Shown here: in pieces, positions 1 to 39,502 of the stretch
Numbering within the stretch: position 1 is the stretch's first letter
How the letters are laid out: each line of letters starts with the position of its first letter
Assembly (NCBI GenBank): GCA_030066265.1
Contig: JASJCF010000003.1
Location: 1-39,502, forward strand
Length of the DNA stretch: 39,502 bases
Reading direction: 5' to 3'
Origin: Acidimicrobiia bacterium
GTDB taxonomy: Bacteria > Actinomycetota > Acidimicrobiia > Spongiisociales > UBA5794
Notes under the pieces: generated by a model
The model's database searches: none
The model's input: only the letters and a program-made list of their open reading frames with translations
What the model was told of the DNA's origin: nothing
Program-made: the position numbers and the translations under genes

Positions 1-26
1 CTCTGCCGCCCCCACAGAGGAGAACA

Positions 27-208
27 CTCGAGGCTCGGGACCCGAAACTGCAAACTCGAGACTCGAGACTCGAGACTCGGGACTCATGGCTCAAGGCTCA
101 TGGCTCAAGGCTCAAGGTTCGGCGCTGACAACTCATGACTGACAACTGACAACTGACAACTCAGAACTGACAACTCAGAACTGACAACTGACAACTGACT
201 ACTGCCAC
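27..208. repeat. Heptanucleotide short tandem repeat array, about 26 units in register; + strand consensus CTSRNRR
   Basis: Read in 7-mers from nt 27: ctcgagg ctcggga cccgaaa ctgcaaa ctcgaga x3 ctcggga ctcatgg ctcaagg ctcatgg ctcaagg ctcaagg ttcggcg ctgacaa ctcatga ctgacaa x3 ctcagaa ctgacaa ctcagaa ctgacaa x2 ctgacta ctgccac; no frame slip. Confidence 0.95.
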
Positions 209-1068
209 TTCTCCGGGCGGTCCTTGATGCCGGTGAAGCCGAGCTCGTCGCAGAGGGCGTGGAATTCGTCACGGTGGGCGCCTTGCCACTCGAGGTCGTC
301 GAGCGTCTGGGGGATGTCGGCATCGGTTCGGAGCGTGGCCAGCTCCCGGTAGAGCAGGGCATCGTCCATCGAGTCCCGCAAGGTCGCAGCGAGCTTGGCT
401 GCGCCTCTCACCTTCACCTCCCAGTCCGTCTCCGACGAGGGGATCTGCTCGAGGTGGTCGTAGCGGGCGAGCACGGTGGACGAGGACTTCGCCCCCCAGC
501 CGGGGAGGCCGGGAATGCCGTCTGCGGTGTCGCCGACCAGGGCGAGATAGTCCGGGATCGAATGGGGTGAGACACCGAACTTGTCGCGCACGCCGTCGGC
601 GTCCAGGAACGTCTCGCTCCGTCGATTGAACCCGACGATCTTCGGGTTCCCGTACAGCTGGGCCATGTCCTTGTCCGGGCTCAGGATCACGACCTGCTCG
701 ACCTCGGGGGCGTACTTCTCCGCCGCGGCCGCGAGGCCGTCGTCGGCCTCCTGCTCGATCATCGACCACACGGTCACTCCGAGGGCTTCGAGCGCCCGCT
801 CGGCGACGAGGAACTGGTCATGAAGCTCGGGTGGAGTCCCCTCCCCGGTCTTGTAGCCGGCGAACATGTCGTTGCGAAAGGACTCGATCACCGTGTCGAA
901 CGCCGCCCCGACATGGGTCACGCCGGGCTCGGAGAGCAACGAGAGCGTCGACGACACGATGCCATACGTCGCCCCGACCTCCCATCCCTGGGGTGTTTGC
1001 CGCGGGGGTGACCCGAAATGCGCCCGGAAGAGCTCGTACGTTCCATCGATCAGGTGCACGGTCGTCAT
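199..1068 (-). CDS. 5'-3' exonuclease (PolA N-terminal/flap nuclease family)
   Basis: MTTVHLIDGTYELFRAHFG start; VILSPDKDMAQL, LVGDTADGIPGLPGWGAKSS motifs typical of 5'-3' exonuclease/H3TH region. Start moved to the internal ATG that follows TAGGGT-N7. Confidence 0.9.
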   Translation of the reverse strand: MTTVHLIDGTYELFRAHFGSPPRQTPQGWEVGATYGIVSSTLSLLSEPGVTHVGAAFDTVIESFRNDMFAGYKTGEGTPPELHDQFLVAERALEALGVTVWSMIEQEADDGLAAAAEKYAPEVEQVVILSPDKDMAQLYGNPKIVGFNRRSETFLDADGVRDKFGVSPHSIPDYLALVGDTADGIPGLPGWGAKSSSTVLARYDHLEQIPSSETDWEVKVRGAAKLAATLRDSMDDALLYRELATLRTDADIPQTLDDLEWQGAHRDEFHALCDELGFTGIKDRPEKWQ

Positions 1069-1157
1069 CGCCGCCACCCTACCGATCGCGTCACCTCCGC
1101 GATCTGCGGCCGGTTGTGCGTGGATCGCCTGTTCTCGTCCGTCGGTACCGTTGCGGG

Positions 1158-2006
1158 GTGACCGGGCCACTCATCACCGCCGATCGACTCGCAACCATCT
1201 CACCCGACACCGACCTCGTCGTTGCGGATTGCCGCTGGCATCTCGGCGAACCCGACGCAGGAAGGACCGCGTACGACCAGGAGCACCTTCCCGGGGCGAT
1301 CTACGTGTCCCTCGATGACGACCTCTCGGGTCCGGACGGTCCCGGCCGTCATCCGCTCCCCTCGCCGGAGGCCTTCGCAGCAACGGTTGCGCGATGGGGT
1401 GTGGGACCTTCCACGACAGTGGTCGCCTATGACGATCGAGGAGGCGCCGTTGCCTCTCGGCTGTGGTGGATGTTGACGGACCAAGGCCACGATTCGACCT
1501 TCATCCTCGACGGCGGGATCCAGGCGTGGACCGACGCCGGCCATGCCGTCACGAGCGAGCCTTCCCCCGAGCCTGAGCCATCCCAGCAGCAAGGGCCCGG
1601 GGCCTTCGAATCCCGCCCCTGGGCCGGTGTCGTCGAACGCGACGCCGTCGCACGACGGTCGAGCAGCACGATCGTCATCGACGCCCGGAGCTTCGAGCGG
1701 TACGCCGGCTTCGAGGAGCCGGTCGATCCCCAAGCCGGCCACATTCCCGGAGCGATCTCCGTGCCGATGAGCCACAACCTCGCGAACGACCTCACCTTCC
1801 TCGATCCGGACGAGCTCGCCATCCGGTTCCGAGGGCTCGGCCTCGACCGTGGCGACGTCATCGCACAGTGCGGCTCGGGCGTGACGGCATGCCATGACAT
1901 CCTCGCCATGGAGATCGCCGGCCTGGGTCGGCCGAAGCTCTATGTCGGATCATGGAGCGATTGGTCGTCCTCGGACATGCCGATCGCCACGGGACCCACG
2001 CCGTGA
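1158..2006 (+). CDS. Sulfurtransferase with two rhodanese domains
   Basis: MTGPLITADRLATISPDTDLVVADCRWHL...; active-site loop CGSGVTA; GTG start preceded by TACCGT-N6. Confidence 0.9.
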   Translation: MTGPLITADRLATISPDTDLVVADCRWHLGEPDAGRTAYDQEHLPGAIYVSLDDDLSGPDGPGRHPLPSPEAFAATVARWGVGPSTTVVAYDDRGGAVASRLWWMLTDQGHDSTFILDGGIQAWTDAGHAVTSEPSPEPEPSQQQGPGAFESRPWAGVVERDAVARRSSSTIVIDARSFERYAGFEEPVDPQAGHIPGAISVPMSHNLANDLTFLDPDELAIRFRGLGLDRGDVIAQCGSGVTACHDILAMEIAGLGRPKLYVGSWSDWSSSDMPIATGPTP

Positions 2007-3265
2007 ACGCGACGAGAGACCTCATCGAGGAGCGACTGTCCCGGGTGGAGTTCACCCTGCTCGTCTCGATGATCATGGCCACCACCGCCATCGGCGTCGA
2101 CATGATGCTGCCCGCGTTCGGTGACATGAGGCCGGTCTTCGGGCTCGAAGCGGATTCCAACGCGCTGGCGCCGGTGGTGACGTTCTACCTCATCGGGATC
2201 GCGCTCGGTCAGCCCCTGTGGGGACCGCTCTCGGATGCGATCGGTCGCAAGCGGGTGCTGTACGCCGGACTCTCGGTCTACGTGGTCGCCGCCATCGCCG
2301 CAGCGTTCGCCCCGAGCCTCGTCACCCTCTTCGTGGCGCGGTTCATCGCCGGGTTGGGGGCGGCTTCTCCACGGGTGATGTCGCTCGGCACCGTTCGCGA
2401 TGCGTTCGAGGGTGAGCGCATGGCCAAGGTGCTCTCGTACATCATGGCCGTGTTCCTCGTGGTCCCGATCATCGCACCGACCATCGGTGCCGGCCTGCTC
2501 GTCGTCGGCGACTGGCGGACGATCTTCATCGCCATCGCCATATTCGGAATCCTCGTGGGTGTGTGGTCGACTCGGCTGCCCGAGACACTGCCAGCCGACG
2601 GCCGTCTTCCGCTCAGCTTCACCAAGCTGGCACGAGCCACGGGTCTCGTGGTGCGCAGCAGGTTCGTCATGGGCCTCACGGTGGCCCAAACGGCGCTGTT
2701 CGGGTTCTTTGCGTCGTACCTGGCCTCCTCCCAGCTCATCGTCGACGACGTCTTCGGCCTCGAGCCGTGGTTCCCGCTGATCTTCGGAGCTTCGGCTGCG
2801 GTGCTCGGGGTCGGCATGCTCGTCAACACGCGTCTCGTGGATCGGTACTCACTTCGCACCATCCTGCGAGGCGTCTTCGTCACCTATGTACTCACCGCTG
2901 CCGCAATCCTGCTGCTGTCGATTGCGACCGACGGACGACCGTCCTTCTGGTGGTTCCAGCTGCTGCTCACCCCGATCCTGTTCGCTCACGCACTGTTGAT
3001 CCCGAATCTCAACTCCGCTGCCCTCATCCCCATGGGCGCACTTGCCGGCACGGCGGCCGCCGTGATCGGAACCGTGTCCACCTTGGGGGGTGCACTCATC
3101 GGCGCCACGCTGGATGCCCTGTACGACAACACCGTGCTGCCGCTGAGCGTCGGGTTGATGCTCAGTGCGGTACTCGGTGCCGCCATGTACTGGTGGTCGG
3201 ACCGGGTGTGGGACGAGTCCGTCTCGCAGGACGTCGCCGTCGTGCCGGCTGCGGAGGCGCAATGA
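2003..3265 (+). CDS. MFS transporter, Bcr/CflA-like drug efflux family
   Basis: Multi-TM protein; GxxLWGPLSDAIGRKRVL MFS loop motif; GTGA overlap with upstream rhodanese stop suggests GTG start at 2003. Confidence 0.85.
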   Translation: MNATRDLIEERLSRVEFTLLVSMIMATTAIGVDMMLPAFGDMRPVFGLEADSNALAPVVTFYLIGIALGQPLWGPLSDAIGRKRVLYAGLSVYVVAAIAAAFAPSLVTLFVARFIAGLGAASPRVMSLGTVRDAFEGERMAKVLSYIMAVFLVVPIIAPTIGAGLLVVGDWRTIFIAIAIFGILVGVWSTRLPETLPADGRLPLSFTKLARATGLVVRSRFVMGLTVAQTALFGFFASYLASSQLIVDDVFGLEPWFPLIFGASAAVLGVGMLVNTRLVDRYSLRTILRGVFVTYVLTAAAILLLSIATDGRPSFWWFQLLLTPILFAHALLIPNLNSAALIPMGALAGTAAAVIGTVSTLGGALIGATLDALYDNTVLPLSVGLMLSAVLGAAMYWWSDRVWDESVSQDVAVVPAAEAQ

Positions 3266-3951
3266 AACGCATCGGCCTGCTCGGGGGCATGAGCTGGGAG
3301 TCGTCGATCGAGTATGAGCGCCTCATCAACGAGGCGGTGCGGCGGAGGCTCGGCGGCACGGCCTCGGCCGATCTCATCGTGCGGTCGTACAACTTCGCCG
3401 ACATCGAGGCGATCCAGGAGCGCGATGACTGGGACGGTGCATCCCGGCTCCTCGCACACGACGCCGCGTCACTCCAGCAGGCGGGGGCAGAGCTGATCCT
3501 GCTGTGCACGAACACCATGCACCGGGTCGCCGAAGACATCGAGGCGGCGATCACGGTGCCATTCCTCCACATCGGTGACGTCACCGCCGATGCCGTTCGC
3601 CGATCCGGTGTGTCCGACGTGGCACTCCTCGGCACCCGCTACACCATGGAGGGCGACTTCTACCGGTCGAGGCTCGAGGGCGCCGGCATCACCGTCAGGA
3701 TCCCCGATGAACCGGATCGCTCCATGATCCACGACGTCATCTACGACGAGCTCGTCCAGGGCCGGATCGAGCCCTCCTCGAGGGACCGGTATCTGGTTGC
3801 GATCGATCGGATGATCGCCCAGGGCGCCCAGGGTGTGATCGGCGGCTGTACCGAGATCGAGCTGCTGGTGAGTGAACAGGACCTCCGTGTGCCGTTCTAT
3901 CCAACGACCTCACTCCACGCCACCGCTGCCGTGGATGCAGCGCTGAGCTAG
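3262..3951 (+). CDS. Aspartate/glutamate racemase family protein
   Basis: MKRIGLLGGMSWESSIEYERLIN, LCTNTMH and GGCTEIELL motifs; ATGA overlap with MFS gene. Confidence 0.9.
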   Translation: MKRIGLLGGMSWESSIEYERLINEAVRRRLGGTASADLIVRSYNFADIEAIQERDDWDGASRLLAHDAASLQQAGAELILLCTNTMHRVAEDIEAAITVPFLHIGDVTADAVRRSGVSDVALLGTRYTMEGDFYRSRLEGAGITVRIPDEPDRSMIHDVIYDELVQGRIEPSSRDRYLVAIDRMIAQGAQGVIGGCTEIELLVSEQDLRVPFYPTTSLHATAAVDAALS

Positions 3952-3970
3952 CGGAAGTCCCCATTTTCTG

Positions 3971-4030
3971 GGGGATTCTGGAATTACCGAATTCCTTACC
4001 AAGGAACTATGCAAAAACCCCAGGATCCCC
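3971..4030 (+). terminator. Stem-loop: 11-bp outer stem (one G-U) enclosing a 6-bp hairpin; terminator or structured leader
   Basis: GGGGATTCTGG (3971-3981) pairs with CCAGGATCCCC (4020-4030); inner TTCCTT-ACC-AAGGAA (3992-4006). Confidence 0.55.
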
Positions 4031-4056
4031 TACCATCCCTCTCAGGAATAACCGGG

Positions 4057-4078
4057 GCTTGTGAAACAATTCACAAGC
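4057..4078. promoter_or_regulatory. Candidate CRP/FNR-family operator, TGTGA-N6-TCACA
   Basis: GCTTGTGAA-ACAA-TTCACAAGC perfect dyad, 33 nt upstream of ATG 4112; core TGTGAAACAATTCACA at 4060-4075. Confidence 0.6.
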
Positions 4079-4111
4079 TCGGGGCATCAATGACAGAGAA
4101 AGGGAAGCCAC

Positions 4112-4849
4112 ATGGCACAGCGACTTCGGGTCCTCGGGATCGTGATGATCGTGCTCGGCGTGATCTTCGGCTTTGCCGGCGTGTATGCATTCACGCAGGT
4201 CCAGGCGGGCGCCGACTCACTCCAGGCGTTCAGCGAGGCACAGAACGTCCGACTCCAGTACAACGAGAACGGTGAGCTCATCGACCGAGGGACGACCGAG
4301 AACGCAGAGGCGATCTACGCCCTCGTCACTGAGACATGGGGCTACCCGATCAACGATGCCGACCTGGATCCCAACGATCCGCTCGTCAACACCGACTCCG
4401 AGTACATGTACCAGATGGGTGTGATCGGCTATCACATCCTGCATGGCACGCAGACCGTCGTCCTGACCGAGAGCGTCGAGTACGAGGGTGAGACCTTCGC
4501 AGCCGGCGAGTACGAAGTGGTCGTCAACGAGGTCGGTTCGGATGAGCGCGTCGCCGCAGGCCTCGGTGGCTACTGGACGGACTTCGACCGCATGCATCCA
4601 CTCGAGGGCCCGGCACGCAGCCAGGCCTGGTCGGGCACAGCACACGGACTGTTCGGTGAGCTCGGCGTCGGGACCGTGACCGCGAACATGCTCCAGCTCA
4701 GCACCGGCATCGCAGCGATGATCTTCGGCCTCGGCCTGACCATCATCCTGCTCGGTGCCGGCCTCATCTGGATCGGCTCGGCCAAGGACGACGACGACCG
4801 TCCCGTCAAGGCGGACACGTCGCCCAAGCCGGAACCGGCCAACGCCTGA
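4112..4849 (+). CDS. Hypothetical membrane protein with N- and C-terminal TM helices flanking an exported domain
   Basis: MAQRLRVLGIVMIVLGVIFGFAGVYAF N-terminal TM, C-terminal MIFGLGLTIILLGAGLIWIG; AG-rich RBS upstream. Confidence 0.8.
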   Translation: MAQRLRVLGIVMIVLGVIFGFAGVYAFTQVQAGADSLQAFSEAQNVRLQYNENGELIDRGTTENAEAIYALVTETWGYPINDADLDPNDPLVNTDSEYMYQMGVIGYHILHGTQTVVLTESVEYEGETFAAGEYEVVVNEVGSDERVAAGLGGYWTDFDRMHPLEGPARSQAWSGTAHGLFGELGVGTVTANMLQLSTGIAAMIFGLGLTIILLGAGLIWIGSAKDDDDRPVKADTSPKPEPANA

Positions 4850-4870
4850 ACGAAGCCCGAATCAACCGAG

Positions 4871-4898
4871 CGAGAAGGGCCCTTCGGGGCCCTTCTCG
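4871..4898. terminator. Bidirectional terminator between convergent genes, UUCG tetraloop
   Basis: CGAGAAGGGCCC-TTCG-GGGCCCTTCTCG, 12-bp perfect stem, between stops at 4849 and 4919. Confidence 0.85.
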
Positions 4899-4918
4899 GC
4901 GTCCAGGACCACCCGGGC

Positions 4919-5749
4919 TCAGCCTCCGAACAGGGAATCCCATCGGCGGGCCGAGACTTCGTCGAGCGGCCAGAAGGTCTCGATCCTGAGCTCGGCCACC
5001 GTGAGGTCGTGGGCATCGCCGATGATGGCGATCGTGGTCAGGAACGAGATCTCGGTGTCTCCGACGCGGTACGTAGCAGGAACGAGGAGGTCGTCGGCGC
5101 TCGGCTCGGACCATCCGGCCTCGAGCGATTCGACATCCGGGAATTCGCGTACCTCCCTGAGGAGGCCGCGGAGGCCGGAGTCGCTGGGGAACGAGGCGAC
5201 ATCACGCTCGAGACGCCGATACAGGGCCCTGGCGGTGTCCTCCCACCCCACCATGTGTGGTCGCAGCCCGTCCGGATGGAAGGCGAGCCGCATGAGATTG
5301 AGGGGCGGAGTGATCCAGGCCGGCGGCTCCGGGAAGAGGGCGCCGACGAAACGACCGGCTGCGCCATTCGACACCACCATGTTCCATCGTCGATCGACGA
5401 CGAGCGCGGGATACGGCTCGTGCGCCTCCAGCATGCGGTCGAGAACATGCCGGACACCCGGCATGTCGTCGATCGACGTCTCGGAGAACGCCGGCGAATG
5501 GCCCGCCGCCGACAGGAGCAGATTCTGCTCGCGCGGTGGCACATCGAGCGTTCGGCCCAAATGGATCACCATCTCGCGACTCGGCTTCGACCGGCCCGTC
5601 TCGAGAAAGCTGATGTGCCGTTGGGACACATCGGCTCGAGTTGCGAGCTCCATCTGACTCATCCCCCGCAGCTGCCGCCACTGGCGCAACTCGGGGCCGA
5701 ACGTCGTCCGCATGGGGAGATCGTACGAGGTGGGCTGATTCGATCCCAT
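4919..5749 (-). CDS. XRE-family HTH regulator with MmyB-like ligand-binding C-terminus
   Basis: LRQWRQLRGMSQMELATRADVSQRHISFLETGRSKPSREM HTH; C-terminal region of the MmyB-like type. Confidence 0.88.
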   Translation of the reverse strand: MGSNQPTSYDLPMRTTFGPELRQWRQLRGMSQMELATRADVSQRHISFLETGRSKPSREMVIHLGRTLDVPPREQNLLLSAAGHSPAFSETSIDDMPGVRHVLDRMLEAHEPYPALVVDRRWNMVVSNGAAGRFVGALFPEPPAWITPPLNLMRLAFHPDGLRPHMVGWEDTARALYRRLERDVASFPSDSGLRGLLREVREFPDVESLEAGWSEPSADDLLVPATYRVGDTEISFLTTIAIIGDAHDLTVAELRIETFWPLDEVSARRWDSLFGG

Positions 5750-5822
5750 GACCTGACGGGTAATTGCCGATACGACGTCACACCGAGATCATGGCCACCG
5801 ACCAAGTGAAAGGACCACCGTC

Positions 5823-6296
5823 ATGGCGAACCTCCATCTCGAGTCGGAGCGATGGGTGGCCGCAGATCCCGGCCGTGTGTGGTCGACCGTGTCGGATCTG
5901 GCCGGCTACGACCGCTATGCCGCCGGACTCCGAACGACCGAGATCGTCTCCGGATCCGAGCTCGGCGCACGGCGGCGCTGCACTGATCGCTCGGGGTCGG
6001 CGTGGGAGGAGACGTGCACCGTCTGGGAACCCGGTCGACGTATCACCATGACCGTCGATGTGCACACGTACCCGCTGAAGCTTCGGGCCCTGCTGCGTTC
6101 GTTCTCCGGCACCTGGATGGTGACGCCGTCCGACAACGGCTCACTCATCACGGTCGCATTCTCGGGAACGCTCAGGCGCTTCCCCGGATCACGTTGGCTC
6201 GCACGGAGCCTGGAGCGGCGAAATCGCTCCGTCGTCGAGTCCATTCTGGATCGCTACGAAGAGGACGAGGCGATGACGTCGTCGGGCACGGGTTGA
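5823..6296 (+). CDS. SRPBCC family protein
   Basis: MANLHLESERWVAADPGRVWSTVSDLAGYDRYA; polyketide cyclase/START-like start; divergent from XRE regulator. Confidence 0.75.
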   Translation: MANLHLESERWVAADPGRVWSTVSDLAGYDRYAAGLRTTEIVSGSELGARRRCTDRSGSAWEETCTVWEPGRRITMTVDVHTYPLKLRALLRSFSGTWMVTPSDNGSLITVAFSGTLRRFPGSRWLARSLERRNRSVVESILDRYEEDEAMTSSGTG

Positions 6297-7390
6297 TCCG
6301 GGGTCAGCGCGACTGACGCCACGGCGATGAGGGGACGGGCGATGCGGCCGCGGACGTCCCCTGCCGCTTCGGTGGCAGCCAGGTGATCGATCGATGCTGC
6401 GATCGCGGCCAGCGTGTCGGCGTACCGGTGTCCCTCGGGCACCTCGCACGTCAGCCGAGCCAGCGACAGAGCCTGTGCCGGATCGCATCCTTGGAGGATC
6501 TCCCCGATGCCGCCGTGGAGGTCTGCGTACAGCGAGGTGAACAGGGGTTCCTTGGGCAGGATCGGCACGGTGGGCGGGGCGCCGGCATACCGGGGCCGCC
6601 GACCTTCGACGAGCGCACGCAGGTTGCCACCCATGACTGCGGAGAAGGACGCATGGTCGTATCCGGCGGCAGCGGTGACCCGTGCGGCGACCGTGGCGGA
6701 CATCATCGGTCGCCCGTACGGCGTGTCGGAGGCGTACAGGATCCGCGACGGTGGCACGCAGGACACCAGTTGGGCGATGGAGGCCGAACTCCACCACGCG
6801 GTGTCGAAGAACAAACCTGGGTGATCATCGACGATGGGCGCCAATCTCGACAGGTCGCTGATCGCCGCGTGGGCCAAGATCACGTTCAGGTCGGGTATCG
6901 ACTCGAGGAGGTGCACCACGTCGCGACCAAGCGATGGGATGCCCCGGCCTGCATGGACGAGAATCGGCAGTCCAGCCTCCGCGACCAGCGTTGCGGCACG
7001 GTGGACCACTGGGTCCGCCATCGAGAACTGCTCACCACGAGGGTGAAGCTTCAGCCCGACGAACCCGGCGTCGATGCAACGCTCCAGCTCAGTGATCGCC
7101 TCATCCCCGGTTCGCGGGTCGATCCGCACGAACGGGAGCAGGCGACCCTCCGATGCCGTCGCCTCGGCTTGGATGCGATCGTTGGGCTCTCGATATCCGC
7201 CAGGGTCGCGGCTCGTCATGATGACGGCGCCGCTGTGGCCCGCCTCATCGAGCCTCGTCAGCAGGTGACGCGAATCGCCGATCACGCCATCGGGATCGTT
7301 CGAGCCGGTATGGGTATGGGCATCCCAGATCTCGATGTCAGGCGGCAGAGCTGACATGGATGCGGTGTACCACGATGCGAGGAGATCCAC
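6254..7390 (-). CDS. Amidohydrolase family protein (TIM-barrel)
   Basis: IWDAHTHTGSN, GLKLHPRGEQF, HAGRG, LYASDTPYG motifs; GTG start after TAGGTT-N6. Confidence 0.85.
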   Translation of the reverse strand: MDLLASWYTASMSALPPDIEIWDAHTHTGSNDPDGVIGDSRHLLTRLDEAGHSGAVIMTSRDPGGYREPNDRIQAEATASEGRLLPFVRIDPRTGDEAITELERCIDAGFVGLKLHPRGEQFSMADPVVHRAATLVAEAGLPILVHAGRGIPSLGRDVVHLLESIPDLNVILAHAAISDLSRLAPIVDDHPGLFFDTAWWSSASIAQLVSCVPPSRILYASDTPYGRPMMSATVAARVTAAAGYDHASFSAVMGGNLRALVEGRRPRYAGAPPTVPILPKEPLFTSLYADLHGGIGEILQGCDPAQALSLARLTCEVPEGHRYADTLAAIAASIDHLAATEAAGDVRGRIARPLIAVASVALTPDQPVPDDVIASSSS

Positions 7391-7488
7391 GAGCGCAACC
7401 TACCCCGTTGCGGAGCAAGCGAAGCGGCGCCTGGGGTTCAGGCCTGTCCGGTAGCCTGCCGGCATCAGAGCTACCGGCACGCTGGATC

Positions 7489-7980
7489 ATGACCCGACTC
7501 TCCGAAGGCCCCACCGTGGAAGTATCGACATCGATCGACGCGCCCATCGATACGGTGTGGGAGCTCATCTGCGACATCAATCTCTCCTCCCGGTTCCAGG
7601 ACGAGTTCCAAGAGGCGACGTGGCTGGACGAGGATGCCCCCCGCCTCGGAGCGCGCTTCGTCGGGAGAAATGCGATCGGAGACCGACGCTGGGAGACGAT
7701 CTCGACGATCGTCGGGTACGACCCTCCGGCACTCTTCCAGTGGGCCGTGAATGACGTCGACAACCCCGTCGCCATCTGGACGTTCCGTTCCGCCGAGCGC
7801 CCCGGCGGCACGCTTCTGACGTATCACCGCGTCGTCGGTCGTGGGCCGAGCGGGCTGACGGCGCTGATCGACAAGTATCCCGACCGCGAGGAGGAGTTCA
7901 TCGCCCGGCGGGACGAGCAGCACCGCACCCACATGCAGGCTGTAGTCGATGGCGTGAAGCGACTGGCGGAGGGCCGCTAG
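7489..7980 (+). CDS. SRPBCC family protein (polyketide cyclase/dehydrase-like)
   Basis: VSTSIDAPIDTVWELICDINLSSRFQDEFQEATWLD; internal ATG chosen over the 7360 ORF start. Confidence 0.8.
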   Translation: MTRLSEGPTVEVSTSIDAPIDTVWELICDINLSSRFQDEFQEATWLDEDAPRLGARFVGRNAIGDRRWETISTIVGYDPPALFQWAVNDVDNPVAIWTFRSAERPGGTLLTYHRVVGRGPSGLTALIDKYPDREEEFIARRDEQHRTHMQAVVDGVKRLAEGR

Positions 7981-8969
7981 GCACCGGCGACGATCGGGAC
8001 CGTGATCTCGAGGATGGTTGCGTCGGGGGTGCCGGCCACAGCGACGGTCGGCGCCGAGGCGGGAATCAAGGCTGTGGCACCGCTGCTCAGTGAGTGCTCG
8101 CCGACCTGCGCACTCCCTTCGACGACCATCACGACCGTCGGCGTGGTTCTGCCAATCATCAGGTCGGCTCCGCCGGCGAGATGGTGCTCGACGATCGCAT
8201 AGGCATCGTGCTCCACCAGCATGCGACTCCGGTCGGCCGTGGGGCCGAGCGACGGCGCAGCGGCTGAATCTACGACCATGCTCTCGAGAGCCTCGGAGAT
8301 GTGCAGCTCCCGATGGGGACGGCCGTACTCGTCGTTCCAGTCGTACATGCGAAACGTGGTGTCGCTCGGAGTTTGGACCTCGGCGACCACGACCCCTGCA
8401 CCCAGGGCATGGATGATCCCTGCCGGGAGGTGGTGAAAGCTCCCCTTCTGCGCCGGCACGGCGTTGAGGAGGTCGGGGAGACGGCCCTCGTCGATCGCCT
8501 GTGCGACATCGCGCGACGCCACGCCGTTACGCACACCCAAGTAGAGCACCGAGCCTGGATCGGCTTCGATGATGTACCACGACTCCGTCTTCAGCCGGGT
8601 CTCGGGATGGACCGCCACATACGCGACGCCGGGATGGACTTGCACGGAGAGATGCTCGCGTGCATCGAGCATCTTGATCAGCAGCGGGAAGCCACCATCC
8701 GCCGCCGGCGCGGCATCTCCGAGGATGAGATCGCCGCGGGTCCGGACAGCTTCACCGAGCGACATCCCGGTGAGGGCACCGGTGGTGATGAGAGAGCTCG
8801 GCGAGGCGACGTGGGGCGCCACCTCCGCCGGCAAGTCAGCGATCTCCCAGCTCTCAGCCACGACCCCTTGCGCCGGGAGATCCTTGCCGTAGGCGCTCAA
8901 TCGCCTGCCGCCCCACGGACGCGGAACGAGGATCGGCTCGAGGAGAAAGGGGTCGAGGTTCGCTGCCAT
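7977..8969 (-). CDS. manA: Mannose-6-phosphate isomerase, class I
   Basis: PRPWGGRRLSAYGK, LLIKMLDAREHLSVQVHP, PAGIIHALGAGVVVAEVQTPSDTTFRMYDW motifs. Confidence 0.92.
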   Translation of the reverse strand: MAANLDPFLLEPILVPRPWGGRRLSAYGKDLPAQGVVAESWEIADLPAEVAPHVASPSSLITTGALTGMSLGEAVRTRGDLILGDAAPAADGGFPLLIKMLDAREHLSVQVHPGVAYVAVHPETRLKTESWYIIEADPGSVLYLGVRNGVASRDVAQAIDEGRLPDLLNAVPAQKGSFHHLPAGIIHALGAGVVVAEVQTPSDTTFRMYDWNDEYGRPHRELHISEALESMVVDSAAAPSLGPTADRSRMLVEHDAYAIVEHHLAGGADLMIGRTTPTVVMVVEGSAQVGEHSLSSGATALIPASAPTVAVAGTPDATILEITVPIVAGA

Positions 8970-9031
8970 GGAGGTGGGATCAGTGTATGCCACCGACCTC
9001 GCGTGTCACGATCGAGATTGGGCGCCTGCGA

Positions 9032-9943
9032 TCAGGACGCCACGATCTGAGGGGTGGGGTCCGTCTCCCAGGTGCCGTATGGGTCCACGACGACCACGTC
9101 GGCGCCGCGGGCGGCGGCGAGGTACCACTCGTCGATCACGCCCGTCAGGCGACGGTCGACCAACGCCGAGCTGACCTCATCGTCCGTTGCGGTCGTGCGC
9201 TCGGACACCGAGATGATGTGGAAGCCGAACTCGGATTGCACCGGCCCCACCAACTCGCCGATCGGTGCCGTCATCGTGGCGTCGGCGAATGCCTGGACGT
9301 AGCGAGCGGCGACATCGCACCCCAGGTCTCCCCCATTGGCCCCGCTGCCGGTGTCGGTCGAGACCTCGGCGGCGACGGCAGCGAAGTCCTCGCCTGCTTC
9401 GATCCGCTCGCGTGCGGCAATCGCCTCCTCCTCCGTCTCGGTGAGGATGTGGGTTGCACAGACGGTGGTCCATGAGGCCGGGTCGCTCGACCGCTCGGCT
9501 TCCACTTCCTCGGCCGATGGCTGATCGACCTGTGACTCGAGCTCCCCGACGATCGCGTCCTGGGTCATCAGGAGTGTCACGTAGCTGCGCAAGGTGTTCT
9601 CAGACACCTGCTGCGACTCGGCCATCTCCTCGATCGATGCGAAGCCGGCATTGGCGACGACCGCCTCGATCTGGGACTCGACCTCGTCCTCGGTGGCGAC
9701 GTACCCGAATTGCTCGTCGGCGGCCTGTTCGGTGATCTCCCATGTCACGAGGGTGTTGAGTGCCTGCGTGAACGCCGTCGGCGAGTCCTCGTATGAGGCT
9801 CCGGCCAACTCCTCGACCCGGGAGACCGATATGTCGGCGCCGTTGACCGAGGCTGCGGAATCGTCGGAGGATCCGCAGGCTGCGGCGACGAGACCGAGGA
9901 TGATGAGCAAGGGAATGAACCGCTTCACGGCGACCTTTCGCAC
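9032..9943 (-). CDS. PpiC/parvulin-type peptidylprolyl isomerase lipoprotein (SurA/PrsA-like)
   Basis: Lipobox LGLVAAACGSS; CATHILTETEEEA, DLGC, QSEFGFHIISV parvulin motifs. Confidence 0.88.
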   Translation of the reverse strand: MRKVAVKRFIPLLIILGLVAAACGSSDDSAASVNGADISVSRVEELAGASYEDSPTAFTQALNTLVTWEITEQAADEQFGYVATEDEVESQIEAVVANAGFASIEEMAESQQVSENTLRSYVTLLMTQDAIVGELESQVDQPSAEEVEAERSSDPASWTTVCATHILTETEEEAIAARERIEAGEDFAAVAAEVSTDTGSGANGGDLGCDVAARYVQAFADATMTAPIGELVGPVQSEFGFHIISVSERTTATDDEVSSALVDRRLTGVIDEWYLAAARGADVVVVDPYGTWETDPTPQIVAS

Positions 9944-10061
9944 GATGTGTCGGGAGGCTATGGGCAGACCACCGATATCGGGCCATGACCGGGTGAGAAC
10001 CCCATGAGGATCGCCGTTCGGTCAATGGGCTCATCCGAGTACCGTCTCCCCACAGAGGAGG

Positions 10062-10985
10062 ATGCACATGAGCGGACCGATCGACACACCCACGGACGAG
10101 ACACCGATCGCACAGGACATCGTCGAGGTCCGTGAGGGCCGCACGGCGACCATCGGAACCATGGGCATCGTCCGTGCCCTCCCCACGAAGGGTCGGCGGA
10201 CCATCGGCGCCTGGTGCCTCGTCGACGTGATGCTCCCCGGCGACGAGCTCGATCCCGATCCACTCGAGATCGGCCCGCATCCCCACATCGGCCTCTCGAC
10301 GGTGACGTGGCTCCTCGAGGGCGAGGCCCTCCACTCGGACTCCCTCGGCACCGAGCAACTCATCCGACCCGGTCAGCTCAACCTCATGACGTCGGGCCGC
10401 GGTGTCGCCCACGCCGAACTCGGGACGGGAGGCGGAGTCCACGGGATCCAGATGTGGGTCGCCCAACCCGAGGCGACGCGGCACGGCAACCCGGCATTCG
10501 AGCACCATGCGGAGCTCCCGACGGCTGATCTCGGCATCGGCGAGGCCACCGTCTTCCTCGGCTCTCTGGCGGGTTCGACTTCCCGAGCCCGAACGGACAC
10601 GGCCCTCGTGGGTGCGGATCTCCGTCTGGGCGCCGGGGCGGTGGAACTGGCTGCCGACCCGACGTTCGAGTACGGCATCGTTCCCATCGACGGGCGCGTG
10701 ATGCTGAACGGCGCCGTCGTGGAACCGGGGTACCTCGGGATGATCACATCGCCGACCGAGCTCCTCCGCCTCGAGGTCGAGCACGGGACCCGAGCCCTCC
10801 TCATCGGAGGGGAGCCGCTCGACTCGAAGCTGTACATGTGGTGGAACTTCGTCGCTCGGACGCGTGATGAAGTCGACGAGGCCTGGCGCGACTGGCAGGA
10901 CGGCGACACCGACCGCTATCCCGAGTTTCGTTCGGTGTTGGATCGCATCGATGCCCCGGCTCCGCCATGGGTCCGCGCTGACTGA
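10062..10985 (+). CDS. Pirin family protein
   Basis: GPHPHIGLSTVTWLLEGEALHSDSLGTEQLIRPGQLNLMTSGRGVAHAE pirin motif. Confidence 0.92.
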   Translation: MHMSGPIDTPTDETPIAQDIVEVREGRTATIGTMGIVRALPTKGRRTIGAWCLVDVMLPGDELDPDPLEIGPHPHIGLSTVTWLLEGEALHSDSLGTEQLIRPGQLNLMTSGRGVAHAELGTGGGVHGIQMWVAQPEATRHGNPAFEHHAELPTADLGIGEATVFLGSLAGSTSRARTDTALVGADLRLGAGAVELAADPTFEYGIVPIDGRVMLNGAVVEPGYLGMITSPTELLRLEVEHGTRALLIGGEPLDSKLYMWWNFVARTRDEVDEAWRDWQDGDTDRYPEFRSVLDRIDAPAPPWVRAD

Positions 10986-11120
10986 CCTCCACCGCTCGGT
11001 CGGTGACGAGGTTCACCGCGCGAAACGACCAACCGGGTCTCGGCAGGCGACACCCGAACCTCCTCCGCAGATGGGCAATCGGTAGCCTCGAAGGATGCCA
11101 GTCCGGACATCTGGGGCACC

Positions 11121-12341
11121 ATGGTCACCCTGACCGCTGAGGTAGCCCGTGCTGAGGCGCTCGATCGTCATCACCTGTCCTCCCCTGGGTCGACGGTGAT
11201 CGAGGTGGCCGACGACCTGATCGGTCTGCATGCGACCAGCCCGGCGACTCCGTATCTGTCCCTCCGCGCCCGACTCGCTGGATTCGAGCGCTCCGATCTG
11301 GACGACACCATGTACGGCACGTGGTCCATGGCGCGAGTCCGCGCGATGCGCCAAACGATGTTCGTGTTCCCCGTCGACACGATCGAGATGGCCATACCCG
11401 CCACTCGGGGTCTCGTGCGAACCACCACGAAGCAGTGGTTTCGCGAATCGGGGCTCACACAGGCCGAGTTCGATCGCTACGCCGTCATGGTCGAGGAAGC
11501 CCTGGCCTCGGGGCCCCAGACCGTGAGGCAACTGCGCGCCAACCTCGACCTTGGATCCGACATCGACGTGTCGGGGGTCGTCGCTCGCCTCTGTGACCTG
11601 TGCATCCTCGTCGGTGGTGCCGGGACCCACAGCTGGCGTTCACCGGTTCGGCAGTATCACCGATGGGTCGATGTGCTTCCCACCGTCGACGTCGACCGAT
11701 GGGACGAGGAAACGGCGGTCGCCACCATGGTGCGCCGGTATGTCGAGACGTATGGGCCGGTCACCATGACCGACATCTCATGGTGGACCGGGTTGACGAA
11801 GACGAGATGCCGTGCGGCGCTGCGATCCTTCGAATCCGAGGTCGAATCGGTGGCGGTGGACGGATGGCCCGGGCCGCTCGTGCGGATTTCCCGCCGGCGG
11901 ACGGGCGAACCAACCGAAAGCCGCATCGCCGTGCTCCCTCTGCTCGATCCATACGTCCAGGGGTACAAGGATCGTGCCCGTCTGGTCTCCCCGGAGCTGG
12001 AGGACCACGTCTACGACGGTGGCGGGAACGCAACGGCCACCGTCTGCCTCGACGGGCGGATCATCGGCGTCTGGCAGGCACTCGAAGGGTCCCCACCCAC
12101 GGTGCGGTACCACCTGTTCGAGCCTCAGCCCCGGCATCTGCGTACGGAGATCGAGGCGGGCCTCGCCGACGCCGGTTCGATGGTCTTCGATCGGGCCGCC
12201 GAGGTCGATGCGATCGAGTCGATGCAACCGCTCCGAGGGCAGATCAACCGCAGCGCGATGCACCCCCTCGATGACGTCCCCCACCGTCACCGGAGGGCGG
12301 ACCCGCACCGCGACACGAGCAAGGGCGCCGCGGAACGCTGA
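11121..12341 (+). CDS. Winged-helix DNA-binding domain protein (HTH_42/AlkZ-like)
   Basis: DLIGLHATSPATPYLSLRARL, MRQTMFVFPVD, WWTGLTKTRCRAAL motifs. Confidence 0.82.
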   Translation: MVTLTAEVARAEALDRHHLSSPGSTVIEVADDLIGLHATSPATPYLSLRARLAGFERSDLDDTMYGTWSMARVRAMRQTMFVFPVDTIEMAIPATRGLVRTTTKQWFRESGLTQAEFDRYAVMVEEALASGPQTVRQLRANLDLGSDIDVSGVVARLCDLCILVGGAGTHSWRSPVRQYHRWVDVLPTVDVDRWDEETAVATMVRRYVETYGPVTMTDISWWTGLTKTRCRAALRSFESEVESVAVDGWPGPLVRISRRRTGEPTESRIAVLPLLDPYVQGYKDRARLVSPELEDHVYDGGGNATATVCLDGRIIGVWQALEGSPPTVRYHLFEPQPRHLRTEIEAGLADAGSMVFDRAAEVDAIESMQPLRGQINRSAMHPLDDVPHRHRRADPHRDTSKGAAER

Positions 12342-12358
12342 GAGCGAACCTCCGGCCC

Positions 12359-13585
12359 CTACTCGTCGTCGCCTTGCTCGTCGCCCTTGGAACGGTTTCG
12401 ACGCAGCATCCGATCGGTCCAACGACCCTTGCCGACCTTCTCATCGGCCTTCGCCTGCATGCGGGCCTCGTACTCCTCCTGACTCTCGATGTTCTCGCTG
12501 TGGACGAGGTCGTAATGGGACGTGTATGTCTGGACCAGAGCGGTGACCGCTGCAGCGAATGGCAACGCCATGAGCGCTCCGATGCCACCGAGGAGATTCG
12601 CGCCGACGATGGCGGCACCGAACGCCACTGCCGGGTGGAGATCCATCGTGTTCGCCGTGACCCTCGGCGAAATCAAGTAGTTCTCGATCTGTTGGTACAC
12701 GACGATCGCAATCAGCACCCAGAGGGCGTCGTTTGGATCCTCGAGAAGCGCCACGACCACGGGCACGACGCCCGCCAGGTAGGTCCCCACCGTGGGTACG
12801 AACTGGGAAACCACACCGACCCACAACGCCATCGCAAGTGGATACGGCAAGTCGAGCGCCACGAAGACGACGAAGTGATACACCGACGAGAAGAACGCGA
12901 GGATCGCTCTCGAGTACACCCAACCGCCCACCTTGTCGATCGAGATGTCGAAGATCGTGTCGATGTACTGCTGCTGCTTCTGCGGGAACCGACTGAGGAC
13001 CGCACCCCGAAGCCTCGGCAGATCGGCGAGCATGTAGAACACGAACAAGCCGATCGTGAGGGCTTGGAACACCACGCCGACCACCGATCCTGCAAGACCG
13101 AGCACCGAGCCCAGGATGTTGTCGCGCAGCTCCTCCATGCGCGCCTCGTCGCTCTCGATCTCCTCGAGGAAGCCCGAGACGTCCAACTCGACCGAGAACG
13201 TGTCGTTGACCCACACCGTCACGCGGTCGGCGTACTCCGGGAGTCTCTCGATGAGCTGGGAGATCTGCCCGATCACGAGTGATGCCATGGCGGCAACGAA
13301 GACGATGGCGATCAATAGGAAGACGAACATGACGAACCCGGCCGCAGCGCCCCGCTTCCAACCGCGCTTGGTGAGGCGCTCCACGCCGGGTAACAGCGCC
13401 AACGCTATGAACACCGACAGGATCAGCGTGAGGAGGAAGTCCGTCGTCGATGAGAAGACCCAAATCGACCCGAACCAGAACGCAGCGACGACGACGGTGC
13501 CGCCCGCCAGACGGGGAAGCCACGTCCGATACCACGAGTGTCCTTCCTCCGTTTCCGTCGGCTCGGTCAGCGTCGTGTCCGTCAT
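12359..13585 (-). CDS. AI-2E family transporter
   Basis: MTDTTLTEPTETEEGHSWYRTWL start; multiple TM; PYPLAMALWVGVVSQFVPTVGTYLAGVVPV motif. Confidence 0.88.
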   Translation of the reverse strand: MTDTTLTEPTETEEGHSWYRTWLPRLAGGTVVVAAFWFGSIWVFSSTTDFLLTLILSVFIALALLPGVERLTKRGWKRGAAAGFVMFVFLLIAIVFVAAMASLVIGQISQLIERLPEYADRVTVWVNDTFSVELDVSGFLEEIESDEARMEELRDNILGSVLGLAGSVVGVVFQALTIGLFVFYMLADLPRLRGAVLSRFPQKQQQYIDTIFDISIDKVGGWVYSRAILAFFSSVYHFVVFVALDLPYPLAMALWVGVVSQFVPTVGTYLAGVVPVVVALLEDPNDALWVLIAIVVYQQIENYLISPRVTANTMDLHPAVAFGAAIVGANLLGGIGALMALPFAAAVTALVQTYTSHYDLVHSENIESQEEYEARMQAKADEKVGKGRWTDRMLRRNRSKGDEQGDDE

Positions 13586-13880
13586 AGTCCCTCCACAGGT
13601 GCTGCGGCGAGTATGACGTCGGGAGGCCGACGCACTGCGGCAATCGCGACCCGAGCTGATCCACCGTCGCGGCGGAGGCGGGTGTCGTCGCGTTCGCCTC
13701 GTACGAGTGGCTCGATGGAGCAGTGTCGAAGCTTCCCAGGACTGGCAGCGGCGCTGCCGATCCGCTTCGGTGGCCTGCTGCTCGCAACGATCGGCGTCCA
13801 AACGCCGCTCTGCGGCTTGAAGAACTTCTCCGCCTGGGGCGATCCGTCGTAGGGCGTCTTCCTAGACTTCCGGCGAAGAC

Positions 13881-13953
13881 GGGCCTGTAGCTCCAATGGC
13901 AGAGCAGCGGACTTTTAATCCGAAGTGTGTGGGTTCGAATCCCACCAGGCCCA
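13881..13953 (+). tRNA. tRNA-Lys (TTT)
   Basis: GGGCCTG/CAGGCCC acceptor, anticodon arm CGGACTTTTAATCCG, GGGTTCGAATCCC T-arm. Confidence 0.95.
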
Positions 13954-13955
13954 CG

Positions 13956-13978
13956 CGGACCTGCCTCTGGCAGGTCCG
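13956..13978 (+). terminator. Post-tRNA hairpin, 10-bp stem
   Basis: CGGACCTGCC-TCT-GGCAGGTCCG beginning 3 nt after the tRNA-Lys discriminator base. Confidence 0.75.
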
Positions 13979-14006
13979 GCGGACTCGGCCGTTGTACGGT
14001 GATCGG

Positions 14007-14090
14007 GTGATTCGTGACGCGACGACGGCTGATGCGCTCAGGCTCGCTGAGATCACCGTGGACGGTTGGCGGCGCACACATGCCGCACGG
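14007..14090 (+). pseudogene. Degenerate N-terminal remnant of a GNAT acetyltransferase
   Basis: GTG start after TACGGT-N6; VIRDATTADALRLAEITVDGWRRTHAA resembles a GNAT N-terminus, then reads into non-GNAT sequence. Confidence 0.45.
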
Positions 14091-14181
14091 CCGAACAGGG
14101 GAGAGAGCTGCGGAACGCCGTTCGACAACACCGAGCCCCAATCCGCAGTAGCGTTGGACACGGACCACTCGAGGAGGGCAC

Positions 14182-14301
14182 ATGGACGATCAGGAAACCT
14201 GGTACGAGCGATTCGCGACCGCGTTCGCATTCCTCCCCGTCGTGATCGTGCTGGCGTTGCTCTTCCTGGGGCTGGTCGGCATCGTCTTCCTGTACGACTG
14301 A
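14182..14301 (+). CDS. 39-aa single-pass membrane microprotein
   Basis: MDDQETWYERFATAFAFLPVVIVLALLFLGLVGIVFLYD; GAGGAGG RBS directly upstream; absent from the supplied ORF list. Confidence 0.65.
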   Translation: MDDQETWYERFATAFAFLPVVIVLALLFLGLVGIVFLYD

Positions 14302-14318
14302 ATCCCAACCGGAACGGT

Positions 14319-15080
14319 TCAGGGCCGCACTGACTTCACCGCAGCAGTCGCTGCTTCGCTCACGCTCCTGGCTCCGTCCAGGGCACCCTCGTACGCAGCG
14401 CTCGCTGCGAGCTCTGCATTCACCCCGGCTTGGATGGCCGCCCGTCTCGCTCCGTCGATCGCCGCACTCGAGACCGCTTCGACGTCCTCTTGCGTCTGGG
14501 CAGCTTGCTCGGTCACCGCTGCGGACGTCATGCGGACGGCGATGAGGGCATCCGATCCGATGTCAGCTGCACCTTCGGCAGCGCCAGCCACGGTTCCCGA
14601 CACGATCTCGGTGACGCTCCCGGGAGCAGATCGGATCTGATCGACGGCATTCGAGGCCACCACATCGATGGCCTCTCTGAGGACCACGCCGGCGTCGGCG
14701 CTGGCACCGATGACACCTTCGGCGACTGACGCCGTTGCATCTGCGACGCTCAGGCCCGCCTTCGTTGCGGCGCTGCGTGCAGAGGCTGCAAGGGCGCTCA
14801 CGTTCTGACGGGAGGCACGGCGCTCCTCATCGAGTACCTCGATCGCACCGGTCACCGCCCCGCGAGTGGTGCGGGCGATCCCGGTTCCGGCATCGCCGGC
14901 AGCAGCGATGGCACCCTGCATCGCCTCGGTCGCTGCCTCGAGGGCGTCTTCGGTTCGATCGCCGCCAGTGCGTGCGGCGTTGCGGACTGTGCTGGCAGCA
15001 CCTCGGGCAATCCCCTCGGTGCCCGCAAGCACGGCCGACATCTGCCGCTTCGCCTGTTCGGTCACATCACCCCGTGCCAT
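14319..15080 (-). CDS. Alanine-rich helical repeat protein (apolipoprotein/LEA/phasin-like composition)
   Basis: MARGDVTEQAKRQMSAVLAGTEGIARGAAS... 253 aa of A/V/T/D/E-rich repetitive helix; GGAGGTGGC RBS upstream of ATG at 15080. Confidence 0.75.
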   Translation of the reverse strand: MARGDVTEQAKRQMSAVLAGTEGIARGAASTVRNAARTGGDRTEDALEAATEAMQGAIAAAGDAGTGIARTTRGAVTGAIEVLDEERRASRQNVSALAASARSAATKAGLSVADATASVAEGVIGASADAGVVLREAIDVVASNAVDQIRSAPGSVTEIVSGTVAGAAEGAADIGSDALIAVRMTSAAVTEQAAQTQEDVEAVSSAAIDGARRAAIQAGVNAELAASAAYEGALDGARSVSEAATAAVKSVRP

Positions 15081-15174
15081 CGTGCCACCTCCCGTGAATG
15101 CGGGCGCATGTTGCCACAGCGAGCCAACAGGATCACGCGCGAAATACGCCGGCAAGGCACCGCGTTGGCCCTGC

Positions 15175-15954
15175 ATGACCGATACCAGCATCACCACCAC
15201 CAACCTCACCAACCCGACCATCGACGTCATGAACTCGCACGTATCCGTGCGATCGTTCACCGACGAGCCAGTCTCGGACGAGATGATCGACACCATTCTC
15301 GACGCAGCACGCCGGGCACCGACGAGCAGCAACTGGCAGACGTACAGCATCATCGTGGTCCGCGACCAGGAGACCAAGAAGCGGCTCGCCGAGCTCGCCG
15401 GCGGCCAACGCCACATCGAGCAGAGCCAGGTCTTCCTCGCCTTCGCCGCCGACCTCCATCGGCTCGGGATCGCCGCATCGATCCACGGCGTCAAGCCGGC
15501 TCGGGGGCTCGAGCACACCCTCACCCCCGTCGTCGACGCTGCCATCGTCGGCGAAGCCGCCCAGATCGCCGCCGAGTCGTTCGGGCTCGGTGCCGTGATG
15601 GTCGGCGGGATGCGAAGAGAGGCCGCCGAGGTCGCAGAGGTGCTCGAGCTCCCGGAGCAGGTGTTCGTCGTCTACGGCATGAGCGTCGGATGGCCTGCGA
15701 ACGATCCGAGGGCCGATGGGCTCAAGCCGAGGCTGCCCGAGCGCCTCGTGGTGCACCGGGACTCGTACTCGGACGAGAACGCCCGTGCCATGATCGAGGA
15801 GTACAACCGCGAGCTCGCCGAGTTCTACGACCGGCAGGGACGCAACACCGACGCCTCATCGGCGTGGACCGGCCCGCTCGCGAGGGGGTCGGTGAACCTC
15901 CGATACGCGACCCTGCGTGCGGCGCTCGATGACATGGGCTTCAGATTCGACTGA
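15175..15954 (+). CDS. Nitroreductase family NAD(P)H oxidoreductase (NfsA/NfrA-like)
   Basis: MNSHVSVRSFTDEPVSDEMIDTILDAARRAPTSSNWQTYSIIVVRD motif; GLGAVMVGGMR. Confidence 0.88.
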   Translation: MTDTSITTTNLTNPTIDVMNSHVSVRSFTDEPVSDEMIDTILDAARRAPTSSNWQTYSIIVVRDQETKKRLAELAGGQRHIEQSQVFLAFAADLHRLGIAASIHGVKPARGLEHTLTPVVDAAIVGEAAQIAAESFGLGAVMVGGMRREAAEVAEVLELPEQVFVVYGMSVGWPANDPRADGLKPRLPERLVVHRDSYSDENARAMIEEYNRELAEFYDRQGRNTDASSAWTGPLARGSVNLRYATLRAALDDMGFRFD

Positions 15955-15988
15955 CCCCGCTGTGGAGGCGACCGGTACGCTGCGGGCC

Positions 15989-17440
15989 ATGACATCAGAC
16001 CGTTTCGCCCTCCGGCGGGCCGACTTCCTCGAGCGGCTCGGAGACACCATCGCCATCGTGCCGGCCAACGTCGAGCAGATCCGCAACGATGACGTCACGC
16101 ACGCGTTCCGCCAGGGATCTGACTTCTTCTTCCTCACGGGATTCGACGAACCGGACTCGATCGCGGTGTTCGATGCGTCGCACCCGACGGAGAACTACGT
16201 CCTGTTCGTCCGACCACGGGACCCCGAGATGGAGTCGTGGAACGGCCTCAGGGCGGGCACCGAAGGCGCCGTCACGGACTTCGGTGCCGATGCGGCGTTC
16301 CCGCTCGCAGACTTCGAACCGTGGCTCCGACGCCGCCTGCGAGGCCACACGGAGGTCGCATTCACCCTCGGGGCGCGACACGCAGACACGATCATGCGGG
16401 CCATGTCCTCCGCCCGAAGCCACTCTGACCGCATGGGCGTGGTGGCGCCGCACCGGCTCGTCGATCCTCGGGCGATCCTCCACGAGATGCGGCTGATCAA
16501 GTCCGAGGACGAGATCGAGGCGCTGCGCAAAGCCTCACACATCAGCGCTGTGGCTCACATCGAAGTGATGCGATTCGCCCGGCCCGGCCTCACCGAACGC
16601 CAGGCGCAAGCCGCACTCGAGTACGTCTTCGGCGTCATGGGGGCGGAGCGCGTCGGGTATGGATCGATCGTCGCAGGTGGTGACAACGCCGTCATCCTCC
16701 ACTACGTGGAGAACGACCAGACACTCGAGGACGGGGACCTGCTGCTCATCGATGCCGGAGCCGAGTATCGCCACCTGACCGCCGACATCACCAGGACCTT
16801 CCCGGTGAACGGCACCTTCACCCAGCCGCAACGCGCGGTGTACGACATCGTGCTCGCTGCAGAACGAGCGATCATCGACGATTGCGCACCCGGCCTCCCG
16901 TACACGGCCATGCACACGAAGGCCATCGAGATGCTCACCGAGGGAATGGTGGACATCGGTCTCCTCCCGGGACCAGCGGACGAGGCCGTTGCAAAGGGCT
17001 GGTATCGAGAGTTCTTCTTCCACGGGACCGGCCACTGGCTCGGGATCGACGTCCACGATGCCGGCGCCTACCGGCTCGACGGGGCGGGCAGGCCGCTCGA
17101 GCCTGGCATGGCGTTCACCGTCGAGCCGGGAATCTACGTCTCGCGAGACAAAGCCACGGTCACCCTCTCGGAAGCTCCCTACGACGCTGACGAAGCTTCC
17201 GTTCTGGCGTTCGAACTCGGGGGCGCCGAAGCAAAGGCGGAGTTGGCGAGGCGCCGGGACGAGGCAGGAACGCGAATGTGGTCCGTTCCCGATGACTTCC
17301 TCGGAATCGGTGTCAGGGTCGAGGACGATGTGCTCATCACGCCGTCCGGGCACGAGAACCTGACGGCATCGGCCCCGACGTCACCTGACGGCATCGAAGC
17401 GGTGTGCGCCGAGACGAGCGTGCTCCCCTTCTTCGACTGA
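15989..17440 (+). CDS. pepP: Aminopeptidase P family (Xaa-Pro aminopeptidase)
   Basis: DFFFLTGFDEPDS, ILHYVENDQTLEDGDLLLIDAGAEY, HGTGHWLGIDVHD, EPGMAFTVEPGIY metal-site motifs. Confidence 0.93.
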   Translation: MTSDRFALRRADFLERLGDTIAIVPANVEQIRNDDVTHAFRQGSDFFFLTGFDEPDSIAVFDASHPTENYVLFVRPRDPEMESWNGLRAGTEGAVTDFGADAAFPLADFEPWLRRRLRGHTEVAFTLGARHADTIMRAMSSARSHSDRMGVVAPHRLVDPRAILHEMRLIKSEDEIEALRKASHISAVAHIEVMRFARPGLTERQAQAALEYVFGVMGAERVGYGSIVAGGDNAVILHYVENDQTLEDGDLLLIDAGAEYRHLTADITRTFPVNGTFTQPQRAVYDIVLAAERAIIDDCAPGLPYTAMHTKAIEMLTEGMVDIGLLPGPADEAVAKGWYREFFFHGTGHWLGIDVHDAGAYRLDGAGRPLEPGMAFTVEPGIYVSRDKATVTLSEAPYDADEASVLAFELGGAEAKAELARRRDEAGTRMWSVPDDFLGIGVRVEDDVLITPSGHENLTASAPTSPDGIEAVCAETSVLPFFD

Positions 17441-17456
17441 CCGACCTCGCTCGGTC
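17439..17456. terminator. Short hairpin between convergent pepP and the DivIVA-domain gene
   Basis: GACCGA-CCTCGC-TCGGTC overlapping the pepP stop codon; 19-nt gap to the next stop. Confidence 0.5.
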
Positions 17457-17459
17457 CGA

Positions 17460-20400
17460 TCAGGCGTCGCGCATCTTCTTCCGCAGGTTCGCGATCGTGT
17501 CCGCGTTCGTGCTCGGTTCGATCCCGATTCGCGGCAGCCTCGCCGAGTTGCGGCGGTACCTCGACTCGGACACCTCGGAGTCGTCCGGGTCGACCTCGTC
17601 GTCGACCTCGTTGGTCGGAGGGGCGACCGCCGGTGAGTAGTCGAACACGTACCCGCTCGACTCCCCGTCCTCCGTCGCCTCCGGAGCCGACGACACGTCC
17701 TGATCCGTTGCAGCATCAACCGAGGCCAGCTCGTCCATCTCGTCCTCGTCGTGCACCTCATCGGACCAACCGATCCCGTCGCCAGTGCCCTGATCGCTCC
17801 CCTCGGCATCTGCCGAGTGATCAGCGTCGTTCGCATCTGCGAGATCATCTCCAGGGTGCGTTCGAGCGAACTCCTCCTCGCGCTCCGCCCTGACCTGCTG
17901 CAGCGCCTCCATGGCCTCGTTCCGGACGGCTTCGAGGGAATCTCCATGGGCGGCTTCCTCTGCCGCCTCAGCTGCAGCGAGACGGTCGGCAAGCGAGATG
18001 CCACCCTCGGGGATGTCATCCTCAGCTGCATCGACGTACTCGGTCGTCTCGGCCTCGACGAAGGAGATACGGTCCTCCGTCACGGGCTCTTCGTCCGGCA
18101 GCTCCGCCACGGGGGCGTCGTCGGCCACCACGGCCTCGACCTGATCGGCAACCTCGGTCGGTTCATCGGCATCGACGATGTGCGAGGAGTCGCTCGTGAC
18201 TGCCGGGTCGCCCGACGCTTCGATCTGGGTCAACTCGGCGGTCGTTGTCAGCTCGGCGGCATTCTCGGTACGGGCCTCTTCGTTCGCGTCCGGTACCTCG
18301 GTCTCACGGGCAGCGAGGTTCGATTCCCTCGCCGCGAGGGTGTCCTCGCGCTCGCGAAGCTCAGCGTCCCGTGCATCGAGCTCCTCGCTGGCCGCGTCGA
18401 GCTCGGCTTCCCTGTTCTCGAGATGCGCTCGCAGCTTCGCAACCCCGTCGGTGTCGGCTCCGATCTCCTCGATGCGAGCGGAGAGCTCGGCTTCGCGCAA
18501 GGTAAGCCGCTCGACTTCGTGCTCCAGCGCACGCTCGCGCTCCGCTGACGCCTCGGTGTCCTCTGCAGCGGCCTTCTCAGCCTGAGCGGCAAGGTCGCGC
18601 TCTCTCTCCTCGAGGAGCGCAAGTCGCTCTGCGAACTCGGCCTCTCGACGCTCGCTCTCGGCATCGGCTGCAGCTCCGTCGTCGGCGGCCGCCTGTTCGA
18701 GCTCCCCCGCCCGGGTGTCGAGTTCGGTGCGGCGATGGTCGAGCTCTTCGGCCAGGGCATCGAGCTCACGGGCACGCCGCTCGAGCTCCGCCTCGCGCTC
18801 ATTGCTCGACTCGGCGAAGTCATCGTGGGCATCCAAACGAGACTCGAGGGCGGCCTCTCGTTGCTCGACGTCGGCCTGCTGGGCATCCAGGGAGGCCTGA
18901 AGCTCACGCAGTTCGCGCTCTCGGTCCTCGAACTCCGACTGGATGGCATCCAACGACGACGTGACGTCGTCGACGGCCTTGCGCTGACTCGCCATGGCAG
19001 CGGCGGTCTCCTCGAGCTCGCGTTCCTTCGCCTCCAATTCCGTCCTGAGGGTGTCGAGTTCGGCCGCGGCGGCCTTCGTCTCGGTCTCTGCGACGGCAAC
19101 CTGCTCTCGGTCTGCCTCGATGGAGGCCTTCTCCTCGTCGAGGACGGCTGCGCGTTGCTGCAATTCGGCCTCGGCGGCCTCCTGATCGGCTTTCGCTGCG
19201 CGCCTGGCTTCCTCGCGTTCGGCTTCGATGGCGGCGCGGTCGAATTCGAGCTCCTTGCGGTGCTGTTCGATGGCCGCAGCCTCCCCCTCGGCTGCCGCCC
19301 GAATGCCCACTGCTTCTCGTTGTGCTCGTTCCACCATCTCGAATGCTTTCTGTTCGGCGTCTGCGAGTTCGTCGGCCTGCTTCCTCGCAGCTTCGAGAAT
19401 CGCCTTCGCTTGGTCCTGAATGGTCGATGATTCGATACGAATGAGTTCGGCGTCGTCACGGGCAGACTGAAGCACCTGGTCCGCCTGCTCTTCAGCGGCC
19501 TTCGCCGCTGCTTCGTGCAACTCGGCTGATTCGAGCTTCCTGCCGACGTCCTCGAGTGTCTGCTCGGCCTCGCGCGAGGCATGATCGAGGATCTCAGCGG
19601 CCCGCTGTTTGGCGTTCTCGACTTCTTCGATCTGCTCGCGGGCGGCCGCAGCTTGCTCGCGCATGCGAGCGACGTCCTCCATCGCGGCCGATCGCATTTC
19701 AGCGGTCTCCGCTCGGACGCTCTCCACTTCCGCAAGGGCTGTCTCTTCGAGGGCCTGGAGCTCGCTCTTCCGAGCGGCCCGAATGTCTCGGAGTTCAGCC
19801 TCCAATGCGCTCCTCGCAGCCGCTCCTTCGGTTTCGACGGAAGTCCTCGCCGCAACCATCTCGACCTCGGTGGTGGCCCGGAGCTCAGCTGCGTCGGATG
19901 CGTCGCTCTCGGCACGGGCCAGGAGCGCCTGGGCTTCCGCCCGGATCGACTCGGAGTCCGCAGTGGCGGTGGCGAGCAGCTGATCGGACTCCTCGCGGGC
20001 TTGCTCGTGAAGTTCGCGAGCTTCCTCCCGGAGGGCATCGGCCGACGACCTGGCGTCTTCGAGGTCCTGCTCGGCACGCTCGGAGGCGATGTGCGCGCGT
20101 TCGAGGATGTCGGCGGCATCGGCCTTCATGGCATCGGCTGAGCGCTTGATCTCGTCGGCGAGACGGGTGCGTTCCTTCGCCTGGTACTCGAGCGTCGAGA
20201 CCTGTTCCTTCGCCTTCGCCACCTCGCCGCGGCGCTCGCTCTTGGCGCGGGTGATGGCGGTCTTGGCCGCAGCGACCTTGAGCTTGAACTCCTCGAGGGT
20301 GAGCTCGGCTTGCCGCTCGGCCTGCTCGACGATCGACTGTGCCTCACGCTTCATCGATGCAGCGGCAGCCTCCGCTTCGGCTCGAACCGCCTCGGCATCG

Positions 20401-21719
20401 CCGAGGATCTTGCCGGCTGCCTCTTCGGCCTCGGCCCGCATCGACTGAACTGCGTCCTCGGCCTCGGTGCGGATCGACTCGGCCACCTCCTCGGCTTCGG
20501 CGCGGATCGACTCTGCCCGCTCGCCGGCCTCGGTGACGGCAGCTTCCGCTTCCGCTCTCTTCCGGGAAGCGTCATCTCGAAACTCCTGCGCCTCGACGCG
20601 GAGCGCCTCAGCGCCATCGCGGGCCGTTGCGAGCGTTTCGGATGCTTCCTGCTCGGCCGCGGCCGCCATGGCACGGAGCTGTTCGATCTCAGCGGACTTC
20701 TCGGCGATCTCGGCCATCTGCGCCTCGTGGGCCTGTTCGGCCTCATCGAGAAGGCTCCGAGCCTGGCCCTCGAGCTGTTCGGCCTCGGACGCGGCGTCGT
20801 CCCGGATCCGCTCAGCTTCCTGGAGAAGTGCTTCCGCTTCCGCCGCGGCGGCGGAACGGGCCTCGTCCATCTGACTCTGCGCCTCGGTGACCAGGTATTC
20901 GATCCGCTTGCTGGCGCGCTCGTCGGCGTCGAGGAGTGACTTCTCGGCTGCGTCCTCGGCGATGACCAGCATCTCCTGGACGCGCTCCTCCGCCTCGGAG
21001 ATGATCGTCGCCGCACGCGCATGGGCCTCGTCGACCGAGCTACGGGCCGCAGCGACCTCCTCCTCGGCACTCACCCGGATGGCTTCGGCCGCCGCTTCTG
21101 CGTCGGAGATGATCTCCATGGATCGCTCTTCAACCCGTCGCATCGTGCCGACCGGGTCGATCTCGATGCCCTCATCGCTGTTCGTGACCTTGGTTTCAGC
21201 GATGAGGGCATCGATCTCCTCGCGGACCCGGTCTCGCTCCACGCTGAGTTCCTTGACCCGATCCTCGGCCTCGAGCACCGTCTGGCGCATCGCCGCGGCC
21301 TCGCGTTGGGCTTCTTCGAGGATCTCAGCGGCCTGTCTCGTTGCGTCATCGATGTCCTCGGGCAGGTCGACGACGGAGACGCCGACACCGGCGAGCACTT
21401 CTTTGGCCCGATCCTCGGCGTCGGCTTCGATCTGGGCAGCCTGCTTGCGAGCTCGCTCGAGGATGCGGTCCTTGGCCTCGAGAACCGCTGCGATCGCCGC
21501 GTCGACGGATTGCCCCTGCTCGTCCTTGACCTTCTGTGCTTCGTACTCGGCTTGCTGAAGTCGAAGCTTGGCGTCCTGGGCCCACTGCTCGAGCTCTCGG
21601 AAGTTGCTTTCGAGCTCCGAGAGGAAGGCGCGAACCTCGCGCTTGTCGTATCCCTTGCGCGATGTCGAGAACTCGCGTTCTTCAATCGAGAGCGGAAGCT
21701 CGGGATTGTGGGTGGTCAC
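17460..21719 (-). CDS. Very large (1419 aa) DivIVA-domain coiled-coil protein
   Basis: N-terminus SIEEREFSTSRKGYDKREVRAFLSELE matches the DivIVA-domain pattern; about 1100 aa of E/A/R-rich coiled coil; acidic linker; C-terminal RYRRNSARLPRIGIEPSTNADTIANLRKKMRDA. Confidence 0.9.
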   Translation of the reverse strand: MTTHNPELPLSIEEREFSTSRKGYDKREVRAFLSELESNFRELEQWAQDAKLRLQQAEYEAQKVKDEQGQSVDAAIAAVLEAKDRILERARKQAAQIEADAEDRAKEVLAGVGVSVVDLPEDIDDATRQAAEILEEAQREAAAMRQTVLEAEDRVKELSVERDRVREEIDALIAETKVTNSDEGIEIDPVGTMRRVEERSMEIISDAEAAAEAIRVSAEEEVAAARSSVDEAHARAATIISEAEERVQEMLVIAEDAAEKSLLDADERASKRIEYLVTEAQSQMDEARSAAAAEAEALLQEAERIRDDAASEAEQLEGQARSLLDEAEQAHEAQMAEIAEKSAEIEQLRAMAAAAEQEASETLATARDGAEALRVEAQEFRDDASRKRAEAEAAVTEAGERAESIRAEAEEVAESIRTEAEDAVQSMRAEAEEAAGKILGDAEAVRAEAEAAAASMKREAQSIVEQAERQAELTLEEFKLKVAAAKTAITRAKSERRGEVAKAKEQVSTLEYQAKERTRLADEIKRSADAMKADAADILERAHIASERAEQDLEDARSSADALREEARELHEQAREESDQLLATATADSESIRAEAQALLARAESDASDAAELRATTEVEMVAARTSVETEGAAARSALEAELRDIRAARKSELQALEETALAEVESVRAETAEMRSAAMEDVARMREQAAAAREQIEEVENAKQRAAEILDHASREAEQTLEDVGRKLESAELHEAAAKAAEEQADQVLQSARDDAELIRIESSTIQDQAKAILEAARKQADELADAEQKAFEMVERAQREAVGIRAAAEGEAAAIEQHRKELEFDRAAIEAEREEARRAAKADQEAAEAELQQRAAVLDEEKASIEADREQVAVAETETKAAAAELDTLRTELEAKERELEETAAAMASQRKAVDDVTSSLDAIQSEFEDRERELRELQASLDAQQADVEQREAALESRLDAHDDFAESSNEREAELERRARELDALAEELDHRRTELDTRAGELEQAAADDGAAADAESERREAEFAERLALLEERERDLAAQAEKAAAEDTEASAERERALEHEVERLTLREAELSARIEEIGADTDGVAKLRAHLENREAELDAASEELDARDAELREREDTLAARESNLAARETEVPDANEEARTENAAELTTTAELTQIEASGDPAVTSDSSHIVDADEPTEVADQVEAVVADDAPVAELPDEEPVTEDRISFVEAETTEYVDAAEDDIPEGGISLADRLAAAEAAEEAAHGDSLEAVRNEAMEALQQVRAEREEEFARTHPGDDLADANDADHSADAEGSDQGTGDGIGWSDEVHDEDEMDELASVDAATDQDVSSAPEATEDGESSGYVFDYSPAVAPPTNEVDDEVDPDDSEVSESRYRRNSARLPRIGIEPSTNADTIANLRKKMRDA

Positions 21720-21842
21720 GTACCGTCCAGTCTCTTCTTGGATAGGTGTCGGCGCGACCAGCCTTCTTCTTGACGGGTTCGTATCTAGTCATCGATGGGT
21801 TTTCGCGCCCATCGAGCCCTGCGCAACGGCGAATGGACGCAG

Positions 21843-21869
21843 ACGAGCCCCGGTCTCGCCGGGGCTCGT
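21843..21869. terminator. Terminator hairpin downstream of pckA
   Basis: ACGAGCCCCGG-TCTCG-CCGGGGCTCGT, 11-bp perfect stem. Confidence 0.75.
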
Positions 21870-21895
21870 TCGGATCGGGTGGCGTGGCCTCGACG

Positions 21896-23425
21896 TCAGC
21901 CCAGAGCGGTGATGACCGATTCGTCGAGTCCTGGGAACGTCCGGATGTACTCGCGGCGCTCGGTCTTGAGCCGATCCACCATCGCGTCGTACTCGTCGAG
22001 CCGCCCTTGTGCCTCGTACATCTCGCGGGGCCGCAGCAGTTCGTCGTCCGGGAAGCCGGGTAGATCAGCTGCGATGAAGTATCCGAAGTCCGGGTCCTCG
22101 CGCCACTCGATGGAGTCCTCCACGATCGCCTGCACGACGGCGCTCGAGTGCGGGATCCTCACCTTCTTCGATCGTGGATCGTCGTCAGCGCCGCCGACGC
22201 GACCGGTGTTCATCAGATACACCTCGACGTCAGGCATCGTGGCGAGCAACTCCAGGAACCGATTCCCCATGAGGGCGTCGTTGTCGAAGAAGAACGGGTT
22301 CGTTCCCGGCACGCGCAGGCTCTTGCCGGCTTCCGCCGCTCCGCCTGCGCTGGTCCCTTTCGTCTCGCCGAGCATGAAGTAGGCCGCAGCCTGCTCACGC
22401 TTGAGCTTCGCCACCGCTGGGATGATGTTCTCGTTACGGTTCAGGAGGAGGATGTAGCTCGCAGGTGGCAGGTTGTTCGGATCCCGGTGGCGGATGTTCG
22501 CCAAGGGGAACGTGGACCGGCCGTTCGCCGTATAGGAGTCGTTGAAGAAGTCGACCTTCCCCTCAGGACTCACCCACGTGCTCTCCAGCCATGCGTCAGA
22601 ACGCGTGGTTCCCCCGTAGATGGTCGGCTCGTCCTCGGGATCGAGCCCGAACGTCTTTGCGAAGCACCCGTTCTCCGTCGAGTAGATCTTCCCGCCAGGG
22701 AACAGCGCCGTGAAGTCGTCCTGGACGGGCAGCGATCCGAGCTGCTGACGGAACGTCGTGGTCGTCTTGCCGGTCCCCGACAGGCCGAGGATGAGCATGG
22801 ACTTCTCTTCGCCGTCGACGTCCGGGAACGTCTTGAGCCCTGAGTGCAGGGCGAGTCCGCCGCGGTGGTAGACGAGGTGGTTCCACATGCGGAGCCCGCC
22901 CATCTTCGACTCACCGAAGTAGTCCGACCCGAAGACCCGGGTCACGTAGTTGTCGTGATCGACCAGGATCAGGCGGTCCATGGGCTTGCCGGGTGCCGGC
23001 AATCCTGGCGTGTAGACGACGGTGAACTCCGGCGTCCACTCGTCGTCCTTCGGGAAGTACAGCTGCTGCTGCATCGCTGGGATGTTGGACTGGATCTTCT
23101 CCATGAAGAGCCGTGAACCCGTGCGGAAGTTGGGATCGGGACCGATGTAGCCCTCGATCAGGACCATCTCCTTGTCCGCGATGTAGGCGTCCTGTTTCGC
23201 CGCCCACTCCTCGTACTCGGCGCGGGGCATTCGGTTCTTGTAGTTCTCTTCTTCGGTGATGAAGAAGGTCGAAGGGGCGAGCCGGGCTTTCACCTCTGCC
23301 TGGTAGTTGATGTTGTCGAACTCCGTCACGGTGACCCTGGGCATGTGCTCCAGAACCCACTCGCGCATCTCGGCCTGGGTCGGGTTGGCGATCACGGATC
23401 CTGCGGTGGGTAGTTCGAATCCCAC
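21896..23425 (-). CDS. pckA: Phosphoenolpyruvate carboxykinase (ATP-type), divergent
   Basis: LILGLSGTGKTTTTFRQQ P-loop, VQDDFTALFPGGKIYSTENGCFAKT, ANIRHRDPNNLPP; overall ATP-PEPCK order of motifs. Confidence 0.85.
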   Translation of the reverse strand: MGFELPTAGSVIANPTQAEMREWVLEHMPRVTVTEFDNINYQAEVKARLAPSTFFITEEENYKNRMPRAEYEEWAAKQDAYIADKEMVLIEGYIGPDPNFRTGSRLFMEKIQSNIPAMQQQLYFPKDDEWTPEFTVVYTPGLPAPGKPMDRLILVDHDNYVTRVFGSDYFGESKMGGLRMWNHLVYHRGGLALHSGLKTFPDVDGEEKSMLILGLSGTGKTTTTFRQQLGSLPVQDDFTALFPGGKIYSTENGCFAKTFGLDPEDEPTIYGGTTRSDAWLESTWVSPEGKVDFFNDSYTANGRSTFPLANIRHRDPNNLPPASYILLLNRNENIIPAVAKLKREQAAAYFMLGETKGTSAGGAAEAGKSLRVPGTNPFFFDNDALMGNRFLELLATMPDVEVYLMNTGRVGGADDDPRSKKVRIPHSSAVVQAIVEDSIEWREDPDFGYFIAADLPGFPDDELLRPREMYEAQGRLDEYDAMVDRLKTERREYIRTFPGLDESVITALG

Positions 23426-23573
23426 GGTGTCCTCCTCGGGTACCCGGTATTCCTTAGTCGCAGACTACAAGATTACCCGAAGGCTCGCCGAGGCAAAGAG
23501 CGATGTTTCCCGCGTTCACGCTCCCGGATCGGCCGCCTGCCTCGGATCGGCCTCTGTCTCGGGTCGACGCAGA

Positions 23574-25295
23574 TCAGCCTGCCATGCGGCGGACGAGCCA
23601 GTCCGCCAGCGACTGTCCCGTCTTCGCTGCCTTCTCGGCGAGCTGTGCCTCGGCGCCGATCCAATCACCCGAGTCCGGATAGGAGGTCGTGAGATCCACA
23701 TACACCTTGAGCTTCGGTTCCGTTCCCGAAGGTCGCGCCAGGACGCGACCCGTCGCACCGAGCTGCATCTCGATGAGGTTCGTCGCTCCGAGGTAGCGAG
23801 GGCGGTGTTCGGCGCCGGTCGCAAAGTCCCGCACCTCGGTGACATCGAAGTCCCCGATCTCGCCGGGAGTCGCTTCGCGTAGCTCTCGCATCGCCCGTGC
23901 GATCTCCTCGGATCCGTCCACCCCTTCTCGCCGGAGGCTGACCTGCGCCGAGGTCCAGACACCGTATGACCGGTAGAGCTCACCGAGCCGATCGACCACG
24001 GTCATCCCGTCCCCGGCCGCGACCGCCGCGAGCACGGCGAAGGCAACGGCTGCCGAGATGCCGTCCTTGTCCCGGACGGTGTCCCCCACCGAATACCCCA
24101 GTGCTTCCTCGTACCCGAGGATCATGGGCGCCTCCCCCTCGTCGGCCGTGAGGTCGAGTGAGGCGTTCCAGATCCACTTGAAGCCGGTCAGGGTCTGGGT
24201 GAACGTCACGCCGTGCCGATCAGCGATGCGTCCGAGCAGAGGCGACGACACGATCGAATTGATGACCGGTCCCGATCGGTCGCCTCGATGGTGCAGGAGG
24301 AACTCGGCGAGCAGGCAACCGATCTGATTGCCCGTCAGTGCCTTCCACTGGCCACCGGGGAAGGGGACGGACACCGCAAGACGATCGGCATCGGGATCAT
24401 TCGCGAGGACGAGATCGGCGTCCACGGATGCCGCCAGCTCGTGCGCCATGTCCATGGCTCCCGGCTCCTCGGGATTCGGGAAGCTCACGGTGGGGAAGCT
24501 TCCGTCGGGCTCGAACTGGCGAGCAACGGGATGGACGTTCCCAAACCCGAATCGCTCGAGCGCCGAGACCACGGCGTCGCCTCCGACGCCGTGCATGGCG
24601 GAGTAGACGATGGACTGAGATCGGTCGCCGGTGAGGGAGGGCAGCGTGGTCGCCACGTGGTGGAGGTAGTCGTCGAAGACGTCCTCGCTCACGGGCACGC
24701 CGTCCGGGTGTTCGAACGGCATGGCGGCCCGCGCAACCTTGTTCGCGGGCCCGACCTTGGCGATCTGCTCGGCAATCTCGGTATCGGTCGGACTCACGAT
24801 CTGGGCGCCGTTCGATGCGTAGACCTTGTATCCGTTGTCGGCAGGCGGATTGTGGCTGGCCGTGATCACGACAGCCGCACAAGCACGTGCCTGAAGCGCT
24901 GCATAGGCCACGAGCGGTGTGGGTGTCGGCTCGGGGAAGTATCGGACCTGGAAGCCGGCGGCGAGCAACACCCCGACGGTGTCCTCCATGAAGGTCTCCG
25001 ACGAGACCCTGGCGTCGCGCCCGACCAGCACGAGGCGACGGTCGTCGGGCACGGTCTCGTCGAGATAGGCTGCGAGACCGGCCGTCGTGCGAATCACGAC
25101 CGCTCGGTTCATGCGATTCGAGCCGCCCTCGACGACGCCGCGGATACCTGCGGTCCCGAATTCGAGGGTGCCGGCCATGCGATCGGCGAGCTCCTCTGAG
25201 CCGCCGTTCGTGAGCAACGCAGTCAGTTCGGATCGTGTCCGGGGGTCTGGATCACCGTCGATCCACTCGCGGGTACGCGCTTGGAGATCGTCCAC
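23574..25295 (-). CDS. Phospho-sugar mutase (phosphoglucomutase/phosphomannomutase family)
   Basis: VVITASHNPPADNGYKVY phosphoserine loop, ANDPDADRLAV metal loop, GYEEALGYSVGD, RPSGTEPKLKVYVD. Confidence 0.93.
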   Translation of the reverse strand: MDDLQARTREWIDGDPDPRTRSELTALLTNGGSEELADRMAGTLEFGTAGIRGVVEGGSNRMNRAVVIRTTAGLAAYLDETVPDDRRLVLVGRDARVSSETFMEDTVGVLLAAGFQVRYFPEPTPTPLVAYAALQARACAAVVITASHNPPADNGYKVYASNGAQIVSPTDTEIAEQIAKVGPANKVARAAMPFEHPDGVPVSEDVFDDYLHHVATTLPSLTGDRSQSIVYSAMHGVGGDAVVSALERFGFGNVHPVARQFEPDGSFPTVSFPNPEEPGAMDMAHELAASVDADLVLANDPDADRLAVSVPFPGGQWKALTGNQIGCLLAEFLLHHRGDRSGPVINSIVSSPLLGRIADRHGVTFTQTLTGFKWIWNASLDLTADEGEAPMILGYEEALGYSVGDTVRDKDGISAAVAFAVLAAVAAGDGMTVVDRLGELYRSYGVWTSAQVSLRREGVDGSEEIARAMRELREATPGEIGDFDVTEVRDFATGAEHRPRYLGATNLIEMQLGATGRVLARPSGTEPKLKVYVDLTTSYPDSGDWIGAEAQLAEKAAKTGQSLADWLVRRMAG

Positions 25296-25394
25296 ACGAG
25301 CGAGAGTACTTCCGTCGGCACGAGAAGGGAATCTTCGCGCTCGAGCCGGCGACTCGGCGATCCCATGACATGAGCGGAGGTTTAGCCTCTGGGT

Positions 25395-27104
25395 ATGAGC
25401 ACTTCCACGCCATCCCTCAGTCCCGAGTACCGCAGCGAAACCATCGACGCCATGGATGGAGGCACCTTCGACGTGGTCATCGTGGGGGGAGGCATCACGG
25501 GCGTCGGGTGCGCACTCGACGCCGCCTCACGGGGATTGTCGGTCGCCCTCATCGAGCAGCGCGACATCTCGTCGGGGACCTCGAGCCGGTCGTCGAAGCT
25601 CTTCCACGGCGGCTTGCGCTACCTCGAGCAGTTCGATTTCAAGCTCGTCAATGAGGCACTCCACGAACGCGAGCTCATCCGGCAACGCCTGGCGCCTCAC
25701 CTGGTCTGGCCCGTTCCGTTCATCTATCCGCTGCGCCATCGCCTGTGGGAACGGTTCTACGTCGGTGCCGGCATCACCCTCTACGACGCAATGGCGAAGA
25801 TCGGCGGCAACACCCTCCCCCGCCAGTGGCATCTCACCAAGACGGACCTCAAGGAGGTCTTCCCGAGCGTCAAAGCCGATGACTTCGTGGGAGGCATCCG
25901 GTACTACGACGCTGGGTGTGACGACGCCAGATACACCGTCGCCGTCGCTCGCACCGCGGCTGCTCGGGGTGCGCGCATCCTGACGAGCGCTCGCGTCAGT
26001 GGATTCATCTGGGATGGCGACCGGGTTGCCGGGGTGAAAGCAACCGACCTCGAGTCCGGACGCGAGCTCGAGGTCAAGGCCGATGTGGTCGTGAACTCGA
26101 CGGGGGTGTGGACCGATCGAGTCGAAGCGAACGTGGGCGATCGCCACACCGACGTCACGGCGTCCAAGGGCATCCACATCGTCGTGCCCAAGGACCGGAT
26201 CAAGTCTCGCGTCGGCTTCATCACCCGCACGAAGTCCAGCGTCCTCTTCCTCATCCCCCACGAGGACTTCTGGCACATCGGCACAACCGACACGCCCTGG
26301 GAACTGGGCCTGGCACATCCCGCGGCCAGCCGCACGGACATCGACTACGTGCTCGAACAGGCCAACCAGGTGATCGATCCGCCGTTGACCCACGACGACG
26401 TCGTGGGCGTCTACGCCGGACTGCGGCCGCTGGTCAGCGGCGACGCCGAATCCACGGCCAAGCTGTCCCGCGAGCACAGCATCACGAACCCGGCTCCCGG
26501 CTTGGTCACCATCGCCGGCGGCAAGTACACGACGTACCGGGTGATGGCCGAAGACACCATCGACCGGGCATTCGAATCCATCGGCGTGGAGGTCGCGCCT
26601 TCGACCACCGAAGAGATCACGCTGATCGGTGCAGACGGCTACGAGGCGATGAGAGCGAGGGCCGACGACATCGCCGCCGAGTACGGCGTCGAACCGGCGG
26701 AGGTTCGCCGACTGCTCCGGCGTTATGGAGACGAGGCGACGGAGATCCTCGATCTCGCCGCCTCCGATCCCGTGCTCGCGGAGCGGATTCCCTCCGGCAA
26801 GTACCTCGGAGCCGAGGTCGCCTTCGCCGTCCAACACGAAGGTGCGCTGCATCTCGACGACGTCCTCACTCGGCGCACGCGCCTGTCGGTCGAATGTGAA
26901 GACCGTGGCGTCAAGGGAGCACCGTTCGTCGCCTCGATCATGGCCGAGGCGCTCGGCTGGGACGCCGCCACTGTGGCGAGGGAGCTCGAGCACTACGAGG
27001 CTCGAGTGGAGGCTGAGCTGGAGTCTCAGCGCATGCCCGACGACCACACTGCCGATGCCGCTCGGATGGGGGCTCCGGATATCCGCACGATGGGCGCCGA
27101 GTAG
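25395..27104 (+). CDS. glpD: Glycerol-3-phosphate dehydrogenase, FAD-dependent
   Basis: FDVVIVGGGITGVGCALDAASRGLSVALIEQRDISSGTSSRSSKLFHGGLRYLE signature. Confidence 0.95.
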   Translation: MSTSTPSLSPEYRSETIDAMDGGTFDVVIVGGGITGVGCALDAASRGLSVALIEQRDISSGTSSRSSKLFHGGLRYLEQFDFKLVNEALHERELIRQRLAPHLVWPVPFIYPLRHRLWERFYVGAGITLYDAMAKIGGNTLPRQWHLTKTDLKEVFPSVKADDFVGGIRYYDAGCDDARYTVAVARTAAARGARILTSARVSGFIWDGDRVAGVKATDLESGRELEVKADVVVNSTGVWTDRVEANVGDRHTDVTASKGIHIVVPKDRIKSRVGFITRTKSSVLFLIPHEDFWHIGTTDTPWELGLAHPAASRTDIDYVLEQANQVIDPPLTHDDVVGVYAGLRPLVSGDAESTAKLSREHSITNPAPGLVTIAGGKYTTYRVMAEDTIDRAFESIGVEVAPSTTEEITLIGADGYEAMRARADDIAAEYGVEPAEVRRLLRRYGDEATEILDLAASDPVLAERIPSGKYLGAEVAFAVQHEGALHLDDVLTRRTRLSVECEDRGVKGAPFVASIMAEALGWDAATVARELEHYEARVEAELESQRMPDDHTADAARMGAPDIRTMGAE

Positions 27105-27124
27105 CCGCCCAGGGCGGAATGGGG

Positions 27125-27142
27125 CGCCCGAGCTATCGGGCG
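27125..27142. terminator. Bidirectional terminator hairpin between convergent glpD and RDD gene
   Basis: CGCCCGA-GCTA-TCGGGCG. Confidence 0.65.
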
Positions 27143-27152
27143 GCAGTCAGGT

Positions 27153-27668
27153 TCAGAACGATTCGCTCTGCTCGAGGTAGTCCTCGTACGTCTCCCCAGC
27201 CGACGGCCGCGCATAGTCGTAGACGACCCATGTCGAGGCCATGTGGTCGTGCCAGGCTCGGCGGTTCTTGTCGACGAGCACCCATAGATACCCGACCCAG
27301 AACACGATGGCCGAGATCCCGTACCCGAGGATCCGGATGATGCTCCGGCCGATGGTCGGTGACTGCCCAGAAGAACTCACCACCCGCAGACCCATGAGCG
27401 ACTTGCCGATGGTGCGCCCGGTGAGCGCCCAGAACATCACGAAGTACAGAGCAATGATGAACGGGATGAGCAAGACATAGATCGACGAGAGCGATGCCCT
27501 CGTCTCCACGCCCACTCGCTCGAGCGTGTCGTCGGCCAACACGGCGATCCATCCCCCGATAGCGAGGATGCCCGCAACGACGACGAGATCAATCGCAAAG
27601 GCGAAGAGGCGCGTGACGAACCCAGCTGCCCGGCCGTTGAGGACGTGCATGTCGTTGCGGTTGGTCAC
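27153..27668 (-). CDS. RDD family membrane protein
   Basis: GFVTRLFAFAIDLVVVAGI, GRTIGKSLMGLRVV, DKNRRAWHDHMASTWVVYD; GTGA overlap with upstream gene. Confidence 0.88.
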   Translation of the reverse strand: MTNRNDMHVLNGRAAGFVTRLFAFAIDLVVVAGILAIGGWIAVLADDTLERVGVETRASLSSIYVLLIPFIIALYFVMFWALTGRTIGKSLMGLRVVSSSGQSPTIGRSIIRILGYGISAIVFWVGYLWVLVDKNRRAWHDHMASTWVVYDYARPSAGETYEDYLEQSESF

Positions 27669-28336
27669 GTTTCCTCCCCGACCTTCGGCGGCAGGGGCCG
27701 ATCCGGTCGACGGAGCAATCGCCGGAACATGCCCTCCGTCAGGCCGTCTGCGGCAGCCCCGGTTTCCCGAACCTCCTGGACGGCAGATCCGGTGATACCG
27801 ATGGTCTGGTCCCGCACCAGCTCGGCGAGCTCGGGTGAATCGCTCAACAGGCTCACGATCCCCTCCGTCGACTCCTGGAAGGCGTAGACGGCCAGGACCC
27901 GACCGCGGGCGTATTCGGCGGTCCCGACGTTGGTCAGCCGTTCTCGCTCCTCGGAGATGGCTTTCCTCGTCGGTTCGGTCACACCGGCAATGAAGGGAGC
28001 AACACCGGTCACTTCGGCGAGATACGCGGTCGTGTCGATGGCGACACCGAGCGTGCGGGTGAACGGGTAGGCCATGCGTTGAGCCGATTCCGCAGCTCCG
28101 CTCGCCAGTGCCGGCAGCTCGGAGACCCACCCGACGAACGCCATCACGTTGGGATCGGCCTTCACCAACATCGGGCCGGAGTCCGGTTCGTGGTCGAGGG
28201 CATCGAGCTGCTGAGAGACCTTCATGAGGCGATCGATCGCCTCGCCGATGCCCCCGGCGACGATCCTCACGACGGTCTTGTACGCGTCCTCCGGAGAGCG
28301 TTCCTCGAGCTCGGCGGTCTCGGTCTGGTCCGACAT
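27665..28336 (-). CDS. Hypothetical protein translationally coupled to the RDD gene
   Basis: MSDQTETAELEERSPEDAYKTVVRIVAGG...; ATG after TAGGGT-N7; stop overlaps RDD start. Confidence 0.75.
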   Translation of the reverse strand: MSDQTETAELEERSPEDAYKTVVRIVAGGIGEAIDRLMKVSQQLDALDHEPDSGPMLVKADPNVMAFVGWVSELPALASGAAESAQRMAYPFTRTLGVAIDTTAYLAEVTGVAPFIAGVTEPTRKAISEERERLTNVGTAEYARGRVLAVYAFQESTEGIVSLLSDSPELAELVRDQTIGITGSAVQEVRETGAAADGLTEGMFRRLLRRPDRPLPPKVGEET

Positions 28337-28348
28337 CGAACAAACCCT

Positions 28349-28456
28349 AATCGGGCCGATCCGTGGCCTCGCCTCGGGCCCCATCTCGGGCCTCGTCTCG
28401 GACGTGATCCCGGGCGCGATCGGGGGCACGATGTCGATGCCCGTCACGGGTCGGGA
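28349..28456. repeat. Degenerate 12-bp tandem repeat, about 9 units (core like CTCGGGCNCGAT)
   Basis: aatcgggccgat ccgtggcctcgc ctcgggccccat ctcgggcctcgt ctcggacgtgat cccgggcgcgat cgggggcacgat gtcgatgcccgt cacgggtcggga, in register. Confidence 0.6.
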
Positions 28457-28511
28457 ACCCATATACTCCATCGCCGTAGCCGGTCTGGCTCTGTACACTG
28501 GCGGGCGCCCA

Positions 28512-28584
28512 GCCCCCATCGTCCAGCGGCCTAGGACTCCGCCCTTTCAAGGCGGCAACGGGGATTCGAATTCCCCTGGGGGCA
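28512..28584 (+). tRNA. tRNA-Glu (TTC)
   Basis: GCCCCCA/TGGGGGC acceptor; anticodon arm CCGCCCTTTCAAGGCGG; GGGGATTCGAATTCCCC. Confidence 0.95.
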
Positions 28585-28588
28585 CAAC

Positions 28589-28666
28589 GGGGGCGTGGTG
28601 AAGTCTGGAGTTCACGCCGGCCTGTCAAGCCGGAGGTCGCGGGTTCAAATCCCGTCGCTCCCGCCA
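28589..28666 (+). tRNA. tRNA-Asp (GTC), CCA encoded
   Basis: GGGGGCG/CGCTCCC acceptor; anticodon arm CCGGCCTGTCAAGCCGG; ends GCCA. Confidence 0.95.
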
Positions 28667-28733
28667 AGCTCGGTCTCCGCGGAGATGCGAGCTGAGTTCC
28701 GAAGGAACTCGCATGTGATCCGAAGGGATCACA
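28667..28733 (+). other. Three consecutive hairpins in the tRNA-Asp/tRNA-Phe spacer
   Basis: AGCTCG-GTCTCCGCGGAGATG-CGAGCT (28667-28693); GAGTTCC-GAA-GGAACTC (28694-28710); TGTGATCC-GAAG-GGATCACA (28714-28733). Confidence 0.8.
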
Positions 28734-28736
28734 CTC

Positions 28737-28809
28737 GGTCAGGTAGCTCAGTTGGTAGAGCGCCGGTCTGAAAAACCGGAGGTCGGCAGTTCGACCCTGC
28801 CCCTGACCA
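28737..28809 (+). tRNA. tRNA-Phe (GAA)
   Basis: GGTCAGG/CCTGACC acceptor; anticodon arm CCGGTCTGAAAAACCGG. Confidence 0.95.
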
Positions 28810-28811
28810 CG

Positions 28812-28918
28812 CGGACTCCCCGGAGGGGAGTCCGTTCGAGTTTGCGTTCGCAAACTCGGGCGATCCTGCTGCGGGCTTCCCATTCGGGAAGCCCGTTCGA
28901 GTTTGCGGAGCAAACTCG
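28812..28918 (+). repeat. Duplicated two-hairpin module behind tRNA-Phe, period about 60 bp
   Basis: CGGACTCCCC-GGA-GGGGAGTCCG (28812-28834) + CGAGTTTGC-GTTC-GCAAACTCG (28837-28858); CGGGCTTCCC-ATTC-GGGAAGCCCG (28872-28895) + CGAGTTTGC-GGA-GCAAACTCG (28898-28918). Confidence 0.9.
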
Positions 28919-28933
28919 TGCGGTCCTCTCTGG

Positions 28934-28963
28934 GCGCACGGACGTGCTGCGCACGTCGTGCGC
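28934..28963 (+). other. Additional hairpin, 13 bp with one bulged G
   Basis: GCGCAC-g-GACGTGC-TGC-GCACGTC-GTGCGC. Confidence 0.8.
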
Positions 28964-29032
28964 TTTGCTCCACCGTCCGGACGGCCGGCACGCAAGCTTC
29001 CGTTTGGAGCAAGCCGTGCGAGGGCGTTCTCG

Positions 29033-30118
29033 CTATCTGGCGCCAGCCGGACGGTGGTTTGACGCCTGTTCGCCGAGCAGGAGGCAGGAGTCGCCGAACT
29101 CGTGCCATAGATAGTCACCGGCGACGGCGCGGTCATAGGTGTCCGCCACCAAGTTCGTACCCGCCACTGCCCGGAGCAGGTCGATGTGGGACGCCTCCGG
29201 GGGGTGCCATCCGGTGATGAGTCCATCGACGATGCGCGCTGGACGATCGGGTCCGAGCACGAGGTCGGTCCAGCCCGTCGAGGCGGCGATCGTTCCGTCT
29301 TCGGCGATCGCGGATTCGAGTGCGCGGGTGACGGTCGTCCCGACTGCGATGACCCGTCCTTCGTGCCGACGCGTCGCGTTGATCAGTGACGCTGTCTTCT
29401 TCGAAACGGCGAATCGTTCGGGCTGCGGAGGCTCGTGGGCCTCCTGGGAGGACACCCCGGCGTGGAGCTCGATCCCCGCCAAACCCACCCCGTTCCTCCG
29501 CAGCGCACGCACCAGTCGTGCCGTGAAGGGTCGGCCTGCGCTCGGCATCTCGGCGCTGCCGGGCCACCTGCGCCGATCGGCGAAGAACGTCTGATACATG
29601 GAGAGCGGCCACTCACCCGTCACATAGCGGTAGCGGATGGGCCTGCCATGGCGTTGCATGAGGGAGCGCACCCCGCCGTCGACTTGGATGCTCGCTCGCC
29701 ACAGGCGAACCGCTCCGCCTGCGCCACCGTCCGCTGGATCCTCCAGCACGATCGAGCCGAGGGGCACTCGGGCTCTCTCGCCGGGTCGAGCGTCGAGGAT
29801 CGGCCCCGCCGCATCAGGCCGCCGCAACTCGATCACCCACCTGCCGTCGTCGAGGGGCGTGGACAAGTGAGTAACAACCGGGAGCCCGTTGAGGCTGCCT
29901 TCAACCGCCGCCGCCATGGTGGGACTTGTGTTGACCACGAGCAGATCGCCCGACGCCAGGAGGGCGGGTAGCTGTACGAAGGTCGAATCGACGAACCCAC
30001 TCTGTGAGGCGACCATCAGTCGTACCTCGTCGCGCTCGAGGCCCCGTGCTTCAGCCGGGGCAGTGGCCGCACGATCGTCGGGAAGCGCAGATGTCAGCTC
30101 GGCTGATCCGAGTGTCAT
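29033..30118 (-). CDS. QueA-like S-adenosylmethionine:tRNA ribosyltransferase-isomerase family protein
   Basis: GDLLVVNTSPTMAA, YRYVTGEWPLSMYQTFFADRRRWPGSAEMPSAGRPFT, GWTDLVLGPDRPARIVDGLITGWHPPEASHIDLLRAVAG; ATGA overlap with SDR gene. Confidence 0.85.
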   Translation of the reverse strand: MTLGSAELTSALPDDRAATAPAEARGLERDEVRLMVASQSGFVDSTFVQLPALLASGDLLVVNTSPTMAAAVEGSLNGLPVVTHLSTPLDDGRWVIELRRPDAAGPILDARPGERARVPLGSIVLEDPADGGAGGAVRLWRASIQVDGGVRSLMQRHGRPIRYRYVTGEWPLSMYQTFFADRRRWPGSAEMPSAGRPFTARLVRALRRNGVGLAGIELHAGVSSQEAHEPPQPERFAVSKKTASLINATRRHEGRVIAVGTTVTRALESAIAEDGTIAASTGWTDLVLGPDRPARIVDGLITGWHPPEASHIDLLRAVAGTNLVADTYDRAVAGDYLWHEFGDSCLLLGEQASNHRPAGAR

Positions 30119-30798
30119 CGGACTTCTGCCAACAGGCCGCCGGCGGTGTACCTCTCCGAGGGAAGCCCGCTCGAGATGAGATCCCGCAGGAGCGGCACCA
30201 CGGTCTCTGGCGGAGGCCTGTCGGAGATGTCCTCGTCGGGGAAGGCGGCCTGATGCATGTCGGTGCGCATGTCACCTGGGTCGAATGCATACACCCTCAG
30301 GCCGGGCTCTTCCCTGGCCAGAACTGCGCTGGCATGGTCGAGCGCTGACTTGGATGCTCCGTATGGCCCCCAGGTCTCGTAGGCCTCGACTGCGGCGTCT
30401 GAGGAAACGTTGACGACGACACCGTCCCCCTGCTTGAGCGCTGGAAGGAGGTGTCCGAGCAGTGCGAGCGGGGACACGACGTTGGTGTCGAACACGGCGT
30501 GCAACTCGTCCTCGCCGACGGCGCCGATCGGTAACAGCGGGCTGGGGCCCAGGTGGCTGGCGTTGTTGACGAGGAGGTCGAGACGCTGACCTACCGCATT
30601 GGCCAGCCTGACCCGGTGCGACTCGTCGCGAATGTCTCCTGCGATGGCCAGGATGCGCAGGGAACCGTCCCGAGCGACGTCGTCGAGCATGTGTTGGGAC
30701 CTGGCCGTGATGACGACGTCCCAGCCGTCGTCAGCGAGCCTCAGGGCAAGGGCCCGGCCCAGGCCCTTCGAGCCTCCAGTGATCACTGCGTTTGGCAT
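30115..30798 (-). CDS. SDR family NAD(P)-dependent oxidoreductase
   Basis: MPNAVITGGSKGLGRALALRLADDGWDVVITARS; NNASHLG; YGASKSA; AGGAGG RBS. Confidence 0.92.
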   Translation of the reverse strand: MPNAVITGGSKGLGRALALRLADDGWDVVITARSQHMLDDVARDGSLRILAIAGDIRDESHRVRLANAVGQRLDLLVNNASHLGPSPLLPIGAVGEDELHAVFDTNVVSPLALLGHLLPALKQGDGVVVNVSSDAAVEAYETWGPYGASKSALDHASAVLAREEPGLRVYAFDPGDMRTDMHQAAFPDEDISDRPPPETVVPLLRDLISSGLPSERYTAGGLLAEVR

Positions 30799-30839
30799 TT
30801 TGATCCTCCTATGCGTGCCGATGCGATCACAAACGTACA

Positions 30840-30859
30840 ACTTGAAGTTGACTTCAAGT
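30840..30859. promoter_or_regulatory. SoxR/MerR-type operator in divergent promoter
   Basis: ACTTGAAGT-TG-ACTTCAAGT perfect dyad, in the 19-nt spacer of a minus-strand TTGACT(30862-30857)-N19-TACGTT(30837-30832) promoter. Confidence 0.75.
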
Positions 30860-30881
30860 CAAGACCCAATATCCTTCGCCC

Positions 30882-31346
30882 ATGGAGGACTTGCTCACAA
30901 TCAGCGAAACCGCCGAACGGAGTGGCTTCAGCGCTTCTGCTCTCCGGTACTACGAGCGGGAAGGCCTCATCGACGCGTCCCGAACAGAAGGTGGCCAGCG
31001 TCGGTTCTTGCGCAGCGAACTCCGTCGTCTGGCCTTCATCGCTGCGGCACGGCATGTCGGTCTGACCCTGGGGGAGATCAAGGAAGCGCTCTCGCTTCTC
31101 CCCGCCGAGCGCACGCCCACGAAGGCCGATTGGATGCGCATCTCACGATCCTGGCGGCAGCGCCTCGACGACGAGATAGGAGCGCTGGAGCGGCTGCGCA
31201 ACGGGTTGGACAGCTGCATCGGATGCGGCTGCCTCAGCCTGCAACGGTGCCGACTGAGCAACCCGAACGACATCGTCGCCGATCGGGGCTCTGGGGCGGT
31301 GTTCCTGCCCGAGCCACTGCACCCGCCCGCCGTTGAACGCCAGTAG
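30882..31346 (+). CDS. soxR: MerR-family regulator, SoxR type with [2Fe-2S] cysteine motif
   Basis: LTISETAERSGFSASALRYYEREGLI HTH; C-terminal CIGCGCLSLQRC = C-X2-C-X-C-X5-C. Confidence 0.9.
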   Translation: MEDLLTISETAERSGFSASALRYYEREGLIDASRTEGGQRRFLRSELRRLAFIAAARHVGLTLGEIKEALSLLPAERTPTKADWMRISRSWRQRLDDEIGALERLRNGLDSCIGCGCLSLQRCRLSNPNDIVADRGSGAVFLPEPLHPPAVERQ

Positions 31347-31477
31347 AGGTCCTCGACACCGAGCGTGCGGGCCAAGCGGCTGGCACCAAACCATCCGGAC
31401 TCGGTCTGTTCTCGGCGTCACGTCACGGGCGCTCCTGCGGCGGTCTACCGTGATCGGGTGGAGATGGGGGTGTCGGC

Positions 31478-32866
31478 ATGCGAGTCGTGAGCGTCGGTGG
31501 GGGCGCCGGAGGGCTGCTGACCGCGCTGTTGCTGCGTCGTGATGGTCACGACGTCACGGTCCTCGAACGCGATGCTGAAGGGCCGCCGGCGGATGACGAG
31601 CAGGCGTGGGATTCCTGGACGCGGAAGGGTGTCTCGCAACTCCGCCAGCCACACGGCTTCATCGGTCGCACCCGGGCGGTCCTCTCCGAGGAGCTTCCCG
31701 AGGTGTGGGATCGGGTCCTCGAAGCGGACACCTATCGGGTCGACCTGAGGAGATTCGCCCCGGAGCAGGAGGCGCTCGTCGAATCAGACCGTCGCCTTCA
31801 GGTCGAGGTGATGCGCCGTACGACCTTCGAGCGCACGCTCGCATCTGTGGTCGACGAGACCCCGGGGATCGACGTCCGGCGAGGCGTCGCTGTCACGGGA
31901 CTGCGTGCCGATCGATCGGAGAACGGCACACCGCTGGTGTCGGGTGTCCACACACGGGAACACGGCGACGTGTCCGCCGACCTCGTGATCGACAGCAGCG
32001 GGAGACGAACGGCCGCACCGCGCTGGCTCGACGACGTCGGAGCGCCGGTCGACGAGTGGAGCGAAAGCGACGGCTTCACCTACCACTCGCTCTGGTTCCG
32101 CACCCATGACGGGACCTACCCGCCCAACATCGCCGGCTTCTTCGGCGGAATGGCTCCAGGCCTCATCGCCCTGCTCTTCCCCGGCGACGCCGGCGTCTTC
32201 GGAGTTGCCATGGTCGGACTCGGCAGCGACAAACCGCTACGACGTCTGCGCGACACGGCGGTGTTCACCTCGGTGGCCAGCGAGTTCACTCCGATCGCCG
32301 GCTGGGTCGATCCCGACGTCTCCGCGCCCATCTCGCAGGTCCTTCCCATGGGGGCGATCCACAATCGTCGGTTGCGGTTCTGGAACGGCGATGGCCCGTC
32401 CGCCCACGGCTTCGTGAACCTCGGGGACTCGGCACTCTCGACCAACCCCAGCCTGGGTCGCGGTATCGCCCTCGCTCTCGTGGGAGCACTCGAACTCAGG
32501 AGCGTGCTGCGCACCACGGACGATCCGCAGCGGGTCGCCGTCGAGTACGACCAGGTGAAGGAGGAACGGCTGATCCCCTGGTTGTGGGATGCCGTCGAAT
32601 CCGACCGCGGCATGCGCCATGTGTTCGCCACTGCCATCGGCGAAGCGACCGACACCACCGTCTCGGATCGCACCCTCATGAGCCGGGCATCGATGCAGGA
32701 CATGGAGTGCTGGCGTCGATGGACAGGCGTGAACCAGGCCTTCGAGCTCCCCTCGAGCTGCCTCGAGGATGGCGACCTCATGGATCGAGCCCGCACCATC
32801 GGGTCCGGCGCTCCCCCACCGAGCTACGACCTGACCCGGCAGGAACTCGAGCATCTCCTGACGTGA
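31478..32866 (+). CDS. FAD-dependent oxidoreductase/monooxygenase-like
   Basis: MRVVSVGGGAGGLLTALLLRRDGHDVTVLERD Rossmann motif; GFVNLGDSALSTNPSLGRGIALAL GD motif. Confidence 0.85.
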   Translation: MRVVSVGGGAGGLLTALLLRRDGHDVTVLERDAEGPPADDEQAWDSWTRKGVSQLRQPHGFIGRTRAVLSEELPEVWDRVLEADTYRVDLRRFAPEQEALVESDRRLQVEVMRRTTFERTLASVVDETPGIDVRRGVAVTGLRADRSENGTPLVSGVHTREHGDVSADLVIDSSGRRTAAPRWLDDVGAPVDEWSESDGFTYHSLWFRTHDGTYPPNIAGFFGGMAPGLIALLFPGDAGVFGVAMVGLGSDKPLRRLRDTAVFTSVASEFTPIAGWVDPDVSAPISQVLPMGAIHNRRLRFWNGDGPSAHGFVNLGDSALSTNPSLGRGIALALVGALELRSVLRTTDDPQRVAVEYDQVKEERLIPWLWDAVESDRGMRHVFATAIGEATDTTVSDRTLMSRASMQDMECWRRWTGVNQAFELPSSCLEDGDLMDRARTIGSGAPPPSYDLTRQELEHLLT

Positions 32867-32900
32867 CAGCAGCAAGCACAACCGACTGCGCAGCCAGCGC

Positions 32901-32954
32901 GATCGATCAGCACACACACCGATCGCAGCACACACGCCGATCGCAGCACACGAG
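32901..32954. repeat. Imperfect 18-bp tandem repeat, about 3 units
   Basis: gatcgatcagcacacaca / ccgatcgcagcacacacg / ccgatcgcagcacacgag. Confidence 0.7.
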
Positions 32955-33012
32955 GTTTCACACTGCGTTCATCGAACGATCATGCGGTTGCCATGGAAGG
33001 GGAGTTACCTCC

Positions 33013-33324
33013 ATGCGAGCATTCGACGCCCGAGCCGATGGCCCGGGTGCTGATGAAGGGGGCCCCATGGCTGACACCACCATCATGGAAGTCGATTGGG
33101 ATGCGATGCGACGCACGGCCGAGCCGCACACCGAGGGCATGGTCGTCCGCGTGAACGATGCGCGCCACGTGGTCGCCGCCGAGCCGACGGCGGCATCCTG
33201 GGACGGAACACGGCCGGCAGAGTGCACGGATGGAGACTGGGCGATACGCAGAGAGATCGTCGCGGATGGCGAGGGATCCGAACGCGAGGTCGCTCACTAC
33301 CACGCCATCCGACGTCTCCCGTAG
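33013..33324 (+). CDS. Small hypothetical protein (start 33013 or 33067)
   Basis: In-frame MRAFDARADGPGADEGGPMADTTIMEVDWDAMRRTAEPHTEGM...; RBS-like GGAG upstream of both starts. Confidence 0.5.
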   Translation: MRAFDARADGPGADEGGPMADTTIMEVDWDAMRRTAEPHTEGMVVRVNDARHVVAAEPTAASWDGTRPAECTDGDWAIRREIVADGEGSEREVAHYHAIRRLP

Positions 33325-33343
33325 CAATATTGCCACACGCCGC

Positions 33344-33736
33344 TCAGTCGGCGCCTTCGGCCAGCCCGCCCTCGGCCAGCCCGTCCTCGGCAAGGACCGT
33401 CTCGGCGAGCGCCTTCGGGGCGATGAGGGTGTAGCTGGTCCGAATCCACTCACGGACCTCGTCCCAGTCGCATTCGCCCTCGCCGAGGTCGACATCGACC
33501 CAACCGTGGCGACCGAGGCCGTATCCCATGGCACTCGCTCGCGAGTCGGAGCCCACGACGGCGTCTGCCTCCTCTTTGGACAGCTTGAAGGACACGCTCG
33601 TGCCGCTCAGGCTCGAGAAGAGGAAGTTCTTCCCGCCCACCCGGAAGCTCGGGTGCCCGCCCCACTCGGCGATGTCGACGCGCTCGGCCTCGGGAAGCTC
33701 GGCGACGATGGCCTCGAGTCGGTCGATGTTCGGCAT
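33344..33736 (-). CDS. MmcQ/YjbR family protein with C-terminal pentapeptide repeat tail
   Basis: ADVVGSDSRASAMGYGLGRHGWVDVDLGE-type core; ATG after TAGCAT-N6; tail LAETVLAEDGLAEGGLAEGAD. Confidence 0.8.
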   Translation of the reverse strand: MPNIDRLEAIVAELPEAERVDIAEWGGHPSFRVGGKNFLFSSLSGTSVSFKLSKEEADAVVGSDSRASAMGYGLGRHGWVDVDLGEGECDWDEVREWIRTSYTLIAPKALAETVLAEDGLAEGGLAEGAD

Positions 33737-33800
33737 CCGTCGATGCTACGCGCTTCGGCAATCCGTGGGAGCCACGGACCGTTCCCGCCCTGGGTCGGTT

Positions 33801-35165
33801 TCAGGTTCCCGACACGGTGGGTGTGGACCGGCGCACGAGACGCTCGAGCACGATCATGACCAACGTCGCAGCCACAGCCGCTGCCACGATCACGACAGCG
33901 GTGGTGACCCGCTCGAGCAGCTGGGGGGCGAACAGGAGGGCAGCTCCCAAACCCAGCATCATCGTCCCCGACAGGAGCTTCAACGCTCGACCCTCCCTCG
34001 GCTGGAGCTTGCGTGAGCCGAGCGTCCAGACGAATCCGGCGACGATCGCCAACAGGGGGATGACATACACGACGTTGTACAGAGCCAAGTATCCGTAGTA
34101 CGTGGGGGTCGGGAGGTCGCTGAGCGTGAGGACCCTCGTGAACGCCATCGGAAGACCGGCCGTGCACAGCAATTCGTAGCTGTTCGCGACAATCGCCAGG
34201 GCGACCGTCGCCCCGGCCACGGCCAGCATGTTCTCGGCCCGAACGAGATTCCGTGTTCGTGCATACAGCCCCGGCTTCGCCGACTCGGGTATCGACGTCG
34301 TCATGCCGCCGGGCCGATACGAGTCCTTGATGCTGATCGCCCCGAGCACCGCAGCAAGCGCCCCGGCTCCGATCGTCACCCATCGCAGATTGTCGGTGAT
34401 GAGGAACAGATTGAGCCATGCCGACATGAAGATGAAGTACAGAATCCCCGAGATCGCAACGAAGAGCACGCCGATCGCGGCCATCCGAAATCGATTGCGA
34501 GCATGCACCAGCAAGCTCAGCAGGAAGAGCAGCACGAAGAACGCGCACGGGTTGAAGGCATCGAGACCCGCGACCAGGATCGTGAACACGGGCAGGGGAA
34601 CGGCACTGGACCGAAGGTCGCCCACACCCGGCACCGCAATCGCAACATCCTCGATGGTGGTCGTGGTCACCGGCGTGTCGCGGACCGTTGCTGCATGGCA
34701 GGCATCGAGTCGCTCGGCGATCTGTGCTCCGATGCCTTCGGGTCCGTCATAGCCGGTCACCATCTCGCCGCAGAACATGAAGGTGGGAACCGCCTGGATC
34801 GGGGTCCCGATCTCGGAAGCCAAGGCGATCGCCACCGTTTTGGCCGCCTCGTCATCCGAGTCTGCCTGGATCCACCAGACGCGGAGCCAGTCTCGCTGCT
34901 GCTCGAGATCCTCGATGTACGGGATCGCCGCTCGACAGTGTGGGCACGTCGAGGAGAAGACGAAATAGAGCTCGACGACCTGCCGACCGTCCTCGACGCC
35001 GAGCCATGGTTCCGGTTCCTCCACCGCACCAGCGCCTGCGGGCGAGAAGACGGCAGCGACGGCCGCAGTCACGAGAATCGGGAGGATGAGCCGACGTCGA
35101 GCGGAACGAAGCCACCCGGTGGCGCCGTCGGCGCCTCGATATCGCCGCACCTGGGGAGACGACAT
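33801..35165 (-). CDS. Thioredoxin-fold (CPHC) domain fused to a DsbD/CcdA-like membrane domain
   Basis: VELYFVFSSTCPHCRAAIPYIEDLEQQ after a signal segment; multi-TM C-terminal part with FNPCAFFVLLFLLSLL and YELLCTAGLPMAFTRVL. Confidence 0.78.
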   Translation of the reverse strand: MSSPQVRRYRGADGATGWLRSARRRLILPILVTAAVAAVFSPAGAGAVEEPEPWLGVEDGRQVVELYFVFSSTCPHCRAAIPYIEDLEQQRDWLRVWWIQADSDDEAAKTVAIALASEIGTPIQAVPTFMFCGEMVTGYDGPEGIGAQIAERLDACHAATVRDTPVTTTTIEDVAIAVPGVGDLRSSAVPLPVFTILVAGLDAFNPCAFFVLLFLLSLLVHARNRFRMAAIGVLFVAISGILYFIFMSAWLNLFLITDNLRWVTIGAGALAAVLGAISIKDSYRPGGMTTSIPESAKPGLYARTRNLVRAENMLAVAGATVALAIVANSYELLCTAGLPMAFTRVLTLSDLPTPTYYGYLALYNVVYVIPLLAIVAGFVWTLGSRKLQPREGRALKLLSGTMMLGLGAALLFAPQLLERVTTAVVIVAAAVAATLVMIVLERLVRRSTPTVSGT

Positions 35166-35273
35166 GCGCTCGTACTCCCGTTCGACTCCGGTCCATCGTC
35201 TCTCCGGAACGCCAAGCGGTCAACCAAGCGCCGGTCCAGCGCGCCGGCGCATCCGTCGATAGGGTGCGGGGTG

Positions 35274-36188
35274 ATGGTCGATCCAGACGACTCGAGGACC
35301 AGCGAGGAGCTCCTCGCCGATGCCAAGCGAAGCCTGCGAGAAGGTGCGCTGCCCCCTGGTGCCGGGAGTTCCCGTGACGACGGCCTTGGTGACGACCGCT
35401 TTGGTGACGACGGCTCTGGTGACGACGGCTCTGGTGTCGAGCTCCCGGGTGACGAGCCAGCATCCGTGCAGCAGCCATCCAGTGAGCAGTCATCCAGTCA
35501 GCAGCCAGTGAGATCACAGCCTCTGATCCGGCCAACCGATCGCATCGAGCGGGATCGACCCGGAACCGTCGATGAACGGACCGTCAGGCGAGAGAGCGAC
35601 GCAGCGGGGGTGCAGTGGACCGCACCCGCGCAGCCTGAGCCGCGTGCCCGGAGATCGAGAGAGTCTCAGTCACCCGATGGCGAGCAGCGGTCGCGCCAAT
35701 CGCCAAGCCGACCGACAGATCGTTCCTCGCCCTCGAGCGAGGTGCTCGTGTCGGCACCCGTCCGGCCCGGCGCGGCAACGGCCGGCGGCTCGCTCCTCCG
35801 ACTCATCGTCCCCCTCATCATCTTCGGTGTCCTCGCAGCCACGACCGGCGGTTTCGGAGCCTTCCTGGTCGTGGGCATCCTGATGCTGCTGGTCCTGAGG
35901 ACGGTTTCGCGAGCGGCGATGCGCACGACCGGCGGCGCGGGGTCGCCGTCACACATCACGGTCACGGCCGATCGAGTCATCCTGACTTCGGCCGGCAGGA
36001 ACAGGCCGACGACGGATCGGGCGATCTCCATGTCGGACATCGCCGAGTTCGAGGTCGGATCCGGATCCAATCCGACCATCGAGCTGGAACTCGGTGATGG
36101 AAGCGAGATTCGGCTCAATCTCTCCCGAGCCGACGCGCAGGCCGTCGGCGAGGCGCTGCGCACGGTGATCCCGCAGCGGGAAGACTGA
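35274..36188 (+). CDS. Membrane protein with long low-complexity N-terminus and soluble C-terminal PH-like domain
   Basis: In-frame ATG/GTG after TAGGGT; GSLLRLIVPLIIFGVLAATTGGFGAFLVVGILMLLVL TM hairpin. Confidence 0.75.
   Translation: MVDPDDSRTSEELLADAKRSLREGALPPGAGSSRDDGLGDDRFGDDGSGDDGSGVELPGDEPASVQQPSSEQSSSQQPVRSQPLIRPTDRIERDRPGTVDERTVRRESDAAGVQWTAPAQPEPRARRSRESQSPDGEQRSRQSPSRPTDRSSPSSEVLVSAPVRPGAATAGGSLLRLIVPLIIFGVLAATTGGFGAFLVVGILMLLVLRTVSRAAMRTTGGAGSPSHITVTADRVILTSAGRNRPTTDRAISMSDIAEFEVGSGSNPTIELELGDGSEIRLNLSRADAQAVGEALRTVIPQRED
35374..35433 (+). repeat. 15-bp coding minisatellite, 4 units (DDGLG/DDRFG/DDGSG/DDGSG)
   Basis: gtgacgacggccttg gtgacgaccgctttg gtgacgacggctctg x2. Confidence 0.9.
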
Positions 36189-36227
36189 GCGAGGAATGCC
36201 GGGACATCGATCGGGGTTGGGCAGGCC

Positions 36228-36464
36228 ATGACACAGTGGGAACCATTCGACGAGGAAGACATCGTCGAGGACGGCGAGCGATTCGACCATCCGGTCCCTC
36301 GCCGCCCCGTTCGGCGAGGTGTCCGAACGGTGGCCACCTTCATCCTCGCCGCCATGCTCTTCGCCGCCGGCACACCGCTCAGTTGGGTGACGGTGCTCAC
36401 TGCGTTCCTGATGTTCCTCATCTGGGTCGACTTCGGAACCCGCAAAGACGACGATGTGATTTGA
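36228..36464 (+). CDS. Small membrane protein, 78 aa
   Basis: MTQWEPFDEEDIVEDGERFDHPVPRRPVRRGVRTVATFILAAMLFAAGTPLSW...; single hydrophobic hairpin. Confidence 0.75.
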   Translation: MTQWEPFDEEDIVEDGERFDHPVPRRPVRRGVRTVATFILAAMLFAAGTPLSWVTVLTAFLMFLIWVDFGTRKDDDVI

Positions 36465-36511
36465 GTCCCGAGTCCCGAGTCCCGAGTCTCGAGTCTCGAG
36501 AACCGGGTCGA
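36463..36511. repeat. Heptanucleotide repeat array starting at a stop codon, 7 units
   Basis: gagtccc x3 gagtctc x2 gagaacc gggtcga; TGA stop at 36462-36464. Confidence 0.9.
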
Positions 36512-36564
36512 GCAGAGAGCGAATTCGTCAGCTGACCGGCTTCTCAGCTCCTTGGCTCCTCAGC

Positions 36565-37542
36565 TCATACGTCTTTGAGCATGGCGAGGGAGCGGCGGTC
36601 GATCGCGAAACCGAGCGCTTCGTAGAGGCCGTAGGCGCCCGTCGGGTTCTCGGAGTCCACGTCGAGGACGGCGTACTCGAGGCCTTCGGCGGCGAAGTCC
36701 CGCAACGACGAGGTGAGCAGCGCCGTGGCGATCCCCCGCTTGCGATGGGACGGGACCACGCCGAGGCTCTCGACCCAGGCATGGGTGAACCCGCGATCTT
36801 CGAAGTCATGCGGATACTTCGTGCAGAAGATGTGGCCGACCGGGTCGTCACCGTCGTATGCGACGTACGAGGCACCGGGGAGATAGAACTCGTTGTGGAA
36901 CTGGCGCCACCGCTCCTCGGTGAAGGGTTGGCTTCCCCAATGGTCCCGGAACGCCTCGTTGTGCACGTACAGCTCGTCGCCAGGCGCCGCGTCCTCGGCC
37001 GGAACGATCTCGACGCCGCCCGGAGCGGGGTGCGCGGCAATCGGCTCGGCGAGGTCCCGGATCAGCTCGTCGTAGTACCGGCGGATCTCGAAGCCTCTTC
37101 CCTCCAGCAGGGCGATCTGGCCGGTCCGATGGGCATAGACGCCGTACCACAGGACCTTGGGGAGATCGTCAGGTCGCCCTGCGAGCCGTGCACGCGATCG
37201 CGCCTCCCACCAGTCGACGGCGAACCCGTCGAGCTCCTCCCTGAGATCGGGCCGAACGTGCACGTCGGCGAATGCCCGCCAGAGCGTCTCGGCAGATGAA
37301 GCCACGTAGCTCCAGATGCTGACCATCACCGACCCGTCGGACGCAACGGCGAGCAAGGTGTCGGTGTCGGGGTTCACCTCGGGATCGTCGAACCGCTCGA
37401 GGATCTCTGATTCGACCTCGCGGTAGGTGTGATCCGCTTCGAAACACTGGTCCTGGAGCGTCGCGATCGCGGCGGCGTCGTCGGGCCGGGCCGGACGCCA
37501 TGCGACACCATCGAGATCGGGCGGCCGTGGGAGGTCACTCAT
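36565..37542 (-). CDS. GNAT acetyltransferase with two GNAT-like regions
   Basis: VAWRPARPDDAAAIATLQDQCFEAD; C-terminal VESLGVVPSHRKRGIATALLTSSLRDFAAEGLEYAVLDVDSENPTGAYGLYEALGF. Confidence 0.9.
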   Translation of the reverse strand: MSDLPRPPDLDGVAWRPARPDDAAAIATLQDQCFEADHTYREVESEILERFDDPEVNPDTDTLLAVASDGSVMVSIWSYVASSAETLWRAFADVHVRPDLREELDGFAVDWWEARSRARLAGRPDDLPKVLWYGVYAHRTGQIALLEGRGFEIRRYYDELIRDLAEPIAAHPAPGGVEIVPAEDAAPGDELYVHNEAFRDHWGSQPFTEERWRQFHNEFYLPGASYVAYDGDDPVGHIFCTKYPHDFEDRGFTHAWVESLGVVPSHRKRGIATALLTSSLRDFAAEGLEYAVLDVDSENPTGAYGLYEALGFAIDRRSLAMLKDV

Positions 37543-37553
37543 CGGCGACAACG

Positions 37554-37811
37554 CTATGGGTCGTCGGTGCGCTGTCGCTCGACGAAGCGCCGGCGGAACA
37601 CGAACGGCACCGCCACCGCGGCGACGAACACGATCAGCCAGATCACGTTGATCGATCGCTGGTAGCTCGCCTCGCCGGGTTCCACCACGCCGACCAGTCG
37701 GAGCAGCTCGGTTCCGACGATGGCAGTGACGACTCCCAGGAACGCCGCAACGAACACCCACGCAGCGAACCACAGCAGGATTCGCGAGCGTGACATTCCG
37801 GGTTCGAACAC
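37554..37811 (-). CDS. Small two-TM membrane protein
   Basis: MFEPGMSRSRILLWFAAWVFVAAFLGVVTAIVG...; GTG after TATCGT-N6. Confidence 0.7.
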   Translation of the reverse strand: MFEPGMSRSRILLWFAAWVFVAAFLGVVTAIVGTELLRLVGVVEPGEASYQRSINVIWLIVFVAAVAVPFVFRRRFVERQRTDDP

Positions 37812-37855
37812 GCGCGGACGATACCGTGCGCTCCCCGGCGAATAGCATCGGGCCC

Positions 37856-38746
37856 GTGACAGCCATCGCCGTCAGTCTCGATGCCGTGATCGTCGCCGTG
37901 ACCGACGACATGCCGAGGATCCTCTTGCTCGAGCACGAGCACGAGCTCCCGTCTCTTCCGGCAGGGCTCCTGGATCCCGTCACCGACGAAACGTTGACGA
38001 TCGCACTCAGGCGGCTGGTGGAGTCTCAGACCGGGGTCTCGGTGACATACGTGGAGCAGTTGTACACCTTCGGCGACCGCTCTCGGAGTGGCGGCGATCG
38101 ACGCGACCTGGCGATCGGTTACGTCGCCCTCACGAGTGAGGAGACCCCGACCCCGAATGCGACCTGGCGGAACATCTACGAGCTGTTCCCGTGGGAGGAT
38201 CATCGATCCGGGGTTCCGAGGATGGTCACCGACCACATCGGCCCGGCACTCGAAGCGTGGGCGAGCGAGGACCCTGCCCTCGATGCCCGCGGACGCATCA
38301 CCTTCGGCCTCGGCGCACCATGGGATCCGATCCGCGTGCTCGAGCGCTACGAGTTGCTCTACGAGGCGGGTCTCGTCGACGAATCACATGCAACCGATGG
38401 CCGAACTGGCCTCGGCAAGCCTCTGACCAAGGATCATCGCCGGATCACGGCGACCGCCTTGGGGCGCCTCCGGGGCAAGTTGACCTACCGACCGGTCATC
38501 TTCGAGGTGATGCCCGAGCTGTTCACGCTCACCCATCTCCAGACCACGGTCGAAGCGATCGTCGGCATCAGGCTGCACAAGCAGAACTTCCGCCGCATCG
38601 TGGACCGCGGGGAACTCGTCGAGGCGACCGGGGAGATGACAACGGCGACCGGCGGACGACCCGCCGAACTGTTCCGTTTCCGCACCGATGTGGTGGCCCA
38701 GCGGCCGAGACCCGGATTCCCTCTTCCTCGTCCGAAACGGATGTGA
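37856..38746 (+). CDS. NrtR-like regulator: Nudix-fold N-terminus plus winged-helix C-terminus
   Basis: N-terminal Nudix-like fold with degenerate box GLLDPVTDETLTIALRRLVESQTGV; C-terminal LTHLQTTVEAIVGIRLHKQNFRRIVDRGELVEATGE. Confidence 0.8.
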   Translation: MTAIAVSLDAVIVAVTDDMPRILLLEHEHELPSLPAGLLDPVTDETLTIALRRLVESQTGVSVTYVEQLYTFGDRSRSGGDRRDLAIGYVALTSEETPTPNATWRNIYELFPWEDHRSGVPRMVTDHIGPALEAWASEDPALDARGRITFGLGAPWDPIRVLERYELLYEAGLVDESHATDGRTGLGKPLTKDHRRITATALGRLRGKLTYRPVIFEVMPELFTLTHLQTTVEAIVGIRLHKQNFRRIVDRGELVEATGEMTTATGGRPAELFRFRTDVVAQRPRPGFPLPRPKRM

Positions 38747-38764
38747 CCGACCGCTTGGAGGCGT

Positions 38765-39502
38765 TCAGGCGCCCGACCGTGTCGGGACCGGGTGCTCGAC
38801 CCACACGTTCGGCTCCACGTAGACCGCGTGATCGTGTTCGACGCTCACATGGACGGGCGCAAGCGCTCCCGGCACCAAAGCGGGGCCGGACCGATCGAAC
38901 GGAAGCCCCGTCCACGAGCGCCACTCGGCGAGGGTGCCGCTGATGGTCATGGCGGTCGGGCACACCTTGACGATCCTCCCACCCATCCGTGCGTGGACAC
39001 GGAGCCACGGATCCGCCGGTAGCCCATCGTCCCGTGTGCGTTCGACGTACGTCTGCATGCTCAGCTCCGGCTCCTCGTGCTTGCGACTCGGGCGGACGGG
39101 AGCGACGAAGCGCTCGATTCCCCGATCCGCGGTCAGCTCGATCATCCGCGTGAGCATCGATTCGGCAAGCCCCGCTCCCCTTGCCGCCGGAAGGATCGAC
39201 ACCTCCAAGGCCGACACCGCGTTCGGCGCCCTCCGTGCGAGCCCATCGAGGTACGACCACATGATCACGCGGTCCCAACCGTCGTCCGGCAGCTGCGGCC
39301 GTTCGATGTCCGGTCCGAGAGCGAAGGGAACGGCATACGCCACGGCGAGGACGTTGCCCCCATCGACCGCCAACACGCACCAGTCGGGCCACGTCGACTC
39401 CACGTTCGCGTAATACAGGGTCGCGATGTCGTCGTTCAGCATGAACTCGGGCCAGACGGCAGTCGTGGCGTGCCGGAGGTCTGCGAGCTCCGGACGATCC
39501 GA
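38765..39502 (-). CDS. GNAT-family acetyltransferase-like protein, 5' end beyond window
   Basis: Open frame continues past the listed ATG at 39442 (SDRPELADLRHATTAVWPEF-MLNDDIATLYYANVEST); LEVSILPAARGAGLAESML acetyl-CoA motif. Confidence 0.75.
   Translation of the reverse strand, partial: SDRPELADLRHATTAVWPEFMLNDDIATLYYANVESTWPDWCVLAVDGGNVLAVAYAVPFALGPDIERPQLPDDGWDRVIMWSYLDGLARRAPNAVSALEVSILPAARGAGLAESMLTRMIELTADRGIERFVAPVRPSRKHEEPELSMQTYVERTRDDGLPADPWLRVHARMGGRIVKVCPTAMTISGTLAEWRSWTGLPFDRSGPALVPGALAPVHVSVEHDHAVYVEPNVWVEHPVPTRSGA

Follow-up and report, generated by a model that had tools for sequence, protein, structure and literature searches.

How transcripts end without U-runs in high-GC bacteria is disputed: a U-tract is reportedly needed in vitro, yet many 3′ ends lack one. 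U-poor or clustered hairpins have been described as terminators in such bacteria (PMC8355165, PMC12403871, PMC5335608), and neither U-less terminators nor hairpin clusters close to stop codons are new as such. The clustered-hairpin terminators of Gupta and Pal 2021 (PMC8355165) consist of two neighboring hairpins a short way past stop codons, often free of a U-run and commoner in high-GC genomes; sequence conservation near the clusters was not found, and the hairpins were treated as independent sites. The I-shaped, U-less terminators of high-GC bacteria (the Mitra/Nagaraja class; PMC5335608, PMC12403871) carry a GC-rich stem and few or no U's at gene 3′ ends. REP and BIME repeats with their RAYT transposases (PMC2817692, PMC3733652) are likewise short palindromes, multicopy, tandem or mosaic, and extragenic.

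Here, we describe a two-hairpin module that shares features with each of these systems. It has the adjacent hairpins of the clusters in PMC8355165, in contrast as a fixed unit with a TT or TTG spacer, a semiconserved second stem, and tandem copies, placed flush at gene ends and also at tRNAs. Its GC-rich stems and scarcity of U's recall the I-shaped terminators of PMC5335608 and PMC12403871, single hairpins defined by their missing U's, whereas the module joins two different hairpins that share a spacer, and the proposed U-tract would be the arm of the next hairpin. A literature search, which covered open-access and a few subscription papers, returned no published report of the module or of a terminator family in Acidimicrobiia.

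Two Tandem Units Behind tRNA-Phe

The window (the whole 39,502-nt stretch that was analyzed) is contig G000:C126 in a draft genome totaling 2.35 Mb. Loci of class-level relatives agree coordinate for coordinate with named Acidimicrobiia MAGs (for example, G049:C218:6752 with JABDLU010000133.1, Acidimicrobiia bacterium SS_bin_83, and G055:C123:1106 with JAOTYB010000048.1), so the bacterium, an uncultured actinobacterium, probably belongs to the class Acidimicrobiia. The window contains tRNA-Glu, tRNA-Asp, and tRNA-Phe at 28512–28810. The last gene of this cluster, tRNA-Phe(GAA) (28737–28810, + strand), does not encode its CCA. As the initial annotation had proposed, a module of two hairpins occurs twice behind it, ∼60 bp apart, at 28812–28858 and 28872–28918; each unit is made of a 10-bp hairpin, TT, and a hairpin with the arms CGAGTTTGC/GCAAACTCG. 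In unit 1, hairpin 1 (28812–28834, + strand; arms CGGACTCCCC/GGGGAGTCCG, loop GGA) begins 2 nt past the tRNA-Phe end and is followed by TTCGAGTTTGC (28835–28845), which comprises the TT spacer and the 5′ arm of hairpin 2 and may serve hairpin 1 as an imperfect U-tract. Hairpin 2 (28837–28858) has the loop GTTC. The linker GGCGATCCTGCTG (28859–28871), which resembles the linkers 3′ of unit 2 and of the tRNA-Ala copy described below, leads to unit 2, where hairpin 1 (28872–28895; 10 bp, arms CGGGCTTCCC/GGGAAGCCCG, loop ATTC) is again separated by TT from a hairpin 2 (28898–28918) with identical arms and the loop GGA. The two first stems differ at pair 4 (A-T to G-C) and pair 7 (C-G to T-A) and both stay fully paired, as had been noticed at the outset. 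The compensated changes and the similar linkers lead us to conclude that the two units arose by tandem duplication of a 60-bp stretch.

A third hairpin, seen in sequence and fold and also anticipated by the initial annotation, follows on the same strand at 28934–28963, with 13 pairs and a bulged G28940. It is the most terminator-like in the series and runs into a short T run, TTTGCT (28964–28969); the earlier statement that none of the hairpins has a U-tract, therefore, holds for the four module hairpins, where TT alone follows each hairpin 1, and fails here.

Folding of a 160-nt region gave −106.2 kcal/mol against −66.6 (SD 3.7) for shuffled sequence (z −10.7; 0 of 200 shuffles). Perfect hairpins of at least 8 bp number 22 in the window compared with 6–8 in shuffles, and 5 of the 22 lie within 28714–28918. 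The word CGAGTTTGC occurs five times in the window (0.25 expected), four of them in the two units. Since both copies share the arms of hairpin 2, the lowest-energy fold pairs these arms across copies; during transcription, the local hairpins would be expected to form first.

Pairing Is Maintained Through Changing Sequence

We built a covariance model, R1, from five copies and scanned 60 relatives, with one genome per species, at E ≤ 0.01; unit 1, a seed member, scores 64.4 bits and unit 2, outside the seed, 54.9 bits. Matches were found in 28 of the 60 genomes, with a range of 0 to 32 per genome (G018, 32; G012, 28; G042, 23; G049, 22; G010, 19; G055, 14; and the genome of the window, G000, 11), counts that include palindromic reverse matches of the same place (3 of the 11 in G000). 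The other 32 genomes, including G001 of the same genus, gave no match, and chance matches are therefore rare. In total, the family comes to ∼200 detected copies.

Among 71 distinct modules read with their flanks, stem 1 has 48 different 5′ arms, is free of mismatches in 65, and mostly carries the loop TTC or GAA; the spacer is TT in 34 and TG or TTG in 21. Stem 2 has 34 different 5′ arms with a common base, (C/G)GAGTT (GAGTT/AACTC), and a variable loop side, a conservation that is partly an effect of the search because all R1 seeds carried CGAGTTTGC. In 25 stem 1 sequences of equal length, each of the 10 pairs has in at least one case changed at both positions, 98.8% of cells are paired vs. 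64.6% in shuffled controls, and covariation reaches 0.901 vs. 0.220, figures that are upper bounds because the matches were chosen by a structure model. Sliding the partner by one base lowers pairing to ∼40%. These pairs were counted by script and on alignment A6; alignments A4 and A5, which hold palindromic reverse matches, were set aside.

Loci found by hairpin 2 alone are free of this selection for stem 1. At 9 of the 13 evaluable loci (in Acidimicrobiia, outside the window's own genome), a perfect hairpin of 7–10 bp ends exactly at the TT, and all nine stems are different; 5% of control positions reach 7 bp. Selection on structure, as the initial annotation had suggested, is strongly supported by stem 1 pairing through changing sequence in relatives, and the test that it had set itself, structural conservation in relatives, came out in its favor with the module in 28 of 60 genomes and a covarying stem 1.

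Copies of the module with other stems lie elsewhere in the same genome: behind tRNA-Ala(TGC) (CGGACCTGCC.. TT CGCAGTTTCC..), at C41:4390–4435, and on C22; C47 holds a hairpin-TTG-hairpin array with unrelated stems. The exact hairpin 2 occurs in 17 copies, spread over 8 of the 395 class genomes (reversed control, 0 matches), all within the window's family and a second family in the same order. The initial annotation was thus right about the tandem pair and, in treating the duplication as local, missed both a family dispersed over the genome and the order and the hairpins between tRNA-Asp and tRNA-Phe; recurrence in the same genome and across the order rules out a local accident.

Sporadic copies with a flush first hairpin appear in contigs labeled Thermoanaerobaculia, Chloroflexi, and Gammaproteobacteria and could reflect transfer, convergence, or misbinning alike. 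In a pattern search of all bacteria, the exact hairpin TTCGAGTTTGC..GCAAACTCG was multicopy in some Treponema, Alistipes, and Lachnospiraceae genomes (L159, L161, L173, L192, and others), mostly without a flush first hairpin, and we set these matches apart as another phenomenon.

Copies Lie Flush at Gene 3′ Ends in One Orientation

In 20 of the 71 modules, the start falls between −6 and +2 nt relative to the 3′ end of a tRNA (Arg, Ile, Phe, Leu, Ser, Ala, Lys, Met, and Glu). Another 15 start between −5 and +3 nt relative to a same-strand stop codon that terminates a run of 80 or more open codons. The flush rate was 6% for random positions, and the opposite strand gave 0 of 48. Several of the remaining modules lie 3′ of tRNA-like 3′ ends, are later copies in arrays, or sit at contig ends. 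The TGA stop is itself part of stem 1 in G018 and at G000:C22. Modules with different stems are found in different genera behind the same tRNA: tRNA-Leu(GAG) in G029, G026, and G012; tRNA-Phe in G000 and G018; and tRNA-Lys in G018, G049, and G026. Across the order, the module keeps its architecture, its pairing through changing sequence, a single orientation, and a flush 3′-end position.

Because the hairpin pair is strictly oriented, flush with 3′ ends, and U-poor, its most fitting interpretation is an intrinsic terminator that carries its own backup. Judging from sequence, we consider it probable that the two units form a directional, U-poor tandem intrinsic-terminator (3′-end) module at the end of the tRNA-Glu/Asp/Phe transcript and that they come from a family duplicated in tandem and copied or homogenized within genomes. 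Stacked U-less terminators had been among the options first listed, and they fit best, given the flush position at gene 3′ ends, the strict orientation, and the U-poor tails.

Hairpin 1 would fold once RNA polymerase leaves the tRNA (or, at other copies, the stop codon), and the UU-CG-AG-UUU that follows (UUCGAGUUU) would act as an imperfect U-tract on which polymerase pauses and releases the transcript. UUCGAGUUU would double as the 5′ arm of hairpin 2, which, on read-through, could fold and offer polymerase another stop. Unit 2 and the hairpin at 28934 may be further backups toward a convergent queA-like gene (29033–30118, − strand; queuosine biosynthesis protein QueA type, PF02547, E 2.4e-63). 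Since the CCA is not encoded here, the tRNA-Phe trailer would probably be removed just past the discriminator base by a cleavage of the RNase Z type. At copies whose stem 1 includes the stop codon, hairpin 1 would be masked by the terminating ribosome, and hairpin 2, ∼25 nt on, would stay accessible; the overlap is relevant to the way in which such a ribosome and a terminator use common bases.

Measured against the canonical intrinsic terminator, the module has the GC-rich hairpin in the expected place, where a transcription unit on its own strand ends, and lacks the U run directly after it, with TT only after hairpin 1 and TTTGCT only after the 28934 hairpin. The definition of I-shaped or clustered hairpins as strong hairpins close behind a gene end without a U-run (PMC8355165, PMC12403871) does fit. 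Several points count against termination. A terminator scan found no T-tailed terminator on the + strand here, hairpin 2 accompanies 2 of 9 tRNA hairpins in the same genome, and G001 of the same genus is without the module; moreover, the mycobacterial polymerase reportedly needs at least an imperfect U-tract in vitro, according to work cited in PMC5335608. The family is natural material for this dispute: ∼200 copies with fixed spacing and two separable hairpins, together with single-hairpin loci in relatives, make the question testable by part swaps.

Dispersal Within Genomes

Stem 1 arms are more similar within than between genomes (0.60 vs. 0.47; 0 of 500 label shuffles), the base of hairpin 2 hardly differs (0.79 vs. 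0.77), and the flanks are near random (0.31 within, 0.28 between). Tandem copies are common, with a spacing of some 55–210 bp. Loci within 500 bp of a contig end number 18 of 62 against 4.0 expected, a pile-up of the kind produced by repeats that break short-read assembly, and arrays of the module help account for the assembly breaks in these genomes. The best explanation is that the family is tandemly duplicated and copied or homogenized within genomes.

Such dispersal would also be expected of a palindromic repeat (REP/BIME-like) that spread or was gene-converted and settled at tolerant gene 3′ ends, with any effect on transcription secondary. The uneven copy number (none in G001), the tandem copies, the genome-specific stem 1 subfamilies, the nonhomologous flanks, and the enrichment at contig ends all suit it. 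The usual mover of bacterial palindromes is the REP-associated Y1 transposase. We found this Y1 transposase/RAYT (PF01797) in only 1 of the 60 genomes, which is not a module-rich one (control genomes were detected as expected), so 59 of 60 lack the transposase. Unlike REPs, the module begins a few bases from gene ends and always in one orientation, and its stem 1 has no invariant sequence. Compared with REP/BIME and RAYT systems (PMC2817692, PMC3733652), it shares the dispersed, multicopy and tandem habit and has neither the Y1 transposase, nor a fixed stem 1 such as a palindrome with a tetranucleotide tag, nor inverted pairs. We regard this explanation as quite unlikely. The missing U-run and the missing RAYT and sequence hallmarks weaken membership of the module in these described classes, and not the idea that it works like a terminator.

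The preferred terminator reading has a bolder extension, unlikely though deserving a place here: the two-hairpin element may be a spreading terminator cassette, copied or converted between gene ends within a genome, landing flush at tRNA ends or bringing an in-frame stop (the TGA within stem 1, seen in G018 and at G000:C22). Such a cassette would multiply in tandem and, in some lineages, oust ordinary terminators, and hairpin 2 would be preserved by some requirement of a polymerase or factor. Should copies indeed spread through a genome, dispersing elements would have to be counted as one class of terminators.

Possible 3′-End Protection and Other Functions

The order tRNA-Glu-Asp-Phe is maintained throughout the family, and many relatives have a hairpin 3′ of tRNA-Phe, frequently followed by two to five T; in relatives without the module, these are ordinary hairpins with T-rich tails. 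When sites were picked solely by position, a hairpin of at least 8 bp begins within 12 nt past tRNA-Phe in 10 of 23 relatives vs. 10% of control windows, and the same test gave 9 of 25 tRNAs in the window's own genome vs. 4%. A second hairpin, present at two of those nine, is not general. In the window, a hairpin 2 nt 3′ of tRNA-Lys(TTT) (13956–13978, + strand; arms CGGACCTGCC/GGCAGGTCCG) is a relative of stem 1 without hairpin 2. The Asp-Phe spacer (28667–28736, + strand) contains three hairpins, and relatives commonly have a strong hairpin there. This intercistronic hairpin within a tRNA operon is perhaps a partial terminator or a processing site. No sigma-70–like promoter was found within 28300–29200.

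These hairpins bear on the possibility that the module protects RNA 3′ ends or, as the initial annotation also proposed, serves in their processing, with hairpins blocking 3′ exonucleases or guiding cleavage after Rho-dependent or downstream termination. Stable hairpins flush with a tRNA end or stop codon would suit a 3′ boundary, and full termination between tRNA-Asp and tRNA-Phe of one cluster would lose Phe. However, a pure barrier needs neither a TT/TTG spacer nor a one-way orientation, and in relatives, single hairpins with T-rich tails occupy the same place; we consider this function improbable.

The strong fold (z −10.7) would also suit a structured small RNA that acts in trans and has its gene behind tRNA-Phe, which is very improbable: Rfam at the gathering score matched only tRNAs in the window and six module loci, and the independent structured RNA that had been suggested is disfavored because the module is tied to many gene ends and its stem 1 has no conserved sequence. 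DNA uptake signals paired as terminator hairpins, which in Neisseria and Pasteurellaceae likewise place a recurring word in hairpin arms at terminator position (PMC1852404), are a most implausible source of the word repeated in hairpin 2, since that word occurs once outside hairpins in 39.5 kb and varies between copies (34 different 5′ arms in 71 modules) and the exact hairpin occurs three times in 2.35 Mb. Genuine uptake signals have ∼1,000 or more copies per genome, also as single words, a number that these counts contradict.

Additional Hairpins and Repeats at tRNA Genes

Several further structures were seen at tRNA genes. The strong hairpin between tRNA-Asp and tRNA-Phe, present in most relatives (L002–L030), is often CGCCCGGAC..GTCCGGGCG-like, with differing stems. 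In another genus (G024), a different two-hairpin module (GGGAACGCC.. / GGAGAATCC..) occurs twice 3′ of tRNA-Phe (L015), an independent duplication at the orthologous place; G024 also has a tRNA-like 3′ fragment that is copied in tandem together with the two-hairpin module of the present family (L315, L317). In the genome of the window, the module 3′ of tRNA-Ala (G000:C136; L042, 1624–1790) is followed by at least three more decayed hairpins with the recurring linker CTGCGGCGGACCT between them. The pattern GCGGAC..GTCCG gave 34 + 32 matches in this genome, not above the reversed control (28 + 30); the five matches with a stem of at least 9 bp all lie downstream of tRNA genes.

A long inverted repeat stands behind tRNA-Ile(GAT) and a tRNA-Met(CAT) (G000:C136:9022, L036; G000:C38:12417, L041 and L084) and finishes in a sequence complementary to the acceptor 3′ strand of that tRNA itself (CACTTTCCAGAAGCC..GGCTTCTGGAAAGTG..); differences between the two repeats are compensated, and a further copy lies downstream. 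This repeat could refold the acceptor arm. On G000:C10 (L157, − strand, ∼360–520), the tRNA-Glu(CTC) gene is followed downstream by a copy of its 3′ half, with the hairpin GCGGACTCGCCCAGCGAGTCCG in the T loop of the copy. Finally, at the end of a contig (G000:C23, L037), the hairpin behind tRNA-Thr(TGT) is succeeded by a (CAGTTTT)n microsatellite.
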